A DNA stretch of 64,000 nucleotides from Streptomyces phaeolivaceus (GTDB lineage Bacteria; Actinomycetota; Actinomycetes; Streptomycetales; Streptomycetaceae): contig NZ_CP045096.1 in the NCBI RefSeq assembly GCF_009184865.1, positions 1,984,001-2,048,000 on the forward strand. The letters run 5' to 3'. Shown here in pieces: positions 1 through 64,000 of this stretch. Below the pieces are notes generated by a model. The model searched no databases, had not been told where the DNA came from, and saw only the letters and a list, made by a program, of their open reading frames with translations. How positions within the stretch are numbered: the first letter of the stretch is position 1; each line of letters begins with the position of its first letter. The translations under genes were made by a program, and so were the position numbers.

Positions 1-815
1 CCGGCGAGGCCGGTACCGATGGCCTCCGCGCGCTCGGCGGCGGCGGCCTCGGTGATCAGGACGGGGTTCAGGGAGCCCAGCTCGCCGTGGAACGGGATCG
101 GCACGGGTCGGGCCGCCGCCGCGTCGAAGAGGGCACGGCCGCCGCGTACCGAACCGGTGAAACCGGCGGCGGTGACCAGCGGGTGCTTGACCAGCTCGAC
201 GCCCGCCTCGAAGCCGTGGACCAGGCCGAGGACGCCCTCGGGGATGCCGTGCTCGGCGGCGGCCCGGCGCAGCACGATCGCGACCAGCTCGGACAGCGCC
301 GGGTGGTCGGGGTGGGCCTTGACGACGACCGGGCAGCCGGCGGCCAGCGCGCTCGCCGTGTCGCCGCCGGGGACGGAGAAGGCGAAGGGGAAGTTGGAGG
401 CCGAGTAGACGGCGACGACGCCCAGCGGCACCTTGTAGCGGCGCAGGTCCGGGATGGGCGGGGTGGCGGTGTCGTCGGGGTGGTTGATCACCACGTCGAG
501 GAACGCGCCCTCGTCCACGATGTCGGCGAAGGCCCGCAGCTGATAGCAGGTGCGGGCGAGTTCCCCGGTGAGCCGGACCGGGCCGAGCGCGGTCTCGGCG
601 TCGGCGACCTCGACGAGCTGGTCCTTCGCCGCCTGGAGCTGGTCGGCGGCCGTGCGCAGGAAGGCGGCGCGGACCGTGCGGTCGGCCAGGGAGCCGCGGG
701 CGGCGTGCGCCGCGCGGACGGCGGCGTCCACCTCCCGCGCTGTGGCCTCCACCGCAACCTGCTCGCGCTGCTTCCCGGTACGGGGGTCGACACTCCAGAC
801 TGGTGCTGCTGCCAC
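1..815 (-). CDS. Aldehyde dehydrogenase, probable 2,5-dioxovalerate dehydrogenase (partial)
   Basis: This is the N-terminal 271 residues of an NADP-type aldehyde dehydrogenase; the rest lies beyond the left edge. The fold is recognisable from SASNFPFAF (138-146), the cofactor-pocket FTGS (219-222) and ELGSLNP, whose E245 is the expected general base. The catalytic Cys is not in the window. The closest family I recognise oxidises 2-oxoglutarate semialdehyde (2,5-dioxovalerate) to 2-oxoglutarate, the last step of oxidative galacturonate and arabinose pathways. That fits uronate dehydrogenase and KdgD elsewhere in the window, but substrate is inferred from context. I chose the GTG at 815 because GGAGGG lies about 6 bases upstream. 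It is transcribed divergently from the IclR gene. Confidence 0.85.
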   Translation of the reverse strand, partial: MAAAPVWSVDPRTGKQREQVAVEATAREVDAAVRAAHAARGSLADRTVRAAFLRTAADQLQAAKDQLVEVADAETALGPVRLTGELARTCYQLRAFADIVDEGAFLDVVINHPDDTATPPIPDLRRYKVPLGVVAVYSASNFPFAFSVPGGDTASALAAGCPVVVKAHPDHPALSELVAIVLRRAAAEHGIPEGVLGLVHGFEAGVELVKHPLVTAAGFTGSVRGGRALFDAAAARPVPIPFHGELGSLNPVLITEAAAAERAEAIGTGLA

Positions 816-889
816 CGCGGGTCCCTCCACATTTTCCCGGTGCCGTTCACCAGGGTATTTCTGGGCTGTTCATGGTCATTCACCGAGGT

Positions 890-907
890 CGTTCGATATG
901 CTGAACG
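890..907. promoter_or_regulatory. Candidate IclR-type operator
   Basis: CGTTC and GAACG arms separated by 8 bases form an inverted repeat in the divergent promoter region between the aldehyde dehydrogenase and the IclR gene. GTTC-N8-GAAC is the spacing often seen for IclR-family sites. A similar GTTC-N8-AAAC sequence lies upstream of the KdgD gene (34285-34302), suggesting a shared regulator. Binding is inferred. Confidence 0.45.
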
Positions 908-970
908 CTGTCTCTGATGATGAATATGCTGTCGGAGACTATTTCCCGTCGAACGAAGGGGTCAAGGGCG

Positions 971-1744
971 ATGTCGGCAGTCGAGACGGGCGGCGGAGCA
1001 CAGGTCAAGTCGGCGGTGAGGACCGTCGAGCTACTCGAATACTTCGCCGGACGCCCCGGTATGCACTCCCTGGCGGCGGTGCAGGAGGCCGTCGGCTACC
1101 CCAAGTCCAGCCTGTACATGCTGCTCCGCACCCTGGTGGAGCTGGGCTGGGTGGAGACGGACGCGACGGGCACGCGGTACGGCATCGGCGTCCGGGCGCT
1201 GCTCGTGGGCACCTCGTACATCGACGGTGACGAAGTGGTGGCGCTGGCCCGGCCGACGCTGGACCGGCTGTCGGACGACACGACCGAGACGATCCACCTG
1301 GCCCGTCTCGACGGCACGAACGTCGTCTATCTCGCCACCCGGCAGTCGCAGCACTATCTGCGGCCCTTCACCCGGGTCGGCCGCCGGCTGCCCGCGCACT
1401 CCACCTCGCTCGGCAAGGCGCTGCTGGCCACCCACACCGACGAGCAGGTCCGCAAGATGCTCCCGGAGACCCTGCCGGCGCTGACCGAGCACACGATCAC
1501 CGATCGGGAGCGGCTCATCGAGGAGCTGCGGCAGATCCGTGAGCAGGGGTTCTCCGTGGACCGCGAGGAGAACACGCTCGGGCTGCGCTGCTTCGGCGTG
1601 GCGGTCCCGTACCGCACCCCGGCCCGTGACGCGATCAGCTGCTCGGTCCCGGTGGCCCGGCTGACCCCGGCCCATGAGCAACTGGTCAAGGACGCCCTCT
1701 TCGACGCGCGCGACCGGCTGACGCTGGCGACCCGGCGGCTCTGA
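971..1744 (+). CDS. IclR-family transcriptional regulator
   Basis: A 257-residue regulator with an N-terminal winged helix-turn-helix (about residues 12-75, including the PKSSLYMLLRTL recognition region) and the C-terminal IclR effector domain. The latter contains the usual HSTSLGKALLA and a late GLRCFGVAVP segment. An upstream in-frame ATG at 917 exists, but the ATG at 971 has GAAGGGG about 9 bases upstream and gives the usual family length. It is divergent from the semialdehyde dehydrogenase, so control of that gene and perhaps of other uronate genes is likely. The family includes KdgR-type pectin regulators, but specificity cannot be read from sequence alone. Confidence 0.9.
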   Translation: MSAVETGGGAQVKSAVRTVELLEYFAGRPGMHSLAAVQEAVGYPKSSLYMLLRTLVELGWVETDATGTRYGIGVRALLVGTSYIDGDEVVALARPTLDRLSDDTTETIHLARLDGTNVVYLATRQSQHYLRPFTRVGRRLPAHSTSLGKALLATHTDEQVRKMLPETLPALTEHTITDRERLIEELRQIREQGFSVDREENTLGLRCFGVAVPYRTPARDAISCSVPVARLTPAHEQLVKDALFDARDRLTLATRRL

Positions 1745-1819
1745 GGCCGCATGAAGACCCCATGAGAAAGCCGGGCGAAGGGAACGATTGATCGCATCCC
1801 GCTCGTCTTTCCGGGTGCG

Positions 1820-3271
1820 ATGAACAAGACGATCAGGCGCTCCGCCGTCTTCACCCTGCTGCTCGTGCTCGCCCTGTTGGTCAGGGCGACCTGGGTGCAG
1901 TTCTACGAGGGCACGGCGCTCGCGGACGACAAGGACAACCGGCGCAACGCGATCAAGACGTACGCGGACCCGCTGGGGAACATCATCGTGGCCGGCGAGT
2001 CGATCACCGGCTCGGCCCGCACCGAGGGAAGCGATCTCGCGTACAAACGCACGTACAAGGACGGCGAGTTGTACGCGGCGGTCACCGGCTACGCCTCTCA
2101 GGCCTACGCGCCGACGCAGCTGGAGGGCATCTACCAGGACCTGCTCGACGGCACGGACCTGCGGCTGAAGACCGTGATGGACACGGTCACCGGTCAGCGG
2201 GCCGACCCGGGCAATGTGATCACCACGATCGATCCGGCCGTGCAGAAGGCCGCGTTCGACGCGCTCGGCGACAAGAAGGGCGCGGCCGTCGCGATCGACC
2301 CGACGACCGGGAAGATCCTCGCGGTGGTGTCCACCCCGTCGTACGACCCGTCCTCGCTCACCGACGCGAACACCGCCGGTACGGCGTGGAAGAAGCTCAC
2401 CGCCGACGAGGACAAGCCGCTGACCAACCGGGCGCTGCGCCAGCCGCTGCCGCCGGGGTCGACGTTCAAGCTGGTGGTGGCCGCCGCCGCGCTGGAGGAC
2501 GGGCTGTACGGGTCGGTGGACACCAGGACCGACAGCCCGGACCCGTACACGCTGCCGGACACGACCACGGAGCTGTCGAACGAGAACCCGAGCGCGCCCT
2601 GTGAGAACGCCACGATCCGTACGGCGCTGCAGTACTCGTGCAACAACGTGTTCGCGAAGATGGCCGTCGACCTCGGGCAGGACAAGGTCCGGGCGATGGC
2701 GGAGAAGTTCGGGTTCGACGACAAGACGCGGGACGTGCCGGTGCGGGCGTACGAGAGTGTCTATCCGTCGGACATGAACAGGCCCTCCACGGCCCTGACG
2801 GGTATCGGCCAGTACGACGTCACCGCGACGCCGCTCCAGATGGCGATGGTGTCGGCGGCGATAGCCAACGGCGGCAAGCTGGTCTCGCCGCACATGGTGT
2901 CGCAGATCACCAACGGTGGTGGCGATGTCCTGGAGGACTACGACTCCGGGGCGGAGACGAAGGAGATCATGAGCTCCGGCACGGCCGAGCAGTTGCAGTC
3001 GGCGATGCGGACGGTCGTCGAGGAGGGCACCGGCACCAACGCGCGGATCAGCGGGGCGACGGTGGGCGGCAAGACCGGTACGGCCCAGCACGGCGAGAAC
3101 AACAGCAAGACGCCGTACGCCTGGTTCACGTCGTACGGGAAGGCCGACGGCAAGGAGGTCGCCGTCGCGGTCGTCGTGGAGCAGTCGAACGCGGCGCGGT
3201 CGGAGGTCAGCGGCAACGGGTTGGCCGCGCCGGTGGCCAAGGCGGTCATGGAGGCCGCGCTGAAGGACTGA
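1820..3271 (+). CDS. Penicillin-binding protein 2-type transpeptidase
   Basis: A 483-residue cell-wall transpeptidase anchored by one N-terminal membrane segment (about residues 8-22). The serine-transpeptidase motifs are complete: STFK at 214-217 with the acylating serine, SCN at 273-275 and KTG at 418-420. The region before them is the short N-terminal domain of PbpA-like actinobacterial class B proteins. It would cross-link peptidoglycan outside the membrane. No RodA/FtsW partner or kinase gene is adjacent, so this is probably one of the extra paralogues that streptomycetes carry rather than the conserved division-site gene. It starts 75 bases after the IclR stop and is closed by a strong terminator. 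Confidence 0.9.
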   Translation: MNKTIRRSAVFTLLLVLALLVRATWVQFYEGTALADDKDNRRNAIKTYADPLGNIIVAGESITGSARTEGSDLAYKRTYKDGELYAAVTGYASQAYAPTQLEGIYQDLLDGTDLRLKTVMDTVTGQRADPGNVITTIDPAVQKAAFDALGDKKGAAVAIDPTTGKILAVVSTPSYDPSSLTDANTAGTAWKKLTADEDKPLTNRALRQPLPPGSTFKLVVAAAALEDGLYGSVDTRTDSPDPYTLPDTTTELSNENPSAPCENATIRTALQYSCNNVFAKMAVDLGQDKVRAMAEKFGFDDKTRDVPVRAYESVYPSDMNRPSTALTGIGQYDVTATPLQMAMVSAAIANGGKLVSPHMVSQITNGGGDVLEDYDSGAETKEIMSSGTAEQLQSAMRTVVEEGTGTNARISGATVGGKTGTAQHGENNSKTPYAWFTSYGKADGKEVAVAVVVEQSNAARSEVSGNGLAAPVAKAVMEAALKD

Positions 3272-3313
3272 AGGACACCCGAACCACCCGAACCACCCGA
3301 ACCACCTGAATAG

Positions 3314-3351
3314 GAAGGGCCGCCCTCACTCCCCCCGGAGGGCGGCCCTTC
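3314..3351. terminator. Bidirectional terminator between convergent genes
   Basis: A 14-base perfect stem (GAAGGGCCGCCCTC and its complement) with a 10-base loop sits between the penicillin-binding protein gene and the convergent permease gene. It is preceded by a short tandem of GAACCACCC units. Confidence 0.8.
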
Positions 3352-3370
3352 GTCTTCGGCGCGCGGGGTG

Positions 3371-4822
3371 TTACTTCACGCCGAACAGCTGCTGGATCGG
3401 GTTGATCGCGAAGTAGATCAGGAACAGGGCCGAGGTGCCCCACAGCAGCCAGTGGATCTCCTTCGCCTTGCCGAGGACCGTCTTGATGAGGACGAAGGCG
3501 AGGAAACCGGCGCCGATTCCGTTGGTGATGGAGTAGGTGAACGGCATCACGGCGATGGTGAGGAACGCCGGGATGGCGATGTCGTAGCGGTCCCAGTCGA
3601 TGTTCTTGACCTGGGTCATCATCAGGAAGCCCACGGCGACCAGCGCGGGCGCGGCGGCCTGCATGGGGACGATGGTCAGCAGCGGGGTGAGGAAGAGGGC
3701 GATCGCGAAGAGGCCGCCGGTGATCAGGTTGGAGAAGCCGGTGCGGGCGCCCTCTCCGACGCCGGCCGCGGACTCGATGTAGGAGGTCGCGGAGGACGAG
3801 GAGGAGGCGCCGCCCGCGACGGCCGCGGCGCCGTCGATGAGGAGGACCCGGCCGAGGTGCGGGACCTTGCCCTCCTCGTCGAGGAGGCCCGCCTCGGCGG
3901 TGATGCCGACGACCGTGCCCATGGTGTCGAAGAAGTCCGACAGCAGCAGGGTGAAGATCAGCAGGACGACCGTGATGACGGTGGTCTCGCCGAACGAGCC
4001 GAACAGGCTGAAGTCGCCGATCAGTCCGAACTCGGGGGCGGCGACGATGTCGTCGGGGACCTTCGGGGTGGTCAGGCCCCAGCTCTTGATGTCGGCCACC
4101 GAGTTGATCACGATCGCAACGACCGTCATCGTCAGGATGCTGATGAGGATCGCGCCCTTCACCTTGCGGGCGAGCAGCGCGATGGTCAGCAGGACACCGG
4201 CGCAGAAGACCAGGACGGGCCAGCCGGACAGCGCTCCGCCGGCGCCGAGCTGCACCGGGACGGTGGTGTTCGCGATGTCCGGTATGCGGCTGACGAACCC
4301 GGCGTCGACGAAGCCGATGAAGGCGATGAACAGGCCGATGCCGACACTGATCGCCTGCTTGAGCGCCTGCGGGATGGCGTGCATGACGGCCTCGCGCAGG
4401 CCCGTGACCACCAGGACGCAGATCAGCAGGCCTTCGAGGACGACCAGGCCCATCGCGTCGGCCCAGCTCATCAGCGGGGCTATCTGGAAGGCGACGACCG
4501 CGTTGAGTCCGAGGCCGGCGGCGAGCGCGAGCGGCAGGTTGCCGCCGACGCCCATGATGATCGTCATCACCGCGGCCACCAGGGCGGTGGCGGTGACGAG
4601 TTCGGCCCCGTCGAGGGTGTGTCCGTACTTGTCCTTCGCGCTGCCGAGGATGATGGGATTCAGGACAAGGATGTACGCCATCGTGAAGAACGTGGCGAAG
4701 CCGCCGCGGATCTCACGGGCGAAGGTGGACCCCCGGGCGGTGATCTTGAAGAAGCGATCGACGCTGTTCGCCCCGGGTGGCTCGGCCTCGGACCGGTCGG
4801 CCACCTTCTGTGCCTCGGACAT
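3371..4822 (-). CDS. NCS2/AzgA-type purine permease
   Basis: A polytopic transporter of 483 residues with roughly 12-14 hydrophobic segments. The EIRGGFATFFTMAYILVLNP region near the N-terminus is the hallmark of the AzgA/GhxP branch of NCS2 permeases, which import adenine, guanine or hypoxanthine by proton symport. A later SDFFDTMGTVVG stretch is also typical. A longer reading from 4843 is possible, but the ATG at 4822 has GGAG 8 bases upstream and begins the usual acidic cytoplasmic N-terminus. It stands alone and converges on the penicillin-binding protein gene. Exact purine specificity is not determinable here. Confidence 0.88.
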   Translation of the reverse strand: MSEAQKVADRSEAEPPGANSVDRFFKITARGSTFAREIRGGFATFFTMAYILVLNPIILGSAKDKYGHTLDGAELVTATALVAAVMTIIMGVGGNLPLALAAGLGLNAVVAFQIAPLMSWADAMGLVVLEGLLICVLVVTGLREAVMHAIPQALKQAISVGIGLFIAFIGFVDAGFVSRIPDIANTTVPVQLGAGGALSGWPVLVFCAGVLLTIALLARKVKGAILISILTMTVVAIVINSVADIKSWGLTTPKVPDDIVAAPEFGLIGDFSLFGSFGETTVITVVLLIFTLLLSDFFDTMGTVVGITAEAGLLDEEGKVPHLGRVLLIDGAAAVAGGASSSSSATSYIESAAGVGEGARTGFSNLITGGLFAIALFLTPLLTIVPMQAAAPALVAVGFLMMTQVKNIDWDRYDIAIPAFLTIAVMPFTYSITNGIGAGFLAFVLIKTVLGKAKEIHWLLWGTSALFLIYFAINPIQQLFGVK

Positions 4823-5092
4823 GAACGGTGCTCCTAGTGACATGCGTTGACTACGCGCGGATGCTGGCTGGATTGTTCCCCCGGTGAACCCGATTCAGGT
4901 TTTCTCCGTGTTACGGAATCGGAATTCTCCCTGCAAGACGGCGTTCGAAGCCGCGTACGAACACCTTTCACGATCACTGCTACTCTTCCGGATCTCGTCG
5001 GGGGTCGACCCCGGACGATCACCTGTCATTCACAGGACACACACAGGCAGCCGGCTCGGCTGCCGTGGCCCGCAGCGAGAAGAGAGGTCCCC

Positions 5093-5695
5093 GTGGGCAC
5101 TGTCGTCGACGACGCAGCCTCCGTGGAGTTCCACGCCTTCTTCGAACGGCACTATGCCGAACTGTCGCGTCTGGCACACCTGTTGACGGGTGAGGCGGAC
5201 GCCGCCGACGATCTGGCCGCGGACGCGCTGCTCGCGATGTGGCACCGCTGGGACCGGGTGCGCGCGGCGGACCATCCGGTGGCGTACGCCCGTGGCGTGG
5301 TCGCCAATCTGGCGCGTACCCGGATCCGCAGCGCGGTCCGTGAGCGCCGCAGGATCACGCTGTTCTGGTCGCAGCGCGAGGAGAAGACCGAGAATCCCGA
5401 TGTGCCCGGTGTGGTCGACGTCCAGTCGGCGCTGCGCAGACTGCCGTTCCGCAAGCGGGCCTGTGTGGTGCTTCGGCACGCTTTCGACCTCTCGGAGAAG
5501 GACACGGCGCTCGCCCTCGGGGTCTCGGTCGGTACGGTGAAGAGCCAGACGTCCAAGGGCATGGCCGAGTTGCAGAAGCTGCTCGGCACCGAGGACGCGC
5601 CACGGCGTATGCACGCCGGGATCACGAGCGGGGGCGTGAGAGGCGCGAGTGTGACCGGTGCGGGTGCGCCGGGCAGCGGAGGAAGGGACCGATGA
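5093..5695 (+). CDS. SigE-family (ECF) RNA polymerase sigma factor
   Basis: A 200-residue sigma factor. Region 2 spans the FFERHYAELSRLAHLLTG to MWHRWDRV segment, and region 4 contains the RACVVLRHAFDLSEKDTALALGVSVGTVKSQ helix-turn-helix. This is the streptomycete SigE family, which lacks a linked classical zinc anti-sigma factor. The start is the GTG at 5093, preceded by AGAGAGG; upstream in-frame sequence has no family similarity. Its stop overlaps the ATG of the next gene by 4 bases, so the two are translated together, and the partner is a single-pass membrane protein that may sense or restrain it. Confidence 0.88.
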   Translation: MGTVVDDAASVEFHAFFERHYAELSRLAHLLTGEADAADDLAADALLAMWHRWDRVRAADHPVAYARGVVANLARTRIRSAVRERRRITLFWSQREEKTENPDVPGVVDVQSALRRLPFRKRACVVLRHAFDLSEKDTALALGVSVGTVKSQTSKGMAELQKLLGTEDAPRRMHAGITSGGVRGASVTGAGAPGSGGRDR

Positions 5696-6576
5696 GGGAC
5701 GTGCACGAGGAGCTGCGCGCCCGGCTGCGCGAGTCCGCCGAGGCCCACGAGCCCGACCGCGCCCGCATCCTGGCCCGGATCGAGCGCGGGATGGCCGCCC
5801 CCGAGGAGCGCCGGAGCCGCAAGGCGACCCGGCCGCCGCTGTGGGGCTGGGTGCGGGTGGTCACCGCCACCGCCGGGGTCGCGGGGGTGCTCGCGGTCGG
5901 CGGGTACGCGGTCGCCTCCGCGGTGAAGGGCGAGGAGACCCCGCCGGCCGACCGGGGGACGGTCGTGGTCTCCCCGACGCCGGTCGAGTCCCCGGCCGCG
6001 ACGAGCCGGGCCCCGGTCCACCCGGACCATCCGACTCCGGGCACCGGCGGAAAGCAGGAGAAGAAGCCCAGCTCGACGCCGTCGCGGAGCCCGTCCGCCA
6101 AGGACACGACCGTGCCGGAGCTGCCCACCTCGGGAAGCGAGGAGGACGGCCCGCTCTGGTCGGACGGCTCGGTCGACCCGCACAGCAACGACTTCTGGGC
6201 GCAGAGCAATCTCACCCTGAAGACGGGCGAGCAACTCACCGAGCTGACCGTGCAGTTGCGGATCGCCCAGACCGGTGGGGTCACCTCGGCCGGCGCCTGG
6301 CGGTCGCTGGCGGAGCAGGACTTCGACCTCACGGTCGCGGCGGACGACGGCTTCCTGGTCTACACCTGGGTGCTCAAGGACGGACGCACGGTCCCGAAGG
6401 GCGAGTTCGTCTTCGCCGGGCAGTACAACCACGAGCGCGGCGGCCGTGACGCGGGCGACGACCGCTACGCGATGACGGCGAAGGCGGGCGGCGAGGACCT
6501 CGCGGTGGCGGGCGACTTCGAGGGCCACGACGACGACGGCGACGACAACAGCACCTCGGACGACGGCGATTCGTAG
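5692..6576 (+). CDS. Single-pass membrane protein coupled to sigma factor
   Basis: A 294-residue protein of unknown function. The N-terminal 45 or so residues are charged and helical, a membrane segment follows at about 50-75, then a Pro/Thr/Ser-rich linker, and an extracellular domain from about residue 150 that starts near LWSDGSVDPHSND. The C-terminus is an Asp/Ser-rich tail. The architecture and the ATGA overlap with the sigma gene suggest a regulator of that sigma factor. It lacks the HxxxCxxC motif of zinc anti-sigma factors, so this role is inferred from position only. The next gene is a pectate lyase 128 bases downstream on the same strand. Confidence 0.75.
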   Translation: MRDVHEELRARLRESAEAHEPDRARILARIERGMAAPEERRSRKATRPPLWGWVRVVTATAGVAGVLAVGGYAVASAVKGEETPPADRGTVVVSPTPVESPAATSRAPVHPDHPTPGTGGKQEKKPSSTPSRSPSAKDTTVPELPTSGSEEDGPLWSDGSVDPHSNDFWAQSNLTLKTGEQLTELTVQLRIAQTGGVTSAGAWRSLAEQDFDLTVAADDGFLVYTWVLKDGRTVPKGEFVFAGQYNHERGGRDAGDDRYAMTAKAGGEDLAVAGDFEGHDDDGDDNSTSDDGDS

Positions 6577-6704
6577 AGGGATCCCGAGGAGACCCCGAAG
6601 AGGTCGCGAAGGGATCCCGAAGAAATCCCGGGGCGGCGGCAACCCTTTCTCCGGCGGTGGCGACCAGTAGGCGCAAGAGTCACCACCAGCAAGGAATCGG
6701 GTAC

Positions 6705-7535
6705 ATGACCGCACCTGCAGAACAGCGCGTCCGGCACCGCCGTCGGGTCAGCGGCCGGCGGGCCGTGATCGGCTCGGTCGCCGCGCTCGCCCTCACCGGC
6801 GGGGCCCTGACGACGACCTCGCTGCTGGCCGGCGCCGATGCCGCCGCGACCTGGCCGACGGCCAAGGGCAGCAAGGCCGTCACCAAGACGATCAAGGTCT
6901 CGGGGACGTACGACGGCAAGCTGAGGAAGTTCTTCGGCAGGGGCGCCCTCGGCGACGGCAGCCAGGACGAGGGCCAGGACCCGATCTTCGAGCTGGCGGA
7001 CGGCGCGGTCCTGCGGAACGTCGTCATCGGTGTGCCGGGGGCGGACGGCGTGCACTGCAAGGGCAGTTGCACCCTGAAGAACGTGTGGTGGCTGGATGTC
7101 GGCGAGGACGCGGCCAGCTTCAAGGGCACCTCGTCGAAGGCCGTGTACAAGGTCGTCGGCGGCGGTGCGAGGAAGGCCTCGGACAAGGTCCTCCAGTTCA
7201 ACGGCGCCGGGAAGCTCACCGTCACCGGCTTCCGGGTGGAGAACTCCGGCAAGCTGGTGCGCTCCTGCGGCAACTGCAAGAAGCAGTACAAGCGCACGAT
7301 CGTGCTCGGCGACATCGACGTCGTGGCACCCCTGAAGGTGATCGTCGGCGTCAACGCCAACTACGGCGACACCGCCACCCTGTCCGGGATCCGCATCCAT
7401 GGCGACCCGAAGAAGAAGGTCAAGACCTGCGTGCGGTTCAAGGGCAACAGCTCGGGCAGGGAGCCGACCCGGATCGGGGTGGGCGCGGACGGGACCACCT
7501 GCAAGTTCCCGTCCTCCGCCGTCACGTACAAGTGA
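6705..7535 (+). CDS. Secreted pectate lyase, family PL3
   Basis: A 276-residue secreted enzyme. The signal peptide (RRR...SGRRAVIGSVAALALTG) contains paired arginines, so Tat export is possible. The mature part starts near ATWPTAKGS and matches PL3: short parallel beta-helix, GADGVHCKGSCTLKNVWW, a WLDVGEDAASFKG segment carrying acidic calcium-site residues, and paired cysteines (CGNCKKQ, and C near each end). PL3 enzymes cleave polygalacturonate by calcium-dependent beta-elimination. The start at 6705 has AAGGA 9 bases upstream; an earlier in-frame ATG at 6657 lacks one. It converges on the PL9 gene through a strong terminator. Confidence 0.88.
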   Translation: MTAPAEQRVRHRRRVSGRRAVIGSVAALALTGGALTTTSLLAGADAAATWPTAKGSKAVTKTIKVSGTYDGKLRKFFGRGALGDGSQDEGQDPIFELADGAVLRNVVIGVPGADGVHCKGSCTLKNVWWLDVGEDAASFKGTSSKAVYKVVGGGARKASDKVLQFNGAGKLTVTGFRVENSGKLVRSCGNCKKQYKRTIVLGDIDVVAPLKVIVGVNANYGDTATLSGIRIHGDPKKKVKTCVRFKGNSSGREPTRIGVGADGTTCKFPSSAVTYK

Positions 7536-7689
7536 CCCGGGAACGTTCGCGGGCGGGCATCCCCGGGTATCCATCAACGACTGGGGCCCGCCGCTTCCGG
7601 CGGCCCGTGAACGAGGACCTGCCGGTCTGAGCCCCCCTCGGCCGGTAGCAGGTGCCGACCGGAGCCCCCCTCGGGGTCGGCACGAGAAA

Positions 7690-7721
7690 CGCCCCCCGCC
7701 GGTGACGACCGGTGGGGGGCG
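7690..7721. terminator. Terminator between convergent pectate lyase genes
   Basis: A 14-base stem with one G-T pair (CGCCCCCCGCCGGT against its partner) and a 4-base GACG loop lies between the PL3 and PL9 stops. It should serve both strands. Confidence 0.8.
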
Positions 7722-7760
7722 CCTTCTCGCCCTGTCCTACGTCATCACCCTGCTCGTGGG

Positions 7761-8918
7761 TCAGTTCATCGTCGCGCCGATGGCGGTGGAGCCCGTCGTC
7801 AGGAACGTGGTGGCCGGCAGCGAGCCGTCCGACCCGCGGGCGCCGTACGCAGTGGACGCGTCCGTCGACCGGAAGGACGGCGAAGTCACCCCGCTGTCCC
7901 AGTTGTTGGCGGCCGACACCGTGGAGCGCCCCAGCTTCGCCTTGGCGGTCCCGTTGCCCACGGCAAGATTGCGGGCGAGCCGGGCCTTGCCGGTCGCGAA
8001 GTAGAAGCCGTTCTCCTTGTTGGCGTACGCGGTGTTGCGGTTCAGCAGGATCGCGCCGGTGTTGGAGTTCTCGGTGAACCCGTGCAGCGTGTTGTCCCAG
8101 GCCTCGTTGTTGTTGACCAGGTGCGCGACCGAGACGCCTCCCCCGCCCAGCTTGAACCCGTTGCCGTTGCCCTCGAAAGCGGAGTCGTTCCAGCGGTTCT
8201 TGCCGTTGCCGAAGGCCCAGGAGTGGTCGATGGTGACGGACGAGGAGAACTGCCAGAGGTCGAGCCCGTCGTCCGCGTTGTCGTACAGACGGGCGCCCGT
8301 GATCCTGTTGCCGGTGCCGGAGCCGAACTTCACGGCGATGCCGTCGGCGTTCCGACCGTGGTTCGCGGCGTCGTAGTTGCCGTGGCTGTCCAGGTTCCGC
8401 ACGAGGTTGTCCGTCGTGCCGTCGCCGCGCAGGGTGAACCCGGAGTCGCCGTTGTCCGCGGTGACCAGGTTCTGGAAGACACCGCCGACCGAGGAGGTGG
8501 CGACGAAGCCCTGGGCCGGGGAGTTCTGGAAGGTGAGGCCGGAGACGGTCCAGTAGTCGCCGTAGATCCCGGCGAGCCAGGACCCGGCGGGCAGTGCGGA
8601 CCCGTCGATCCTCACCTTCTCGCTGCCGTACGCGGTGAGCGTGATCCGGGCCGAGGCGGTGCCGTCAGCGGTGGACTTCAGGGTCCTGGTCGGCCGGTAG
8701 GTGCCGCCGCGCACCTGGATCGTCGTACCGGCGACGGCCTTCGCGACGGCCGACTCCAGGGACGCGGTGCTGGAGACGGTGACCGTGGTGGCGGCGGCCT
8801 GGGCCCCGTCGTGCGCGAGGCCGAGGAAGACGCCGCCCGCCCCGGCGGCGACGGACACGGCGGCGGCGATCGACAGGGTGCGGGTTCTTCGGTGGCGCCC
8901 GCTGCTGCTCTGACGCAC
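7761..8918 (-). CDS. Secreted pectate lyase, family PL9 (copy 1)
   Basis: A 385-residue exported right-handed parallel beta-helix protein. A signal peptide spans about residues 1-42. The PL9 active-site spacing is intact: D192 in NADG, then D216, D217 and D220 in DDGLD as calcium ligands, and K256 in GNGFKLGG. The offsets between these residues are the same as those of the Asp ligands and catalytic Lys in the characterised Pel9A/PelL enzymes. The family cleaves unesterified polygalacturonate or rhamnogalacturonan-linked pectate. I used the GTG at 8918, 6 bases after AAAGGAA; the further N-terminal extension is low-quality sequence. It shares a 262-base divergent promoter region with a GH43 gene. 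A paralogue lies at 10289-11410. Confidence 0.9.
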   Translation of the reverse strand: MRQSSSGRHRRTRTLSIAAAVSVAAGAGGVFLGLAHDGAQAAATTVTVSSTASLESAVAKAVAGTTIQVRGGTYRPTRTLKSTADGTASARITLTAYGSEKVRIDGSALPAGSWLAGIYGDYWTVSGLTFQNSPAQGFVATSSVGGVFQNLVTADNGDSGFTLRGDGTTDNLVRNLDSHGNYDAANHGRNADGIAVKFGSGTGNRITGARLYDNADDGLDLWQFSSSVTIDHSWAFGNGKNRWNDSAFEGNGNGFKLGGGGVSVAHLVNNNEAWDNTLHGFTENSNTGAILLNRNTAYANKENGFYFATGKARLARNLAVGNGTAKAKLGRSTVSAANNWDSGVTSPSFRSTDASTAYGARGSDGSLPATTFLTTGSTAIGATMN

Positions 8919-8937
8919 AGGGGGTTCCTTTCTCGGG

Positions 8938-8961
8938 GACGGGAACGTGACGACAGGCCCT
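8938..8961. repeat. Solo MITE end in the PL9 leader
   Basis: GACGGGAACGTGACGACAGG followed by CCCT is one terminal inverted repeat of the element found whole at 52811-52949. Only this end is present here. It lies just upstream of the ribosome binding site of the PL9 gene, inside its probable leader. Confidence 0.7.
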
Positions 8962-9065
8962 GGCGGAGGAGAGGACGAAGCGGACCGGAGGGGCCGCCCC
9001 GGCCCGCTTCTGATCACTGGTCGCCACCCGCCGCGAAAGGGTTGCCGCGACCCCGCGAAAACGCT

Positions 9066-9076
9066 CGAAAGTTTCG
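9066..9076. promoter_or_regulatory. CGAAAGTTTCG palindromic operator candidate
   Basis: A perfect 11-base palindrome between the divergent PL9 and GH43 genes. The CGAAANTTTCG form is known upstream of streptomycete xylanase and other glycan-hydrolase genes, where it mediates repression. Additional GCGAAA half-sites lie just upstream (about 9032-9060). Function here is inferred from the motif and its position. Confidence 0.5.
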
Positions 9077-9180
9077 CTCGGAGTCTTCACACGCACACCG
9101 ATTGACGGGCTCAACCCCACTGGCAACACTCCGAGGACAGCCCGCCCAACAGAATCCACCAGACTCCCACAGGATGTGTC

Positions 9181-10254
9181 ATGAGCCGTACCGCCCGTAC
9201 GATCCTGCTCCCCCTTCTGGCCCTTCTCCTCGGGCTCCTGGCCGCACCGCCGACCCCGGCGCAGTCCGGATCGGGACAGGCGCAGCAGGCGAAGAAGCCC
9301 GCGAAGTACGCGGGTTATCTCTTCGCCTACTTCACCGGAGAGGGCACCGCCGACGGCGAGCAGATCCGCTACGCGCTCAGCGAGGGCAACGACGCCCTGC
9401 ACTGGCGGGAGCTGAACGCGGGCGCGCCCGTCCTCACCTCCACCATCGGTGAGAAGGGCCTGCGCGACCCGTTCGTGATCCGCTCCCCCAAGGGCGACAA
9501 GTTCTACATGATCGCGACCGACCTGCGCATGTACCGCAGCAGCAGCGGCAGTTGGGACTACGTTCAGCGGCACGGCAGCAAGTCGATCATGATCTGGGAG
9601 TCCCGGGACCTGGTCCACTGGACCGATCAGCGCCTGGTGAAGGTGTCCCCGGACAACGCGGGCAACACCTGGGCGCCGGAGGCCTATTGGGACAGCAGGC
9701 TCGGCAGGTTCGTCGTCTTCTGGGCGTCGAAACTCTACGCGGACGACGACCCGGAGCACACCGGTTCCACGTACAACAAGATGATGTACGCGACGACGAA
9801 GGACTTCCGTACGTTCAGCGCGCCGAAGGTGTGGAACGACCCCGGCTACTCGGTCATCGACTCGACGGTCGTCGAGCACCGGGGCACGTACTACCGCTAC
9901 ACCAAGGACGAGCGCGACCCGAACTCCTCCAGCCCGTGCGCGAAGTTCATCACCGGTGAGCGGTCGCGGACGCTCACGGACACGTCGTACGACTTCGTCT
10001 CGGACTGCATCGGCAGCGGCGCGATGAGCCGGGGCGAGGGCCCGACCGTCTTCAAGTCGAACACCGAGGAGAAGTGGTACCTCTTCATCGACGAGTACGG
10101 CGGCCGGGGTTACCTCCCGTTCGAGACGACCGACCTCGCCTCGGGCCGGTGGACACCGTCCGAGAACTACGAACTGCCCACGAGCCCGAGGCACGGCACG
10201 GTCATGCCGGTGACGAAGAAGGAGTACGACCGCCTGCTGGCCGCGTTCTCCTAG
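9181..10254 (+). CDS. Secreted glycoside hydrolase family 43 enzyme
   Basis: A 357-residue secreted five-bladed beta-propeller hydrolase. A signal peptide occupies about residues 1-27. GH43-type landmarks are LRDPF with D96 (general base position), TWAPEAYWD, the VIDSTVV region, and GEGPTVF carrying the probable acid Glu. The family mostly removes arabinofuranosyl, xylosyl or galactosyl groups. In this pectinolytic neighbourhood, arabinan or arabinogalactan side chains are the likeliest target, but subfamily cannot be fixed by eye. It is divergent from the PL9 gene and convergent with the second PL9 gene, whose stop is only 34 bases away. Confidence 0.85.
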   Translation: MSRTARTILLPLLALLLGLLAAPPTPAQSGSGQAQQAKKPAKYAGYLFAYFTGEGTADGEQIRYALSEGNDALHWRELNAGAPVLTSTIGEKGLRDPFVIRSPKGDKFYMIATDLRMYRSSSGSWDYVQRHGSKSIMIWESRDLVHWTDQRLVKVSPDNAGNTWAPEAYWDSRLGRFVVFWASKLYADDDPEHTGSTYNKMMYATTKDFRTFSAPKVWNDPGYSVIDSTVVEHRGTYYRYTKDERDPNSSSPCAKFITGERSRTLTDTSYDFVSDCIGSGAMSRGEGPTVFKSNTEEKWYLFIDEYGGRGYLPFETTDLASGRWTPSENYELPTSPRHGTVMPVTKKEYDRLLAAFS

Positions 10255-10288
10255 GGGATCGGCCGGTCACCGCTCAGTCCGTCGCCGC

Positions 10289-11410
10289 TCAGTCCATCGT
10301 CGCGCCGATGGTCGTGCTGCCCGTGGTCAGGAAGGTGGTCGCGGGCAGCGTGCCGCTCGACGAGCGGGCGTTGAACGTCGTCGAGGCGTTGGTGGAGCGG
10401 AAGGCCGGGGTCGCGATGCCCGAGTCCCAGTTGTTGCCGGACGAGACGACCGACGAGCCCTTGTTGACGGAGCCGCCGCTGTTGCTCACCGCCAGGTTCT
10501 TGCCGAGGCGGGCCGCGCCGGTGGCGAAGTAGTAGCCCCACTTGGCGTTGGCGTAGGCGGTGGTGCGGTTGAGGACGATGGCGCCCTTGTTGCTGTTCTC
10601 GGTGAAGCCGTTGCCCGCGTTGTCCCAGGCGGCCGAGTTGTTGATGGCATGGGCCACGGTCTCGCCGTCGCCGCCGAGCTTGTAGCCGTTGCCGTCGCCC
10701 GCGAACGCGGAGTCCGACCAGCGGTTCCTGCCGTTGCCCATCGCCCAGGTGTGCTCGACGGTGACGGGCGAGGAGAAGGACCAGAAGTCCAGGCCGTCGT
10801 CCGAGTTGTTGTAGAGACGGGCCCCGGTGATCAGGTTGCCGCTGCCCGAGCCGAACTTCACGGCGACGCCGTCGGCGTTCTCACCGTGGTTGGCCGGGTC
10901 GTAGTGGCCGTAGGAGTCGATGTCGCGGACCAGGTTGTTGGTGGTGCTGTCGCCGGTGAGCGTGAAGCCGGAGTCGCCGCCGTTGATGGTCTTGATGTTG
11001 TCCCAGACCGTGGAGGCGCAGGACTGGCAGACGACCGCGCTGTCCGGGGAGTTCTGGAAGGTGATCCCGGAGACGGTCCAGTAGTCGGCGGTCAGCTTGA
11101 AGATCCAGTCGCCGTCGGGGAGGTTCGAGCCGTCGATCTTCACGGTCTCCGAGCCGTACGGCTGGAGGTGTATCCGGCTGGACGAGGTGCCGTTGGCCGT
11201 CGACTGGAGGGTGGCCGTCGGGTAGTACGTGCCGGCGCGCACCTGGATGGTGGTGCCGGCGACGGCGTTCTTGACGGCGTTGGACAGGTCGGTGGAGTTG
11301 CTGACGACCACGGTGGCCGCGTGTGCCTGGGTGGGGAGGACGGCCAGGCCGGTGCCGAGCGCCAGGGCCGTGCTCAGGACGAGAGCGGTGCGACGAGACG
11401 GAAGGGACAT
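10289..11410 (-). CDS. Secreted pectate lyase, family PL9 (copy 2)
   Basis: A 373-residue paralogue of the PL9 enzyme at 7761-8918. The signal peptide ends near AHA (about residue 31). The calcium and catalytic residues are conserved with identical spacing: D180 in NADG, D204, D205 and D208 in DDGLD, and K244 in GNGYKLGG. An extra Cys pair (CQSC, about 128-131) is absent from copy 1. The ATG at 11410 follows AAAGGA at about 10 bases. It is the last gene of a leftward run starting with the CE12 or PL1 gene, 37 bases after the alpha/beta hydrolase stop. Divergence between the two copies suggests an older duplication. Confidence 0.9.
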   Translation of the reverse strand: MSLPSRRTALVLSTALALGTGLAVLPTQAHAATVVVSNSTDLSNAVKNAVAGTTIQVRAGTYYPTATLQSTANGTSSSRIHLQPYGSETVKIDGSNLPDGDWIFKLTADYWTVSGITFQNSPDSAVVCQSCASTVWDNIKTINGGDSGFTLTGDSTTNNLVRDIDSYGHYDPANHGENADGVAVKFGSGSGNLITGARLYNNSDDGLDFWSFSSPVTVEHTWAMGNGRNRWSDSAFAGDGNGYKLGGDGETVAHAINNSAAWDNAGNGFTENSNKGAIVLNRTTAYANAKWGYYFATGAARLGKNLAVSNSGGSVNKGSSVVSSGNNWDSGIATPAFRSTNASTTFNARSSSGTLPATTFLTTGSTTIGATMD

Positions 11411-11447
11411 GGGGAGCGGTTCCTTTCCCGTGCGGGTGGGAGGGGAT

Positions 11448-12506
11448 TCACAGGACCGAGGCGAGCCAGTCGAAGGCCTCGTCCTGCATCGGCGCGGTGA
11501 ACACATGGCCCAGCTCGGGCCAGGTCCTCAGCCGCAGCCGCTCCTCGGCGTGACGCGAACGCCAGACGGCGCGCAGCTTGTCGTGGGCCACGCGGACGCC
11601 GTCGGCGGGGAACAGCGGATCGAGTCCGCCGTTCTGGAACAGCATCGACTTGGGGGCGCCGATGCCCGCCACGTCGGGGAAGTCCAGGTACCGGGCGAGC
11701 CCGGGGTGGAGCATGTGGAACGCGGACTGGCCGCGCAGGATGTTGTTGCCGGGGACCAGGACCTCCTTGAGGCCGGTCATCCAGCCGACGCTGACGGTGG
11801 CGGCGATGTCGTCGCTGAGCGCGGCCGTCTGCCAGGCCCGGAACGCGCCCATCGAGAAGCCGAGGGCGGCGACCCGGCGCCGGTCCACCCGGTCGAGCCC
11901 CGCCAGGAAGCCCGCCGCGCGCACGTCCTCCCTGGCCATGAGCCCGGCGAGCGACGAGCCCAGGTGGTAGAGGTTGCTCGCGAGGGCCTGCTGCTCCTCG
12001 TAGGTGATCGGGCCCCGGTCGCCCCAGCCGAGCGCGTCCACGGCGAGGACGACATGTCCCCGCCGGGCCAGTTCGTCACCGACGAACCGCCCGCTGAAGT
12101 ACCGGTCCGCCCAGGCCTGCGCCGAGGGCAGCCGACTCTCGTCGGACCAGGGCCGGACCAGCTTCTCCTTCCCGATGTCGAACCTGGCGCCGTGATCGTG
12201 CAGCAGGAGCACGGCCGGGAACGGTCCGGTGCCGTGCGGGGTGAGCAGGGCGCCCCGGACACGGCCGTACCGGGTGAGGGAGAAGGTGACCGACTCCCGT
12301 GTGCAGCCGTCCCCTTCGGTGCTTCGCTCGCCGAACTCGGGGTCGTACGGGGTGTCGTCCCGGCCGACGAACAGGTGCTCCTCGACCTTCGCCCTCGCCG
12401 TCCGCCGCCAGGTGCGGAAGTCCCGGATGGGCGAGGTGCCCCAGGCGAGCGGGAAGCGCAGCTCGTCCTTGAGGAGGGGGTGGAAGTCGGGGAGGGTGCC
12501 GGTCAA
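11448..12506 (-). CDS. Alpha/beta hydrolase, acetylesterase-like (catalytic part; gene appears frameshifted)
   Basis: A 352-residue alpha/beta hydrolase domain with a nucleophile elbow GFSMG (about 217-221), a following acid near GGLDPLFP and a histidine in LGHVF near the C-terminus. Large Streptomyces hydrolases of this type act as acyl or acetyl esterases; pectin or xylan acetyl groups are plausible given the neighbours. The only start in this frame is a TTG (12506) with no good ribosome binding site. The previous 126 bases encode a Tat signal peptide in another frame (12503-12628). Reading GAAPAPAL upstream of TTG gives a natural mature N-terminus, so the intact gene most likely ran from 12628 and one base is missing in the C-rich stretch just upstream of 12506. 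Confidence 0.75.
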   Translation of the reverse strand: MTGTLPDFHPLLKDELRFPLAWGTSPIRDFRTWRRTARAKVEEHLFVGRDDTPYDPEFGERSTEGDGCTRESVTFSLTRYGRVRGALLTPHGTGPFPAVLLLHDHGARFDIGKEKLVRPWSDESRLPSAQAWADRYFSGRFVGDELARRGHVVLAVDALGWGDRGPITYEEQQALASNLYHLGSSLAGLMAREDVRAAGFLAGLDRVDRRRVAALGFSMGAFRAWQTAALSDDIAATVSVGWMTGLKEVLVPGNNILRGQSAFHMLHPGLARYLDFPDVAGIGAPKSMLFQNGGLDPLFPADGVRVAHDKLRAVWRSRHAEERLRLRTWPELGHVFTAPMQDEAFDWLASVL

Positions 12507-12628
12507 GGCCGGGGCAGGGGCGGCGCCGCCTCGGCGGACCCGGCGGTGGCGCCGCCGAAGAGGGCCGCCGCTCCCGTGCCCACCACGAAGGCCCTCCGCC
12601 CCACCGGCACCGGGTCACCGGCGGTCAC
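12503..12628 (-). CDS. Orphaned Tat signal peptide of the alpha/beta hydrolase
   Basis: A 41-codon frame starting at a GTG with GGAGG 5 bases upstream, overlapping the preceding methylesterase stop by 14 bases. It encodes VGRRAFVVGTGAAALFGG and continues to a small-residue AEAA cleavage region, then stops at a TGA immediately beside the hydrolase frame. One inserted base in the CCGCCCCTGCCCC tract would fuse it in frame to the hydrolase at 11448-12506. It is therefore probably the true 5' end of that gene. Whether the break is a sequencing indel or a real mutation cannot be told here. Confidence 0.65.
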   Translation of the reverse strand: MTAGDPVPVGRRAFVVGTGAAALFGGATAGSAEAAPPLPRP

Positions 12629-13658
12629 AGGGCCTCCAGTCCCCGAGATACGTCCGCCGTGTGTGCGCCCGCGCCTCGGCGGCGGTCAGCCGGGGCCGGT
12701 TCTCCGGCACCGGGATCACCGCGCCCGGACCGGAGTTGGCGTACTCGCGGAAGCGCATGGTCTGCCAGGGGTAGATCTCGCGCATGTTGGTGTACGGGGT
12801 GACCGCGTCGATCCCGGGCCCGATCCAGGTGTCCCGCACGACCAGCGAGGGCCAGGCGGTCGTCTCGTACGAGGGCACCCAGGGCCGGGCGATCTTGTAC
12901 GCGGCGTCCTCGGCACCGGAGGTGATCCGACCGCGCAGCGCGAGGAAGCCGTAGGGGTTGGCGCGGGCGGTCGCGGGGGCGAAGACCATGCCCTTGGGGG
13001 TGAAGGTCACCTCCCGCTGGAGGGTGCGGAAGTGACAGGAGTCGAAGACGGCCCTCGCCCGCCCGAACACGAAGTCCACATCGCCCTCGATGTGGCAGTG
13101 GCGGTAGTACTGCCGGTCGAAGGCGTCGAGCGCGGTGGTGTCCGCGAACAGCGTGTCCTGGTGGGCGAGGAAGCGGACGTTCTCGAAGTGCGACCGGTCC
13201 CCGGTGACGTACGCGGCGACCGCCTGTGTCCCCGTCCAGTCGGGGTGGTCGGCGCGCAGCCAGTCGTTGGCGAGGGTCAGGTCGCGTACGGTCAGGCCGG
13301 GCGCCGCCGAGGTGAAGGTGGCGGAGCCCGCGGTGCCGTAGGTGCCGCCCTCGGGCCTCGGGGTGCCGTTGGCACGGTCGAAGACGACGACGGCGGCGCG
13401 CGGGTCGCGGGACGCGCCACGCAGGGTCAACTCCCCTTTGTCCGCAGGGATGTTGACGACCTGCCGGTACGTCCCCGGGTGGACGACGATCGTCCACCCG
13501 GGGCCGGTGGCGGCGTTCACGGCGGCCTGGAGGGACCCGCCGGGCCGGACGTGCAGAATCCGGCGGGTGCGCTCGTGGGCGAACGCCGGGGCCGGGCCGA
13601 CGCCGGCCAGGCCACCGGCGGCTCCGGCGATCCCGGTCAGCAGTGTGCGCCGCCGCAT
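12615..13658 (-). CDS. Secreted pectin methylesterase, family CE8 (copy 1)
   Basis: A 347-residue exported pectinesterase that would remove methyl esters from galacturonan and so open it to the pectate lyases. The N-terminus MRRRTLLTG starts a probable Tat or Sec signal peptide of about 28 residues. CE8 active-site elements are HQDTLF (Q167, D168), GDVDFVFG (nucleophile D195) and ARPW (R258). The start at 13658 is preceded by AGAGG, and the upstream CE8 stop is a single base away, so translation is coupled. Its own stop overlaps the start of the next gene's signal-peptide frame. Confidence 0.9.
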   Translation of the reverse strand: MRRRTLLTGIAGAAGGLAGVGPAPAFAHERTRRILHVRPGGSLQAAVNAATGPGWTIVVHPGTYRQVVNIPADKGELTLRGASRDPRAAVVVFDRANGTPRPEGGTYGTAGSATFTSAAPGLTVRDLTLANDWLRADHPDWTGTQAVAAYVTGDRSHFENVRFLAHQDTLFADTTALDAFDRQYYRHCHIEGDVDFVFGRARAVFDSCHFRTLQREVTFTPKGMVFAPATARANPYGFLALRGRITSGAEDAAYKIARPWVPSYETTAWPSLVVRDTWIGPGIDAVTPYTNMREIYPWQTMRFREYANSGPGAVIPVPENRPRLTAAEARAHTRRTYLGDWRPCDRR

Positions 13659-13659
13659 C

Positions 13660-14784
13660 TCAGCACCTCTCCCACGGGGTCCAGTCGCCGAGATACGCCT
13701 CACGGGTGGCCGACGCGGCTTGCGCGGCCGTGAGTTGGGGCCGGTTCTCGGGGACGGAGACGACGGCGCCGGGCCCGGTGTTCCGGTACTCGGCGAAGCG
13801 CTGGTCCTGCCAGGGGAAGCCCGAGGACATATTGGTGTACGGCGCCACCGCGTCGATCCCGGCACCGAGGCGGGTCTCGCGCACGGTGAGCATGGGCCGG
13901 GCGGTGGTGTCGGAGCTGGGCACCCAGGGGCGGGCCAGCTTGTAGTGGCCGTCCGGGGCCCCGCTGGTGATCCGGCCGCCGGTGACCAGATAGCCACGCG
14001 GGTTGGCGCCGGCCGTGGAGGGCGCGAAGACGAACCCGTACGGGGCCGACGCCAGATCGGTCCTGGTCAGGGTGTGGAAGCGGCAGCGCTCGAACACGGC
14101 CGTGGCCCGCCCGAAGACGAAGTCCACGTCCCCCTCGGCGTAGCAGTCCCGGAAGTACTGCCGGGCGAAGGTGCCGAGCGCCATCGAGTCGGCGTACAGG
14201 GTGTCCTGATGCCCGAGGAACCGGCATCGCACGAACGCCGACCGGTCGCCCTGCACCTTGATGGCGACGGCCTGGGTGCCGCTGATCTCCGGGTGGTCGG
14301 CGCGCAGCCAGTCGTTGGCGAAGGTGAGGTCGCGCGCGGTGAACCCGTCGGCCTGGACGAGGGTCGTGGCCGATCCGGTGGTGCCGTAGGTGCCGCCGCC
14401 GGGCTTCGGCGTCCCGGCGGCGTTGTCGTAGACGACCACGACATCGCGCGGGTCGCCCGAGGCACCGATCCAGGTCATCTCCGTACGGGCGGCCGTGACG
14501 GCGACCGTCTCCCGGTACACGCCCGGGGCGAGGACCAGGGTGTAGCCGCTGCCGCTCGCGGCGGTGACGGCGGCCTGGACGGTGGTGAAGTCACCGGCGC
14601 CGCCGGCGTGCACGTACAGAGTCCGGGCGGTGAGGCGGGCGGAGGGCGAACCGTACCGGCCGAAGACCCGGCGGCCGTGGGCGGCTCGGGCGTGGGGCGC
14701 GGCCCCGAGCGTGAGCGCGGCCCCGGCGCCGACTGCGGTGACGACGAACGCCCTTCTGGACACGCCTGCATGACGTTCCGTCAT
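13660..14784 (-). CDS. Secreted pectin methylesterase, family CE8 (copy 2)
   Basis: A 374-residue CE8 enzyme, paralogous to its downstream neighbour. The N-terminus contains SRRAFVVTAVGAG, a twin-arginine signal with cleavage near residue 35. Active-site residues are Q193 and D194 in HQDTLY, D221 in GDVDFVFG and R285 in ARPW. Between the first two motifs both copies carry a longer loop than plant enzymes. The ATG shares one base with the stop of the upstream PL1 gene (TGATG), so the lyase and esterase are made together. Two adjacent CE8 enzymes may differ in preferred esterification pattern; that is inference. Confidence 0.9.
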   Translation of the reverse strand: MTERHAGVSRRAFVVTAVGAGAALTLGAAPHARAAHGRRVFGRYGSPSARLTARTLYVHAGGAGDFTTVQAAVTAASGSGYTLVLAPGVYRETVAVTAARTEMTWIGASGDPRDVVVVYDNAAGTPKPGGGTYGTTGSATTLVQADGFTARDLTFANDWLRADHPEISGTQAVAIKVQGDRSAFVRCRFLGHQDTLYADSMALGTFARQYFRDCYAEGDVDFVFGRATAVFERCRFHTLTRTDLASAPYGFVFAPSTAGANPRGYLVTGGRITSGAPDGHYKLARPWVPSSDTTARPMLTVRETRLGAGIDAVAPYTNMSSGFPWQDQRFAEYRNTGPGAVVSVPENRPQLTAAQAASATREAYLGDWTPWERC

Positions 14785-16091
14785 CAGCAGACCTTTCCGG
14801 CGCCCGCGCCGCCCGCGACGATGCCCGGTACCGCGCGCGGCGAGTCGACCTCGGTCCGCAGGGTCGGTGTCCACCCGGCGCCGGACTGGAGGATCTCCGC
14901 GGGGATCTCCGCGTTGTGGACGGCGATGAGGTCCGTCAGCCTGCCGTTGACGTAGTTGTTCTCGGCGGTGAGCGGGGACTCGTTCCACTTCTTCAGGGTC
15001 TTGCCGACGCTCGCGCCCGCGGGCAGGGAGATCGCGTTGTCGCTGGCGTGCAGCTGCGAGCGGAAGCCGACGCCGAAGAGGTGGTAGTCGTGCTTCTGCT
15101 CCTCGGCCACCACGTAGTGGTTGTTGTAGACGTCGACCTGTCCGAACCGCACGCGCGGGGAGCGCTGGAGGATCCCGTCGAAGCGGTTGTGGTGCAGGGT
15201 GACCTTGAGCTTGCCGGTGTCGTCGGCCACGTGGCCGTCGCCGTTGCCGATCAGCATGTTCTTGTCGTGGTTCTGGAAGCGGTTCCAGGAGACGGTCACG
15301 TAGTTGGAGCCGCGCACGATGTCCGTGAGGCCGTCGTGCTGCTGGAAGACCTTGCCGAAGTAGCTCGGCCGCTCACTGTCGGGGTAGCGGCCGTCGGTGA
15401 ACGTGTTGTGGTCCAGCCAGACGTGGTCGGTGCCGTAGACGACCACGGCGTCGTACTCGGAGTTCCAGTTGCCGGTGTTGTTGTCGTCCGTCGGGTCCCA
15501 CTTGGGGAAGCAGTCGAGCGGCGCCTCGATGGTGAGGTTGCGCATGATGACGTTGGAGACGGCCTTGATCTGGAGGCTGCCGCCGAGGATGCCGGAGTTC
15601 TTGCCGACGCCGACGATGGTGGTGTTGGACGGGACGGCGGCCTTGATCGCCGAGTCCTGGTTCGCCATGGACGCGACCCGCGCGTCCTCCTGGGGGCCCT
15701 TGGCGACCTGGTCGTTGCCGTAGACGGCCGGGTCGTAGTCCTTGAGGTACTGCTGGAGGTCGTAGCCGCCCGTGACGAAGGACTCGCACCCCTCGGAGAC
15801 GGCGTCGATCATCCCCTTCACCTTGATGATCTTCGGCGCGTCACCGCCGGCTCTCAGCGCGGCCTTGAACTCGGCCCAGGTGGTGACGGTGTAGACGTGC
15901 GAGGCGTCGGCGGCCGAACCGCCGGTGGTCCCGCCCACCGCCGAACCCCAGCCGTCACCGGCGCCGAGGACCTGCCGGCCGAGGTCCCGCCCCTGGGACT
16001 GGGCGACACCGGTCCCGGCGGCACCGAGCACGAGCGCGGTGCAGCCGACGAGAGCCGCTGCGGCATGGGCATGCCAGATATGAGGACGCAT
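14784..16091 (-). CDS. Secreted pectate lyase, family PL1 (copy 1)
   Basis: A 435-residue secreted parallel beta-helix lyase. The signal peptide runs to about residue 30. PL1 landmarks are VWLDHNTF (D227), QHDGLTDI (D253) and RSPRVRFGQVDVYNN (R310, R313, R315), which hold the calcium ligands and catalytic arginine. It performs beta-elimination on de-esterified homogalacturonan. The ATG at 16091 follows AAAGGA; a TTG six codons earlier is unlikely. It heads a tightly overlapped string PL1, CE8, CE8, hydrolase and then PL9. Confidence 0.92.
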   Translation of the reverse strand: MRPHIWHAHAAAALVGCTALVLGAAGTGVAQSQGRDLGRQVLGAGDGWGSAVGGTTGGSAADASHVYTVTTWAEFKAALRAGGDAPKIIKVKGMIDAVSEGCESFVTGGYDLQQYLKDYDPAVYGNDQVAKGPQEDARVASMANQDSAIKAAVPSNTTIVGVGKNSGILGGSLQIKAVSNVIMRNLTIEAPLDCFPKWDPTDDNNTGNWNSEYDAVVVYGTDHVWLDHNTFTDGRYPDSERPSYFGKVFQQHDGLTDIVRGSNYVTVSWNRFQNHDKNMLIGNGDGHVADDTGKLKVTLHHNRFDGILQRSPRVRFGQVDVYNNHYVVAEEQKHDYHLFGVGFRSQLHASDNAISLPAGASVGKTLKKWNESPLTAENNYVNGRLTDLIAVHNAEIPAEILQSGAGWTPTLRTEVDSPRAVPGIVAGGAGAGKVC

Positions 16092-16136
16092 GAATACGGT
16101 TCCTTTCAAAGCAAAGGGGGAGGGAGGTCTTTTCTC

Positions 16137-16158
16137 GGGGGCGCGGGGAACCGCGCGA
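16137..16158. repeat. Half of a palindromic intergenic repeat
   Basis: GGGGCGCGGGGAACCGCGCG forms a short hairpin (GCGCGG, GGAA, CCGCGC). The same core recurs at 26817-26836 and at 45923-47524, always between genes. It is a common kind of streptomycete extragenic palindrome. Confidence 0.6.
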
Positions 16159-16165
16159 AGGGCGA

Positions 16166-16960
16166 CTACGCCTGGGGCCAGGTGATCCAGGAGTCCGGGA
16201 TCTCCTCACCCAGACGCCGGACGTCCCGCAGGGAAAGCACCCGGTGCCGCAGCAACTCATCCGCGACCAGCCGGGCCACGGCGATCGCCCCCGGCGGATT
16301 GAAGTGCGTGTTGTCCTGCTCGGTGGCGGTCCAGTTGAAGTACTTCTTGGTCTCCTCGACCCCGAGCCGCTGCCACAACGCGATCGACAGCGCCTGGATG
16401 TCGAGAAGCGCGACACCCTCCTCCGCGGCGAGAGCGATCGCCGCTGCCGGATAGTCGCCATGGGTCGGCACGGCGTTGCCGCTCGCGTCGAACTTTCTGC
16501 GCTCGACGGAGGTGGCGAGGACGGGCCGGGCGCCCCGCGCCCGCGCGCCGTCGATGTACTGGCGCAGATGGTCCTGGTACGTCGTCCACGGCTCGGTGTA
16601 CCGCGTGGGATCGGCGACCTTGGAGTCGTTGTGCCCGAACTGGACGATCAGGAAGTCCCCGGGCCTGATCGCCTCAAGAACGACAGCGAGCCGCCCCTCG
16701 TCGATGAAACTCTTCGAACTACGGCCGTTCACCGCGTGGTTGGAGACCTTCAGCCCCGCCCGGAGGAAGAACGGGAGTGCCATGCCCCACCCGGTCTCGG
16801 GCGCGGCGTCGGCGTACTTCTGCGCGGCGGTGGAATCACCGGCGATGAAGACCGTCCGCTCCCGCCGCGCCGGCGCGGCGGAGGCGGTCCCGGTGGCGGC
16901 GGCCCCGAGCGGAACGGCGGCGAGAGCCGCACTGGCGACTTGTCTACGAGTGAGTGACAC
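16166..16960 (-). CDS. Secreted rhamnogalacturonan acetylesterase, family CE12
   Basis: A 264-residue SGNH-fold esterase. The signal peptide has paired arginines (LTRRQVASAALAAVP) and ends near residue 29. The four blocks are present: GDST with S43, NGRS (N78), GHND (109-112) and DNTH with D216 and H219. CE12 enzymes remove acetyl groups from the rhamnogalacturonan-I backbone. The start is a GTG with GGAAGG 9 bases upstream. It lies 136 bases downstream of the sugar-binding protein gene beyond a terminator hairpin, and 75 bases upstream of the PL1 gene with a palindromic repeat between, so it may be transcribed on its own. Confidence 0.9.
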   Translation of the reverse strand: MSLTRRQVASAALAAVPLGAAATGTASAAPARRERTVFIAGDSTAAQKYADAAPETGWGMALPFFLRAGLKVSNHAVNGRSSKSFIDEGRLAVVLEAIRPGDFLIVQFGHNDSKVADPTRYTEPWTTYQDHLRQYIDGARARGARPVLATSVERRKFDASGNAVPTHGDYPAAAIALAAEEGVALLDIQALSIALWQRLGVEETKKYFNWTATEQDNTHFNPPGAIAVARLVADELLRHRVLSLRDVRRLGEEIPDSWITWPQA

Positions 16961-16984
16961 GTGCGGGTGCCTTCCCAGGAGGGC

Positions 16985-17012
16985 CCCGCGCCCCAGCTCT
17001 TAGGGGCGCGGG
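16985..17012. terminator. Terminator after the sugar-binding protein gene
   Basis: A 10-base perfect stem (CCCGCGCCCC and complement) with an 8-base loop lies between the binding-protein stop and the CE12 start. It also resembles the GGGGCGCGGG core of the palindromic intergenic repeats. Confidence 0.6.
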
Positions 17013-17096
17013 ACTGTGACATATGCGGCTCCGCCGCGTGGGCGCGACCAGCCACATCAAACGCGCAGCCGGCCACGAACGATCCGGACCGAGCTA

Positions 17097-18443
17097 CTAG
17101 CCCTTCTGCTCGCTCCATTCGGCCTGAGCCTTGTTCAACTGGTCGGCCAGCGTGTCCAAGAACTCCTTCGCACTGCTCTGACCATCCATCACCTTCTGGA
17201 ACCCCGGCTCGTTGTCGGCCTTCGAGATCGTGTTCCAGTCCGGCAGGTAGTACGGCAACTGCACGATCGTGGTCGACCCGTCGGTCAGCGCGGCGGCGGC
17301 CAGCTTCGTCGGCTCGGCATCGGAGATCCACGTGTCCTTCGCGGCGTCGTTGTTCGACGGCACCTGCCCGGCGGACTTGTTGAACTTGGAGTTCTCCTCG
17401 TGCGAGGTCGCGAACTCGATGAACTTCCAGGCGGCTTCCTTGTTCTTCGAGCTCTTGAACATGCCGAGCCCGTCGACCGGGTTGGACACCTGGACCCGCT
17501 TGCCGCCGGGCCCGGTCGGCTGCGGGATGCCCCGGAACCTGTCGGCGCCGAACGCCTTCACATGGTCCTGGTACGACCCCAGGTTGTGGTTCAGCATCCC
17601 GATCGTGCCGGAGTCGAACTGCGCGACCATCTTGGTGAAGTCGTTGTTGAGGTCTGCCGCGGGCGTGACCTTCTTGTACAGGCCGACGTACTTCTCCAGG
17701 GCCGCGATGTTCTTCGGGTCGTTGACGGTGGTCTTCTCCCCGCTCGCGTCCCAGAACGAGGTGATCCCCGACTGCCCGTACATCGCGTCCAGCGCCTGCG
17801 CGATGGACCCGGCGCCGCCGCGGATGGTGTAGCCGAACGCGTTCTTGTCCTTGTCGGTGAGCTTCTCGGCCGCCGCGTAGAACTTGTCCCAGTCGGTCGG
17901 GTCCGCGAGGCCCGCCGCCTTGAACAGGTCGGTGCGGTAGTAGAGGACACCGTTGTTGGCGGAGGTCGGGATCGAGTACAGGGCCTCGCCGCCGCCGGCC
18001 GACTTCAGGGACTCCACCATCGACTCGTTGAGCTTGCCGCTGAGGGAGGACTTGGCGAGCCGGTCGTCCAGCGGCTCCAGCGCGCCCTGCGCGGCGAACC
18101 CGGCGGCCATGGCCGCGCCGACACCGCCGACGTCCGGGAGACCGCCGCCCTGGATGGAGGTGTCGACCTTGGACTGGTACTCGGTGGCGGCGATCCCGAC
18201 GTACTCGACCTCGATGTCCGGGTTGGCCTTCTCGAAGTCGGTGATGATCTCCTTCCAGATGTCGGTGCGGACACCGCCGTTGTTGTCCCAGAAGAGGACC
18301 TTGCCCTTGCCGCTTCCTTCGGAGCCCTTGTCGCCGCCCGTGCCGCTGCCGTCGTCACCGCAGGCGGTGGCGGTCAGTGCGAGGACGGAACCCAGGGCGA
18401 CGGCCACGGCGGCACGCCTGCTTCTGCGATTGCTGATCTTCAT
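17097..18443 (-). CDS. Sugar ABC transporter substrate-binding lipoprotein
   Basis: A 448-residue family 1 extracellular solute-binding protein. A lipobox LTATAC places the lipidated Cys at residue 28, followed by a Gly/Ser/Asp-rich tether. The mature domain starts at KVLFWDNNGG and shows the usual EYQSKVDTSI and NNDFTKMVAQFDSGTIGMLNH segments. It should deliver oligosaccharides, here probably pectin fragments, to the two permeases at 24778-26633. Those genes point the same way but are separated from it by five genes and by a TnpB element. Before that insertion the gap to the upstream GH43 gene would have been under 100 bases, so it was likely the last cistron of that operon. Confidence 0.88.
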   Translation of the reverse strand: MKISNRRSRRAAVAVALGSVLALTATACGDDGSGTGGDKGSEGSGKGKVLFWDNNGGVRTDIWKEIITDFEKANPDIEVEYVGIAATEYQSKVDTSIQGGGLPDVGGVGAAMAAGFAAQGALEPLDDRLAKSSLSGKLNESMVESLKSAGGGEALYSIPTSANNGVLYYRTDLFKAAGLADPTDWDKFYAAAEKLTDKDKNAFGYTIRGGAGSIAQALDAMYGQSGITSFWDASGEKTTVNDPKNIAALEKYVGLYKKVTPAADLNNDFTKMVAQFDSGTIGMLNHNLGSYQDHVKAFGADRFRGIPQPTGPGGKRVQVSNPVDGLGMFKSSKNKEAAWKFIEFATSHEENSKFNKSAGQVPSNNDAAKDTWISDAEPTKLAAAALTDGSTTIVQLPYYLPDWNTISKADNEPGFQKVMDGQSSAKEFLDTLADQLNKAQAEWSEQKG

Positions 18444-18577
18444 TGAACGGCTCTCTCTTCTGGATACGAGGGTTATGAAGTTGTGGGGGTCTCTTGTGCC
18501 ACGGAGCGGACCGGACTGGCCGCAACGACCGCGGCGGCCGACCTGCACTTCACACGGAATCTGATAACGCGTGAGGC

Positions 18578-19786
18578 ATGACGCAGCAGGTCAGGCGGGC
18601 TTTCAGGTACCGCTTTCACCCCACGGACGAGCAGGCAGCTGAGCTGTCCCGCACGTTCGGCGGTGTCCGCCTCGGGTACAACAAGGCGCTGGAGGAGCGC
18701 GCGCGTGCCTGGTACGGGGAGCAGCGCCGCGTCTCTTACGTGCAGTCGTCCGCCGCACTGACGGCGTGGAAGAAGACCGAGGAACTCGCCTTCCTCACCG
18801 AGGTCTCCTCCGTCCCGCTCCAGCAGGCACTGCGCCATCTCCAGGCGGCGTTCGGGAACTTCTTCGCCAAGCGCGCCCAGTACCCACGCTTCAAGAGCCG
18901 GAAGAAGTCCCGTGCGTCGGCCGAGTACACCCGCAGTGCCTTCACTTGGCGCGACGGGCGCCTGACGCTGGCGAAGATGGTCGCTCCGCTGCGGATCCGC
19001 TGGTCGCGTCCGCTCCCGGAAGGAGCAGAGCCCTCGACGGTGACCGTGTCCCGCGACAGCGCCGGACGTTGGTTCGTCTCGATGCTGTGCGAGGACACCG
19101 TTGCCCCCGCGCCCGCCTCGGACCTGGCAGTCGGTCCGGACGCAGGAATCACCTCCCTCGCGACCCTGTCCACCGGGGAGAAGATCACCAATCCCCGGCA
19201 CGAGCGCCGTGACCGCGCTCGCCTCGCCCGCGCGCGGCGAGAACTGTCGCGGAAGGTGAAGGGTTCCCACAACCGGGAGGAGGCCCGGGGGAAGGTGGCC
19301 AAGGTGCATGCCCGGATCGCCGACCGGCGCCGGGACTTCCTGCGCAAACTCACCACTCGGCTCGTCCGTGAGAACCAAACGCTCGTGATCGAGGACCTCA
19401 CCGTCCGCAACCTGCTGAAGAACGGCAAGCTCGCGCGCGCCATCTCGGACGCGGCGTGGACGGACCTCCGCTCGATGCTGGAGTACAAGTGCGCCTGGTA
19501 CGGGCGCGAACTCGTCGTGATCGACCGCTTCTTCCCCAGCTCCAAACTGTGCGGGGCCTGTGGCACGATCACGGCGAAGCTGCCGCTGAACGTCCGAACC
19601 TGGACGTGCGAGTGCGGCGCGGTGCATGACCGCGACGCGAACGCGGCACGCAACATCCTGGCCGCCGGGCTGGCGGCGTCTGCCTGTGGAGACGGTGTAA
19701 GACCTCAACGGGAGTCCTCCCGGACGGGGCGATCGTCGGCGAAGCAGGAAACCCAGCGGGCGACCGCTGGAACCCCCCACCCGTAG
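18578..19786 (+). CDS. tnpB: TnpB RNA-guided nuclease
   Basis: A 402-residue TnpB. The N-terminal helix-turn-helix domain (ends near RFKSRKK, about 110) is followed by a split RuvC nuclease: D188 in GPDAGI, E272 in VIEDL, and D351/D353 in HDRDANAARNI. A zinc finger is formed by C325, C328, C344 and C346. All catalytic positions are kept, so it should be active as a guide-RNA-directed endonuclease. The first RuvC motif reads GPDAGI instead of the more usual GIDLG. The C-terminal 40 residues after the last motif overlap the presumed guide-RNA scaffold. No TnpA is present, so mobility would depend on a transposase elsewhere. Confidence 0.9.
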   Translation: MTQQVRRAFRYRFHPTDEQAAELSRTFGGVRLGYNKALEERARAWYGEQRRVSYVQSSAALTAWKKTEELAFLTEVSSVPLQQALRHLQAAFGNFFAKRAQYPRFKSRKKSRASAEYTRSAFTWRDGRLTLAKMVAPLRIRWSRPLPEGAEPSTVTVSRDSAGRWFVSMLCEDTVAPAPASDLAVGPDAGITSLATLSTGEKITNPRHERRDRARLARARRELSRKVKGSHNREEARGKVAKVHARIADRRRDFLRKLTTRLVRENQTLVIEDLTVRNLLKNGKLARAISDAAWTDLRSMLEYKCAWYGRELVVIDRFFPSSKLCGACGTITAKLPLNVRTWTCECGAVHDRDANAARNILAAGLAASACGDGVRPQRESSRTGRSSAKQETQRATAGTPHP

Positions 19787-19804
19787 AGCTGGGGAGGAAG
19801 TCAA
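19680..19804 (+). ncRNA. Probable TnpB guide-RNA scaffold (omega/reRNA)
   Basis: TnpB elements encode their guide RNA across the 3' end of tnpB and the right end. Here that region contains CCAGCGG/CCGCTGG (19753-19770) and a CCCCA/TGGGG hairpin just before the TCAA end. The guide would then start at 19805 with genomic sequence TGCGGCTCCCAACAGCC. The 5' boundary is a guess; no promoter was identified. Confidence 0.4.
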
Positions 19805-19858
19805 TGCGGCTCCCAACAGCCGTTCGTTCGAATGACGTGCGTAGAGCTATGGGTCGGG

Positions 19859-21409
19859 CTACGAGCGAGTGATGCGGAATCGCGTGAACATGGCCGCCCC
19901 GGCGTGTCCGCCACCGGTGGGCGCGACCGCGAAGAGGCCGAGCAGGGCGCCGACCCAGCGCCAGGGGGTGGCGGCGAAGACCTGTCCCGAGGGCTCCCAC
20001 CCCTCCCCCACGTCGTAGGAGAAGCGGCAGCGCGCCCCGGTCGAGGTCTCGATCCGCAGCCGGGCCCGCCCGCCGGGCGCCGGGCGCGGATGGTCGGCGT
20101 CCCGTTCCCGGTCGGCGACCGTCTCGGCGAACCGGTGGACGAGGTGCGCGGTCCCGTCGGCACCCCGCTGGAGCCCGATCCAGCGGAACGCGTCCCCGAG
20201 CACGGCGAGCCCGGCCCGCGCCCCCGGATCCTCGCTGCCGAGAGCCAGCTCCACCTCGATCACGGCCGGGGTCCCCGGCAGCCGCTGGGTGAGCACATTC
20301 GCCAGTTTCCGCAGGTCGTGCGCGTGCACGGAGCGTACGCAGGTGAGCCGCAGCCCGTCCCCGGAGTGCTGGGTGGCCCAGCCGTTCTGCGGGTTGGCGG
20401 TCCACTGCCACTGGCGTCCGAACCGGCCGCCGGGGAAATCGTCGTCGGTGGCGGGCGCGGCCGGCGGCTGCGGCGGCAGCTCCGGCTTGCGGTGGACGGT
20501 CACGGGGGCGCCCTCGTCCCCGAGCACCGGCCAGCCTCCTCCGTCGCCCCACCGCATCGGCTGGAGATGGACGACCCTGCCGTACGCGCCGCGCTGCTGG
20601 AAGTGCACGAACCAGTCCTCGCCGGCCGCCGTGCGCACCCAGCCGCCCTGGTGCGGCCCGTTGACGTCGGTGTCCTTCTGCTCCAGGACGATCCGCTCCT
20701 CGTACGGGCCGAAGAACTCGCGGGAGCGGAAGACGCCCTGCCAGCCGGTCTCCACTCCCCCGGCGGGGGCGAAGATCCAGTACCAGCCGTCGTGGCGGTA
20801 GAGCTTGGGCCCCTCCAGGGTGAACCAGCCGGGGAGCCGGTCCGCGTCCACGACGACCTTGCCCTCGTCCAGCAGTCCGGTGCCGTCGGGCCGCATCCGG
20901 TGCCCGGTGAGCCGGTTCTTGACGCCGGAGCGGGACTTGGCCCAGGCGTGCACGAGGTACGCCTCACCGGTCTCCTCGTCCCACAGCGGGCAGGGGTCGA
21001 TGAGTCCCTTGCCCGCCTCGACCAGGTACGGGCGGGTCCAAGGGCCCCTGATCTGCGGGGAGTTGATCTGGTAGATCCCGTGGTCGGGGTCGCCCCAGAA
21101 GATCCAGAACCGGTCGTCGAAGTGGCGGAGCGAGGGCGCCCACACCCCGCAGTCGTGGCGCGGGACCCTGAACTCGGCGGCCGGTTCGAGGAGTGGGAGG
21201 GCGTGGCCGACGAGTGTCCAGTTGACCAGGTCCCGGGAGTGGAGGAGGGGAAGGCCCGGGGCCCGGCCGAAGCTGGAGGCGGTCAGGTAGAAGTCGTCGC
21301 CCACGCGCAGGACATCGGGGTCGGACCAGTCGGCGTCGAGGATCGGATTGCGGTACGTGCCGTCGCCCCGGTCGGCGGAGAAGGCGGGCGCGCTCACCGA
21401 GGTGGTCAC
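19859..21409 (-). CDS. Intracellular GH43 glycosidase with C-terminal beta-sandwich
   Basis: A 516-residue protein without a signal peptide. The propeller domain (about 15-320) has NPILDADWSDPDVLRVGDDFYL (D30 as base), GLIDPCPLWDEETGEAYLVHAW (D138) and the acid E199 in LEGPKLYRHDGWYW. A C-terminal sandwich (about 335-515) is typical of beta-xylosidase/arabinosidase members. It probably hydrolyses imported oligosaccharides. The GTG start overlaps the stop of the DUF6807 gene by 4 bases (GTGA). Its stop is 54 bases from the right end of the TnpB element. Confidence 0.87.
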   Translation of the reverse strand: MTTSVSAPAFSADRGDGTYRNPILDADWSDPDVLRVGDDFYLTASSFGRAPGLPLLHSRDLVNWTLVGHALPLLEPAAEFRVPRHDCGVWAPSLRHFDDRFWIFWGDPDHGIYQINSPQIRGPWTRPYLVEAGKGLIDPCPLWDEETGEAYLVHAWAKSRSGVKNRLTGHRMRPDGTGLLDEGKVVVDADRLPGWFTLEGPKLYRHDGWYWIFAPAGGVETGWQGVFRSREFFGPYEERIVLEQKDTDVNGPHQGGWVRTAAGEDWFVHFQQRGAYGRVVHLQPMRWGDGGGWPVLGDEGAPVTVHRKPELPPQPPAAPATDDDFPGGRFGRQWQWTANPQNGWATQHSGDGLRLTCVRSVHAHDLRKLANVLTQRLPGTPAVIEVELALGSEDPGARAGLAVLGDAFRWIGLQRGADGTAHLVHRFAETVADRERDADHPRPAPGGRARLRIETSTGARCRFSYDVGEGWEPSGQVFAATPWRWVGALLGLFAVAPTGGGHAGAAMFTRFRITRS

Positions 21410-22254
21410 GGGCTCACCGCCTTCCGTACGAGTGCCGCCGCCTCGCCCCGGTCGAGGGTGCCGTCGGCGACGACGGTGACGACCCGGCGTACGACGGTTC
21501 CGCCCGGCTCGACCGGGAGGCGGTCCGTGGCGGCGAGGGAGGAGCCGACGCCCGGGTACTCGTCGGCGCGGACGAACCACGGGTCGCGGCGGGTGGTCTG
21601 CGTGGCCCCGGCGAAGACGAGTGTCCAGGTGCCGCCGGCCAGCGCGAGCCAGTCGGCGGGGCGGCCGTGGACCTCGGCCTCGCCCTCCGCGTCGGCGGTG
21701 AAGACCCGGGGTGCCGCGGCCTCCTTGCGGGCCCGCCAGAAGAAACCGCCGTACGCGGCGCCGGGGCGGCCGTTGGTGGCGGGGCTGCCGATCGACACCG
21801 GGGCACGGGTGATGTTGGTGAGGGAGAAGGTGAAGTCCAACGCCCAAGCGGTGTCGGTGAGTTCGGTGGCCGCGACGGTACGGCGCTCGCGCAGTAACTC
21901 GGTGCCGGACGCCACCCAGCGCAGTTCCTCGACGAAGCCGTCGGGGTCGCGCAGTTGGAAGGCGGTGTGGCGCTGGGAGCCGTGGTTGTCCAGCTCGGTC
22001 GGGCCCTGATCGCGGACGTGGGTACGCCCGCCCCAGAAGTTGTGCCCCTCGACATCGGGAACGGCGACACCGACGCCGAGGTGGTGGAGGTGGTCGGCGG
22101 GGCTCAGTTCGGTGACCGCCGTACCGGACAGGGTGGTGACGGGGTGGAGACAGGGGCGCGGGGAGAGCCGGACCGGCAGTTCGGGCCGGGTGAGATAGCG
22201 GCCCACCGGACGGCCCGCCACGCGCAGGACGAGGGACTCGTCGGTCATCGTCAC
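21406..22254 (-). CDS. PmoA-like protein (DUF6807)
   Basis: A 282-residue protein of the so-called methane-oxygenase PmoA-like family, which is common in polysaccharide utilisation loci and unrelated in role to methane oxidation. Recognisable segments are HHLGVGVAVPDVEGHNFWGG and ATNGRPGAAYGGFFWRA. The biochemical activity of the family is not established. The GTG at 22254 is chosen because AGAGG lies 7 bases upstream and it overlaps the preceding stop; an ATG two codons later is an alternative. It sits inside an overlapping operon with an oxidoreductase and a GH43 enzyme, so a role in catabolism of imported sugars is likely. Confidence 0.75.
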   Translation of the reverse strand: MTMTDESLVLRVAGRPVGRYLTRPELPVRLSPRPCLHPVTTLSGTAVTELSPADHLHHLGVGVAVPDVEGHNFWGGRTHVRDQGPTELDNHGSQRHTAFQLRDPDGFVEELRWVASGTELLRERRTVAATELTDTAWALDFTFSLTNITRAPVSIGSPATNGRPGAAYGGFFWRARKEAAAPRVFTADAEGEAEVHGRPADWLALAGGTWTLVFAGATQTTRRDPWFVRADEYPGVGSSLAATDRLPVEPGGTVVRRVVTVVADGTLDRGEAAALVRKAVSP

Positions 22255-23492
22255 GTGCTCACCTCTTTCGCTGGGGCATCGGGGAGCGCCCAGGGGGCGC
22301 CCAGCTCGGAGTAGAGGGCGAGGGTGTCGGCGGCGGCCGTGACCAGGGAGTCGATGCCGTCGACGATCCGGCGGTCCTCCTCGGGCAGGTGGTGCCAGGC
22401 CTCGGTCGGGAGCGCGACCGGGTCGGGGGCGGTGCGGATCGCCTCGACGACCTTCATGAACGCGCCGGTCACGTCCGGCGGGACCAGCAGGTCGGTGCCG
22501 TCGACGAGGTGGTCGACGAGGTTCTCCAACAGGTCTGTGCGGCCGTACTCGATCTCCTCGGGACCGTGTCCGGCCCGCTGGACGAGCACGCGGTCCTGCT
22601 TGTACCAGTAGGTGATCCGGCCGCTGGTGCCGTGCACGACGTTGTACGGCTCGCCCGGGTGCTCGGCGCACAGGGTGACGGCGACGGTGATCCGGCCGCC
22701 GTCGGCGGTGGTGACACGGACGCAGGAGGTGTCGTCGGACTCGATGTCGTTGGCGCGCAGCAGTTCGGTCTCGATGCCGGCGACGTCCTCGGCGCGGCCC
22801 GCGTCGGCGAGCGCCAGCCCGGTGGCGACGGCGTGCGCGAGGGGGTTGGTGAGCACCCCGTCGATCACGTCCACGCCGTTCAGGCGGCGCTTGCCCGCCC
22901 AGGGCGCACGCCGGTAGTACGCCTCGGCGCGGGCCCAGGCCCCGGCGCCGCCGATACCGGTGACCTCACCGATCAGCCCCTCCGCGACCATCTTCCGGAT
23001 CGCGGGAACGGCGTGCGAGCCCAGCGACTGGAAGCCGATCTGACAGACCGTCCCGGCCGCCGCGACCCCGTCGGCCATCCGGCGGAACTCCGCGTACGAC
23101 GGGGCCGGCGGCTTCTCCAGCAGGACGTGGACGCCCCGCTCGGCCGCCGTCAGCGCGAGGTCGGTGTGGGTGGGGATCGGGGTGCAGATGACCGCGATCG
23201 CGGCGCCCGTCGAGTCGAGGAGTGCCCCGAAGTCGGCGGACTGCTCGGGTGTGCCGAGGCCGTCCGGGATCTCGTCCGCGCCCAGCGGGGTCAGCTCGCA
23301 GATCCCGGCGAGCCGGACGATCCCCTTGTCCGCCAGCCGCCGGATGTTCTCCAGATGCCAGCGGCCGTGGCCCCGGGCGCCCGCGAGGACGAGCGGAAGC
23401 GGAGTGTCGACAGGGGTGCTGTGCGTGGCGGTGGTCTCGTGCTTGGCGGTGGTCTCGTGCTTGGCGGTGGTCTCGTGCTTGGCGGTGTTCAT
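22251..23492 (-). CDS. Gfo/Idh/MocA-family oxidoreductase
   Basis: A 413-residue NAD(P)-dependent sugar oxidoreductase. The Rossmann domain begins at LPLVLAGARGHGRWH (glycine motif at about 38-43) and EKP at 126-128 carries the catalytic Lys. The N-terminus is unusual: residues 4-21 are three copies of AKHETT, encoded by an 18-base tandem repeat, before the expected start of the fold near residue 30. The ATG has GGGAGG upstream and overlaps the PL1 stop by 4 bases. The substrate is unknown; within this operon an unsaturated or modified uronic-acid sugar is a reasonable guess. Confidence 0.85.
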   Translation of the reverse strand: MNTAKHETTAKHETTAKHETTATHSTPVDTPLPLVLAGARGHGRWHLENIRRLADKGIVRLAGICELTPLGADEIPDGLGTPEQSADFGALLDSTGAAIAVICTPIPTHTDLALTAAERGVHVLLEKPPAPSYAEFRRMADGVAAAGTVCQIGFQSLGSHAVPAIRKMVAEGLIGEVTGIGGAGAWARAEAYYRRAPWAGKRRLNGVDVIDGVLTNPLAHAVATGLALADAGRAEDVAGIETELLRANDIESDDTSCVRVTTADGGRITVAVTLCAEHPGEPYNVVHGTSGRITYWYKQDRVLVQRAGHGPEEIEYGRTDLLENLVDHLVDGTDLLVPPDVTGAFMKVVEAIRTAPDPVALPTEAWHHLPEEDRRIVDGIDSLVTAAADTLALYSELGAPWALPDAPAKEVST

Positions 23493-24781
23493 CGGATCCT
23501 CCCTGCGCCCGCGCCGCGTGCCACCTCTCGGTCGGCCTTCCCGGCGCTGTCGATCTTTTGGTGCAGGGTAGGCGTCCAGCCCACGTCGGCCGTGAGGTCA
23601 CGCTCACTGCCGGAGTTGTAGGCGTTGTGAATGGCGAGCAGATCCATCGGATAGCCGTTGAAGAGGGTGCCCGTCTGGTGCAGCGCGGTGCCGTTCCAGC
23701 TCTTCACCAGGTCGGCGACCTCGACATGGCCGGGCGTGGTGAACGCGTTGTTCTCCGCGTACACCGCCGACTCGGTGGAGACACCGAGGGAGTACCGGTG
23801 GTCGTGGGCGTCGGCCGGGACGACGTACCGGTTGTTGTAGAGGTGCACCTGCCCGAAGCGGACGCGCGGCGCGCGCTGCACCACGTTCTCGAACTGGTTG
23901 TGGTGCAGCGTCACCCGCAGCTTGCCCCGGTCACCGGTGGCGGTGTCCCCGTTGCCGATCAGGATGCCCTTGTCGTGGTCGAGGAAGCGGGACCAGGAGA
24001 CGGTGACCAGGTCGGCGGCGTTGGTGATGTCGAGCAGACCGTCGTGGCGGAGGTGGTTGCGGCCGAAGTGGGTCGGCTCGTCCGCGTCCGGGTGGCCCTT
24101 GTCGGAGAGGGTGACGTGGTCGATCCAGACGTGACTGGCGCCGCGCACCCAGATGTTGTCGTACGCCGTCTTCCAGTCGCCGAGGCCACCGGTGTTGGGC
24201 TGCCAGACGGGGAAGCAGTCGTAGGCGTCGCGGAGTTCGAGGTTGCGGACGATGACGTTGTCGACGCCCTTGAGCTGGAGGCTGGCGCCCTTGAGGACGG
24301 CATCCTCAAGGCCGACGATGGTGGTGTTGGAGCCGACCGGCAGTTCGATCCGCTCGGCCTGGCGGGCCGCCGACGCCTGGCGGGCCTCCTCCTGGGGGCC
24401 GCTGGGCTTGGCGGAGCCCCAGGTGCGCGGGTCGTAGGCGGCCAGGTACGCCTTGAGGTCGTAGCCGTCGGTCGCGTAGTCGGCGCAGTCGAGCCTGTCG
24501 CCGTCGTCGGACGTGTTGGCGTCGATGGTCCCCGCGATCCGGATGATCTTCGGGGTGGCGCTGCCGCCGTCGAGCGCGCGGACCAGCTCGCCGCGGGTGC
24601 GTACGGTGAGGACATGGGCGTCGTCGGCGGTGGAACCCCCCGTGGTACCACCGTCGGCCGCCGCCCAGCCGTCGTCCGTCGCGAGCGTGTCCCGGCTGAT
24701 GTCACGGGTCCCGGCGTCGGCCGGGGTGCTGAGCAGGGCGCCCAACAGCCCCAGCGCGAGCGCCGGTTGGAGTCTTCTCAT
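23489..24781 (-). CDS. Secreted pectate lyase, family PL1 (copy 2)
   Basis: A 430-residue PL1 lyase with a signal peptide ending near ADAG (about residue 23). Motifs are HVWIDHVTL, RHDGLLDI and QRAPRVRFGQVHLYNN, with R303, R306 and R308. It is clearly related to the PL1 enzyme at 14784-16091, but is embedded between the importer permease genes and an intracellular oxidoreductase, with ATGA overlaps on both sides. That arrangement ties expression of one secreted lyase to uptake of its products. Confidence 0.92.
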   Translation of the reverse strand: MRRLQPALALGLLGALLSTPADAGTRDISRDTLATDDGWAAADGGTTGGSTADDAHVLTVRTRGELVRALDGGSATPKIIRIAGTIDANTSDDGDRLDCADYATDGYDLKAYLAAYDPRTWGSAKPSGPQEEARQASAARQAERIELPVGSNTTIVGLEDAVLKGASLQLKGVDNVIVRNLELRDAYDCFPVWQPNTGGLGDWKTAYDNIWVRGASHVWIDHVTLSDKGHPDADEPTHFGRNHLRHDGLLDITNAADLVTVSWSRFLDHDKGILIGNGDTATGDRGKLRVTLHHNQFENVVQRAPRVRFGQVHLYNNRYVVPADAHDHRYSLGVSTESAVYAENNAFTTPGHVEVADLVKSWNGTALHQTGTLFNGYPMDLLAIHNAYNSGSERDLTADVGWTPTLHQKIDSAGKADREVARGAGAGRIR

Positions 24782-25680
24782 CCCTTCACCGCCCCCGCAC
24801 TGAAGCCGGTGATCAGCCACTTCTGGATGAAGGCGAAGACGATGACCACCGGGACGGCGGCGATGATGCCGCCGGCCGCCAGCGCGCCCAGGTCGACGCT
24901 GTCCGCGCTGAGCAGGGTGTTGAGGCCGACCGGGATGGTCTGCTTGTCCTGGTTGCTGAGGAACATCAGGGCGAACAGGAAGTGGTTCCAGGAGTGCACG
25001 AAGGCGAAGGAGCCGACGGCGATCAGACCGGGCCGCAGCAGCGGCAGCACGACCACCCGGAACGCGGTGAACCGGTTGCAGCCGTCCACCCAGGCCGCTT
25101 CCTCCAGCGAGTACGGCACGTTCTTGATGAAGTTGCTGATCAGGATGATCGACAGCGGCAGCTGGAAGACCGTCTCGGCGAGGATGACACTGCCCAGCGA
25201 GTTGATCATCCGCAGCTCGGCGAAGATCTGGAACAGCGGGACCAGGAGCAGCGCGCCCGGCACGAACTGGGAGCAGAGCAGCGCCAGCATGAACCCGCGC
25301 TTGATCTTGAAGTCGAAGCGGGCGAGGGCGTAGCCGCCGGCCAGGGCGACGAGCGTGGTCATCAGCAGGGTGACGACTCCGACGAGCACGCTGTTCTGGA
25401 AGTAGACCCCGAAGCTGCGCTCGTTCCACACCTTCTCGAAGTGCTCGAAGGTCATGGGCCAGGGCACGAGCGAGGTCGAGCCGGGCTTGCGGAGCGCGAA
25501 GAGCAGGATCCAGTAGAAGGGGACGAGGGTGAAGACCAGATAGATCGACAGGGGCAGGTAGATGTGCCGGCGCGGGACCTCGTCCCAGGCGCGGCGGACC
25601 TTGCCCGGTCGCCGCGGGGGCTCCTCGGCCACGGGCGCGGGCCGCACGGGGGCGACCTTCTCGGCGTCCTGGGTGATCAC
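24778..25680 (-). CDS. Sugar ABC transporter permease (MalG type)
   Basis: A 300-residue inner-membrane permease with about six membrane segments. The cytoplasmic EAA loop reads LEEAAWVDGCNRFTAFRVVVLP. The cytoplasmic N-terminus of about 40 residues is Pro/Arg rich. The GTG overlaps the stop of the partner permease. No ATPase is encoded nearby; streptomycete sugar importers of this class usually share a general ATPase (MsiK) encoded elsewhere. Confidence 0.9.
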   Translation of the reverse strand: MITQDAEKVAPVRPAPVAEEPPRRPGKVRRAWDEVPRRHIYLPLSIYLVFTLVPFYWILLFALRKPGSTSLVPWPMTFEHFEKVWNERSFGVYFQNSVLVGVVTLLMTTLVALAGGYALARFDFKIKRGFMLALLCSQFVPGALLLVPLFQIFAELRMINSLGSVILAETVFQLPLSIILISNFIKNVPYSLEEAAWVDGCNRFTAFRVVVLPLLRPGLIAVGSFAFVHSWNHFLFALMFLSNQDKQTIPVGLNTLLSADSVDLGALAAGGIIAAVPVVIVFAFIQKWLITGFSAGAVKG

Positions 25681-26633
25681 TTGGACTCGCCTCCGAACTT
25701 GCTCAGCCGCAGATAGACCATCGAGCAGAAGAGCAGGATCACGAACGCGACCGTGGTCAGGGCGGACGCGTAGCCGAAGTTGTGGGCGTCGACGGAGGTG
25801 TTGGCGATGTAGAGGGGGAGCGTCGTGGTCTCCCCCGCAGGGCCGCCGCCGGTCAGGGTGTAGAGGAGGTCGACGTTGTTGAACTCCCACACGGCCCGCA
25901 GCAGCGTGGAGAGGATGATCGCGTCCTTCAGGTGCGGCAGCGTGATGTGCAGGAACTGCCGGACGCGGCTGGCGCCGTCGACCTCGGCGGCCTCGTACAG
26001 GTCCTTCGAGATGGACTGGAGGTCGGCGAGGATGAGGATGGCGAAGAAGGGGACACCGCGCCACAGGTCGGCGACGATCGCCGCCGAGAAGACGGTGGAG
26101 GTGTCGGAGAGCCAGCTGGTGCCGTACTCGCCGATGCCCATGTCCGCGAGGTAACGGGTGATGCCTGTCTGGGAGTTGTAGAGGAGCACCCAGATCGCGG
26201 AGGTCAGGACGCCGGAGACGGCCCAGGGCGAGAAGACCAGCGCGCGGCCGAGGGACCGGCCGACGAACGTCTGGTTGACGATCAGCGCGAGCGCCAGACC
26301 GAACAGCAGTTGCAGCGAGACCTCGACGATCACCCACTTGGCGCTGAAGACGAGGGTGTCCCAGAAGATGGGGTCCTCGGTGAAGGCGTGGACGAAGTTG
26401 TCGAAGCCGGCGAAGCCGTTCCGCCAGGGTTTGGTGGGGTTGTAGTGCTGCAGGCTGTAGTAGAAGACGCTGATGACCGGGTAGGCGATGAAGCCCAGCA
26501 TGAGCAGGGCGGCCGGGGCGATCAGCAGGTACGGCAGCCTGCGCGGGGTCGCCGAGGTACGGCGCGCACGGCTCCGCGCACGGCTCCGCCGGGGTGGCGC
26601 GGGCGGTTTCGCCACGGCTGCGGCTTGGGCCAT
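25677..26633 (-). CDS. Sugar ABC transporter permease (MalF type)
   Basis: A 318-residue permease with six or so membrane segments and EAA loop LYEAAEVDGASRVRQFLHITLP. The first 35 residues are very rich in Arg, Ala and Pro. It is the first gene of the leftward operon permease, permease, PL1, oxidoreductase, DUF6807, GH43. The ATG at 26633 has GGAG 9 bases upstream. A LacI-type operator and a long A/C-rich leader precede it. Confidence 0.9.
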   Translation of the reverse strand: MAQAAAVAKPPAPPRRSRARSRARRTSATPRRLPYLLIAPAALLMLGFIAYPVISVFYYSLQHYNPTKPWRNGFAGFDNFVHAFTEDPIFWDTLVFSAKWVIVEVSLQLLFGLALALIVNQTFVGRSLGRALVFSPWAVSGVLTSAIWVLLYNSQTGITRYLADMGIGEYGTSWLSDTSTVFSAAIVADLWRGVPFFAILILADLQSISKDLYEAAEVDGASRVRQFLHITLPHLKDAIILSTLLRAVWEFNNVDLLYTLTGGGPAGETTTLPLYIANTSVDAHNFGYASALTTVAFVILLFCSMVYLRLSKFGGESK

Positions 26634-26660
26634 GACTGGGGCTCCGTTTCTGGGTACGTC

Positions 26661-26735
26661 GTGGTGCGTTGTGTTGCCTTGTCGTGTGTTGTCGTGCGTT
26701 GTCTTGACTTGCCTTGTCTTGCAGGAAGCGCTTTC
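26661..26735 (-). promoter_or_regulatory. LacI-type operator and A/C-rich leader of the importer operon
   Basis: GGAAGCGCTTTC at 26724-26735 is a near-palindrome with the central CG of LacI/CcpA-type operators. Downstream of it, on the transcribed strand, 60 bases contain only one T and are built from CAAGACAAGG and CACGACAAC-like units. Such sequence should be unstructured in RNA. No LacI regulator is encoded in the window. Confidence 0.5.
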
Positions 26736-26816
26736 TCGATGTGCAGGGGTGTGTCTGGTTTCGCGGTACGGGGTGCGTCTTGGGGTGCGTTGGCGGGTGC
26801 GGGCGTGGGGGCTTGT

Positions 26817-26836
26817 CGCGCAGTTCCCCGCGCCCC
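26817..26836. repeat. Half of a palindromic intergenic repeat
   Basis: CGCGCAGTTCCCCGCGCCCC, the same core as the arms at 45923-45943 and 47504-47524. It lies just after the dehydratase stop and may act with the following TTACGGGGCG as a weak terminator. Confidence 0.6.
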
Positions 26837-26847
26837 TTACGGGGCGC

Positions 26848-28596
26848 TCAGCCCGCGTACGGGTCCGGGACCTTGCCCGGTCTGGCCAGGAACTCGAAGT
26901 CGCAGCCGGTGTCCGCCTGGGTGATCTGGTCGTTGTAGAGGGCGCCGTAGCCGCGTTCGTAGCGGGTGGGCGGTGGGGTCCAGTCGGCGCGGCGGCGCTC
27001 CAACTCCTCGTCGTCCACGTTGAGTCGGAGCGTGCGTGCCTCGACGTCCAGGGTGATCGAGTCACCGGTGCGGACCAGGGCGAGAGGTCCGCCGATGTAC
27101 GACTCCGGTGCCACGTGCAGGGCGCAGGCGCCGTAACTCGTGCCGCTCATCCGGGCGTCGGAGATCCGCACCATGTCCCGTACGCCCTGCTTCAGCAGAT
27201 GGTCGGGGATGGGCAGCATCCCGTACTCGGGCATACCCGGTCCGCCCTTGGGCCCGGAGTTGCGCAGCACCAGGACGGTGTCGGCGGTGATGCCGAGGGA
27301 CGGGTCGTTGATGGTCCGCTGCATGGTCCGGTAGTCGTCGAAGACGACCGCCGGGCCGGTGTGTTCGAGCAGGTGGGGCTCGGCGGAGATGTGCTTGATG
27401 ACCGCGCCGTCCGGGCAGAGGTTGCCGCGCAGCACGGCGACCCCGCCCTCGGTGGCGACCGGGTTGTCCCGGGTCCGGATCACGTCGTCGTTGTGCACCT
27501 GCGCCCCGTCGAGCTGCTCACGCATCGTGTCGTGCGAGACGGTCGGCCGGTCCAGGTGGAGCAGGTCGGTGATCCGGGAGAGGAAGCCGGGGAGGCCGCC
27601 CGCGAAGTGGAAGTCCTCCATCAGGTACCGCTGACCGCCGGGCCGGACGTTGGCCAGCACCGGGACCGTACGGGCGATGCGGTCGAAGTCGTCCAGGGTG
27701 AGCTTGACGCCCGCGCGGCCGGCCATGGCGATGAGATGGATGACCGCGTTGGTGGAGCCGCCGAGTCCGAGGACGGTGGTGACGGCGTCCTCGAATGCGT
27801 CGGCGGTGAGGATGTCGCTCAACTTCCGGTCCCGGTGGACCAGTTCGACGATCCGGAGCCCGGCGGCTGCCGCCATGCGGTCGTGGCCCGAGTCGACGGC
27901 CGGGATGCTGGACGCGCCGGGGACCGTGACGCCGAGGGCCTCGGCGGCGGCGGTGAGCGTGGAGGCCGTGCCCATCGTCATGCAGTGGCCCGGCGAACGA
28001 GCGAGACCGGACTCCAGTTCGGTCATCTCGCAGTCGCCGATGAGCCCGGCGCGCTTGTCGTCCCAGTACTTCCACATGTCGGTGCCGGAGCCGAGGATCT
28101 CGTTGCGCCAGTGGCCCGGCAGCATCGGCCCGGCGGGCACGAAGACGGTGGGGAGATCGACACTCGCCGCGCCCATCAGCAGCGCCGGGGTCGACTTGTC
28201 GCAGCCGCCCATCAGGACGGCCCCGTCGACCGGGTACGAGCGCAGCAGCTCCTCGGTCTCCATCGCGAGCATGTTGCGGTAGAGCATGGGGGTCGGCTTC
28301 TGGAAGGTCTCGGAGAGGGTCGAGACCGGGAACTCCAGCGGGAAACCGCCCGCCTGCCACACACCCCGCTTGACCGCCTGCGCGCGGTCCCGGAGGTGCA
28401 CATGACAGGGATTGATGTCCGACCAGGTGTTGAGGATCGCGATGACCGGCTTGCCGAGATGCTCCTCGGGGAGATAGCCGAGCTGACGGGTGCGGGCCCG
28501 GTGGCTGAAGGAGCGCAGCCCCGACGAGACACCGCTGCCGTACCACTGGTGGCTGCGGAGATCCTCGGGCTTCTTCCTGTCGACGGGCCTGCTCAT
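26848..28596 (-). CDS. IlvD/Edd-family sugar-acid dehydratase
   Basis: A 582-residue iron-sulfur dehydratase. Cluster-ligand cysteines are seen in DINPCHVH, GGCDKSTPALLMG and GHCMTMGTAS. This branch acts on sugar acids: L-arabonate, D-xylonate, D-galactonate or gluconate. With a DapA-like lyase encoded upstream and a semialdehyde dehydrogenase in the window, L-arabonate (from pectic arabinan) is a good candidate, and galactarate is another; neither can be settled from sequence. The ATG at 28596 overlaps the lyase stop by 4 bases; an in-frame ATG three codons earlier is possible. Confidence 0.85.
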   Translation of the reverse strand: MSRPVDRKKPEDLRSHQWYGSGVSSGLRSFSHRARTRQLGYLPEEHLGKPVIAILNTWSDINPCHVHLRDRAQAVKRGVWQAGGFPLEFPVSTLSETFQKPTPMLYRNMLAMETEELLRSYPVDGAVLMGGCDKSTPALLMGAASVDLPTVFVPAGPMLPGHWRNEILGSGTDMWKYWDDKRAGLIGDCEMTELESGLARSPGHCMTMGTASTLTAAAEALGVTVPGASSIPAVDSGHDRMAAAAGLRIVELVHRDRKLSDILTADAFEDAVTTVLGLGGSTNAVIHLIAMAGRAGVKLTLDDFDRIARTVPVLANVRPGGQRYLMEDFHFAGGLPGFLSRITDLLHLDRPTVSHDTMREQLDGAQVHNDDVIRTRDNPVATEGGVAVLRGNLCPDGAVIKHISAEPHLLEHTGPAVVFDDYRTMQRTINDPSLGITADTVLVLRNSGPKGGPGMPEYGMLPIPDHLLKQGVRDMVRISDARMSGTSYGACALHVAPESYIGGPLALVRTGDSITLDVEARTLRLNVDDEELERRRADWTPPPTRYERGYGALYNDQITQADTGCDFEFLARPGKVPDPYAG

Positions 28597-29504
28597 ATCG
28601 ACCATCCGGCGGCTATGGCGGCGACCTCGGCGCGTTCGGTCTCGGGAAGCTGCCTGCTGGGGGCCCGGACGTCGCGGTGGCAGAGGCCGAGGGAGGCGAG
28701 GGCCTCCTTGACGACGGTGACGTTGTTGGCGGAGCCGTTGGCGGCGCGCAGCTCCTCGAAGCGGCGGATCTGCTCCCACACCTTCATGGCTGCCGGGAAG
28801 TCCCCCGATCGAAGCGCTTCGATCATGTTCAGCGAGACGGCCGGGGCGACGTTCACCAGCCCCGAGGTGAAGCCGGTGGCGCCGGCCGAGAAGTAGGAGG
28901 GCGCGTACGGCTCGGCGAGCCCGGCGACCCAGACGAAGCGCTCCAGGCCGGCGTCACGGGCGAAGGCGGCGAAGCGGGCGGCGTCCGGGACGGCGTACTT
29001 GACCCCGATGACGTTCGGGCAGTCGTCGGCGAGTTCCACGAGCCGCTCCCCGGTGAGCTGGGCGTTGCGGATGTAGGGCACGACGCCCAGCTCGGGCACG
29101 GCCTCCGCGATCGCCCGGTGGTAGTCGACCCAGCCGCTCTGCGAGACATAGGGGTGGACCGGCTGATGGACCATCACCATCCGCGCCCCGGCCGCGCGGG
29201 CGTGCTCGGCGGAGGCGATCGCGGTCGGGATGTCGTGCCCGACGCCGACCAGGATCACGGCGCGGTCGCCGACCTCGTCCATGGTCAGCTCGGTGACGAG
29301 CCGGCGCTCCTCGGGGGTGAGGGCGTAGAACTCGCCGGTGTTGCCGTTGGGGGTGAGGGTGGTGACGCCTCCGTCGAGCAGCCGACGCAGCAGGGCCCGG
29401 TGGGCGCCCTGGTCGACGGTGCCGTCCTCGGCGAACGGAGTCACCGGGATCGCCACCACGTCGGCCAGAGCCGTCCGTTGGGTCTCGAACGTCACGCTGC
29501 TCAT
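28593..29504 (-). CDS. DapA-like 2-keto-3-deoxy sugar acid lyase/dehydratase
   Basis: A 303-residue class I aldolase-fold enzyme. The Schiff-base lysine is K169 in IGVKYAVPD, the catalytic tyrosine is probably Y144 in VVPYIRN, and the NGNTGEFY motif (53-60) binds the keto acid. It is not DapA itself: the motif lacks the TTGES pattern seen in the enzyme at 53825-54733. It probably processes the product of the neighbouring dehydratase, giving 2-oxoglutarate semialdehyde or pyruvate plus an aldehyde. It follows the GntR gene by 97 bases and is translationally coupled to the dehydratase. Confidence 0.82.
   Translation of the reverse strand: MSSVTFETQRTALADVVAIPVTPFAEDGTVDQGAHRALLRRLLDGGVTTLTPNGNTGEFYALTPEERRLVTELTMDEVGDRAVILVGVGHDIPTAIASAEHARAAGARMVMVHQPVHPYVSQSGWVDYHRAIAEAVPELGVVPYIRNAQLTGERLVELADDCPNVIGVKYAVPDAARFAAFARDAGLERFVWVAGLAEPYAPSYFSAGATGFTSGLVNVAPAVSLNMIEALRSGDFPAAMKVWEQIRRFEELRAANGSANNVTVVKEALASLGLCHRDVRAPSRQLPETERAEVAAIAAGWSI
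28807..28824. promoter_or_regulatory. 18-base perfect palindrome inside a coding region
   Basis: GATCGAAGCGCTTCGATC is a perfect palindrome with the GAAGCGCTTC core of LacI-type operators, similar to the site at 26724-26735. It lies inside the DapA-like gene about 680 bases after its start. It could be an intragenic operator or chance. Confidence 0.3.
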
Positions 29505-29601
29505 GGATGACCTTCCTCTGCAAGGAGTTCTTGGAGGACTGCGGAGGGCGGGCGGGGCCGCCGCGTCGGGCGGCTCCGCCGTGCCTCGTGGACTCGGGGG
29601 C

Positions 29602-30267
29602 TTACTGGGACCGCTGGGCCTGCTGTTCCACTCGGGCCTCCGGGAAGGCCCGTTCGACGAACGAGGCGATGTGCGCGTACAGGGCGGCGGCGGCGCCGTC
29701 CGCGTCTCCGTCGAGGGCGAGCCGCAGGATCTCCCGGTGCTCGGCGGCCTCCCGCTCCCAGGAGGGGTCGGCGGCCCAGGCGACGGCCGAGACCAGCGCG
29801 GCCTGGTCGCGTACCTCGTCGAGCATCCGGCCGAGCAGCGGGTTGCCGCACGGTACGTACAGCGCGCGGTGGAACTCCCGGTTGGCCAGCGACCGTTCGG
29901 CGGTGTCCGAGGCCTCGTCGGCCCTGGTCAGCGCATCGCTCGCGGCGTCCCACGGGACCTCGCGCCGCACCGAGCGGCGCAGCGCCTCCGGCTCCAGGAG
30001 CAGCCGTACGTCGTAGACCTCCCGTGCCATGTCCGCGTCCACCATGCGCACCGTGACACCCTTGTACTGGTTCATCACGACCAGCCCGGTCCCGGCCAGC
30101 GTCTTCAGCGCCTCGCGCACGGGCGTCTTGGACACGCCGAACTGCGCGGCCAGCTCGGTCTCGACCAGGGCCTGACCGGGCGTCAACTGCCCGGTGAGGA
30201 TGCGGTGCTTGATCCCCTCCAGCACGAACTGCGTGCGGGACGGGATCGGCGTGGGCACAGAGGTCAT
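29602..30267 (-). CDS. GntR-family regulator (FCD/FadR subgroup)
   Basis: A 221-residue regulator. The winged helix has the GntR signature VETELAAQFGVSKTPVREALKTL (about 36-58), followed by an all-helical FCD ligand domain with the metal-binding pattern around REFHRAL and EHREIL. Members often respond to sugar acids. It is upstream of and in the same direction as the lyase and dehydratase genes, so it likely controls them. Its own promoter region carries three 14-base tandem repeats and two palindromes. Confidence 0.88.
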   Translation of the reverse strand: MTSVPTPIPSRTQFVLEGIKHRILTGQLTPGQALVETELAAQFGVSKTPVREALKTLAGTGLVVMNQYKGVTVRMVDADMAREVYDVRLLLEPEALRRSVRREVPWDAASDALTRADEASDTAERSLANREFHRALYVPCGNPLLGRMLDEVRDQAALVSAVAWAADPSWEREAAEHREILRLALDGDADGAAAALYAHIASFVERAFPEARVEQQAQRSQ

Positions 30268-30292
30268 GCGCGCCTCTCGAAGTCTTGCGTGC

Positions 30293-30362
30293 GGGATCTC
30301 ACGTATGGGATCTCACGTATGGGATCTCACGTATCGCGTCTCATATATGACGTACGAAGTAC
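30293..30362. promoter_or_regulatory. Tandem repeats and palindromes upstream of the GntR gene
   Basis: GGGATCTCACGTAT is repeated three times exactly (30293-30334). It is followed by the palindrome TCATATATGA (30341-30350) and GTAC-GAA-GTAC (30352-30362). All lie within 100 bases upstream of the GntR start at 30267. The arrangement suggests cooperative binding sites or a repeated transcription start region. Confidence 0.5.
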
Positions 30363-30430
30363 GACGCGTTGAACGTAGGAGGGCCTCTGTGTTTCGTCAA
30401 TGCTTCTGTCAAAAGAAGATGTGCCCGCCG

Positions 30431-31180
30431 TCACACCATCTTGGTGTCGCCCTCGCGTGCGCTGTCGGTGGGGCCGCCGAAGACGACGGCCGCCCGTCCG
30501 GTCGCGCCCTCCGGGGTGAGCGTGGGCCCCACATGGGTGATCAGCAGCCGGCCGGCGCCCTTGGCGTACGTCCCGGCCTCCTCCGGTGTGAGATGCACCC
30601 GGGGTTCGCCTTCGCGATGTGTGTCGACGTCCGCCTCGCACAGGAACAGGTCGGCGCTGCCCGCCAGTCGGCCCAGCGCGTCGCACGGGCCGCTGTCCCC
30701 GGAGTACGCGAACACCCGGCCCTGGCACTCGGCGCGCAGCCCGTAGGACTCCACGTCGTGGACGACGGCACGGGCGGTGAGGGTGAGGTTCCAGTGCCGG
30801 GCGGAGTGGCCGTCGTACAGGGGACGGAAGTCGAAGACGCCGTTCAGGAAGGTGGTGTCCGACCGCCCTAAGCAACCCGCGAGCCGGGCGGCGCAGTCGC
30901 GGGGCGCGTAGACGGGCAGCGGCGCGGGCAGAGTGAGGCCGCCGTACGCGAACCCGTACAGCGCGGCGATCAGATCGGCGCTGTGGTCCGCGTGCAGATG
31001 CGAGATCCAGATCGCCGTGAGCCGGGTGGGATCCGTGTGCTGCTGCAACTCGGCGAACGTGCCGAACCCCGCGTCCACCCATATCTCGGCGCCCCCGCCC
31101 CGCAGCAGATACCCGGAGGCCGGCCGGCCCGGACGGGGATGCGGTGAGGCGGTGCCGAGGACGGTGAGGCTCAGGGGCAT
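30431..31180 (-). CDS. MBL-fold metal-dependent hydrolase, RNase Z-like
   Basis: A 249-residue metallo-beta-lactamase-fold protein. The HLHADH motif (about 62-67) gives the two-zinc site, with further ligands at YSGDSGPCD and ITHVGPT. It looks like the streptomycete relatives of RNase Z that lack the flexible tRNA-binding arm, so a small-molecule phosphodiesterase or lactonase activity is equally possible. It is divergent from the reductase-like gene and precedes the GntR promoter region. A lactonase role for the galactarolactone made by uronate dehydrogenase would be attractive but is unsupported. Confidence 0.8.
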   Translation of the reverse strand: MPLSLTVLGTASPHPRPGRPASGYLLRGGGAEIWVDAGFGTFAELQQHTDPTRLTAIWISHLHADHSADLIAALYGFAYGGLTLPAPLPVYAPRDCAARLAGCLGRSDTTFLNGVFDFRPLYDGHSARHWNLTLTARAVVHDVESYGLRAECQGRVFAYSGDSGPCDALGRLAGSADLFLCEADVDTHREGEPRVHLTPEEAGTYAKGAGRLLITHVGPTLTPEGATGRAAVVFGGPTDSAREGDTKMV

Positions 31181-31254
31181 GTCCGCGAGCGTACGGAGAC
31201 GGGCGGGGGCGTGCGCCGGGTTTGTGCGTTCTTTCGCAGGGTTGTACGCGGGAC

Positions 31255-31372
31255 AGGGCCCGGCACGCCGAGAGCACGCTCCCCCAGTCCCGGCTTCGCT
31301 CGACCGGGAGGGGCCCCCACGACGCCGCGAGGCCGCCCTCCGGGCGACGACGGGAAGGTGACGACAGGCCCT
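31255..31372. repeat. Truncated MITE copy
   Basis: The sequence matches the reverse complement of the element at 52811-52949 through its interior (GGCACGC, CTCCCCCA, GGCTTCGCTCGACCGGGAGG) to the end GACGACAGGCCCT at 31372. The other terminal repeat is missing or degenerate. The rest of the 313-base gap (31181-31493) shows no gene I can support, except a 28-codon frame before the next start. Confidence 0.65.
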
Positions 31373-31493
31373 AGGCACGGCCCTGGTGGAACAGGTCCCC
31401 CTACCGCTGCCGCTGACGGCGACCGGGACGATGTCCCTCCTGACGGCGGCCCGGCTGCTGCGCACGCGCTGACGCGTGGGGGACCCTGGACGC

Positions 31494-32108
31494 ATGGGCG
31501 AAGTGATCCGCGACATCACGATCTCGGCCGACGGCTGCTCCGCCGGGCACCACCAGACGGAGGAACGCCCGTTCGGCGACGACGGCGGCGACGGTTCGGG
31601 CGGCAGGCTGCACGCCTGGATGTTCGACACCCCGGAGGAGAACCGGGCCGAGATCGAGCGCCTGAACACCGCCGGGGCCTTCGTCATGGGGCGCAATATG
31701 TTCGGCCCGGTGCGCGGCGCGTGGGACCGGCGGTGGAACGGCCGGTGGGGCGACGAACCGCCGTTCCACGCACCGGTGTTCGTGCTCGCCCATCACGCGC
31801 GCGAGCCGCGGCCGATGGCCGGCGGCACCACGTACCACCTCGTCACGGACGGCATCGCCGCCGCCCTGGCACGGGCCCGCGCGGCAGCCGGGGACGGCGA
31901 CGGTGATGTCACCGTCCTCGGCGGCGCGACCACCGTCAACCAGTACCTCACCGCCGGTCTGATCGACGAACTGCGCCTGCACATCGTCCCCTTCACCCTC
32001 GGCACGGGCACCCGTCTCTTCGAGGGCGTCCCCCCGCTGGGGCTGGACCAGCTGACCTCGCGTGCGGCGAGCCAGGTCACCCACGTGACGTACCGCGTGC
32101 TGCGCTGA
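31494..32108 (+). CDS. RibD/dihydrofolate-reductase-like protein
   Basis: A 204-residue protein of the RibD C-terminal (DHFR-like) family, starting VIRDITISADGCSAG, with GAFVMGRNMF, TVLGGATTVNQYL and a final DELRLHIVPFTLGTGTRLFE. Such proteins bind NADPH and are common in actinobacteria, with unknown substrates. A GTG six codons earlier is possible, but the ATG matches the family N-terminus. It converges with the following gene across 33 bases. Confidence 0.85.
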   Translation: MGEVIRDITISADGCSAGHHQTEERPFGDDGGDGSGGRLHAWMFDTPEENRAEIERLNTAGAFVMGRNMFGPVRGAWDRRWNGRWGDEPPFHAPVFVLAHHAREPRPMAGGTTYHLVTDGIAAALARARAAAGDGDGDVTVLGGATTVNQYLTAGLIDELRLHIVPFTLGTGTRLFEGVPPLGLDQLTSRAASQVTHVTYRVLR

Positions 32109-32141
32109 GCCGAAGGCCGTGGCACCCGCGCCCTTCTCGCC

Positions 32142-33308
32142 TCACCCCACCGCCGTCAACGCCTCCCGTACCGCCGTCAGGTCCTGGTCGGAGGCCAACC
32201 CCGCGTGGTACAGGCGGAGTTCCGTCGCCCCCAGTTCCACCGCGCGTCCCGCGTCCTCGGCCAGGGTCACGGGGCTGCCGCCCATGCCGGAGACGATGCC
32301 GAAGTTGGCGGCCAGGACAGCGCCTTCGGCGCCGGCCTCCGCGAAGGCGGGCAGCAGGCCGGGGCCGCCCGCGCACGGGACGACGACGCCGTCGGCCACG
32401 CCCAGGATGTGCGCGGGGTCGACGCCGGGGTTGGCCCCGCAGTGGTGGGTCACCGGGTCGGCGTGCAGCAGGACCTGGAAGCCCGCGGGCGCGGCGGCCC
32501 GTACCGCCGTGACGGCCGTCTCCTGGAGGGAGCGGGCGATCGCGTCGCGCCACACCCGGGTCGCGGTCGCCCGCTCCGCGCCGAGGAGTTTCTCCACGCC
32601 CGGCCAGCCCTCGTCGACGGTCTCGCCGCGCCACAGCGGCTCCAGCGCGTCACGGACGGCCGCCGCCAGTTCGTCGGGGTCCTGACCGGTCCCGGCGTAG
32701 CCGTCCTGGCAGGTCGCGCAGAAGCAGAGCGACATCAGGTACTGCCCGGCGTCCCCGAGCCCGACCCCGGCCGTCTTGTCGTGGGCGTGGAGATGGGAGA
32801 TGCCGTACCAGCCGAGCGACTCCAGCTCCGTGCCGCGCGCCCCCGGGCGGACCGCCGCCTCCACGGCCAGGTCGACGAGGTACGCGCGGGTCGCCTCCTG
32901 CGCGATACAGGGCGCCCACGGATAGCGGTCCCCGTACGCGTTGACCACGGAGGTCGAGGGATGCTCGGCGCCCAGGCGGGAGTTGTGCGCGAGGACGACC
33001 CAGGTGTGCACCTCCAGACCGGCGTGCGCGAGCGCGGTCGCCGCCTCGCCGAACGCGTCGCCGGGTGCCCACTCCCCCGCCGGGTACGGCCGCAGCGTAC
33101 GGCCCTCCCAGTGCGCGCCCGGCGGGTACAGCACGGCCGCGTGCTCGGCGGTGACGATCCGCTGCCGGGGGTGGCGGGGGGTGAGCGCGCGCGTGGAGTG
33201 GTACGCGGAGGCGAGCGTCACCTGCCCCACGCCCAGCCCCGCGATGCGTTCCGCGGCGGCGGGGTCCCCGTTGACGTCCCACGGGTAGACGAACGTCGAC
33301 GCCTTCAC
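32142..33308 (-). CDS. Uncharacterised TIM-barrel-like protein of the uronate operon
   Basis: A 388-residue protein I cannot assign to a characterised family. It has no signal peptide. Notable segments are HLHAHDKTAGVGLGD, the Cys-rich LMSLCFCATCQDGY, and HADPVTHHCGANPG; the CxCxxC pattern recalls uncharacterised clan-A glycosyl-hydrolase-like proteins. The GTG start overlaps the KdgD stop by 4 bases (GTGA) with GGGAGGG upstream, so it is made together with KdgD. The galacturonate route needs a galactarolactone isomerase or lactonase and a galactarate dehydratase, neither obviously present, making this a candidate missing enzyme. Alternatively it could be a hydrolase for a short pectic saccharide. 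Confidence 0.7.
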   Translation of the reverse strand: MKASTFVYPWDVNGDPAAAERIAGLGVGQVTLASAYHSTRALTPRHPRQRIVTAEHAAVLYPPGAHWEGRTLRPYPAGEWAPGDAFGEAATALAHAGLEVHTWVVLAHNSRLGAEHPSTSVVNAYGDRYPWAPCIAQEATRAYLVDLAVEAAVRPGARGTELESLGWYGISHLHAHDKTAGVGLGDAGQYLMSLCFCATCQDGYAGTGQDPDELAAAVRDALEPLWRGETVDEGWPGVEKLLGAERATATRVWRDAIARSLQETAVTAVRAAAPAGFQVLLHADPVTHHCGANPGVDPAHILGVADGVVVPCAGGPGLLPAFAEAGAEGAVLAANFGIVSGMGGSPVTLAEDAGRAVELGATELRLYHAGLASDQDLTAVREALTAVG

Positions 33309-34255
33309 TTGCCCTCCCGGCACTCTTCCAGCAGCGCGTGGCCGCGCTCGATCAACTGGCCCAGCCGCTTGACGTGTTCCTCGGCCGGCTCGTGCAGCGG
33401 CGGCCGTACCTCTCCCACGTCCAGCCCCCGTAGCCGTACCCCGGCCTTCACCAGTGACACGGCATAGCCGCGTCCGAGGGCGCGGAGTTCCACGAAGGGG
33501 CGGTAGAACCCGTCGAGCAGCCGGTCCACGGTCGTGCGGTCATCGGCTTCGAGGGCGCGGTGGAACGCGAGGGCGATCTCCGGCGCGAAGCAGAAGACGG
33601 CCGACGAGTACAGGGGGACGCCGACGGCCCGGTAGGCGGGCTGGGTCAGCTCGGCGGTGGGCAGGCCGTTGAAGTACAGGAAATCATGCGGTACTTCGCC
33701 GCGTACCGCGCTGACGATCCGGGTCATCAGGTCGAGGTCGCCGACGCCGTCCTTCAGGCCGACGATGCCCTCGGTGCGGGCCAGTTCGACGACGGTGCCG
33801 GGTGTGAGGACGGCGTTGTCGCGCTGGTAGACGACGACGGGCAGGGAGGTCGCCGCGGCGAGTTCGCGGTAGTGGCGCAGCAGGCCTTCCTGGGCCGCGA
33901 CCACCAGGTAGGGCGGCATGGCGAGCAGGCCGTCGGCGCCGGCCTCCTCGGCGAGACGCGCGTAGCGCACGGCGAGGGCGGTGCCGTAGCCCGCGCCGGC
34001 CACCACCGGCACCCGGCCGGCCGTCTCCGTGACGGCCGCGCGGACGCAACTCTGGAACTCCTCGGGGGTGAGCGCGTGGAACTCGCCGGTGCCGCAGCAG
34101 ACGAAGACCGCGGCGGCCCCGGCCTCGACGCCCTGGCGGACGTGTGCGCGGCAGGCGTCGAGATCGACCGCGCCGTCCGGGCCGTACGCCGTGACGGGGA
34201 AGAACAGCGGGCCGCTGGGGATCCGGAGCCGGGCGGCGAGAGGGGCTGACGTCAC
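33305..34255 (-). CDS. kdgD: 5-dehydro-4-deoxyglucarate dehydratase
   Basis: A 316-residue DapA-superfamily enzyme of the KdgD type, which dehydrates and decarboxylates 5-keto-4-deoxyglucarate to 2-oxoglutarate semialdehyde. Motifs are PSGPLFFPVTAY at the N-terminus, CGTGEFHALTPEE (54-66), Y143 in VVVYQRDNA and Schiff-base K168 in GLKDGVGD. The GTG at 34255 is preceded by GGGAG; an ATG ten codons upstream is possible. It is divergent from uronate dehydrogenase, so the first and penultimate steps of oxidative galacturonate catabolism share a promoter region. The last step enzyme is the partial gene at 1-815. Confidence 0.87.
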   Translation of the reverse strand: MTSAPLAARLRIPSGPLFFPVTAYGPDGAVDLDACRAHVRQGVEAGAAAVFVCCGTGEFHALTPEEFQSCVRAAVTETAGRVPVVAGAGYGTALAVRYARLAEEAGADGLLAMPPYLVVAAQEGLLRHYRELAAATSLPVVVYQRDNAVLTPGTVVELARTEGIVGLKDGVGDLDLMTRIVSAVRGEVPHDFLYFNGLPTAELTQPAYRAVGVPLYSSAVFCFAPEIALAFHRALEADDRTTVDRLLDGFYRPFVELRALGRGYAVSLVKAGVRLRGLDVGEVRPPLHEPAEEHVKRLGQLIERGHALLEECREGK

Positions 34256-34284
34256 GGGCGCTCCCAGTTTATGTCGCTGATCCA

Positions 34285-34302
34285 TGTTTATATTTCTGAA
34301 CA
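34285..34302. promoter_or_regulatory. Candidate operator upstream of kdgD
   Basis: TGTTTA-N6-TGAACA is an imperfect inverted repeat 30-48 bases upstream of the kdgD start. Read on the minus strand it contains GTTC-N8-AAAC, resembling the GTTC-N8-GAAC site at 890-907 next to the IclR gene. Confidence 0.4.
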
Positions 34303-34385
34303 GAAGCACGCTAAGGCGCCCCCTTGCGGCCGGTCAAGCCGGGCAACCCCCACCGCACCAGCGTTTTCCCGCCGCCACGTCACAC

Positions 34386-34415
34386 TTGACGCACGCGGAC
34401 CGCACTCCTTAGCGT
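34386..34415 (+). promoter_or_regulatory. Probable promoter of uronate dehydrogenase
   Basis: TTGACG at 34386 and TAGCGT at 34410 are separated by 18 bases, resembling a housekeeping-type promoter. It would give a leader of about 70 bases ending in AAGGAG before the ATG. Confidence 0.5.
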
Positions 34416-34494
34416 GTCCATGAATGTGAATGTCGGACGCCCATGTGCACGGTCGGCGCGGGCGACGGCCATGGCGATGCAAGGAGATCCACGG

Positions 34495-35304
34495 ATGCCC
34501 GCTCCCCGCACCGTTCTGCTCACCGGCGCCGCCGGCGGCCTCGGCACCCTGATGCGGGAGCTGCTCCCGGCATACGGCTACGAGCTGCGCCTGCTGGATC
34601 TGCTGCCCGTCGAGGGCGCGCCGGACGCGGTCACGGCCGACCTCGCCGACAGGGACGCCCTGCGCGAGGCCGTGCGGGGCGTCGACGCGATCATCCACCT
34701 CGCGGGCATCTCCCTGGAAGCCTCCTTCGACAAGATCCTCCGGGCGAACATCGAGGGGACGTACAACCTGTACGAGGCCGCCCGCGCGGAGGGCGTCCCC
34801 CGGATCGTCTTCGCCTCCTCCAACCACGCGGTGGGCTTCACCCCCCGCCCGCAGGGCGAGGACCCGCTGATCCCGGTCGACACCCCGCACCGCCCCGACA
34901 CCTTCTACGGCCTGTCCAAGTCCTTCGGCGAGGACCTGGCCCAGCTCTACTGGGACAAGCACGGCCTGGAGACGGTCTCCGTACGCATCGGCTCCTGCTT
35001 CCCCGAGCCCACCAGCGTCCGCATGCTCTCCCTCTGGATGAGCCCGGCCGACGGCGCCCGCCTCTTCCACGCGGCCCTGACCGCCGAGCACGTCGGCCAC
35101 ACGATCGTCTACGGCTCCTCCGCCAACACCCGCCTGTGGTGGGACCTCTCCTCCGCCCGCGCCCTCGGCTACGAACCTCGGGACGACTCCGAGCCGTACG
35201 CGGAGAAACTGATCGCCGAGCAGGGCGAACTGGACCCGGACAACGTGGCCCACGCCCACCTCGGCGGCCACTTCGTGAGCGACCCGCCGATCTGGCCGTA
35301 CTGA
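34495..35304 (+). CDS. udh: Uronate dehydrogenase
   Basis: A 269-residue short-chain dehydrogenase of the extended type. The NAD site is TGAAGGLG (10-17), followed by the HLAG pattern (68-71). The catalytic centre is FASSNHAVG (107-114) with Y138 and K142 in FYGLSKSFGED. RIGSCFPEP and the SLWMSPAD segment are typical of uronate dehydrogenases, which oxidise D-galacturonate or D-glucuronate to the aldarolactone with NAD. The ATG at 34495 follows AAGGAG by 8 bases. It starts the oxidative pathway continued by KdgD and the semialdehyde dehydrogenase. Confidence 0.9.
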   Translation: MPAPRTVLLTGAAGGLGTLMRELLPAYGYELRLLDLLPVEGAPDAVTADLADRDALREAVRGVDAIIHLAGISLEASFDKILRANIEGTYNLYEAARAEGVPRIVFASSNHAVGFTPRPQGEDPLIPVDTPHRPDTFYGLSKSFGEDLAQLYWDKHGLETVSVRIGSCFPEPTSVRMLSLWMSPADGARLFHAALTAEHVGHTIVYGSSANTRLWWDLSSARALGYEPRDDSEPYAEKLIAEQGELDPDNVAHAHLGGHFVSDPPIWPY

Positions 35305-35510
35305 CGGACACCGGCCGTACCGGGAAACACCAGGGATTCGTACGTCGTGCGGGAAACGAGGGCCGTACGGCGTACGAGAAGGAGCGGGCGGGCACCGAAC
35401 GGGCCCGCCCGCTCCCGTGTTCGGGCACGCCCGTTGCCCGATCCCCCCGCCGCCCCAGGTCCGCGACGGGCCCCGGCACGACGAAACGGTCAGGGACGGG
35501 CACCATCGGT

Positions 35511-35766
35511 CGCGCAACAGGCCCTCCGCGGCGTGTACCGGGCACTTCAGTCCTACGAGCCGACCGCCGAGTCCCACAAGACGTACCACGCCAAGGCCGC
35601 GGCCCATCTCGACGAGGTGGTCGCGGAGCGCCGCGCCCGCCTGCCCCTGGCCCAGTCCTCCCTCCCGACCCTGCTGAGGCTGAGCCTGGACCGCCCGTTC
35701 TCCGGCGAACTGAGCGTGTCACCGGCCCCGTACAAGGAGGGGGCGCTGGCGCGTTTCTGGGGGTGA
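35511..35766 (+). pseudogene. Possible gene remnant
   Basis: About 84 codons with strong third-position GC, starting near VAQQALRGVYRALQSYEP and ending LARFWG, look coding by codon use. Upstream sequence in the same frame is Arg/Pro-rich noise, so no proper N-terminus exists. I do not recognise the family. A GTG inside (GVYRAL) is the only reasonable start. The rest of the 35305-35858 interval shows no gene I can support. Confidence 0.3.
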
Positions 35767-35858
35767 GGGGCGGGGAGCGGGGAGAGGCGGGCCGCCGGTC
35801 TTCGGTGACCTGCGATATTCGGTGGGCCGGCGCCCTCCGCGCGCCTACCATCCGGGGC

Positions 35859-36080
35859 ATGCCACGCCCCCACGGATTCACCTGCATCGAGCACGCCGAC
35901 GGCACGGTGACGATCGGCCATCACGGCCACCCGGCCACGACGCTGCGCGGGCCGCGGGCCACCCGGTTCCTCGCCGAGGTTGCGGTGGGCGACCCGCAGC
36001 TGGTGATGGCCCGCTGGACCGGGAACTACCGGCGGGGCAACGAGCGCACGGCCCGGGAACACCCCCGCAACCGCCGCTGA
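35859..36080 (+). CDS. Small conserved Streptomyces-type protein
   Basis: A 73-residue protein starting MPRPHGFTC, with ADGTVTIGHHGHPATTLRG and a basic end RRGNERTAREHPRNRR. It resembles a small protein I have seen widely in streptomycetes with no known function. The ribosome binding site is weak (CGGGGC), so a leaderless transcript is possible. It precedes the TerD gene by 87 bases. Confidence 0.6.
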   Translation: MPRPHGFTCIEHADGTVTIGHHGHPATTLRGPRATRFLAEVAVGDPQLVMARWTGNYRRGNERTAREHPRNRR

Positions 36081-36167
36081 ACCGCCACTGAACCGACGCT
36101 GACCCGAACGGCGGCCCGGCGGGCGCTGGTAAGGGAACGGTAAAGCGGCCCGGATCGTTCACCCGGC

Positions 36168-37382
36168 ATGACCGCTATGACCCCCGGCTCGAACATCCCG
36201 CTGCCCGTCACCCACGTCGCGGTGGACGTCGCCGCGCCCGTGCGGCTCGACGTATCGGGCCTGCTGCTCACCGCCGACGGCAAGGTGCGCTCGGACGACG
36301 ACTTCATCTTCTACAACCAGCCGACCGGCCCGGGAGTGACGTACCGCTCCGGCGGCGGTACGGCGCCCGACTCGATCACGGTGGACACGACGGCCGTCCC
36401 GCCGGGCATCGAGAAGATCGTCGTCACGGCGAGCCCGGACGCGGCGGGCCAGTCGTTCCAGGGCATCGAGCCGACGGCGACGATCCGCAACGCGGCGGAC
36501 GGCTCGGTGATCTCCTCGTTCACCCCGCCGCGCCTGGGCCCGGAGACGGCCCTGGTGATCGTGGAGATCTATCTGCGCAACGGCGCGTGGAAGGCCCGCG
36601 CGGTGGGCCAGGGGTACGCGAACGGCCTCGCGGGCATCGCCACGGACTACGGCGTCTCGGTGGAGGACCCCGCCCCGACCCCGCCTCCGACGACCCCCGT
36701 GCGTCCCGTGACTCCGCCGCCCCCCGCGGTGCAGCCCCCGCCGGCCCCGCAGGTCGCGGCACCCCCGGCACCCCCTGCCCCTCCCGCCCCCGCCCCCGGC
36801 GCCGGCAAGATCAACCTGGACAAGGGCCGCGTCAGCCTCCAGAAGAACCAGACGGTCTCCCTGGTCAAGGGCGGACGCCCGCTGCTCTCCCAGGTCAAGA
36901 TGGGCCTCGGCTGGGAGCCGGCGTACCGGGGCAAGGACATCGACCTGGACGCCTCGGTCATCGCGTACGGCCCGCAGCGCAACCACATCGACAGCTGCTA
37001 CTTCGGCAAGCTCTCGATCGTGAACGGCGCGATCAAGCACTCCGGCGACAACCTCACGGGTGAGGGCGGCGGCGACGACGAGGTCATCGTGGTCGACCTC
37101 GGACGGCTCCCCCAGGAGGTCACCGGCCTGGTCTTCACCGTCAACTCCTTCTCCGGCCAGAAGTTCACCGAGGTCGCCAAGGCCTACTGCCGTCTCATCG
37201 ACGCCGCGAGCGGCGAGGAACTCGTCCGCTTCGACCTCACCAACGCCGAGGCCCAGACCGGCGTGATGATGGCCAAACTGATCAAGCAGTTCTCCGGCGA
37301 GTGGGAGATGACCGCGATCGGCGACTTCGTGAAGTCCCGCACGGTCAGGGGGATGGTGAAGCCGGCGGCCCAGGCGCTGTAG
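36168..37382 (+). CDS. Tandem TerD-domain protein
   Basis: A 404-residue cytoplasmic protein with two TerD-like domains joined by a Pro/Ala linker of about 45 residues (166-212). The first domain (about 1-165) has degenerate calcium ligands. The second contains the classic KDIDLDASVIAYG and GDNLTGEGGGDDE calcium-binding motifs and HIDSCYFGKLS. TerD proteins occur in tellurite-resistance and related stress systems and act as calcium-binding modules. There are no other ter genes next to it, so it is an orphan version. Confidence 0.87.
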   Translation: MTAMTPGSNIPLPVTHVAVDVAAPVRLDVSGLLLTADGKVRSDDDFIFYNQPTGPGVTYRSGGGTAPDSITVDTTAVPPGIEKIVVTASPDAAGQSFQGIEPTATIRNAADGSVISSFTPPRLGPETALVIVEIYLRNGAWKARAVGQGYANGLAGIATDYGVSVEDPAPTPPPTTPVRPVTPPPPAVQPPPAPQVAAPPAPPAPPAPAPGAGKINLDKGRVSLQKNQTVSLVKGGRPLLSQVKMGLGWEPAYRGKDIDLDASVIAYGPQRNHIDSCYFGKLSIVNGAIKHSGDNLTGEGGGDDEVIVVDLGRLPQEVTGLVFTVNSFSGQKFTEVAKAYCRLIDAASGEELVRFDLTNAEAQTGVMMAKLIKQFSGEWEMTAIGDFVKSRTVRGMVKPAAQAL

Positions 37383-37485
37383 CACAAGAGCCCAGGCCAG
37401 ACGGCATATCAATGGCTGGCTGCCGCCCCAGTGGCACAACGCCTCTCGGGCGGCACAGCATGTCACCGTGACACGCTCAGGAGGG

Positions 37486-37659
37486 TCACACGCCGGAACC
37501 CCAGCGGCGTCTCACGACCGGAGCCGACTGATGCGGTGCCCTCACGCATACCTGTCGATGCAGCCGCACGGTGGGCGCGCTCCCGGAGGCGGGGATGAAC
37601 TCGTCGTACGGCTCACCGACCTTGATCGGCTCCTGGCAGCGTCCGTAGATCCGGCTCAT
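37486..37659 (-). CDS. Small hypothetical protein
   Basis: A 57-residue protein (MSRIYGRCQEPIKVGEPYDEF...) ending RRRWGSGV. It has two cysteines (residues 8 and 38) and no recognised domain. Its ATG overlaps the stop of the upstream small gene by 4 bases, which supports it being real. Both belong to a two-gene unit divergent from the helix-turn-helix regulator. Confidence 0.6.
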   Translation of the reverse strand: MSRIYGRCQEPIKVGEPYDEFIPASGSAPTVRLHRQVCVRAPHQSAPVVRRRWGSGV

Positions 37660-37928
37660 ACGGCATCCCTCCGGGCTTCGGTTCGGGCGCGGCGCCGGGC
37701 GCGCCGGTGGTCTCTCAGCAGCCGGTCACCCGCCGAGCACATGCCCTGCGACACACCGTCCTCGTCCCGGCGAGTCCGGCAGGCGAGGCATGAGGCGGCG
37801 TGTTCAAGGGCCTTGTCATAGGTGTCCCAGAACGCTGCCTCGGTGGCGGCGAGGTGGCGAACCTGGCCCGGTTCGGCGTCCCACTCGAAGCCGCCGCAGA
37901 TGGCCGGCTTCCTCTCCTCCGTCGTCAC
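37656..37928 (-). CDS. Small hypothetical protein with CxxC motif
   Basis: A 90-residue protein starting at a GTG with GGAGGG 5 bases upstream. It has an acidic N-terminal half (TTEERKPAICGGFEWDAEPG), a CLAC motif near HAASCLACRTRRDEDG, another Cys further on, and a very basic C-terminus (RDHRRARRRARTEARRD). The cysteines might bind zinc. No function is assignable. It is coupled to the 57-residue gene. Confidence 0.6.
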   Translation of the reverse strand: MTTEERKPAICGGFEWDAEPGQVRHLAATEAAFWDTYDKALEHAASCLACRTRRDEDGVSQGMCSAGDRLLRDHRRARRRARTEARRDAV

Positions 37929-38168
37929 AACGCCCTCCGCTGGGGGAAACAAGTCTCCAGGACGGCAGTGGGCATCGGAACTCCTTGGCGTCGAGGGATG
38001 AACGCATACAAGGCTGGCCCTACTTTCCCCCCTTTCCCAGGACTTCAGAAGGACTCTTAACGGCAAGGAATAGGACTTTCTCTAGCTCTTGAGGGTGACG
38101 GGAAGTCAGACTGAGGACCTGCAGTAACTCTGACGGTGACACTGACAGCGTGTCCGACACGGAGGTGG

Positions 38169-39398
38169 ATGGTGGCCAAGACCGCAGGCAACACCCGGCT
38201 CAAGTCCGCGCGGATCGCCGCCGGGTACCACTCTCAGGAGGCTCTGGCCGGAGCCCTCCACGTCGGCGTGCGGCAGGTCCGCCGCTGGGAGTCCAGCTCC
38301 CCGCCCTGGCCCCAGGCCGAGGTGGGACGGAACCTCGCACACCTCCTCGGCCAGGACATGGAATCGCTCGGCTTCACCCCGCCGCCCGGCGTACGCACCG
38401 ACAGCGGCAGACGTGCGCGGCCGGCGGCCACAGCGGCGGCCGTCGGCCTCACTGCCGTACCCACCCGGGCCGTCGTCATCCAACCGTCGTCAGTCGCCCT
38501 CGACTTCTCGGCGGTCACCCGCGCTCACCGGCGTCTGTACTGGTCCGTCGCACCGGCCACACTGCACTCCGCCTCCGTCGCGCACGCCGCCCTCGGCTGT
38601 GCCCTCCTCCCGGAGACCGCCGGGGAAACCCGTCGCGCCGTCGCGACCGCGCTCGCCGAGAGCCGGCTCCTCGCCGGTCGCATCGAGTTCTTCGACCTCT
38701 GCGACGCCGACCGCGCCCAGCAGACCCTGCTGCGCGCGCTGCAGGCGGCGGGCGAGGCGGACGACGCCCTGCTCGGCGCTGCGGTCCTCGCCCACACGGC
38801 CTTCATCCCGGCCTGGGCGGGTGAGCGCGACGCAGCGGTGGAGCGCATGGTCGCGGCCCGCACATACGCCCGTCGCGGACCTGCCCCCGCCGAGTTGCTC
38901 GCCTGGCTGGACGCCGTCGAGGCGGAGTGCGAGACGCGGTGCGGCAACACCCGTACCGCGCTGCATCTCATCGGCCACGCCGAGACCGTCCTCGCCGACG
39001 GCAACGCGCACACCGTGCCGGAGTGGCTCGACTGGTTCGGCCCGGCCCGTCTGGCCGCGTTCAAGGGCAACACCCAACTGCTGGCCGGTCATCTTCCGCA
39101 GGCCCGCGCCACCCTGCTCCACGCCCTCGACGAACTGGACCCGAGTGAGGAGAAACAGAGCACCGTCGTCCTCGGCGACCTGGCCGCGGTGGAGGCCGCG
39201 GCCGACAACCCGGAAGCCGCCTGCGGATACGCGCTCCGCGCGCTCGATCAGCTCGAACGCACCTGGTACGCGACGGGCCTGGACCGCGTCCGCGACGTAC
39301 GCCGCTCACTCGCCCCGCATCAGCACGAGACGTGCGTCCGTGACCTCGACGACCGGCTGTTCGGCTGGGCCACGACGGTCAGTGCGCTCACTCGTTGA
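38169..39398 (+). CDS. Helix-turn-helix regulator with TPR-like C-terminal domain
   Basis: A 409-residue protein. Residues 5-45 form an XRE-like DNA-binding domain (KSARIAAGYHSQEALAGALHVGVRQVRRWES), followed by an Ala/Leu-rich helical repeat domain resembling TPRs (about 130-400). This layout is common in streptomycete regulators of unknown signal. The start is either the ATG at 38169 or the GTG at 38172; the latter has GGAGGT at 5 bases. It is divergent from the two small genes above and overlaps tail to tail with the HAD gene by 11 bases. Confidence 0.75.
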   Translation: MVAKTAGNTRLKSARIAAGYHSQEALAGALHVGVRQVRRWESSSPPWPQAEVGRNLAHLLGQDMESLGFTPPPGVRTDSGRRARPAATAAAVGLTAVPTRAVVIQPSSVALDFSAVTRAHRRLYWSVAPATLHSASVAHAALGCALLPETAGETRRAVATALAESRLLAGRIEFFDLCDADRAQQTLLRALQAAGEADDALLGAAVLAHTAFIPAWAGERDAAVERMVAARTYARRGPAPAELLAWLDAVEAECETRCGNTRTALHLIGHAETVLADGNAHTVPEWLDWFGPARLAAFKGNTQLLAGHLPQARATLLHALDELDPSEEKQSTVVLGDLAAVEAAADNPEAACGYALRALDQLERTWYATGLDRVRDVRRSLAPHQHETCVRDLDDRLFGWATTVSALTR

Positions 39399-40041
39399 AG
39401 TCGGCGATCAGAGCGGGCAGTTCGAGAAGACTCTCCACACGGAAGGTGGGGAGCTTCTCGGCTTCTTCGGTGTGCCACTGGATCGTCGCCCACGGACCAC
39501 GGCGTACGAGCGCCGTGTGCATCCCCGCCTCTGCCCCGGGCCGCAGGTCGTTGTCGACGCGGTCACCGACGTAGAGGATCTCGTGGGGCGCGAAGGGGAC
39601 CGCCTCGGCGACACGGACGAAGAACTCCGGATCCGGCTTCGAGGCACCCCAGTCGTCCGACGTGCCGATCAGATCCACATCGTCCGTGAACAGCCCGCGC
39701 AGCAGACCGCCGGCGCGCACGGTCTGGTTGCCCGCGATGCCCAGCCACAGCCCGTCCGCCCGCAGTTGGGCGAACGCCGGACGGACATCGGGGTACAGGT
39801 CCTCCTCACCGAAGTGCTCCGGCTGCCCTGCGACCGCACGATTCTCCCGCTCTTCGTGCAGGTCGAAGCCGGGCCGGAACTCCTGGAACGTCTCACGGTA
39901 GTCCCGCCCCTGAGCGACGACCGCGCCGAACATCGCGGCGAAGGTGTGCCGAGGTACACCGAGCCAGTCCGCCCAAGTGCCGTACTCCCGTGTCTCGTCG
40001 ACGAGGCATTCACCGACATCGAAGACCACAGCGCGAATCAT
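39388..40041 (-). CDS. HAD-family hydrolase
   Basis: A 217-residue haloacid-dehalogenase-like hydrolase. Motif I reads VVFDVGECLVDE (the usual second Asp is E), motif II is GNQTV, the lysine is in GASKPDPEFF and motif III is YVGDRVDNDL. The replacement of the DxDxT acid by DVGE is unusual but seen in some subfamilies. It probably acts on a small phosphate ester. It converges on the regulator at 38169-39398 and overlaps its end by 11 bases. Confidence 0.82.
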   Translation of the reverse strand: MIRAVVFDVGECLVDETREYGTWADWLGVPRHTFAAMFGAVVAQGRDYRETFQEFRPGFDLHEERENRAVAGQPEHFGEEDLYPDVRPAFAQLRADGLWLGIAGNQTVRAGGLLRGLFTDDVDLIGTSDDWGASKPDPEFFVRVAEAVPFAPHEILYVGDRVDNDLRPGAEAGMHTALVRRGPWATIQWHTEEAEKLPTFRVESLLELPALIADFNE

Positions 40042-40133
40042 GGGGGCAGCGTACTGGTCCGGCTTCGCCGGAGAGCGATCGGATCTTCATGGCGTCCGCC
40101 GCCGCCTCACGCGGCAAAGTGCCGCGCCCGTTG

Positions 40134-41153
40134 TCACTGGATGACCCCGCTGTACGCGTTCAGCGCGGGCTGGCCGCCGAGGTGGGCGTAGAGGACCGTG
40201 GACTCCGGGCCGATCTCGCCGCGCTCGACCAGGTCGACCATCCCGGCCATGGACTTGCCCTCGTAGACGGGGTCGGTGACCATGCCCTCGGTGCGTGCGG
40301 CGAGTTGCATGGCGACGAGGGTGGCGTCGTCCGGGACGCCGTAGATCCCGGCGTGGTAGCGCTCGTCCAGTTCCACGTCGTCCACCGTCAACTCCCGCTT
40401 GAGGCCGATGAGTTGGCCGGTGTTGTGGGCGATGCGGGCGACCTGCTCGCGGGTGGTGGCCGGCTTGGCGGAGGCGTCGATGCCGATCACCCGGCGCGGC
40501 CGTCCGCCGGCCTCCTCCAGCGCCGCGAACCCGGCGACCATGCCGGCCTGGGTCGAGCCGGTCACCGAGCACACGATCACCGTGTCGAAGAAGACATCCA
40601 ACTCCCGCTCCTGCTCGGCGACTTCATACGCCCAGCCGGCGAAGCCGAGGCCGCCGAGGGGGTGGTCGGAGGCGCCGGCCGGGATGGCGTACGGCTTGCC
40701 GCCGCGCTCCTCGACCTCCCTGAGGGCCAGCTCCCAGCTCTCCTTGAAGCCGATGCCGAAGCCGGCCCGGACGAGTCGGACGTCGGCGCCGGCCAGCCTG
40801 CTGATCAGGATGTTGCCGACCTTGTCGTACACGGCGTCCGGCCAGTCGACCCAACTCTCCTGTACCAGCACGCACTTGAGCCCGGCGCGGGCGGCGACGG
40901 CGGCGACCTGGCGGGTGTGGTTGGACTGCACCCCGCCGATGGAGACGAGGGTGTCGCAGCCCTGGGCGAGCGCGTCGGCGACCAGGTACTCCAGCTTGCG
41001 GGTCTTGTTGCCGCCGTACGCGATACCGGAGTTGCAGTCCTCGCGCTTGGCCCAGACGGTGGCGCCGCCGAGGTGCGCGGTCAGCCGCTCCAGCCGGTGG
41101 ACCGGCGAGGGCCCGAAGAGGAGCGGGTAGCGCGCGAAGGAAGAAAGGGACAC
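40134..41153 (-). CDS. acdS: 1-aminocyclopropane-1-carboxylate deaminase
   Basis: A 339-residue PLP enzyme. The cofactor lysine is K50 in [11 protein letters not shown] and the nucleophilic serine is S77 in GGVQSNHT. The residues that separate true ACC deaminases from D-cysteine desulfhydrase are present: Glu298 after Tyr297 in DPVYEGKS and Leu325 in [10 protein letters not shown], 27 residues apart as in the characterised Pseudomonas enzyme. It degrades the plant ethylene precursor ACC to ammonia and 2-oxobutyrate. The GTG has GGGAGG upstream. A GntR regulator lies 64 bases upstream in the same direction. A plant-associated habit would fit with the pectin genes. Confidence 0.92.
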
Positions 41154-41217
41154 GGGTCCTCCCGGGGTGGAGTGGGGCGGGGACGGGGCGCGGGGCGGGC
41201 GGGCGGGCGGGGAAGGG

Positions 41218-42054
41218 TCAGTGGCCCGCTTCGGGCACGGGGGCGTCGATGGGGGGCCGGGCGGCGGGAGGCTGAGCGGTGGCGGGCGGCTGGGCGGCGG
41301 CGGGGTGTTCGGCCGGTCCGTCGCTCGGCCGGCCATCCAGCCCACGGCTCGGCTCATCGTCCGGCCCAGCGCCAAGCTCGCCATCCAACCCACCGCTCGG
41401 CTCGTCGTCCGGCTCGTCGACGAGTGCGGCCAGGCCGCGCCAGATCTCCGCCGTGACCCGGACGGCCTCGTCCGTGGCGCCGGCCGCGCAGGCCTCGATC
41501 AGCTGGTCGTGCAGTCCGGCCGAACGGCAGTTGCCGCCCTCGCCGAAGCGCCGGCGCTCCAGGCGGCGGATGAGCGGGGTGTAGCGGGCGATGGTCGCGG
41601 CGGCGGCGCGGTTGCCGCTCACCCGGACGAGGACGTCGTGGAGTTCGTCGTCGGCGACCAGGGCGGCGTCCACGTCGCCCGAGCCGACGGCCGCCGCGAA
41701 CCGCTCGTTGGCCGAGCGCATCGTCTCGACGTCCGCGGCGAACAGCCGGGGCACGGCGGTCCGGGTGGCCAGCTCGTGCATCGCGCCGACCACCGCGGCG
41801 GCGTCCCGCACATCGGCGGCGACGACGGGGGTGACCCGGGTGTAGCTCTGCGGCTTGCTCTCCAGCAGCCCTTCGTCCACCAGCCGCGAGAACGCCTCCC
41901 GCACCGGCGCCCGCGACAGCCCCAGCAGCTCGGCGAACTCGGCGTCGCGCACCACCGCGCCGGGCTCGATCTCCCCGGCCACGATGGCGTCCCGGATGGC
42001 GCGGTAGGCGCGGTCCCTGAGAAGGGTGCGGCTGACCGGTCGTATGGCCTCCAT
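41218..42054 (-). CDS. GntR-family regulator (FCD subgroup), probable acdS regulator
   Basis: A 278-residue regulator. The winged helix (about 10-75) contains [30 protein letters not shown] and the FCD domain continues to about residue 213. After that comes an unusual 65-residue tail with repeated DEPSGGLDG and DEPSRGLDG motifs and a Pro/Ala-rich end; typical family members stop before this tail. Immediately upstream of the ATG is an inverted repeat (42059-42075), consistent with autoregulation. It is cotranscribed with the ACC deaminase gene and probably controls it. Confidence 0.85.
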
Positions 42055-42058
42055 GAAC

Positions 42059-42075
42059 TGAAATGTTAGATGTCA
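42059..42075. promoter_or_regulatory. Operator candidate at the GntR start
   Basis: TGAAATGTTAGATGTCA forms an imperfect inverted repeat (TGAnAT-N5-ATnTCA) 5 bases upstream of the GntR start codon. There is no room for a separate leader ribosome binding site, so the transcript is likely short-leadered or leaderless and blocked by its own product. Confidence 0.5.
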
Positions 42076-42092
42076 GTACGGATCCCGAACAA

Positions 42093-42132
42093 GAGTGTGG
42101 CCCGCACCCCTACTGGGATACGGGCCACACTC
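42093..42132 (-). terminator. Terminator of the Ro60 gene
   Basis: A 12-base perfect stem GAGTGTGGCCCG / CGGGCCACACTC with a 16-base loop lies 53 bases beyond the TROVE stop. It separates that unit from the downstream GntR gene. Confidence 0.75.
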
Positions 42133-42184
42133 ACCCCCGTCGTTCAACCCCCGTCGTTCAACCCCCGTCGTTCGCTCCCGGCCG

Positions 42185-43777
42185 TCAGCCCCGTCCGTGG
42201 GCCCACGGCCAGTGGGCGTCCCGGGCGGCCTCCAGCAGCGGCACCATCCGGAAGGCCGCGTCCGAGAGGCCGCCGAAGGTGTGGCGGTCGCCCTTGCCGG
42301 AGGGGCCGTGGGCCGCCCGGTGGCCGGCGAGGTTCCAGGTGTAGACCGGCACGGCGGCCGGGACCTGCGCGGTCGGGTCGCCGTGGTGGCTGTAGGAGGC
42401 CTGCTCGTCGGTGACGATCAGCACCCGGTCGTGCCCCCGGTAGTGGCGGCGGACGGCCTCGGTGGTGTCGGTGCCGCCCAGGTCGCCGAACCGCTCGATG
42501 ATCTTCAGCACGGACTCGCCCGCGCCGAACCGCACCACCCGGCTCGTGCTCCCGAACTCGACGAGATCCGCGTCCGCCGCCCGCAGCGCGAGCGCCGAGC
42601 CGAAGATCGCCGCCGCGTCCGCGTAGCTGAGCTGCGAGCGGTCGGTCAGATGCGAGCAGAACATCGAGCCCGAGCGGTCGACCAGGACCAGGGTCCGGCC
42701 GGGCAGCGCGGGCACATTGGCCAGCGAGTGGCCGAGCGCCCGCTCCAGCGGGTACGCCCAGCGCAGCGAGGGCGCGTGGCGGTACGCCGAGAGGTAGCGG
42801 AACGGGAACTGCCGCGACCGCGCGACCTCCGCCGGATCGCTGATCCGTGCCGCCACCTGCGTGGCGACCTCGTCGGAGACACCCGCCCGGTCGAAGTTGC
42901 CCAGGTTCCTGGTCAGGGCCATGACACCCATGGACGGGATGACGGCCTCCCACGCCGCCTTGTCCATCGGTCCCCGCAGCCAGCCCGCGAGCGCCTCCCA
43001 GGTGATGCCCGCGTCCGCGAGGCGCCGGGCGCCGCCCGCACCGGTGACGACCTTGCGCCGCTTGGCGGGCCGCAGCTCCATCAGGTCGCGATGGGCCGCG
43101 AGCACGGGCAGCGACCGGGGTACGACGGCCGTGTCCGGGTTGTGGCGCCGGTCGAGGGCGTACTGGAACAGGTCGCCCTGCCACGGCTTGTCCGGGTCCG
43201 GCGCCGCGTGCACCAGGTTCAGGATGTCGCCGAAGCGGTAGCCCTTGGACGGGGTGTCGTACTTCAGCAGCGACCTGGGGGTGTAGAGGCGTCGTACGGC
43301 GTCGGCGACGCCCCGCTTCACCGGCTTGGGGAGGGTGCGGCCGTAGCGCGAGGTCCAGTAGGCGAGCAGTTCACCGGGCTCGTCCGGGCGCCGCAGCACC
43401 GAGTCGACGACCTGGCGGTTGGTGGGCCCGTCGGTGACGCCCGCGTCGAGGCGCGCCTTCACATACTCGGCGGCGCCCACGATCGAGGCGGTACGGAGGT
43501 TGCCCTCGCCGCGCAGCCAGCCGAGCAGGCCGGCCGTCCACGCCGGGTCGGTGACGGCGAGCCGGCGCACGAGTGCGGCGAACCGGCCGTCCCGGTCCTC
43601 GCCGCTCTCGTAGAAGGTCTTCTGCGCGACGAAGTTGGCGAGGGAGAGCAGGAACAGTTCCGAGCGCTCGTCCCGCTCACGGCCTCGGCCGCCCTCGTGG
43701 GTACGGAGCACACGCCCCGTCGAGGTGACCCGCGAGGTGGGCTGTGCCTTGCCTGCCTTCGTGTTGAATCGCGCCAT
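42185..43777 (-). CDS. rsr: Ro60/TROVE-domain RNA-binding protein
   Basis: A 530-residue bacterial Ro60 orthologue. The TROVE HEAT-repeat ring spans about residues 20-340, with the typical RDGRFAALVRRLAVTDP and RNLGNFDRAGV segments. A C-terminal von Willebrand A domain starts at RTLVLVDRSGSMF, with MIDAS residues D367, S369 and S371. In other bacteria such proteins bind Y RNAs and, with exonucleases such as PNPase, take part in rRNA maturation and RNA decay after stress. The ATG follows GGGGGA by about 7 bases. Two Y-RNA-like transcripts lie directly upstream on the same strand, the nearer ending 43 bases before the start codon. Confidence 0.93.
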   Translation of the reverse strand: MARFNTKAGKAQPTSRVTSTGRVLRTHEGGRGRERDERSELFLLSLANFVAQKTFYESGEDRDGRFAALVRRLAVTDPAWTAGLLGWLRGEGNLRTASIVGAAEYVKARLDAGVTDGPTNRQVVDSVLRRPDEPGELLAYWTSRYGRTLPKPVKRGVADAVRRLYTPRSLLKYDTPSKGYRFGDILNLVHAAPDPDKPWQGDLFQYALDRRHNPDTAVVPRSLPVLAAHRDLMELRPAKRRKVVTGAGGARRLADAGITWEALAGWLRGPMDKAAWEAVIPSMGVMALTRNLGNFDRAGVSDEVATQVAARISDPAEVARSRQFPFRYLSAYRHAPSLRWAYPLERALGHSLANVPALPGRTLVLVDRSGSMFCSHLTDRSQLSYADAAAIFGSALALRAADADLVEFGSTSRVVRFGAGESVLKIIERFGDLGGTDTTEAVRRHYRGHDRVLIVTDEQASYSHHGDPTAQVPAAVPVYTWNLAGHRAAHGPSGKGDRHTFGGLSDAAFRMVPLLEAARDAHWPWAHGRG

Positions 43778-43819
43778 GACGAATTCCCCCGAATTCCGTT
43801 TCCGGTTTCCGTGTTCGGG

Positions 43820-44010
43820 GGGAGGCGCGGCAAAAGGAAGGTGCCCGAGGTCGAATTCGGCGGCGGTGCTCATAACTGGCGCGTCTTCCGTTCCGCCACA
43901 CCGACCCTGGGTCGATGACGGGATTCGAACCCGCATGAGGAGTCACCCCCACCAGTTCCCGAAGTATCCGCTGCCTGCGCACCGGGCACCCACCATCTGC
44001 CGCGCCTCCC
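43820..44010 (-). ncRNA. Y-RNA-like RNA B with permuted tRNA-Leu-like module
   Basis: Read on the minus strand, a 13-base perfect outer stem closes the RNA (43998-44010 with 43820-43832). It is followed by an internal loop and an 8-base stem GGTGCCCG/CGGGCACC (43983-43990 with 43840-43847), then a helix GGC-a-GCGG / CCGC-c-GCC (43968-43975 with 43859-43866). The core is a tRNA in circular order: stem AACTGG (43952-43957), a long variable-arm-like segment, T arm GCGGG-TTCGAAT-CCCGT (43918-43934), acceptor-like hairpin CATCGAC/GTCGGTG with a 5-base loop (43899-43917), a D arm GGCGGAACGGAAGACGCGCC as in tRNA-Leu, then CCAGTT (43874-43879) closing the anticodon-like stem. This is the architecture expected of Ro60-associated YrlA RNAs. 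Confidence 0.75.
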
Positions 44011-44017
44011 GAGATCG

Positions 44018-44039
44018 AAAGAACGCACCGGGAGGTGCG
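44018..44039 (-). terminator. Terminator after RNA A
   Basis: Minus-strand hairpin CGCACC-TCCC-GGTGCG followed by TTCTTTC, directly after the 3' stem of RNA A and before the 5' stem of RNA B. It suggests that the two RNAs can be separate transcripts. Confidence 0.55.
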
Positions 44040-44199
44040 TGAAGCTTTGGGTGTCCAGAGATCGAATTCGGCGGAACCGACATGGCAGCTCTCACCCCTG
44101 AGCTACACCGGCGTGTTGGTGCCGGTGGCGGGACTCGAACCCGCGCACGCCCCTTAGCAGAGGAAGTAGGTCCTGCCTTCGCACCTGGACAGGCTTCAC
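44039..44199 (-). ncRNA. Y-RNA-like RNA A with permuted tRNA-like module and internal CCA
   Basis: On the minus strand the ends pair as GTGAAGC/GCTTCAC (44193-44199 with 44039-44045) and TGTCCAG/CTGGACA (44185-44191 with 44052-44058) around a C versus CCCAAA internal loop. A helix GGC-a-GGaCC / GGtTCC-GCC (44169-44177 with 44070-44078) follows. The core has, in this order, an arm with loop CTGCTA (44150-44165), T arm GCGGG-TTCGAGT-CCCGC (44128-44144), acceptor 3' strand CACCGGC, ACCA, a 4-base ACAC link, acceptor 5' strand GCCGGTG (44106-44112), then D arm GCTC-AGGGGTGA-GAGC (44088-44103). That is tRNA order rotated so that the 3' half precedes the 5' half. RNA A and RNA B share GGTGCGnAGGCAG and CCGCCGAATTCGAyCTC flanking blocks, so they are paralogues. 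Confidence 0.75.
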
Positions 44200-44236
44200 T
44201 CTAGGAGGCGCGCCGCGCGACGGGCCATTGAATTAA

Positions 44237-45760
44237 TTACCGCTTCTGCCGCTTCCACGGTCCGGTGATCGCGAGCAGGATTCCCGGGGTCTGGATGTTC
44301 GCGTAAAGGGTCCGGCCGTCGGGCGAGAAGGTGACTCCGGCGAACTCGCTGTACTCCGGGGCTTCCTCGATGCCGCCCGCTGCGGTAGCAGCCGATGTCA
44401 GCGCGAGGTCGTTGCGGGCGATCGGGTACGTACGGCCGCTGTCGGTGGCGCCGAACAGATGCGAGACGCCCTCGCCGTCCTCGGCGAGGACGATGCCGCC
44501 GTACGGGGAGACCGTGATGTTGTCGGGGCCGTCGAGGGCGCCGTCGACGGACGGGTCCGGGTTGACGCCGAGCAGGACCTTCAGGGTGAGGGTGCGGCGC
44601 TTGGGGTCGTGGAACCAGACCTGGCCGTCGTGGTGCACGGGGCTCTCGTCACGGGCGTACGAGGAGACGATGTACGCGCCGCCGTCGCCCCACCACATGC
44701 CCTCCAGCTTGCGGGCGCGGGTGATCTCGGTGTCGGTGAACTGCTTGCGCACGGCGACGGTCTTCGCGTCGCGGTCGGGGACGTCGATCCAGTCGACCCC
44801 GTACACCGTGCCGATCCTCGTGGCGCGGGAGAGGTCGTCGACGAACCGGCCGCCGGAGTCGTAGCAGCGAGGGGCCTGGAGGACGCCCGCGTCGTCGGCG
44901 AGGGTACGGAAGCGGCCGGGGCCGTGGGTGAAGCCCTTGGGCGGGGTCCAGCGGAAGAAGAGGCCGTTGGGGGCCGCCGCGTCCTCGGTGAGGTAGGCGT
45001 GGCCGCGCCTGGGGTCGATGACGACGGCCTCGTGGTCGTAGCGGCCGAAGAACTTCAGCGGCTTCGGGGCGCGGTTGGCGCGGCGGTCGCAGGGGTCGAC
45101 CTCGAAGACGTAGCCGTGGTCCTTGGTCATGCCGTTGACGCCGGCCCGGTCGGAGTTCTCCTCGCAGGTGAGCCAGGTGTTCCACGGGGTGCTGCCGCCC
45201 GCGCAGTTGGTGGAGGTGCCGGCGATGCCGACCCACTCGGCGACGCGTCCGTCGGGGCGGACCTCGACCACCGTGCAGCCGCCGGCCGCGGCGGGGTCGT
45301 AGACGAGGCCCTCGGTGAGCGGCACCGGGAACTCCCAGTTGGCCCGGGGGCCCTTCAGCTCATGGTTGTTGACGAGGAGGGTGGTGCCCCGGGGGCCGGG
45401 GAAGGCGGCGGTGCCGTCGTGCTTGCCCGGGGTGAACTCGCCCGACTCCAGCTTCGTCTTCCCGCTGTGGGTGATGATCCGGTACTTGAATCCGGCGGGC
45501 AGCGCCAGGATGCCCTTGGGGTCCGGCAGGAGCGGGCCGTAGCCGACGCCGGCGTGGCGGTCCGCCCCGCGCTCGGTGCCGTTGCCGCCACCGCTGCCGT
45601 CGTGGGCCGCGTCGTCGGTCTCCGTGTACGCGTCGTCGTCCGAGTCCGTCGACGCGAGGGCGTTGGGCGCGGTGGCGAGTGCGCCCACGCTGCCGGCCAG
45701 CGCGACACCGGCTCCGGTGACCGCGGATCGTCTGGCGAAGTCCCTGCGGGTGAGCGGCAT
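44237..45760 (-). CDS. PhoX-family phosphatase (DUF839)
   Basis: A 507-residue Tat-exported phosphatase of the PhoX type, which uses calcium and iron to hydrolyse phosphomonoesters outside the cell. The signal peptide is TRRDFARRSAVTGAG, with cleavage near residue 36, followed by an Asp/Gly-rich spacer. Family segments are LVNNHELKGP, STNCAGGSTPWNTWLTCEEN (Cys and Glu ligands), RYDHEAVVIDP, YLTEDAAAPNGLFFRW and VSPYGGIVLAEDGEG. A PHO-box-like direct repeat lies 71-92 bases upstream of the ATG, which supports phosphate control. Confidence 0.88.
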   Translation of the reverse strand: MPLTRRDFARRSAVTGAGVALAGSVGALATAPNALASTDSDDDAYTETDDAAHDGSGGGNGTERGADRHAGVGYGPLLPDPKGILALPAGFKYRIITHSGKTKLESGEFTPGKHDGTAAFPGPRGTTLLVNNHELKGPRANWEFPVPLTEGLVYDPAAAGGCTVVEVRPDGRVAEWVGIAGTSTNCAGGSTPWNTWLTCEENSDRAGVNGMTKDHGYVFEVDPCDRRANRAPKPLKFFGRYDHEAVVIDPRRGHAYLTEDAAAPNGLFFRWTPPKGFTHGPGRFRTLADDAGVLQAPRCYDSGGRFVDDLSRATRIGTVYGVDWIDVPDRDAKTVAVRKQFTDTEITRARKLEGMWWGDGGAYIVSSYARDESPVHHDGQVWFHDPKRRTLTLKVLLGVNPDPSVDGALDGPDNITVSPYGGIVLAEDGEGVSHLFGATDSGRTYPIARNDLALTSAATAAGGIEEAPEYSEFAGVTFSPDGRTLYANIQTPGILLAITGPWKRQKR

Positions 45761-45830
45761 GCTGTCTCCTGCGTGGCGGGGGCTGACCGTGGGGGGCGGA
45801 CCCTGAGTTGTCGCGCCATACGGTCGCGCT

Positions 45831-45852
45831 CCCGCTTGAACGCCGGTTGAAC
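45831..45852 (-). promoter_or_regulatory. PHO-box-like direct repeat
   Basis: On the minus strand, GTTCAACCGGC followed directly by GTTCAAGCGGG gives two 11-base direct repeats matching the GTTCACC-type units bound by PhoP in streptomycetes. They lie upstream of the PhoX-type phosphatase gene. Confidence 0.6.
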
Positions 45853-45950
45853 GCGTGGTGGCTCGCGAGTGCCTGCGCGTGGGCGGGTGCGGGTGAGTGG
45901 GGGCGGGTGAGTGGGGGCGGGTCGCGCAGTTCCCCGCGCCCCTGAAAAGC

Positions 45951-47463
45951 CAAGGCCGTGAAGTTAGGGCTTTGGGAGCGTTGGCAAGTGCGCTCTGGTT
46001 CTATGGCTTCTTGGAACGTGGGAAGCGGAGCCCCGGTAGAACTGGCAGTCGACCAAGACAGCCGTTCACAGGACCGGAGGCTCCGCTGTCCGATCAGTGT
46101 GTCATCACGCGGGAAATCACGGTAGCCAAGGGCGTGTTCGCCCCGGGGCATCTGGGGGAACTCACCCGGATCATCCCGTTCGAGATGGTCGATGCGGTCC
46201 TTGCCGAGACCGGTGCTGTCCAGCAACGGCTGCGGAAGATTCCCGCCCGGGTGGTGGTCTACCTGCTGCTGGCCGCGGCCCTGTTCGAGGACTGCGGCTA
46301 CCTGGCCGTCTGGCGCAGGCTCACCGCCGCGCTGGAGACGATACCGGTCGTGAAGATCACCGGCGCGGGGCTCTGGGACGCCCGCAGGCGTCTGGGCGTG
46401 CGGCCCATGCGGGCCCTGTTCGATCTGCTGCGCGGGCCGGCCACGGTGATCCGCACCCGCGGCGCCCGCTTCAAGGGCCTGCTGGCCGTTGCGATCGACG
46501 GCACCTACCTCGACGTTCCCGACAGCCCGCCGCACCGGGCCCGTCTGGGCAAGGGGTCCAACCGGTTCGGAACTGCCGGCTACCCGCAGATCTGCCTGAC
46601 CGCGCTGGTGGCCTGTGGCACCCGGGCGATCCTGGATGCCGCCTTCGGACCGCGCTCCCAGGGAGAGACCGGACACGGCAGGCGGCTCATGCGCTCCCTG
46701 CACGCCGGAATGATCGTCCTGCTGGACCGGGGCTTTTCGGGCAACGCGTTCCTGACAGCCGTCGCCGCCACCGAAGCCTCCTTCCTCGCACGCATCACTG
46801 CCACCCGCAAACCTCCCGTCCTGGCCCGCTTCGGCGACGGCTCCCACCTCTCCCGCTTCGGCGCCCTCGAGGTCCGCATCATCGAATGCGAGATCACCGT
46901 CACCACCAGCCAGGGCCGCCGCACCGGGCTCTACCGGCTGGCCACCAACCTCCTGGACCACCACCGCTACCCGGCATCCGACCTGGTCAGTCTGTATCAC
47001 GAGCGGTGGGAAGTGGAGTCCGCCTACTTCGCGATCAAGAAAACGATGCTGGGCCGGCGGGTCCTGCGCTCCACCACTCCGCCCGGCATCGCCCAGGAGG
47101 TCTACGCCCTGCTGAGCGCCTACCAGGCCCTGCGGATCGCTATCGCCGACGCCACAGGGGCCACACCCGGAACAGACCCGGACCGGGCCAGCTTCAGCGT
47201 TGCCCTGCGATGCGCCCGCGACCAGATCGTCCAGGCCGCGGGCATCATCGCCGGCACCACGATCGACCTCGTCGGGACGATCGGCCGAACCGTCCTGGAA
47301 CACCTCATGCCCGCCCGCCGCCTCCGCATCAGCCCCCGCGCAGTGAAACGACCCCTGTCCCGATACGCCTACAAAAGCCTCAATATCGACCGACGCACCT
47401 ACACAGCCACCCTCAGCATCAACATCTTGACGCCGACGATCAGCCCATAACTTCACGGCCTTG
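45951..47463 (+). mobile_element. IS4-family insertion sequence, complete copy
   Basis: A 1513-base element bounded by 16-base perfect terminal inverted repeats (CAAGGCCGTGAAGTTA and complement). The 10-base sequence CCTGAAAAGC is directly repeated on both sides (45941-45950 and 47464-47473), as expected for an IS4-type target duplication. The perfect repeats suggest a recent insertion. It landed in the loop region of an extragenic palindrome. Confidence 0.9.
46086..47450 (+). CDS. IS4-family transposase
   Basis: A DDE transposase of about 454 residues. The acidic triad is in LAVAIDGTYLDVPDS, IVLLDRGFSG and YHERWEVESAYFAIKK, the last matching the Y-x2-R-x3-E-x6-K signature of IS4. The start is uncertain: homologous sequence begins around LSDQCVITREI, where the codon is CTG preceded by GGAGG at 5 bases. 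TTG codons lie further upstream inside the element, and the next GTG (46134) would trim conserved sequence. All catalytic motifs are intact, so the element may be active. Confidence 0.85.
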   Translation: MSDQCVITREITVAKGVFAPGHLGELTRIIPFEMVDAVLAETGAVQQRLRKIPARVVVYLLLAAALFEDCGYLAVWRRLTAALETIPVVKITGAGLWDARRRLGVRPMRALFDLLRGPATVIRTRGARFKGLLAVAIDGTYLDVPDSPPHRARLGKGSNRFGTAGYPQICLTALVACGTRAILDAAFGPRSQGETGHGRRLMRSLHAGMIVLLDRGFSGNAFLTAVAATEASFLARITATRKPPVLARFGDGSHLSRFGALEVRIIECEITVTTSQGRRTGLYRLATNLLDHHRYPASDLVSLYHERWEVESAYFAIKKTMLGRRVLRSTTPPGIAQEVYALLSAYQALRIAIADATGATPGTDPDRASFSVALRCARDQIVQAAGIIAGTTIDLVGTIGRTVLEHLMPARRLRISPRAVKRPLSRYAYKSLNIDRRTYTATLSINILTPTISP

Positions 47464-47575
47464 CCTGAAAAGCAGGGGCTACGCCCCGTGCTTTTCATCT
47501 CTTAGGGGCGCGGGGAACTGCGCGAGAAGCCCCACCGGACCCGCACCCGTCGACGAACGCCGCACCCCCGAGCTA

Positions 47576-49102
47576 TCAGGCGCCCGCGCCCGGCCCCATC
47601 TGAGACCGCGCCTTGAACGCCGCCTTGCGGGCCTCCTTCGCCACCCTCTTGTCGGGGTGGATCCTCCCCATCGCCTCCAGCACATCCGGCGTGGCAGGGT
47701 GCTCCACCCGCCACGCCGCCGCGAAGAACGACCCGTGCTGCGCCGCGAGCCCCTCCACCAGCGCCCGCAGCTCCGCGGAGTTCCCCTCGGCGGCGAGCTG
47801 CGCGGCCACCGTGTCGATGGTCAGCCAGAAGACCATCGCCTCGGACGGCGCGGGCACCTCCGCGGCACCCCGCTCGGTGAGCCACACCCGGGCCAGCCCG
47901 CCCAGCTCGGGGTCGTCCAGCACCTCCCGGAGCGCCGGCTCGGCCACCGCCCCCACCAGTGACAGCGCCTGCTGACAGCGCAGCCGCCGCAGCGGGGCGC
48001 CCGGGTCGGAGCCGCGCGCCGCCGCGAGCAGCTCGCGCGCCGCGTCCAGCGACTCCCGGCGCGCGAGCCACTGCTCGGTCTCGGCGTGCGCCGCCGCCGG
48101 CGGGAACCCGGCGGTGCCGTCCAGCAGCGCGTCCGCGCCCTTGTCGACGAGGTCCCCGACCGCCGGCGCGGGCACGCCCGCCTCCTGGAGCCGGGCCCGG
48201 ACGCCGTACAGCCCGAGCGGGGTGAGCCGGACCATGCCGTACCGCGTGACATCGGTGTCGTCGACCACCGGCGACCCCGACGACCCCGGCCCGCCCGCCC
48301 CCTCGGCGGCGGCCACGGCCTCCTCCGCGTCGGTCATCAGCGCCTCGTCCACGGGCTGGTACTCCACCAGCCCGATCGGCTCCAGCACCCGGAACTGGTC
48401 GTCGAGCCGCATCATCGCGTCCGAGACCTGTTCCAGTACGTCGTTGGTGGGCTCCCCCATGTCGTCCGGGACGATCATCGACGCGGCGAGCGCGGGCAGC
48501 GGCACCGGCCCGTCGGGGCCGTCCTCGCTGACGGTGAGGAGGTAGAGGTTGCCGAGCACCCCGTCGAGGAACTCCGCCTCGGCCTCGGGGTCCCAGTCCA
48601 GCTGGGAGAGGTCGATCCCGCCGCCGGAGTCCATGGCGTCGACCAGGCCGTCGAGGTCGGGCACGCTCGCGTCGGCGAGGGCGGTCTCCAGGGCGGCGAG
48701 CCAGATGCCGAGCACGTCCTGCGGGCCGCCGGAGGTGAGGAGCGCGAGATCCTCGCCCACCGCGACCGTCCCCTCCTCCTCGTCCACGATCTCGACGAGC
48801 CCGGTGTCGACGGCCACCCGCCAGGCCTCACTGGCCGAGGCAGCCGCGTCGTCGCCGCCCGAGCCGTCGAAGCCGCCGTCGCCGTCCGCTCCCTCCGCGC
48901 GCCCGCCGGTGAGCCCGAGCGCCTCGGCGGCGGCGGGCAACTGCTCCTCGACGAGTTCGCCCCCGGCGCCCACCCGGGTGTCCGGCCCGGCCCAGCGGGC
49001 GAGCCGTACGGCGCGCGCGAGCAGGGGGGTGGCGAGCGCCTCGCGCGCCAACTCCGCTTCGGGGAGGAGCCGCACCGGCGGCAGTGGCGAGCTGTCTGAC
49101 AT
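47576..49102 (-). CDS. Hypothetical protein with helical repeats
   Basis: A 508-residue Ala/Glu/Leu-rich acidic protein without signal peptide or membrane segments. The middle part (about 165-290) has two acidic stretches, and the C-terminal third (LARRESLDAARELLAAARGSDPGAPLRRLRCQQALSLVG) looks like HEAT or similar helical repeats. I do not recognise a characterised family. It resembles large hypothetical proteins common in Streptomyces. The ATG at 49102 was preferred because upstream sequence in the same frame is Arg/Pro-rich. Confidence 0.7.
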   Translation of the reverse strand: MSDSSPLPPVRLLPEAELAREALATPLLARAVRLARWAGPDTRVGAGGELVEEQLPAAAEALGLTGGRAEGADGDGGFDGSGGDDAAASASEAWRVAVDTGLVEIVDEEEGTVAVGEDLALLTSGGPQDVLGIWLAALETALADASVPDLDGLVDAMDSGGGIDLSQLDWDPEAEAEFLDGVLGNLYLLTVSEDGPDGPVPLPALAASMIVPDDMGEPTNDVLEQVSDAMMRLDDQFRVLEPIGLVEYQPVDEALMTDAEEAVAAAEGAGGPGSSGSPVVDDTDVTRYGMVRLTPLGLYGVRARLQEAGVPAPAVGDLVDKGADALLDGTAGFPPAAAHAETEQWLARRESLDAARELLAAARGSDPGAPLRRLRCQQALSLVGAVAEPALREVLDDPELGGLARVWLTERGAAEVPAPSEAMVFWLTIDTVAAQLAAEGNSAELRALVEGLAAQHGSFFAAAWRVEHPATPDVLEAMGRIHPDKRVAKEARKAAFKARSQMGPGAGA

Positions 49103-49621
49103 CGGTGGGGGTCTCCTCGGAACGACGGAACGGCGGATCGGTGGAACTGCGGAACTGCGGGACAGCTGGTGGCGGGTGGCGGGTGGCCCTCGCAAGGGGT
49201 GCCCGTGAGCGATACGCGTACGAGTACGCAGCCGCTCAGCCTAGACGGATTTGGACCCATGCCGCCCGGTTCATGTACCTGCCAGGAGTCGGGTGTGGCT
49301 GAAACCTTGACAACTGGCCTGACCAGGCAGGAGATTGACGCGCGTAGAAACTCACGGGTAGCTCTGGGGTGATTCCGGGGCCGCCCACAGACATGACCAT
49401 CGTCGTTCATCGTCGTTCAACGGCGTTCGTCGGCATTCGTCGGCATTCGTCGGCATTCGTCGGCGTCCGCCGAAGTTCACCGATTGTCCGTCGAGAAGTT
49501 CATCGGCGTCAGTCGGAGTTCTACGCGCGTCGCACCGCCCCACCGGTCGCAGGCCACCCCCACTTCTCCACCCCCGTCCACTCTCGTCCCGGCGCCCACG
49601 TACGTCCCCGGAGGGATCCCC
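49103..49621. other. Intergenic region with a 10-base tandem array (49401-49480)
   Basis: No gene is supported between the hypothetical gene and the nuclease gene. Eight consecutive 10-base units with consensus CGnC-rTTCrt run from 49401 to 49480, three of them exactly CGGCATTCGT. The first units read GTTCATC and GTTCAAC and resemble PHO-box half-sites. They end about 140 bases upstream of the nuclease start. The remaining sequence shows nothing I can name. Confidence 0.5.
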
Positions 49622-51445
49622 TTGCCGAGCAAGAGAACCGCGCGCATCGGCGCGCTGACCGTCGCCACCATCTGCTCCACGGTGTCCGCCGTGGTCCTGA
49701 CCTCGCCCGCCGAGGCGGAGTCGATACGTATCCACGACATCCAGGGCACCACCCGGACGTCCCCGCTCGTCGGTCAGCAGGTGACCGGCGTGGAGGGCAT
49801 CGTCACGGGCGTGCGCACCTACGGTTCGCGCGGCTTCTGGATCCAGGACACGCGGGCCGACGCCGACCCGGCCACGAGCGAGGGCGTGTTCGTCTTCACC
49901 AGCTCCCGGCCGACGGTCGCGGTGGGCGACGCGGTGACGGTGTCGGGCACGGTCGGCGAGTTCGTGCCGGGCGGCACTTCGTCCGGAAACCAGTCCGTGA
50001 CGCAGATCACCCGCCCGACGATCACGGTGGTCTCCTCGGGCAACGCCGTCCCGGCCGCGACCGTCATCGACACCAAGTCCGTGCCGAAGAAGTACGCCCC
50101 GGCGGGCGACCCCGCCGCCGCCGGCTCGGTCAACGGCCTCACGCTCGCCCCGGCCGAGTACGCCCTGGACCACTACGAGTCCCTGGAGGGCATGAACGTC
50201 CAGGTCTCCGACACCCGGGTGGTCGGCGCGACCGACCCGTTCACCGAGCTGTGGGTCACGGTCAAGCCCCGGGAGAACGACAACCGCCGCGGTGGCACGG
50301 TGTACGACTCGTACTCCTCGCAGAACACCGGCCGGCTCCAGATCCAGTCGCTCGGCGCGGTCGCAGACTTCCCGAAGGCGAACGTCGGCGACACCCTGAA
50401 GGGCACTACGGCCGGCCCGCTGGACTACAACCAGTTCGGCGGCTACACGCTCGTCGCCAACCAGCTGGGCACCCTGAAGCAGGGCGGCCTGGAGCGCGAG
50501 ACCACCGTCAAGCAGGCGCGCGGCGAGCTGGCGGTGGCGACGTACAACGTGGAGAACCTGGACCCCTCGGACGCCAGTTTCGCGGACCACGCCGCCGCCA
50601 TCACGCACCACCTGCGGTCGCCCGACATCGTGGCCCTGGAGGAGATCCAGGACAACAACGGTGCCACCAACGACGGTACGGTCGCCGCCGACCGGACGGT
50701 GACGAAGCTGGTCGACGCGATCAAGGCGGCGGGCGGCCCGGCGTACGAGTGGCGGTCCATCGACCCGGTGAACCTCGCGGACGGCGGTGAGCCCGGCGGC
50801 AACATCCGCCAGGTCTTCCTGTTCAACCCCGAGCGGGTCTCCTTCACCGACCGCGCGGGCGGCGACGCCACGACGGCCGTCGGCGTGACGCAGGAGGACG
50901 GCGAGGCACGGCTGACGGTCTCCCCCGGCCGGGTCGACCCGGCGAACGCCGCCTGGACGAACAGCCGCAAGCCGCTCGCCGGCGAGTTCTCCTTCCAGGG
51001 CAAGACCGTCTTCGTGATCGCGAACCACTTCGCGTCCAAGGGCGGCGACCAGGCGCTGCACTCGGAGTTCCAGCCGCCGAAGCGCTCCTCGGAGACCCAG
51101 CGTCACCTTCAGGCGACCGTCGTGAACACCTTCGTCAAGCAGATCCTGGCGAAGGACAAGAAGGCGGCCGTCATCGCCCTCGGCGACATCAACGACTTCG
51201 AGTTCTCCGAGACCACCGAGCTGCTGGAGGACGGCGGCGCCCTGTGGTCGGCGGTCAAGTCGCTGCCGAAGTACGAGCGTTACTCGTACGTCTTCCAGGG
51301 CAACACCCAGGTCCTCGACCAGATCCTGGTCAGCCGGTCGGTCCGGCGCGCCGACGGGTTCGAGTACGACAGCGTGCACACGAACTCGGAGTTCAACGAC
51401 CAGATCAGCGACCACGACCCGCAGGTGCTGCGCTTCGAGCCGTAA
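49622..51445 (+). CDS. Secreted endonuclease/exonuclease/phosphatase-family protein
   Basis: A 607-residue exported nuclease of the ExeM/NucH type. The signal peptide begins LPSKRTARIGALTVATIC and ends near PAEA (about 31). An N-terminal OB-like domain (IRIHDIQGTTRTSPLVGQQVTGVEGIVTGV) precedes the EEP domain, whose motifs are LAVATYNVENLDP, IVALEEIQDN, FVIANHFASKGGD, VIALGDINDFEFSET and ISDHDPQVL. It should degrade extracellular DNA or RNA. The TTG start with GGAGGGA 7 bases upstream is preferred over an upstream frame without signal-peptide character. Confidence 0.87.
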   Translation: MPSKRTARIGALTVATICSTVSAVVLTSPAEAESIRIHDIQGTTRTSPLVGQQVTGVEGIVTGVRTYGSRGFWIQDTRADADPATSEGVFVFTSSRPTVAVGDAVTVSGTVGEFVPGGTSSGNQSVTQITRPTITVVSSGNAVPAATVIDTKSVPKKYAPAGDPAAAGSVNGLTLAPAEYALDHYESLEGMNVQVSDTRVVGATDPFTELWVTVKPRENDNRRGGTVYDSYSSQNTGRLQIQSLGAVADFPKANVGDTLKGTTAGPLDYNQFGGYTLVANQLGTLKQGGLERETTVKQARGELAVATYNVENLDPSDASFADHAAAITHHLRSPDIVALEEIQDNNGATNDGTVAADRTVTKLVDAIKAAGGPAYEWRSIDPVNLADGGEPGGNIRQVFLFNPERVSFTDRAGGDATTAVGVTQEDGEARLTVSPGRVDPANAAWTNSRKPLAGEFSFQGKTVFVIANHFASKGGDQALHSEFQPPKRSSETQRHLQATVVNTFVKQILAKDKKAAVIALGDINDFEFSETTELLEDGGALWSAVKSLPKYERYSYVFQGNTQVLDQILVSRSVRRADGFEYDSVHTNSEFNDQISDHDPQVLRFEP

Positions 51446-51472
51446 CACCCCCGACGCCGTCGGCGGTGGTTC

Positions 51473-51955
51473 TCAGGGCTGGCTGAACACACCGTTCAGC
51501 CAGCCCTGCCACGCGTTCTCGTCCGCCTCGGCGTCGGCGCCGGGCGCGAAGTCGTGGACGCTCATGCCGACGCGGTAGCCCCAGTGGTTGCGGCCGAAGA
51601 AGCGGATGAGGGCGTCGTCGGTGCGCAGGCCGATGAAGTACGGGTTGCGGTAGTCGACGACGGCGTCGAGGAGTTGCCCGTCGGGCCCCTCGACCCGGGC
51701 CCGAGCCCCTTCCGCGGTGTCGTCGGCGAGGCCGAGCGCCCGCCCGACGACGGTGAGCGCGTCGGCGCCCCCGGCCGTCTCGGGCCCGTCGAAGGTGGCG
51801 AACGCGGTGATCGTACGGCCCGCGAAGCGCGTCAGATACTGGCGCAGGGTGTGCAGAGAGAACTCGGTGTGCTTGGCGGCGCCGTCGTACTGGTTGTCCC
51901 AGAAGCACGGGGCAGGAAAGGCGGTGCCGGGCCCAGTCGGCGGCTCGGGGCTCAG
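51473..51955 (-). CDS. Hypothetical protein without a canonical start
   Basis: About 160 codons with good coding character, including FWDNQYDGAAKHTEFSLHTLRQYL, AVVDYRNPYFIGLRTDD and NHWGYRVGMSVHDFAPGADA. There is no ATG, GTG or TTG near the point where coding character begins. A CTG at 51955 overlaps the stop of the upstream ABM gene and is the best guess. It may be a C-terminal remnant, or a gene joined to its neighbour by an unrecognised frameshift. I do not know the family. Confidence 0.5.
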   Translation of the reverse strand: MSPEPPTGPGTAFPAPCFWDNQYDGAAKHTEFSLHTLRQYLTRFAGRTITAFATFDGPETAGGADALTVVGRALGLADDTAEGARARVEGPDGQLLDAVVDYRNPYFIGLRTDDALIRFFGRNHWGYRVGMSVHDFAPGADAEADENAWQGWLNGVFSQP

Positions 51956-52680
51956 TCGGGGACGAGGCCGAGGGCGTACTCGTACCGCTTGACCGTGCTG
52001 CTCCTGAGGCCGGGCCAGTTCTGGACGCGCTCCCAGAGCGGCGAGGTCGAGCCGATGCCGTCGCCGGGTGCGGCGAGGGCGTCGATGTGGTCCTGGGCGG
52101 TCTCCCACTCGGCGTAGTTGAGGACGCGGGTGCCGCCGGTGCCGAGGTGGAAGTGGGCGGAGATACCGCCGGGATGCGGGGTCGGCTCGGCGGCGAGCGC
52201 CTCCTCGACGGCGTCCACCCAGGCGCGCTGCCGTGCCGGGTCCGGCCCGTCGAACTCGATGTCGACGATCACGACACACCCGGGCACGCGTACGGCACGG
52301 CTGCCGTCGCCCACCGTGCGGCTCGTGAGCCTCGTGAGGCTGCGGTACCGCCGATAGCGCCCGATCCACACCCGCTCGATCCCGGGCACTGCGGTGTCGA
52401 TGGCGTCGTTGCGCTCCTGCCGACGCGTCTTGACGAAGGCCTCGTAGGACTGCTCGTCGGCCCACTGCGCGTAGTGCAGCAGACCGGAACCGTCCTCGGC
52501 GGCGTAGACGAAATACCCCGACAGCCCGTCCGTGGGCCACGGCCGCCGCTCCCAGGTGTCGGCGATGGCGTCGACGGTCCGCCGCTGCCGCTCGGGGGTG
52601 CCCACCTCCCAGGCGCTGAAGAAGGGCGCCCCGACACCGGGGCGATCGAGGACGGGGTGGGTGTCCGTACGACGGGTCAT
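51952..52680 (-). CDS. Tandem ABM-domain monooxygenase-like protein
   Basis: A 242-residue protein with two ferredoxin-like ABM repeats. The first is around GAPFFSAWEVGTPERQ...DGLSGYFVYAAEDGSGLLHYAQW and the second around CVVIVDIEFDGPDPARQ...GGISAHFHLGTGGTRVLNYAEW. Such proteins resemble antibiotic-biosynthesis monooxygenases or heme-degrading enzymes, but no cluster context points to either. The ATG at 52680 gives MTRRTDTHPVLDRP. Confidence 0.8.
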   Translation of the reverse strand: MTRRTDTHPVLDRPGVGAPFFSAWEVGTPERQRRTVDAIADTWERRPWPTDGLSGYFVYAAEDGSGLLHYAQWADEQSYEAFVKTRRQERNDAIDTAVPGIERVWIGRYRRYRSLTRLTSRTVGDGSRAVRVPGCVVIVDIEFDGPDPARQRAWVDAVEEALAAEPTPHPGGISAHFHLGTGGTRVLNYAEWETAQDHIDALAAPGDGIGSTSPLWERVQNWPGLRSSTVKRYEYALGLVPD

Positions 52681-52810
52681 GCCGCTCTCCCATGATCGGT
52701 ACGCGAGGTGCGTGCACCGACCACCCTTCAACCTCGACCGAGGTTCAGGTCAAGAAGGGCCGGGCGGGTGGGACGGGCGGGAGGCGTCCCGTGCGGGGCG
52801 CAGGCGTCCC

Positions 52811-52949
52811 AGGGCCTGTCGTCAAGTTCCCGTCGTCGCCCGAAGGGCGGCCCCGCGGCGTCGTGGGGGTACCTCCCGGTCGAGCGAAGCCGAGAGTGGG
52901 GGAGCGTGCCGGGCGTCGTGGGGCAGACGGGAATGTGACGACAGGCCCT
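52811..52949. mobile_element. MITE-like element with perfect terminal inverted repeats
   Basis: A 139-base non-coding element. It starts AGGGCCTGTCGTCA-ag-TTCCCGTC and ends with the complement, so both 24-base ends match apart from 2 central bases. The interior contains CTCCCGGTCGAGCGAAGCC. A truncated copy lies at 31255-31372 and a single end at 8938-8961. It has no coding capacity, so it must rely on a transposase elsewhere. No target duplication was evident. Confidence 0.75.
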
Positions 52950-52951
52950 AG

Positions 52952-53197
52952 CTAGTGGTAGTGGCGCCAGACCAGTACCCCGGCCGTGGCCGCCACGGCG
53001 ACGCCCGCGCCGCCGATGACGGCCTCGCGGGGCACCCGTTCCCACGCCGAGTGCATCCTCGCCTTCACGTCGGCCTTGGCGGCCAGTTCCTCGACGGTGT
53101 CGCCGAGCTGGGCGCGGGTCGCCTCGATCTGCCGCCGGAGTTCGTCGGGGCCCTTGGCGCCCACGGAACCGTTCGTCCTGCCGGATGCGTGCGTCAT
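52952..53197 (-). CDS. DUF3618 membrane-anchored protein
   Basis: An 81-residue protein. GPDELRRQIEATRAQLGDTVEELAAKADVKARM is the DUF3618 signature, followed by one membrane segment (about 61-77). Such proteins are usually coupled to holin-like proteins, as here, where the ATG overlaps the upstream stop by 4 bases. Function is unknown. Its stop is 3 bases from a MITE. Confidence 0.85.
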   Translation of the reverse strand: MTHASGRTNGSVGAKGPDELRRQIEATRAQLGDTVEELAAKADVKARMHSAWERVPREAVIGGAGVAVAATAGVLVWRHYH

Positions 53198-53658
53198 CGC
53201 CGGACCCTTCCCTTGATCTCGTCCATGTCCGCCTTGACGCCGCGCAGCGCCTGCTCCGGCCTGGGCGGGGTCGCCCGCCGCAGCTGCGCGCGCCCCACCG
53301 CCGCCAGCACCGCCGCGATGACGAACAGCACGGCCATCACGATGAGCGCGGCGGCCCACACGTCCAGCACCAGGGAGAGTGCCGCGACGCCGGCCCCGGC
53401 GAGGGTCATGAACCCCACGTAGGCGACCGCGCCGGCCGCCCCCAGGAGCCCCCCGCCACGCCCCGCGCGCCGCCCCTTCTCGGCCAGCTCCTCCTTCGCG
53501 AGGGCGACCTCCTGTCGTACGAGCAGGGAGAGCTGTTCGGTGGCCTGCCCGACCAGCTCGCCCACGGAGTGGTGGTCGTGTTCGCCCGCCGCCGGGCGCG
53601 CGGACCGCACGGACCGCGCGAATCGCGTGGGCCTGGACTCGGTGGTACCGGTCGCCAT
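53194..53658 (-). CDS. Phage-holin-superfamily membrane protein
   Basis: A 154-residue protein of the actinobacterial holin-3-like family (Phage_holin_3_6). It has SVGELVGQATEQLSLLVRQEVALAKEELAEKGRRAGRGGGLLGAAG, then two membrane segments (about 70-90 and 98-122). No lysin or phage genes are nearby, and these chromosomal pairs with DUF3618 proteins are common in streptomycetes, so a phage origin is not implied. The start was chosen at MATGTTES. Confidence 0.85.
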   Translation of the reverse strand: MATGTTESRPTRFARSVRSARPAAGEHDHHSVGELVGQATEQLSLLVRQEVALAKEELAEKGRRAGRGGGLLGAAGAVAYVGFMTLAGAGVAALSLVLDVWAAALIVMAVLFVIAAVLAAVGRAQLRRATPPRPEQALRGVKADMDEIKGRVRR

Positions 53659-53764
53659 GTCCCGCCTCCTGACCTGTTCCTCACCTGTTCGGGAGGCCCG
53701 AGTACCCGGCCCGGCCCGCACTACCCCCCTCCGACGAACCGACCCCGTCCGTGTAGCAGACGCA

Positions 53765-53792
53765 CCACTTATCTCGTAGAAGAATTAAGTGG
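53765..53792. promoter_or_regulatory. Inverted repeat upstream of dapA
   Basis: CCACTTA-N14-TAAGTGG is a perfect inverted repeat in the promoter region, ending 32 bases upstream of the dapA start. It may be an operator; no candidate regulator is next to it. Confidence 0.4.
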
Positions 53793-53824
53793 AGCTTCAC
53801 GATGATCGGGCCGACGATACCCTC

Positions 53825-54733
53825 ATGACCCTCACCCACCGCACCCACCGGCCCACCCCCTTCGGTCGCGCGCTCTGCGCGATGATCACGCCCTTCACCG
53901 CGTCCGGCGCGCTCGACCTCGACGGAGCGCAGCGGCTGGCCGACCGGCTGGTGGCCGAGGGGTGCGACGGGCTGGTGCTGTCCGGTACGACGGGTGAGTC
54001 GCCGACGACGACGGACACGGAGAAGGCGGAGCTGATCCGCGCGGTGCGCGCGGCGGTCGGCCACCGGGCGGTGGTCGTGGCCGGGGTGGGCACCGCCGAC
54101 ACCCGCCACACCGTGGAGCTGGCGCTGGCGGCCGAGAAGGCGGGCGCGGACGGTCTGCTGGCGGTCACGCCGTACTACAGCAGGCCCCCGCAGGACGCCG
54201 TCGAGGCCCACTTCCGCGCACTCGCCGACGCCTCGGGGCTGCCCGTGGCCCTGTACGACATCCCCGGCCGGACCGGCACCCGCATAGAACCGGAGACCAT
54301 GATCCGGCTGGCGGCCCACCCCCGGATCGTGGCGGTGAAGGACTGCGCGTACGACCTCCTCGGCACCCAGAAGGTGCTGGCCGGGACGGAGTTGGCGTAC
54401 TACACGGGCTGCGACGAGTACGTCCTCGCGCTGTACGCGATCGGCGGGTCGGGGTACATCGGCACGGTCGCGAACGCGGCGCCCCGCGCCTTCCGGGCCG
54501 TCGTCGACGCGTTCGACGCGGGCGACACCGCCGAGGCGGCCCGCCTCCAGCGCCGGACGATCCCGCTCACCGAGCTGATGATGTCCTCGGGCCTGCCCGG
54601 TTCCGTCACGGCGAAGGCCCTCCTGGGGCGGCTCGGCCTGCCCGGCGGCCCGGTCCGGGCACCGCTGCGGCCCGCCGGTCAGGAGGTGACCGACGGGCTG
54701 CTGGCGGCGCACGAGGAACTGGTCACCGCCTGA
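53825..54733 (+). CDS. dapA: 4-hydroxy-tetrahydrodipicolinate synthase
   Basis: A 302-residue DapA. The active site is complete: T55 and T56 in SGTTGESPT, Y144 in VALYDIPGRTG, R149 and Schiff-base K172 in VAVKDCAYD, with PYYSRP at 116-121. It condenses pyruvate and aspartate semialdehyde in lysine/diaminopimelate synthesis. The DapD gene at 57051-58040 belongs to the same pathway though not the same operon. It stands alone on the plus strand. Confidence 0.87.
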   Translation: MTLTHRTHRPTPFGRALCAMITPFTASGALDLDGAQRLADRLVAEGCDGLVLSGTTGESPTTTDTEKAELIRAVRAAVGHRAVVVAGVGTADTRHTVELALAAEKAGADGLLAVTPYYSRPPQDAVEAHFRALADASGLPVALYDIPGRTGTRIEPETMIRLAAHPRIVAVKDCAYDLLGTQKVLAGTELAYYTGCDEYVLALYAIGGSGYIGTVANAAPRAFRAVVDAFDAGDTAEAARLQRRTIPLTELMMSSGLPGSVTAKALLGRLGLPGGPVRAPLRPAGQEVTDGLLAAHEELVTA

Positions 54734-54755
54734 GAGGGGCGGTCGGCTGGCCCGG

Positions 54756-55991
54756 TCAGCGGGTGGCGAAGACCGCGTTCCAGCGCCCGGGGGCCCCGTC
54801 GTTGCCCTTGCGGACGCCGCTGAGCGGGATCGTCCTGTCGCTGCCGACGGTGACGAGCACCAGGCGGTTGCGGAACTCGTTGTCGCCTGCCTTGATGTCC
54901 CAGGCGACGAGCCGCTCGTCGTCGGCCCAGGCGAGCAGTTGCTGTCCGGGGATCTTGTGGAGCCGCTTGCCGGTGCGGGGGTCGAGGATCTCGGAGGCGG
55001 TGGTCTTGGCGCCGCCCGCGAAATCACCGGCCGCGAGCTTGCCGTTGGGAGAGAGCCGCGCCTGCACCCACGAGTTCAGGTACTTCTCGTCGGCCGGCTT
55101 GTCGACCTTGTCGCCCTTCAGGTCGTAGTACTGGTCGTACGGTTCCGTGCTCAGCCCGGAGCGGACCAGCTTGCCGTCGCCGCTGAAGGAGAAGTCCTGA
55201 CGGGAGTTGACGACGCCCATCTGGTTCTCCGGGTCCTCCACGGGAAGCTCGGTCCACTCGGTCCCGCCGGAGTCGACGTCGACGATGTAGAAGCCGGTCC
55301 GGTACGACTTGGACCACTCCGGCATGAAGTCGTTCTTCTTGCCGTCACCGTCGAGGTCGTTGCCCGCCCTGGTCAGCAGATCGGGGTTCTTGCCGTAGGT
55401 GGTGGCGACGATCCTGGTGCCGTCGGACGAGAACTCCACGCTCGCCACGCCCCGGTCCACCGGGATCCAGCGCTCGACCTCGCCGGTGAGCAGGTCGAGC
55501 AGCCCGATCCGCTTGGCGGGCAGGTCCTTCTCCAGGACAGCGGCGGTGCGCATGCCGGGGGCGACCGCGACCATGGACCAGCGGGAATCCGGGACGTACT
55601 TGCCGGTCTCCTGGTCGAGGATCGAGTAGGAACGCTGCCCGACGGCCGTGTCCTTCTTCTTGGTGATCACCGTGTCCCAGGTGTAGTACGCGGCCAGCGC
55701 CACATCCCCCGCCGCGATCAGGTCACGCGGCGGCGACTGGTCGGGGTGGGCGATGATGTCGCTCTTGTTCATCTCGGTGGCGAGCCGTACCTGTTCCTTG
55801 CCGGAGTCCAGCAACGGCACGGCCACCGCGACGGCGACCACGGCGGCGGTGGCCGCGGCGCCGGTCGCGAGCCTGCGGGTCCGGCGGCGGCGCCGGACGG
55901 TCAGCACCCGCGCGGCGAAGTCCGCCGCCAGGGGCGGCTGTTCGGCGGCCTGCTCCCGCAGGGAGTCACGCACCAGTTCGTCGACGTTCAC
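54756..55991 (-). CDS. Membrane-anchored beta-propeller protein coupled to sigma factor
   Basis: A 411-residue protein. The N-terminus (MNVDELVRDSLREQAAEQPP) is cytoplasmic, a membrane segment follows at about 42-60, and the rest is an extracytoplasmic WD40-like or propeller region with VASVEFSSDGTRIVATTYG, QDFSFSGDGKLVRSG and QARLSPNGKLAAGDF repeats. The ATG overlaps the stop of the preceding sigma gene by 4 bases. It is probably a sensor or restraint for that sigma factor; no known anti-sigma motif is visible. Confidence 0.75.
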   Translation of the reverse strand: MNVDELVRDSLREQAAEQPPLAADFAARVLTVRRRRRTRRLATGAAATAAVVAVAVAVPLLDSGKEQVRLATEMNKSDIIAHPDQSPPRDLIAAGDVALAAYYTWDTVITKKKDTAVGQRSYSILDQETGKYVPDSRWSMVAVAPGMRTAAVLEKDLPAKRIGLLDLLTGEVERWIPVDRGVASVEFSSDGTRIVATTYGKNPDLLTRAGNDLDGDGKKNDFMPEWSKSYRTGFYIVDVDSGGTEWTELPVEDPENQMGVVNSRQDFSFSGDGKLVRSGLSTEPYDQYYDLKGDKVDKPADEKYLNSWVQARLSPNGKLAAGDFAGGAKTTASEILDPRTGKRLHKIPGQQLLAWADDERLVAWDIKAGDNEFRNRLVLVTVGSDRTIPLSGVRKGNDGAPGRWNAVFATR

Positions 55992-56545
55992 GGACGCACC
56001 TCCACGGGCGAGAAGTCACGGGACGGCTCCTGCTCGGCCACGGCGGGACCGAGCGCGGCCAACTCGGGCGCGAGTGCGCGCAGTCGGGCGAGCGAGCGGT
56101 GGGTCGTGGACCGTACGGTCCCGACGGAGCACCCGAGGATCCGGGCCACCTCGCCCTCGGGCAGATCCTCGAAGTAGCGCAGCACGAGCACGGTCCGCTG
56201 CCGGGCGGTGAGCCGGGCCAGCGCCCCGCGCATCACGAGCCGCAGCTCCACCCCGGCGGCCCCGTCCGCGTCACCGGCGCTCTCGGGCGGTTCGGCGACG
56301 GTCAGTTCGCGGCGCCGCCACTTCAGCCGCCACCGGCTGACCTGCTGCCGGTAGAGGATCCGCCGTACGTACGCCTCGGGCTCGTCGATGCGCTGCCAGC
56401 GCCCGGCGGCCTTGATCAGCGCGTTCTGCAGCAGATCCTCGGCGGCGTGCCGGTCGCCGCCGCTCAGCAGCACGGCCGTCCTCAGCAGCGCCGACGACCG
56501 CCCGGCCACGAATTCCCGGAAACTCTCCTGCCCCGCGGCATCCAT
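55988..56545 (-). CDS. SigE-family (ECF) RNA polymerase sigma factor
   Basis: A 185-residue sigma factor. Region 2 is ALLRTAVLLSGGDRHAAEDLLQNALIKAAGRW and region 4 is RTVLVLRYFEDLPEGEVARILGCSVGTVRST. The ATG at 56545 follows AGAAGG by about 6 bases. It is translationally coupled to the membrane propeller protein downstream, the same layout as at 5093-6576. Confidence 0.87.
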   Translation of the reverse strand: MDAAGQESFREFVAGRSSALLRTAVLLSGGDRHAAEDLLQNALIKAAGRWQRIDEPEAYVRRILYRQQVSRWRLKWRRRELTVAEPPESAGDADGAAGVELRLVMRGALARLTARQRTVLVLRYFEDLPEGEVARILGCSVGTVRSTTHRSLARLRALAPELAALGPAVAEQEPSRDFSPVEVRP

Positions 56546-56652
56546 CGTCACCTTCTCTTCTCCGGCGGGCCCCGTGTCCCGCCCCTGTGCCCCTTGTGAC
56601 GCGCGGACCGGCCCACGGCTATGCCACCGCGTCGGAAAAGGTCCGGACAACG

Positions 56653-56693
56653 CTCGGGGCCCGCACGCGCGTGAAGCGCGTGCGGGCCCCGAG
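56653..56693 (-). terminator. Strong terminator hairpin
   Basis: An 18-base perfect stem (CTCGGGGCCCGCACGCGC and complement) with a 5-base GTGAA loop lies 19 bases past the stop of the small secreted protein gene. Confidence 0.8.
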
Positions 56694-56711
56694 CCTGCCA
56701 CCCGGTGGAGA

Positions 56712-56936
56712 TCAGCCCCAGCGGTATCCGTCACCGAACAGCAGGGTGTGCTCCAGTACGTCCTCCATCGGGTCGTCGACCTGGCCGACGTTGATCAGCC
56801 CGATCCGGGGACCGTTGTGCGAGGCCCTGTTGGTCTCGTCGGCGTGCGCGGCTCCGGCCTGCATCCCGCACAGCAGCACCGTGGCCAGCCCTGCCATGAC
56901 CACTCGTGCCACGGTCCTCGCCCGGTCGTTCCTCAT
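56712..56936 (-). CDS. Small secreted protein
   Basis: A 74-residue precursor. A signal peptide (about 1-30, RTVARVVMAGLATVLLCG ending AGAAHA) is followed by a 40-residue mature peptide DETNRASHNGPRIGLINVGQVDDP... ending LLFGDGYRWG. I believe similar short secreted proteins occur in other streptomycetes but know no function. An ATG five codons upstream is an alternative start. It is followed by a strong terminator, supporting its being a single-gene transcript. Confidence 0.7.
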   Translation of the reverse strand: MRNDRARTVARVVMAGLATVLLCGMQAGAAHADETNRASHNGPRIGLINVGQVDDPMEDVLEHTLLFGDGYRWG

Positions 56937-57050
56937 CCCTCGGCCCCTCATCTCGTCGGCTCGGCTTCTGATCGGACCCTGTGTCCACCCGTTCATCTGC
57001 CTGGACCACACGAAGGTCACGAAGATCAACCCGTACGAGACGCCGCGAGG

Positions 57051-58040
57051 TCAGTTGTGGCTGTGCAGGACCTCGTTCAGGCCGCCCCAGACCGCGTTGT
57101 TCGGGCGGGCCTCGACCGTGCCGGTGACCGAGTTGCGGCGGAAGAGGATGTTGGAGGCGCCGGAGAGTTCGCGGGCCTTGACGACCTGGCCGTCGGGCAT
57201 GGTGACCCGGGTGCCGGCGGTGACGTAGAGGCCGGCCTCGACGACGCACTCGTCGCCGAGCGCGATGCCGACGCCCGCCTCGGCGCCGATCAGGCAGCGC
57301 TCGCCGATGGAGATGATGACGTTGCCGCCGCCGGAGAGCGTGCCCATGGTGGAGGCGCCGCCGCCGATGTCCGAGCCGTCGCCGACGACGACACCGGCGG
57401 AGATCCGGCCCTCGACCATCGAGGTGCCGAGGGTGCCCGCGTTGAAGTTGACGAAGCCCTCGTGCATGACCGTGGTGCCCTCGGCGAGGTGCGCGCCGAG
57501 GCGGACCCGGTCGGCGTCGGCGATCCGGACGCCCTTGGGGGCCACGTAGTCCGTCATGCGCGGGAACTTGTCGAGGGAGGTCACCTGGAGGTGCAGGCCC
57601 TCGGCGCGGGCGTTGAGCCGCACCTTCTCGATGTCGTCGACGGCGACCGGGCCGAGCGAGGTCCAGGCGACGTTGGCGAGGAGGCCGAAGACGCCGTCCA
57701 GGCTCTGGCCGTGCGGCTTCACCAGACGGTGGGAGAGCAGGTGCAGGCGCAGATAGGCGTCGTGCGTGTCGATCGGCTTCTCGTCGAGCGAGGAGATGAC
57801 CGTGCGGACCGCGACGACCTCGACGCCCCGGCGCGCGTCCTGACCGATCGCGGCGGTCGCGCCGCCGCCGAGCAGCTCCGCGGCCCGCTCGGCGGTCAGC
57901 CGCTCGGTGCCGGAGGGGCCCGGCTCGGCCTTGAGTTCGGGCGCGGGGAACCAGGTGTCGAGAACGGTGCCGTCGGTGGCGATCGTGGCGAGGCCGGCGG
58001 CCACGGCGCCGGTGGTACGAGGAGCAGTCGTGTCGGTCAT
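57051..58040 (-). CDS. dapD: 2,3,4,5-tetrahydropyridine-2,6-dicarboxylate N-succinyltransferase
   Basis: A 329-residue actinobacterial-type DapD. The C-terminal left-handed beta-helix has hexapeptide repeats ([66 protein letters not shown]). It transfers a succinyl group in diaminopimelate and lysine biosynthesis. It is a monocistronic gene, with the small secreted protein gene following 114 bases downstream. Confidence 0.92.
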
Positions 58041-58140
58041 GAGGGCAACCTAACCGCCCGGGACCGCTACGGGCCAACCCGCGCCACGGGCGTCTCAGGT
58101 GCCGGGCACGATACGGACATACGGTACGGAGGCCCGGCGC

Positions 58141-58177
58141 CGTGCGGCCCGGCCACCCCCGTGGGGCGGGCCGCACG
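58141..58177. terminator. Terminator hairpin
   Basis: An 11-base stem CGTGCGGCCCG with its complement and a 15-base loop lies downstream of the CU044_5270-like gene. Confidence 0.7.
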
Positions 58178-58194
58178 TCATCAGGGACCTGGGG

Positions 58195-59163
58195 TCAGCC
58201 GCGCTCGCCCGCCGCGTCGACGACGGCGCTGGTGATGAGCGAGCTGCCGCCGATCACCTTGCCGCCCCGGATGTCCTGCGTACCGAGCACGTCGTACGTC
58301 TCCGGGTCGATCAGCCGGTACCGGTCGGGAGCCGTGCCCTCGCTCAACGCGATGACCCGGCGCCCCGTGCCGTCCTCGACCAGGTGGTCGGCCAGGGCGA
58401 GGTCGGGCAGGGTGGCCAGCGCCCGGTAGAGACCGGCCAAGCCCTTGGAGGGCTTGATGTCGGCGTCGAGGAGGGCGGAGATCTCGGCGTGGTCCTGCTC
58501 GACCTGGGTACTCCCCTTCTCCGCGGGGAGGGCGTCCTCCTCCCGGATCGCCTCCAGCGCGTCCTCGCCGTCGGACGGCAGGGTGGTCAGGAAGCGGTAC
58601 AGCTCCCGCGGGGAACGGTTGTCGCCCTCGCCCTGGGCCCCCTGCCGCGTCTCCGTGGTGCGGAGCCTGAGGCTTCCGTCCTCCGTGGAACGCCACCCCT
58701 GGGCCGCGGCCCCGCCGTCGTAGCGCGTCCAGATCTCCTGCGAGACCGCCGTCACACCGGTGACCTGTACCTCCTCCTCGTCCGGTGCCTCCAGCGTCGA
58801 CTTGCGGTAGATCCACTGATCGGCCCTCGGCTCCGGGACCGCCGGCTGCCCCTCCACCGCCTCCGCCGCCCGCTCCAGCAACTCGGCCGGGGTCATCCCC
58901 TTCAGGTCCGCGCCCGTCAGCGCCGCCGGCTTCCCGTTCGGCGACGGGCCGTCCAACCCCTCCAGCAGGGACGCCGTCACCGCCACCGTGGTCACCGCCG
59001 CCACCACCCCCGCGAGCACGAACTCCCGCCGCGCCCACCTCCGTCGGCGCCGCTCACCGGCCCACGCCGCGTCCAGCAGCCGTGCGCGGCCGGGAGCGAG
59101 GCGAGCCCGGTCGGGGGCCGATGCCCCGGAACGCAACTGCCGTACCTCGGTCAACTCGTCCAT
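58195..59163 (-). CDS. CU044_5270-like membrane-anchored protein
   Basis: A 322-residue protein. The N-terminus MDELTEVRQLRSGASAPDRARLAPGRARLLDAA is the usual cytoplasmic start of the family, a membrane segment follows at about 47-66, and the extracytoplasmic part contains ADQWIYRKSTLEAPDEEE, SPRELYRFLTTLP and VIALSEGTAPDRYRLIDPETYDVLG. It is coupled one base downstream of a sigma-factor gene, as this family normally is. It is presumed to regulate or sense for the sigma factor. Confidence 0.83.
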   Translation of the reverse strand: MDELTEVRQLRSGASAPDRARLAPGRARLLDAAWAGERRRRRWARREFVLAGVVAAVTTVAVTASLLEGLDGPSPNGKPAALTGADLKGMTPAELLERAAEAVEGQPAVPEPRADQWIYRKSTLEAPDEEEVQVTGVTAVSQEIWTRYDGGAAAQGWRSTEDGSLRLRTTETRQGAQGEGDNRSPRELYRFLTTLPSDGEDALEAIREEDALPAEKGSTQVEQDHAEISALLDADIKPSKGLAGLYRALATLPDLALADHLVEDGTGRRVIALSEGTAPDRYRLIDPETYDVLGTQDIRGGKVIGGSSLITSAVVDAAGERG

Positions 59164-59164
59164 G

Positions 59165-59773
59165 TCAGACCACCTCCGCGGTGCCGCCGACGAACGCCGG
59201 GTCGGCGCCCAGCCTTGTCCGTACCTTCCGCCGCGCGCGGTTGAGCCGCGAGCGGACCGTTCCCACCGGGATGTCCAGGGCCTGGGCGACCTCCTGATAG
59301 CTGAGGTCGGCCCAGGCGACGAGCAGCAGCACATGCCGGTCCCCCGCCGGGAGCGCCGCGAGCGCCCCGGCGAGCGGCCCCTGCGCGGCCACCCGGCTGT
59401 CGGTCCGCTCGACCCAGGTCTGGCTCCAGGACGCGGCGACCGGATCGTGTCCGGTGCGGGCCAGCGCCCTGAGGGCCCGGACCTCCGTACGGCGGTGCTT
59501 GCCGATGAGGTTGCCGGCGATGCCGTACAGCCAGGGGCGGGCGTTGGGGTGGGCCCGGTCGTAGCGGGCCCGGATGCGGAAGGCCGTGAGGAAGGTGTCC
59601 GCGGTGAGGTCGTCGGCCAGGGCGTCGCCGAGCCGCCGGGCCACGTACCGGTGGATGTCCGGGGCGTAGCGGTCGTAGAGCCGTGCGAACAGCTCGGGCT
59701 GTTCCAGCGACTGGGCGACGGTCTCGGCGTCGTCCTCGATCCGCGCCTGCGTCTGTGGCGGTGGTCCACTCAC
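59165..59773 (-). CDS. ECF-type RNA polymerase sigma factor
   Basis: A 202-residue sigma factor. Region 2 contains LFARLYDRYAPDIHRYVARRLGDALADDLTADTFLTAFR, and region 4 contains AGDRHVLLLVAWADLSYQEVAQALDIPVGTVRSRLNRARRK. The GTG start has GGGGAG 6 bases upstream. It is one of three sigma factors in this window each paired with a membrane protein. Confidence 0.87.
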   Translation of the reverse strand: MSGPPPQTQARIEDDAETVAQSLEQPELFARLYDRYAPDIHRYVARRLGDALADDLTADTFLTAFRIRARYDRAHPNARPWLYGIAGNLIGKHRRTEVRALRALARTGHDPVAASWSQTWVERTDSRVAAQGPLAGALAALPAGDRHVLLLVAWADLSYQEVAQALDIPVGTVRSRLNRARRKVRTRLGADPAFVGGTAEVV

Positions 59774-59893
59774 CAGGTTCTCCCCCTGTTCGTCACAAGC
59801 CCGCCTTCTGCTTCGCCGTGTTCCTGTCACCTCCTGTTGTCCGACCGGCGGTGGAAGGTTCACGGTTCACGCGAAGTCGTCGGGGCGGGCGCC

Positions 59894-60436
59894 TCAGGGA
59901 ATCACCCGGGCCAGCACCTCCCGTGCGTACTCCTCGTCGTAGGGCGCGCCCGTCAGCAGCACCTGGAGGCAGATGCCGTCGATCAGCGCGACCAGCGCCC
60001 GTGCGGTCACCGGGTCGGTGCGGCGGGCGAGGCAGTCGGCGAAGGCCCGTCCCCACTCGTCGGCGACGGGCCGCAGCGCGGGCCTGCGCAGTGCGGCGAG
60101 ATACAGCTCGTACTCGACCTCCAGGCCCGTCCGGTCGCCCGCGAACCACTGGCCGCCCAGCGCGGCCAGTTCGGCGGCGAGGTCGGTGCCGGGGTCCGTG
60201 TCCGGGTCCCCGAGGGCGTCGGCGAACGTCTTCGCGAAGCCCTCGTCGGCCTGCCGCAGCGTGGCCACCAACAGCTCGTCGAGGGTCTTGAAGTGGTACG
60301 TCGTCGAGCCGAGCGGGACGTCCGCCTCGGCGGCCACGCTGCGGTGGCTCAGCCCGGCGATGCCCTTGTCCCCCACGACCCGGATCGCGGCGTCGATGAT
60401 CCGCTGTCGCCGCTCGGGGTCATAGCGCCGGGCCAT
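59894..60436 (-). CDS. TetR-family regulator
   Basis: A 180-residue regulator. The helix-turn-helix (about 8-55) includes IRVVGDKGIAGLSHRSVAAEADVPLGSTTYHFKTLDELL. The ATG overlaps the stop of the efflux gene by one base (TGATG), so the regulator is made with the pump. The palindrome over the pump's start codon (60754-60775) is its likely operator. Confidence 0.88.
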   Translation of the reverse strand: MARRYDPERRQRIIDAAIRVVGDKGIAGLSHRSVAAEADVPLGSTTYHFKTLDELLVATLRQADEGFAKTFADALGDPDTDPGTDLAAELAALGGQWFAGDRTGLEVEYELYLAALRRPALRPVADEWGRAFADCLARRTDPVTARALVALIDGICLQVLLTGAPYDEEYAREVLARVIP

Positions 60437-60756
60437 CAGTGGGCGCCTCCCAGGTTCAGCACCACGACTCCCGCGATGATCAGCACGATTCCGGCGACCT
60501 TGGGGACGCTCAGCCCCTCCCCGAAGAGCATCAGACCGAGCACGGCGACAGTCGCGGTGCCGGCACCGGACCAGATCGCGTACGCCGTGCCGATGGACAT
60601 GGACTTCAACGCCTGGGCGAGCAGGACGAAGGAGACGAGGTACCCCACACCGGTGACCACTGTCGGCCACAGCTTGCTGAAGCCCTCGCTGTACTTCATG
60701 GCGGTGGTGGCGGCCACTTCGGCGGCTATGGCGCCGGCGAGCAACAGATATCCCAT
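60436..60756 (-). CDS. SMR-family multidrug efflux protein
   Basis: A 106-residue four-helix membrane transporter. The essential glutamate is E13 in AIAAEVAATTAMKYSEGF, and GTAYAIWSGAGTATVAVLG follows in helix 3. It would exchange protons for cationic drugs. The ATG is itself part of a long palindromic operator, so little or no leader exists and translation may be leaderless. It is cotranscribed with the TetR gene. Confidence 0.9.
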   Translation of the reverse strand: MGYLLLAGAIAAEVAATTAMKYSEGFSKLWPTVVTGVGYLVSFVLLAQALKSMSIGTAYAIWSGAGTATVAVLGLMLFGEGLSVPKVAGIVLIIAGVVVLNLGGAH

Positions 60757-60775
60757 GTGTACGAGCGTACACATG
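60754..60775. promoter_or_regulatory. Operator overlapping the efflux start codon
   Basis: CATGTGTACG-AG-CGTACACATG is a perfect palindrome with 10-base arms; its first triplet is the complement of the efflux ATG. Further GTGTAC half-sites occur up to about 60825 (GGGTGTACACAT, GTGTGTACAGG). It is a good candidate TetR site. Confidence 0.7.
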
Positions 60776-61067
60776 GTGCGTACGGGTGTACACATTCCCC
60801 ACGTGAGGCACATCGTGTGTACAGGCCTGGATATGGGCCGAATTGAGCCTCGACGACCGCCAAGAGGCCCCTCTTTCGGGGCCGTTCTGTTATGGAAGCG
60901 CTCACTGAAAGGGCCCCCCGGGCGTCACTCGGTCCACTACTGTTTCAACGGTCAAGCTCCCGAATGTGATGATCTTGAAAATCTCGCGTTCCGGGTCGCG
61001 TCTGGCTCCTCCCTGTCGACCCCATGACGATTCGCGTCCGCATCTGGCGACGCTGAAGGAACCGCGC
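60776..61067. other. Intergenic region upstream of the AbfB-domain gene
   Basis: Apart from extra GTGTAC half-sites near the efflux promoter, this stretch has a hairpin GGCCCC-TCTTTC-GGGGCC (60866-60883) followed by GTTCTGTT, and a LacI-like GGAAGCGCTC (60894-60903). No gene is supported. Confidence 0.4.
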
Positions 61068-62012
61068 ATGCCGCCACAAAAGCCCGGACCTGATCCGGAC
61101 CAGAACACGCCCAACCTTCCGGTGCTCAGATCCGCGAAGGTGTGGGAGACGGGTGTCGCCCCGGACGACACCCGGATACCGGGCACCCGCCGCCTCTGGC
61201 TGGCCGGTGCCCTCGCCCTCGCCGTGGTCTCCTCCTGCGTGACCGCGATCACCTTGCAGGGCTCGGGACCTGATGACTCGTCGGACCGGAACGGCACCAC
61301 CACCGCCGCCGACGACCGGGTCCTCCCCTCCCTCTCCCTGCCGCCCAATTCGCCTCCGGCGACCTCGGCACCGGACGGCAAGAGCGGTCTGTCGGAGCCC
61401 CAGGGCGCCGAGGGCGGCTCGAAGGGCGACGGGGGCAAGAGCGAGGACAAGGGCAAGGACAAGAGCGAGGACTCCGACGGCTCCAAGGACTCCGACTCGT
61501 CCGACGACAAGCAGCAGGGCGGCTCCAAGCCGACCGCCGAGCCGTCGAAGACGACGTCGCCCACCAGGAAGCCGCCTTCCACCTCGACCACGCGCAAGTC
61601 CGTACGGTCCGTCAACTACCCGGACCGCTACTGGCATCTGCGCAACGGCGTGATCCAGCTGGACCAGGTGAGCTCGCGCAGCGGCAGCGAGACCAAGGAG
61701 GGCTCCTCCTTCAAGGTGGTCTCCGGCCTCGCCAACTCCTCCTGCTACTCGTTCCGCATGACGGACGGCCGATACGTACGCCACCAGAACTTCGTACTCC
61801 GCGTGTCGGGCAACGACGGCTCCCGCCTCTTCAAGCAGGACGCCACCTTCTGCCCCCGCTCGGGCTACTCGGGCTCGGTCATGCTGGAGTCGGTGAACTA
61901 CCCCGGCCACTACGTCCGCCACCGCAACTTCCAGCTCCGCCTGGAACGCGCCGAACACAGCGGCTCCTTCTACTCGGACGCCACGTTCAACCTGGTGAAG
62001 GGCTTCTCCTGA
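61068..62012 (+). CDS. Secreted or surface AbfB-domain protein
   Basis: A 314-residue protein with a membrane anchor or uncleaved signal at about 43-63. A long low-complexity Lys/Asp/Ser/Gly linker (about 85-175) follows, then a C-terminal arabinose-binding AbfB (CBM42) beta-trefoil (about 176-314) starting SVNYPDRYWHLRNG, with repeats at NFVLRV and SVNYPGHYVRHRNF. No catalytic domain is present. It may tether the cell to arabinan-containing plant polymers. The ATG at 61068 has GAAGGA upstream. Confidence 0.83.
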   Translation: MPPQKPGPDPDQNTPNLPVLRSAKVWETGVAPDDTRIPGTRRLWLAGALALAVVSSCVTAITLQGSGPDDSSDRNGTTTAADDRVLPSLSLPPNSPPATSAPDGKSGLSEPQGAEGGSKGDGGKSEDKGKDKSEDSDGSKDSDSSDDKQQGGSKPTAEPSKTTSPTRKPPSTSTTRKSVRSVNYPDRYWHLRNGVIQLDQVSSRSGSETKEGSSFKVVSGLANSSCYSFRMTDGRYVRHQNFVLRVSGNDGSRLFKQDATFCPRSGYSGSVMLESVNYPGHYVRHRNFQLRLERAEHSGSFYSDATFNLVKGFS

Positions 62013-62039
62013 CCGGAGCCACCACCGAGCGCGGATGAC

Positions 62040-62080
62040 ATGAGTGTGGCCCCCGGCGGATCGCCGGGGGCCACACTCAT
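62040..62080. terminator. Bidirectional terminator
   Basis: A perfect 19-base stem (ATGAGTGTGGCCCCCGGCG and complement) with a GAT loop lies between the AbfB gene and the convergent SufT-like gene. Confidence 0.85.
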
Positions 62081-62091
62081 GTCATCGGTGC

Positions 62092-62424
62092 TCAGACGTT
62101 GAAGCCGAGCGCCCGAAGCTGCTCGCGGCCGTCGTCGGTGATCTTGTCGGGGCCCCACGGGGGCATCCAGACCCAGTTGATACGGAGTTCGTTGACGATG
62201 CCGTCCGTGGCGGACTTCGCCTGGTCCTCGATGACGTCCGTCAGCGGGCAGGCCGCGGAGGTCAGGGTCATGTCGATCGTCGCGATGTTCGCGTCGTCGA
62301 TGTGAATGCCGTAGATCAGGCCCAGGTTGACGACATCGATGCCCAACTCGGGGTCCACGACGTCGTACAGGGCCTCGCGGACCTCCTCCTCGGAGGCCGG
62401 CTTCATCTCCAGGGTCTCGCTCAT
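62092..62424 (-). CDS. SufT/MIP18-family metal-sulfur cluster assembly factor
   Basis: A 110-residue DUF59 protein. It has VVDPELGIDVVNLGLIYGI and LTSAACPLTDVI, whose Cys is the conserved one in this family. It helps insert iron-sulfur clusters into target proteins. Its ATG overlaps the SufU stop by 4 bases, so it is the last gene of the SUF operon. Confidence 0.9.
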   Translation of the reverse strand: MSETLEMKPASEEEVREALYDVVDPELGIDVVNLGLIYGIHIDDANIATIDMTLTSAACPLTDVIEDQAKSATDGIVNELRINWVWMPPWGPDKITDDGREQLRALGFNV

Positions 62425-62891
62425 GCCGTCTTCCTTTCGACGTCGGCGTCGGCGCCCAGCGCCTGGGCCGTCGCGTCCTTCCACGCCATCCAGCTGAGGA
62501 GGGCGCACTTGACCCGGGCGGGGTACTTGGAGACACCGGCGAACGCGACCGCGTCCTCCAGCACCTCCTCCATCGCGTCGTCCGGCTCGATCTTCCCCTT
62601 GGACTGCATCAGCTCCAGGAAGGTCTCCTGGATCTTCCGCGCGTCCGCGAGGTCCTTGCCGACGAGGAGGTCGTTCAGTACGGAGGCCGAGGCCTGGCTG
62701 ATCGAGCAGCCCTGGCCCTCGTACGAGACGTCCTCGATGGTGGTGCCGTCGTACCTCACTCGCAGGGTGATCTCGTCGCCGCACGTCGGGTTCACGTGGT
62801 GCACCTCGGCGTCGCCATCCCGCAAGCCCCGCCCGTGCGGGTGCTTGTAGTGGTCCAGGATGACTTCCTGGTACATCGAGTCCAGCTTCAC
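62421..62891 (-). CDS. sufU: SufU iron-sulfur assembly protein
   Basis: A 156-residue SufU. Zinc/sulfur-acceptor residues are C37 and D39 in NPTCGDEIT, C62 in GQGCSIS and C129 in VKCALLSW. In Gram-positive and actinobacterial SUF systems it takes sulfur from SufS. It begins 18 bases after the SufS stop. Confidence 0.92.
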   Translation of the reverse strand: MKLDSMYQEVILDHYKHPHGRGLRDGDAEVHHVNPTCGDEITLRVRYDGTTIEDVSYEGQGCSISQASASVLNDLLVGKDLADARKIQETFLELMQSKGKIEPDDAMEEVLEDAVAFAGVSKYPARVKCALLSWMAWKDATAQALGADADVERKTA

Positions 62892-62909
62892 GGTCTCAGC
62901 TCACGCCCT

Positions 62910-64000
62910 TCAGCCGAAGAAGTTCCGTACGTGCTCCAGGCCGTCGACCAGTGCGTCGATCTCGGCCGGCGTGGAGTACAGATAGAACGACGCCCTGGTG
63001 GTCGCGGGAATTCCGTAGCGCAGGCAGACGGGACGGGCGCAGTGGTGGCCGACCCGGACCGCGATGCCCTGCTCGTCGAGGACCTGGCCCACGTCGTGCG
63101 GGTGGATGTCGCCGAGAGTGAAGGAGATCGCCGCGCCCCGGTCCTCGGCCGTGGCCGGGCCGATGATCCTCAGGTCGGGGACCTCCGTGAGCCGCTTCAC
63201 CGCGTACTCGGTGATCGCGTGCTCATGGGCGAGGATCTTGTCCATGCCGATGGCGTTCAGATAGTCGATCGCCGCGCCCAGACCGACCGCCTGCGCGATC
63301 GGCGGGGTGCCCGCCTCGAACTTGTGCGGGGCGGGCGCGTAGGTCGACGAGTGCATCGACACGGTCTCGATCATCTCGCCGCCGCCGAGGAACGGCGGCA
63401 GGTCCTCCAGCAGCTCCTGGCGGCCCCAGAGGACGCCGATGCCCGTCGGACCGCACATCTTGTGGCCGGTGAAGGCCACGAAGTCGGCCTGGAGGGCCTG
63501 TACGTCCAGCGGCATGTGCGGCGCGGCCTGCGAGGCGTCGATGCAGACCAGGGCGCCCACCTCCTGCGCCCGGCGCACTATCGCCTCGACCGGGTTGACC
63601 GTGCCGAGGATGTTGGACACCAGCACGAAGGAGACGATCTTCGTCTTCTCCGTGATGATCTCGTCGATGTTGGAGAGGTCGAGCCGGCCGTCGTCGGTCA
63701 GCCCGAACCACTTCAGCTTCGCGCCCGTGCGCTGCGAGAGCAGCTGCCACGGCACGATGTTGGAGTGGTGCTCCATCTCCGTGATGACGATCTCGGTCTC
63801 GGAGTCCACCCGGTAGGGCTCGTCCGCCCAGCCGAGCATGTTCGCCACGAGGTTCAGCGACTCGGAGGCGTTCTTGGTGAAGATCACCTCGTCGCGGCTG
63901 GGCGCGTTGATGAACGACGCGACCTTGTCGCGCGCACCCTCGTACAGCGCCGTGGCCTCCTCGGCGAGCACATGCACACCGCGGTGGACGTTGGCGTTGT
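62910..64000 (-). CDS. sufS: SufS cysteine desulfurase (partial)
   Basis: The C-terminal part of a class V aminotransferase-fold cysteine desulfurase; its start lies beyond the right edge, and the first visible residues are NANVHRGVHVLAEEAT. The PLP lysine is in FTGHKMCGPTGIG, and the catalytic Cys loop is RVGHHCARPVC. It supplies sulfur to SufU. It leads the visible part of the SUF operon. Confidence 0.92.
   Translation of the reverse strand, partial: NANVHRGVHVLAEEATALYEGARDKVASFINAPSRDEVIFTKNASESLNLVANMLGWADEPYRVDSETEIVITEMEHHSNIVPWQLLSQRTGAKLKWFGLTDDGRLDLSNIDEIITEKTKIVSFVLVSNILGTVNPVEAIVRRAQEVGALVCIDASQAAPHMPLDVQALQADFVAFTGHKMCGPTGIGVLWGRQELLEDLPPFLGGGEMIETVSMHSSTYAPAPHKFEAGTPPIAQAVGLGAAIDYLNAIGMDKILAHEHAITEYAVKRLTEVPDLRIIGPATAEDRGAAISFTLGDIHPHDVGQVLDEQGIAVRVGHHCARPVCLRYGIPATTRASFYLYSTPAEIDALVDGLEHVRNFFG

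Follow-up and report, generated by a model that had tools for sequence, protein, structure and literature searches.

Y RNAs with tRNA-like modules upstream of the Ro60 gene of Streptomyces phaeolivaceus and its relatives

Introduction

Ro60 is an RNA-binding protein with a counterpart in humans, and in Deinococcus more than one Y RNA accompanies a single Ro60 gene. The Salmonella Y RNA YrlA reportedly has no free CCA end, and a kinked stem is said to replace its anticodon stem; why bacterial Y RNAs imitate tRNAs is, to our knowledge, an open question. A Ro60 gene of the soil bacterium Streptomyces phaeolivaceus, preceded by two tRNA-like RNAs, brings this question to a single locus: what are these RNAs, and to which proteins might their tRNA-like parts be offered?

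Results

Two paralogous RNAs precede the Ro60 gene

The stretch of DNA analysed here (the window) comprises 64,000 nt of NZ_CP045096.1 (GCF_009184865.1, positions 1,984,001-2,048,000, forward strand). Its minus strand carries a gene (42185-43777) for a 530-aa protein, P0001, in which the Pfam TROVE domain scores 50.9 bits against a cut-off of 23, and the gene is therefore Ro60/Rsr, as a sequence-only reading of this DNA had proposed. Just two distinct PDB chains, 9l5y and 9kop, match the protein by sequence at E <= 0.01, both at 2e-23 and both named TROVE domain-containing protein. Directly upstream, also on the minus strand, lie two paralogous RNAs: the tRNA-like Y RNA RNA1 (44199-44039), with an outer stem of GTGAAGC (44199-44193) and GCTTCAC (44045-44039), and the tRNA-Leu-like Y RNA RNA2 (44010-43820), with outer stem GGGAGGCGCGGC/GCCGCGCCTCCC. 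This arrangement had been claimed by the same reading, along with sequence blocks common to both RNAs, and each of these claims holds. The 5' block GGTGCGnAGGCAG is found at 44185-44173 in RNA1 and 43983-43971 in RNA2, the 3' block CCGCCGAATTCGAyCTC is present in both, and the helix between the blocks differs on both strands with pairing kept (GGC-A-GGACC/GGTTCC-GCC versus GGC-A-GCGG/CCGC-C-GCC). In RNA1 the blocks read GGTGCGAAGGCAG (44185-44173, minus strand), which is invariant or nearly so among relatives and is a putative Ro60-binding region, and CCGCCGAATTCGATCTC (44074-44058, minus strand).

Between the two RNAs, the minus strand holds the remnant of a short third Y RNA, Y3 (44035-44005), reduced to a hairpin CCTCCCGGTGCG...GATCTCGGGAGG that is possibly the end of RNA1. 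The sequence CGGGAGG (44005-44011) serves both as the 3' strand of the Y3 outer stem and as the 5' strand of the RNA2 outer stem, so the two pairings are mutually exclusive within one transcript. The Y3 remnant, a TACTTC motif in both RNAs, the anticodon arm of RNA1 and the Leu-like core of RNA2 with its long variable arm had not figured in the sequence-only reading. A PhoX gene (44237-45760) lies upstream of RNA1 and adjoins a long open frame of 621 aa (46097-47962) that, by eye, is possibly an insertion-sequence gene. A simple scan found neither a sigma-70-type promoter nor a terminator.

The RNAs are Y RNAs that resemble YrlA

At its cut-offs, Rfam called no family in the window and no YrlA in 18 further loci, and ARAGORN called 0 tRNA genes in the window, where the permuted arm order sets the RNAs apart from tRNAs. 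Under relaxed limits, YrlA (RF02553, cut-off 69 bits) matched RNA1 at 28 bits (E 0.00067) and RNA2 at 15.3 bits (E 3), although for RNA1 a tmRNA match had fewer bits (18.7) and yet the better E-value (1.5e-5), and the top match to RNA2 in the window was not YrlA. YrlA was the best Rfam match in nine of nine further loci, at 30.1-54.3 bits and with E-values down to 2.4e-10, all below the cut-off. The permuted T, acceptor and D arms of YrlA are present and its gathering cut-off is not reached, so we describe the RNAs as YrlA-like and do not file them as RF02553. The permuted tmRNA family (RF04321) shares the permutation of tRNA halves, but its score was 21.3 bits against a cut-off of 47 and a CCA is not conserved in RNA1 relatives. 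Matches to MIR1858, Vault, snoRNA and CRISPR-repeat families in the relaxed scan were taken as chance.

As in bacterial Y RNAs in the broad sense, the RNAs adjoin and co-occur with Ro60 and their paired ends form a basal stem. The earlier proposal that they are Y-RNA-like, mimic tRNAs and are tied to Ro60 is borne out by the alignments described below, by co-occurrence with Ro60 and by YrlA as the closest Rfam family, and their identity as Ro60-associated Y RNAs is secure. Like YrlA, for example that of Salmonella, they adjoin a Ro60 gene and combine a basal stem with a permuted module of T arm, acceptor stem and D arm; unlike YrlA, RNA1 relatives have a separate closed anticodon hairpin, and RNA2 of the window has a long variable arm of the Leu type. 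As excerpted, the description of YrlA in PMC8394870 names only D, T and acceptor arms. The presence of more than one Y RNA per Ro60 gene recalls the Salmonella yrlBA pair (passages of PMC7790460). Unlike that pair and the RNAs of Deinococcus, however, there are three RNAs in most Streptomyces loci and as many as five units in loci of other genera, several of which are tRNA-like and resemble different tRNAs.

A basal stem carries a permuted tRNA-like core

To compare these RNAs, we assembled 81 Streptomyces Ro60 loci, namely the window and the best 80 of 269 relatives. RNA1 is present in 61 of them (missing in 20) and RNA2 in 78 (missing in 3). Alignments were made of 54 RNA1 sequences, with near-identical ones merged (A1), of 30 of the 33 RNA2 with a long variable arm (L008, L048 and L059 left out) and of all 34 type-I RNA2, and a further 11 Leu-type RNA2 with a shorter variable region stood outside the alignments. 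The three alignments have one architecture in common, a basal stem that carries a circularly permuted tRNA-like core, in which the 3' part of the anticodon stem comes first, then the variable region, the T arm, the 3' acceptor strand, the closing loop, the 5' acceptor strand and the D arm. The basal stem is conserved in each RNA (GGTGCG...TACTTC / CCG...GAyCTC), and it carries an effector module. In RNA1 relatives this is a permuted core of type I that has a separate anticodon hairpin, whereas the window's RNA2 has a core that resembles tRNA-Leu, likewise permuted, and a long variable arm.

In the named structures, 94.8% (RNA1), 96.3% (long-arm RNA2) and 98.2% (type-I RNA2) of cells are paired, compared with only 32-53% when the partners were slid by 1-3 columns, and two-sided changes were observed at 5, 10 and 7 pairs, respectively. 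The inner part of the RNA1 basal stem is paired in 100% of cells and the RNA2 basal stem in 95.7-97.9%, while the outermost RNA1 helix (four pairs) is paired in 50.9%. Support is thinner for RNA1 because strong conservation leaves 27 of its 39 pairs invariant across the 54 sequences, and its number of pair types was not above shuffles, being reached by 464 of 500. The folding z-score is -2.4 for RNA1 (2 of 200 shuffles fold as well) and -4.6 for RNA2 (0 of 200). RNAalifold, without being supplied with a structure, predicted the permuted cloverleaf for type-I RNA2 and for RNA1, in the latter with the anticodon hairpin. The single-sequence fold of RNA2 did not reproduce the whole proposed core, and its structure therefore rests on comparison. 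The T, D and acceptor arms vary very little in any of the three alignments.

RNA1 relatives carry an anticodon arm

On the minus strand, RNA1 of the window contains an anticodon-arm hairpin with a 6-nt loop (TTCCT/CTGCTA/AGGGG, 44165-44150), a T arm (GCGGG-TTCGAGT-CCCGC, 44144-44128), an acceptor-like stem (CACCGGC/GCCGGTG, 44127-44106) with closing loop ACCAACAC, and a D arm (GCTC...GAGC, 44103-44088). In its lowest-energy fold, the anticodon hairpin is shifted to CCUCU/AGGGG with a 4-nt loop, GCUA. The closing loop suggested an encoded CCA end and hence a processed two-piece tRNA; this candidate was rejected, as relatives mostly have ACAACGC or similar at this place.

The usual arm of RNA1 relatives is TTCCA-CTNNTAA-TGGGG, after which come five bases of variable region and then the T arm. 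A search with the motif AGGCAGGACYTACTTCC was successful in 148 of 168 sources (the window, the 80 loci and 87 additional pattern-selected ones) and yielded 127 distinct loci, 124 of which have a 7-nt loop between TTCCN and NGGGG; the shortened loop of the window is one of the three exceptions. Among these 124 loops, 114 recur exactly as tRNA anticodon loops in the window's own genome. TTCC is preselected by the motif, as is CT at positions 32-33 by the exact RNA1 pattern in the 87 additional sources, but C32 and U33 are also invariant in the 54 RNA1 of A1, which were free of such selection. The closing pair of the anticodon stem is G-C in place of A-T in 6 loci and an A-C mismatch in L243, and near-identical RNA1 copies (L003, L005, L007, L008 and L010) differ at the two anticodon bases.

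RNA2 switches between two types of core

RNA2 of the window, also on the minus strand, has an anticodon-stem 3' strand AACTGG (43957-43952) that pairs with CCAGTT (43879-43874) as helix 3, with 91.7% of cells paired, and a long variable arm, GGGGGTGACTCCTC (43950-43937; helix 4, 88.3% of cells paired). These are accompanied by a T arm (GCGGG...CCCGT, 43934-43918), an acceptor-like stem CATCGAC/GTCGGTG with loop CCAGG (43917-43899), in which one pair shows a two-sided change in 8 of 30 sequences, and a D arm, GCGGAACGGAAGACGC (43896-43881), assigned to the Leu type by alignment and tRNA comparison. The Leu-type D arm occurs in 44 of 78 loci, with a long variable arm in 33 of them, and in the other 34 loci the core is type I, the D arm is of the GTAGCTCA type and the variable region is always short.

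The RNAs were compared with tRNAs of the genome to which the window belongs, for which ARAGORN gave 54 distinct sequences from 66 of 68 tRNA places. One stretch of that genome (G000:C2:7618861-7619408) holds five tRNA matches within 550 bases, with scores below most others. tRNA-Leu is the best match of all 33 long-arm RNA2 and of 10 of the 11 Leu-type RNA2 with a shorter arm, while type-I RNA2 (n=34) best match Arg(ACG) (13), Trp (8), Asn (7), His (5) and Lys (1), and RNA1 (n=61) best matches Met(CAT) (36), His (15), Arg(CCT) (6) and Thr(CGT) (4). The resemblance to tRNA-Leu, tRNA-Met and tRNA-Arg of the same genome lies in the arm sequences and, in most RNA1 relatives, in whole anticodon loops; the permuted order, the closed acceptor loop and the lack of an ARAGORN call in the window distinguish the RNAs from these tRNAs.

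By parsimony on the Ro60 tree, the RNA2 D-arm type changed 19 times, against a mean of 25.6 and a lowest value of 20 for shuffled labels, which indicates some phylogenetic signal, yet also that the core was often switched while the flanks stayed; exchange of Ro60 among strains could inflate this count. Type-I RNA2 is found in 16 of 20 loci without RNA1, compared with 18 of 58 RNA1-bearing loci with RNA2, so that loss of RNA1 and type-I RNA2 go together as a tendency only.

A third short RNA and larger arrays

Between RNA1 and RNA2, most Streptomyces loci have a full Y3, a short Y RNA of ~72 nt with no tRNA core (68 of 81); it is shortened to ~30 nt in 12 loci, including the window, and was not found in 1. 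All 20 loci that lack RNA1 have a full Y3. The sequence-only reading had spoken of a two-RNA Ro60 system, which does not apply in general, given this third unit and the larger arrays outside the genus.

Across 199 genomes of the genus, the exact RNA1 pattern was found in 44 of the 94 whose Ro60 match is strong (E <= 1e-150) and in 0 of the 105 others. Across the class, 51 of 394 genomes have a Ro60 relative at E <= 1e-30. Upstream of 49 further Ro60 loci (26 outside the genus and 23 from more distant Streptomyces), we counted units with the motif TG(C/A)(G/A)-N10-12-(T/C)(A/C)CTTC. There were 0 units in 4 loci, 1 in 14, 2 in 22, 3 in 2, 4 in 5 and 5 in 2, and all loci with four or five units are outside the genus. 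Ten second or diverged Ro60 copies (L308-L316 and L318), ~63-69% identical, have a single Y unit each, in which neither a T loop nor an anticodon hairpin was found.

Parsing gave 56 T-loop units, 46 of them with an acceptor-like stem of at least 6 pairs. An anticodon hairpin (5 pairs, U33, a purine at 37 and a tRNA-like distance) was present in 20 of these 46 tRNA-like units, compared with 0.16 expected from single-base shuffles, and was seen both outside the genus (15 of 38) and inside it (5 of 8). The hairpins of the 20 units comprise 8 stem versions and 12 loops, and one unit (L287) combines a Glu-type D arm with a Glu-type CTCTCAA loop. Among 42 units with no T loop, a TTC-anchored hairpin was found in 19, of which 6 have a natural loop, that is, one equal to an anticodon loop of the genome's own tRNAs.

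A covariance model, R1, was built from 23 RNA1, the window copy among them. It recovered RNA1 of the window, a training member, in full length at 155.6 bits and RNA2 at 47.4 bits (E 9.8e-10). Of 52 chosen sources, some of them phages and one a plasmid, 50 gave at least one full-length match at E <= 0.01, the exceptions being L308 and L309. When 296 genomes were searched, 205 had some match at E <= 0.001, mostly weak. We discounted weak partial matches (positions 26-107), which are probably tandem tRNAs, and used only full-length matches at E <= 1e-10, comparing the lists of Ro60 genomes by eye. This search, of a kind that the sequence-only reading had put forward as a check, returned 25 genomes, all of them Ro60-positive. 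Three strong full-length matches (G095:C5:161564-161700, G660:C4:23289-23422 and G644:C40:212504-212641) lie on a contig other than that of the detected Ro60, and may represent orphan Y-RNA loci or second ones that went undetected.

These distributions bear on two explanations in which no RNA would act in trans with Ro60. The region could be a structured 5' leader and processing or terminator region of the rsr mRNA that works in cis, as might be thought from the placement of all units upstream on the same strand and from the potentially exclusive Y3 and RNA2 pairings at CGGGAGG. However, unit number and core type vary among loci and the three matches above are separated from the Ro60 contig, which leaves this explanation very improbable. 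That the units are functionless remnants of tandem tRNA genes is more improbable still: the many weak partial R1 matches in Ro60-less genomes may indeed be tandem tRNAs, but conserved basal stems, covariation, linkage to Ro60 and the absence of any ARAGORN tRNA in the window all argue against it.

Ro60 relatives and Y-RNA units in phages and plasmids

Relatives of Ro60 were also found in 47 phage and 8 plasmid records. We read 9 phage Ro60 stretches, several of them among tRNA genes, and counted at least 4 units by motif in 5. The motif identified 28 phage and plasmid units. A TTC-anchored 7-nt hairpin is present in 6 of them, and 0 of these 6 loops are natural; two further phage units (L334 and L339) appear canonical by eye. 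In three phages, a tRNA of the record that adjoins Ro60 coincides with an R1 match: tRNA-Ser(gct) at 1274-1347 of L331 (32.1 bits), tRNA-Arg(cct) at 1269-1343 of L330 (39.4 bits) and tRNA-Arg(tct) at 1204-1275 of L334 (92 bits). These tRNA labels are probably mis-annotations. Streptomyces phage JustBecause (L338) has an RNA ligase gene (729-1481) directly upstream of its Ro60 gene, which fits a role in RNA repair.

Anticodon loops are variable within a tRNA-like frame

The loops mostly retain the C/U32-U33...A37 frame of tRNAs, with positions 34-36 variable. When all distinct loops of RNA1, Y3 and the further loci were pooled, 17 of 41 were natural compared with 8.95 expected from column shuffles (p 0.0002), and the units of the further loci alone gave 7 of 12 distinct loops compared with ~2.56 (p 0.003). 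In Y3, a TTC...GAA hairpin with 3-5 pairs and a 7-nt loop is present in 63 of the 68 full copies; 38 of these 63 loops equal natural anticodon loops (column-shuffle mean 17.8, highest of 5000 shuffles 30), as do 7 of 22 distinct ones (~3.2 expected, p 0.017-0.018). RNA1 alone showed no excess over column shuffles, with 9 of 14 distinct loops natural against a mean of 9.24 (p 0.81). On the Ro60 tree, parsimony assigns 17 changes to RNA1 position 34 and 13 to position 35, where 167 four-fold sites of Ro60 average 7.75 changes (90th percentile 14). Positive selection at positions 34 and 35 is not claimed, as they are fast, yet only mildly above neutral four-fold sites. Column 111 of A1, in the RNA1 D loop, changed 18 times, as fast as the anticodon positions.

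One way to read these loops is as anticodon decoys: RNA1-type and short units held on Ro60 would soak up or sense anticodon nucleases of competitors, phages or toxin systems, and arrays would be anticodon panels kept by an arms race. The retained frame with variable positions 34-36, the excess of natural loops in the pooled set, the further loci and Y3, the change counts at positions 34 and 35, the phage arrays and the RNA ligase beside Ro60 in one phage stretch are all in keeping with this, as are passages of PMC7790460 in which the Salmonella rsr-yrlBA-rtcBA operon is switched on by cleaved tRNAs and YrlA is suggested as a competitive nuclease inhibitor. Yet the same passages state that YrlA is no substrate of the Salmonella nuclease; RNA1 alone has no excess of natural loops; the 6 phage and plasmid units with a TTC-anchored hairpin have none; and the rate excess is modest, given that position 34 is equalled or surpassed by 3.6% of four-fold sites and the D-loop column is equally fast. 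We therefore regard such decoys as a tentative proposal that is rather doubtful at present.

The RNAs could instead be classical Y RNAs only, with cores that gate Ro60 or tether it to PNPase so that structured RNA is degraded, and anticodon loops that are unconstrained leftovers of a tRNA origin. A Deinococcus Y RNA tethers Rsr to PNPase, and YrlA does likewise, according to passages of PMC7790460 and PMC8394870, and the constancy of the T, D and acceptor arms would suit such a role. A free loop, however, would hardly be expected to retain both the loop frame of tRNAs and a stem that stays paired across 8 sequence versions, and we give this explanation a little less than an even chance.

Discussion

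The explanation that we favour, with moderate confidence, is a Ro60-associated Y-RNA cluster whose tRNA-like modules are offered to tRNA-handling proteins. Ro60 would bind the basal stem, and the exposed module would be taken for a tRNA by proteins such as modification enzymes, PNPase or anticodon nucleases. The RNAs may thereby gate Ro60, tether it to such a protein or act as a decoy for that protein, and it is as a gate, tether or decoy of this tRNA-mimicking kind that they would function. The model in which Ro60 holds the stem draws on the anatomy of the RNAs and on passages of PMC8394870, PMC7790460 and PMC7824862. In the first of these, Rsr/Ro60 is bound by the basal stem of YrlA, the tRNA-like part of YrlA receives the dihydrouridine and pseudouridine modifications of the tRNA enzymes DusA and TruB, and Ro60, Y RNA and PNPase form RYPER, a complex that degrades structured RNA. 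The last, a survey of jumbo phages, describes TROVE proteins as an RNA-repair platform with a tRNA-like partner.

Cores differ both inside a locus and from one locus to the next, which suggests several partners that bind tRNA and not one redundant RNA. The sequence-only reading had supposed different clients for the two RNAs; they may have them, and the idea becomes more concrete now that RNA1 relatives are seen to join a type-I core to an anticodon arm, while the window's RNA2 is Leu-like and has a long variable arm. It is conceivable, though we would not expect it, that the Ro60 loci of actinomycetes hold whole panels of tRNA mimics, all built on the same Ro60-binding stem, by which anticodon nucleases and other proteins that attack tRNAs are decoyed or sensed. 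The mimics of such a panel would differ in their cores (type I, Leu-like with a long arm, Glu-like) and would display real, fast-changing anticodon loops. Some phages possess Ro60 arrays of their own.

Several Y RNAs per Ro60 gene and tRNA-like Y RNAs are already known, and this cluster is not categorically new. In titles and the opening lines of abstracts, we found no description of Y RNAs from Streptomyces or of Y RNAs with an anticodon arm. RNAs of this kind escape annotation, as the window and 18 loci that go uncalled at the Rfam cut-off and the three phage records that list a unit as a tRNA illustrate. Mimicry of the anticodon arm and of the long variable arm, with an anticodon that varies while its frame stays, narrows the question of tRNA imitation to proteins that read those features, and anticodon mimicry makes the idea of a decoy or sensor testable in Streptomyces, a genetically easy genus.
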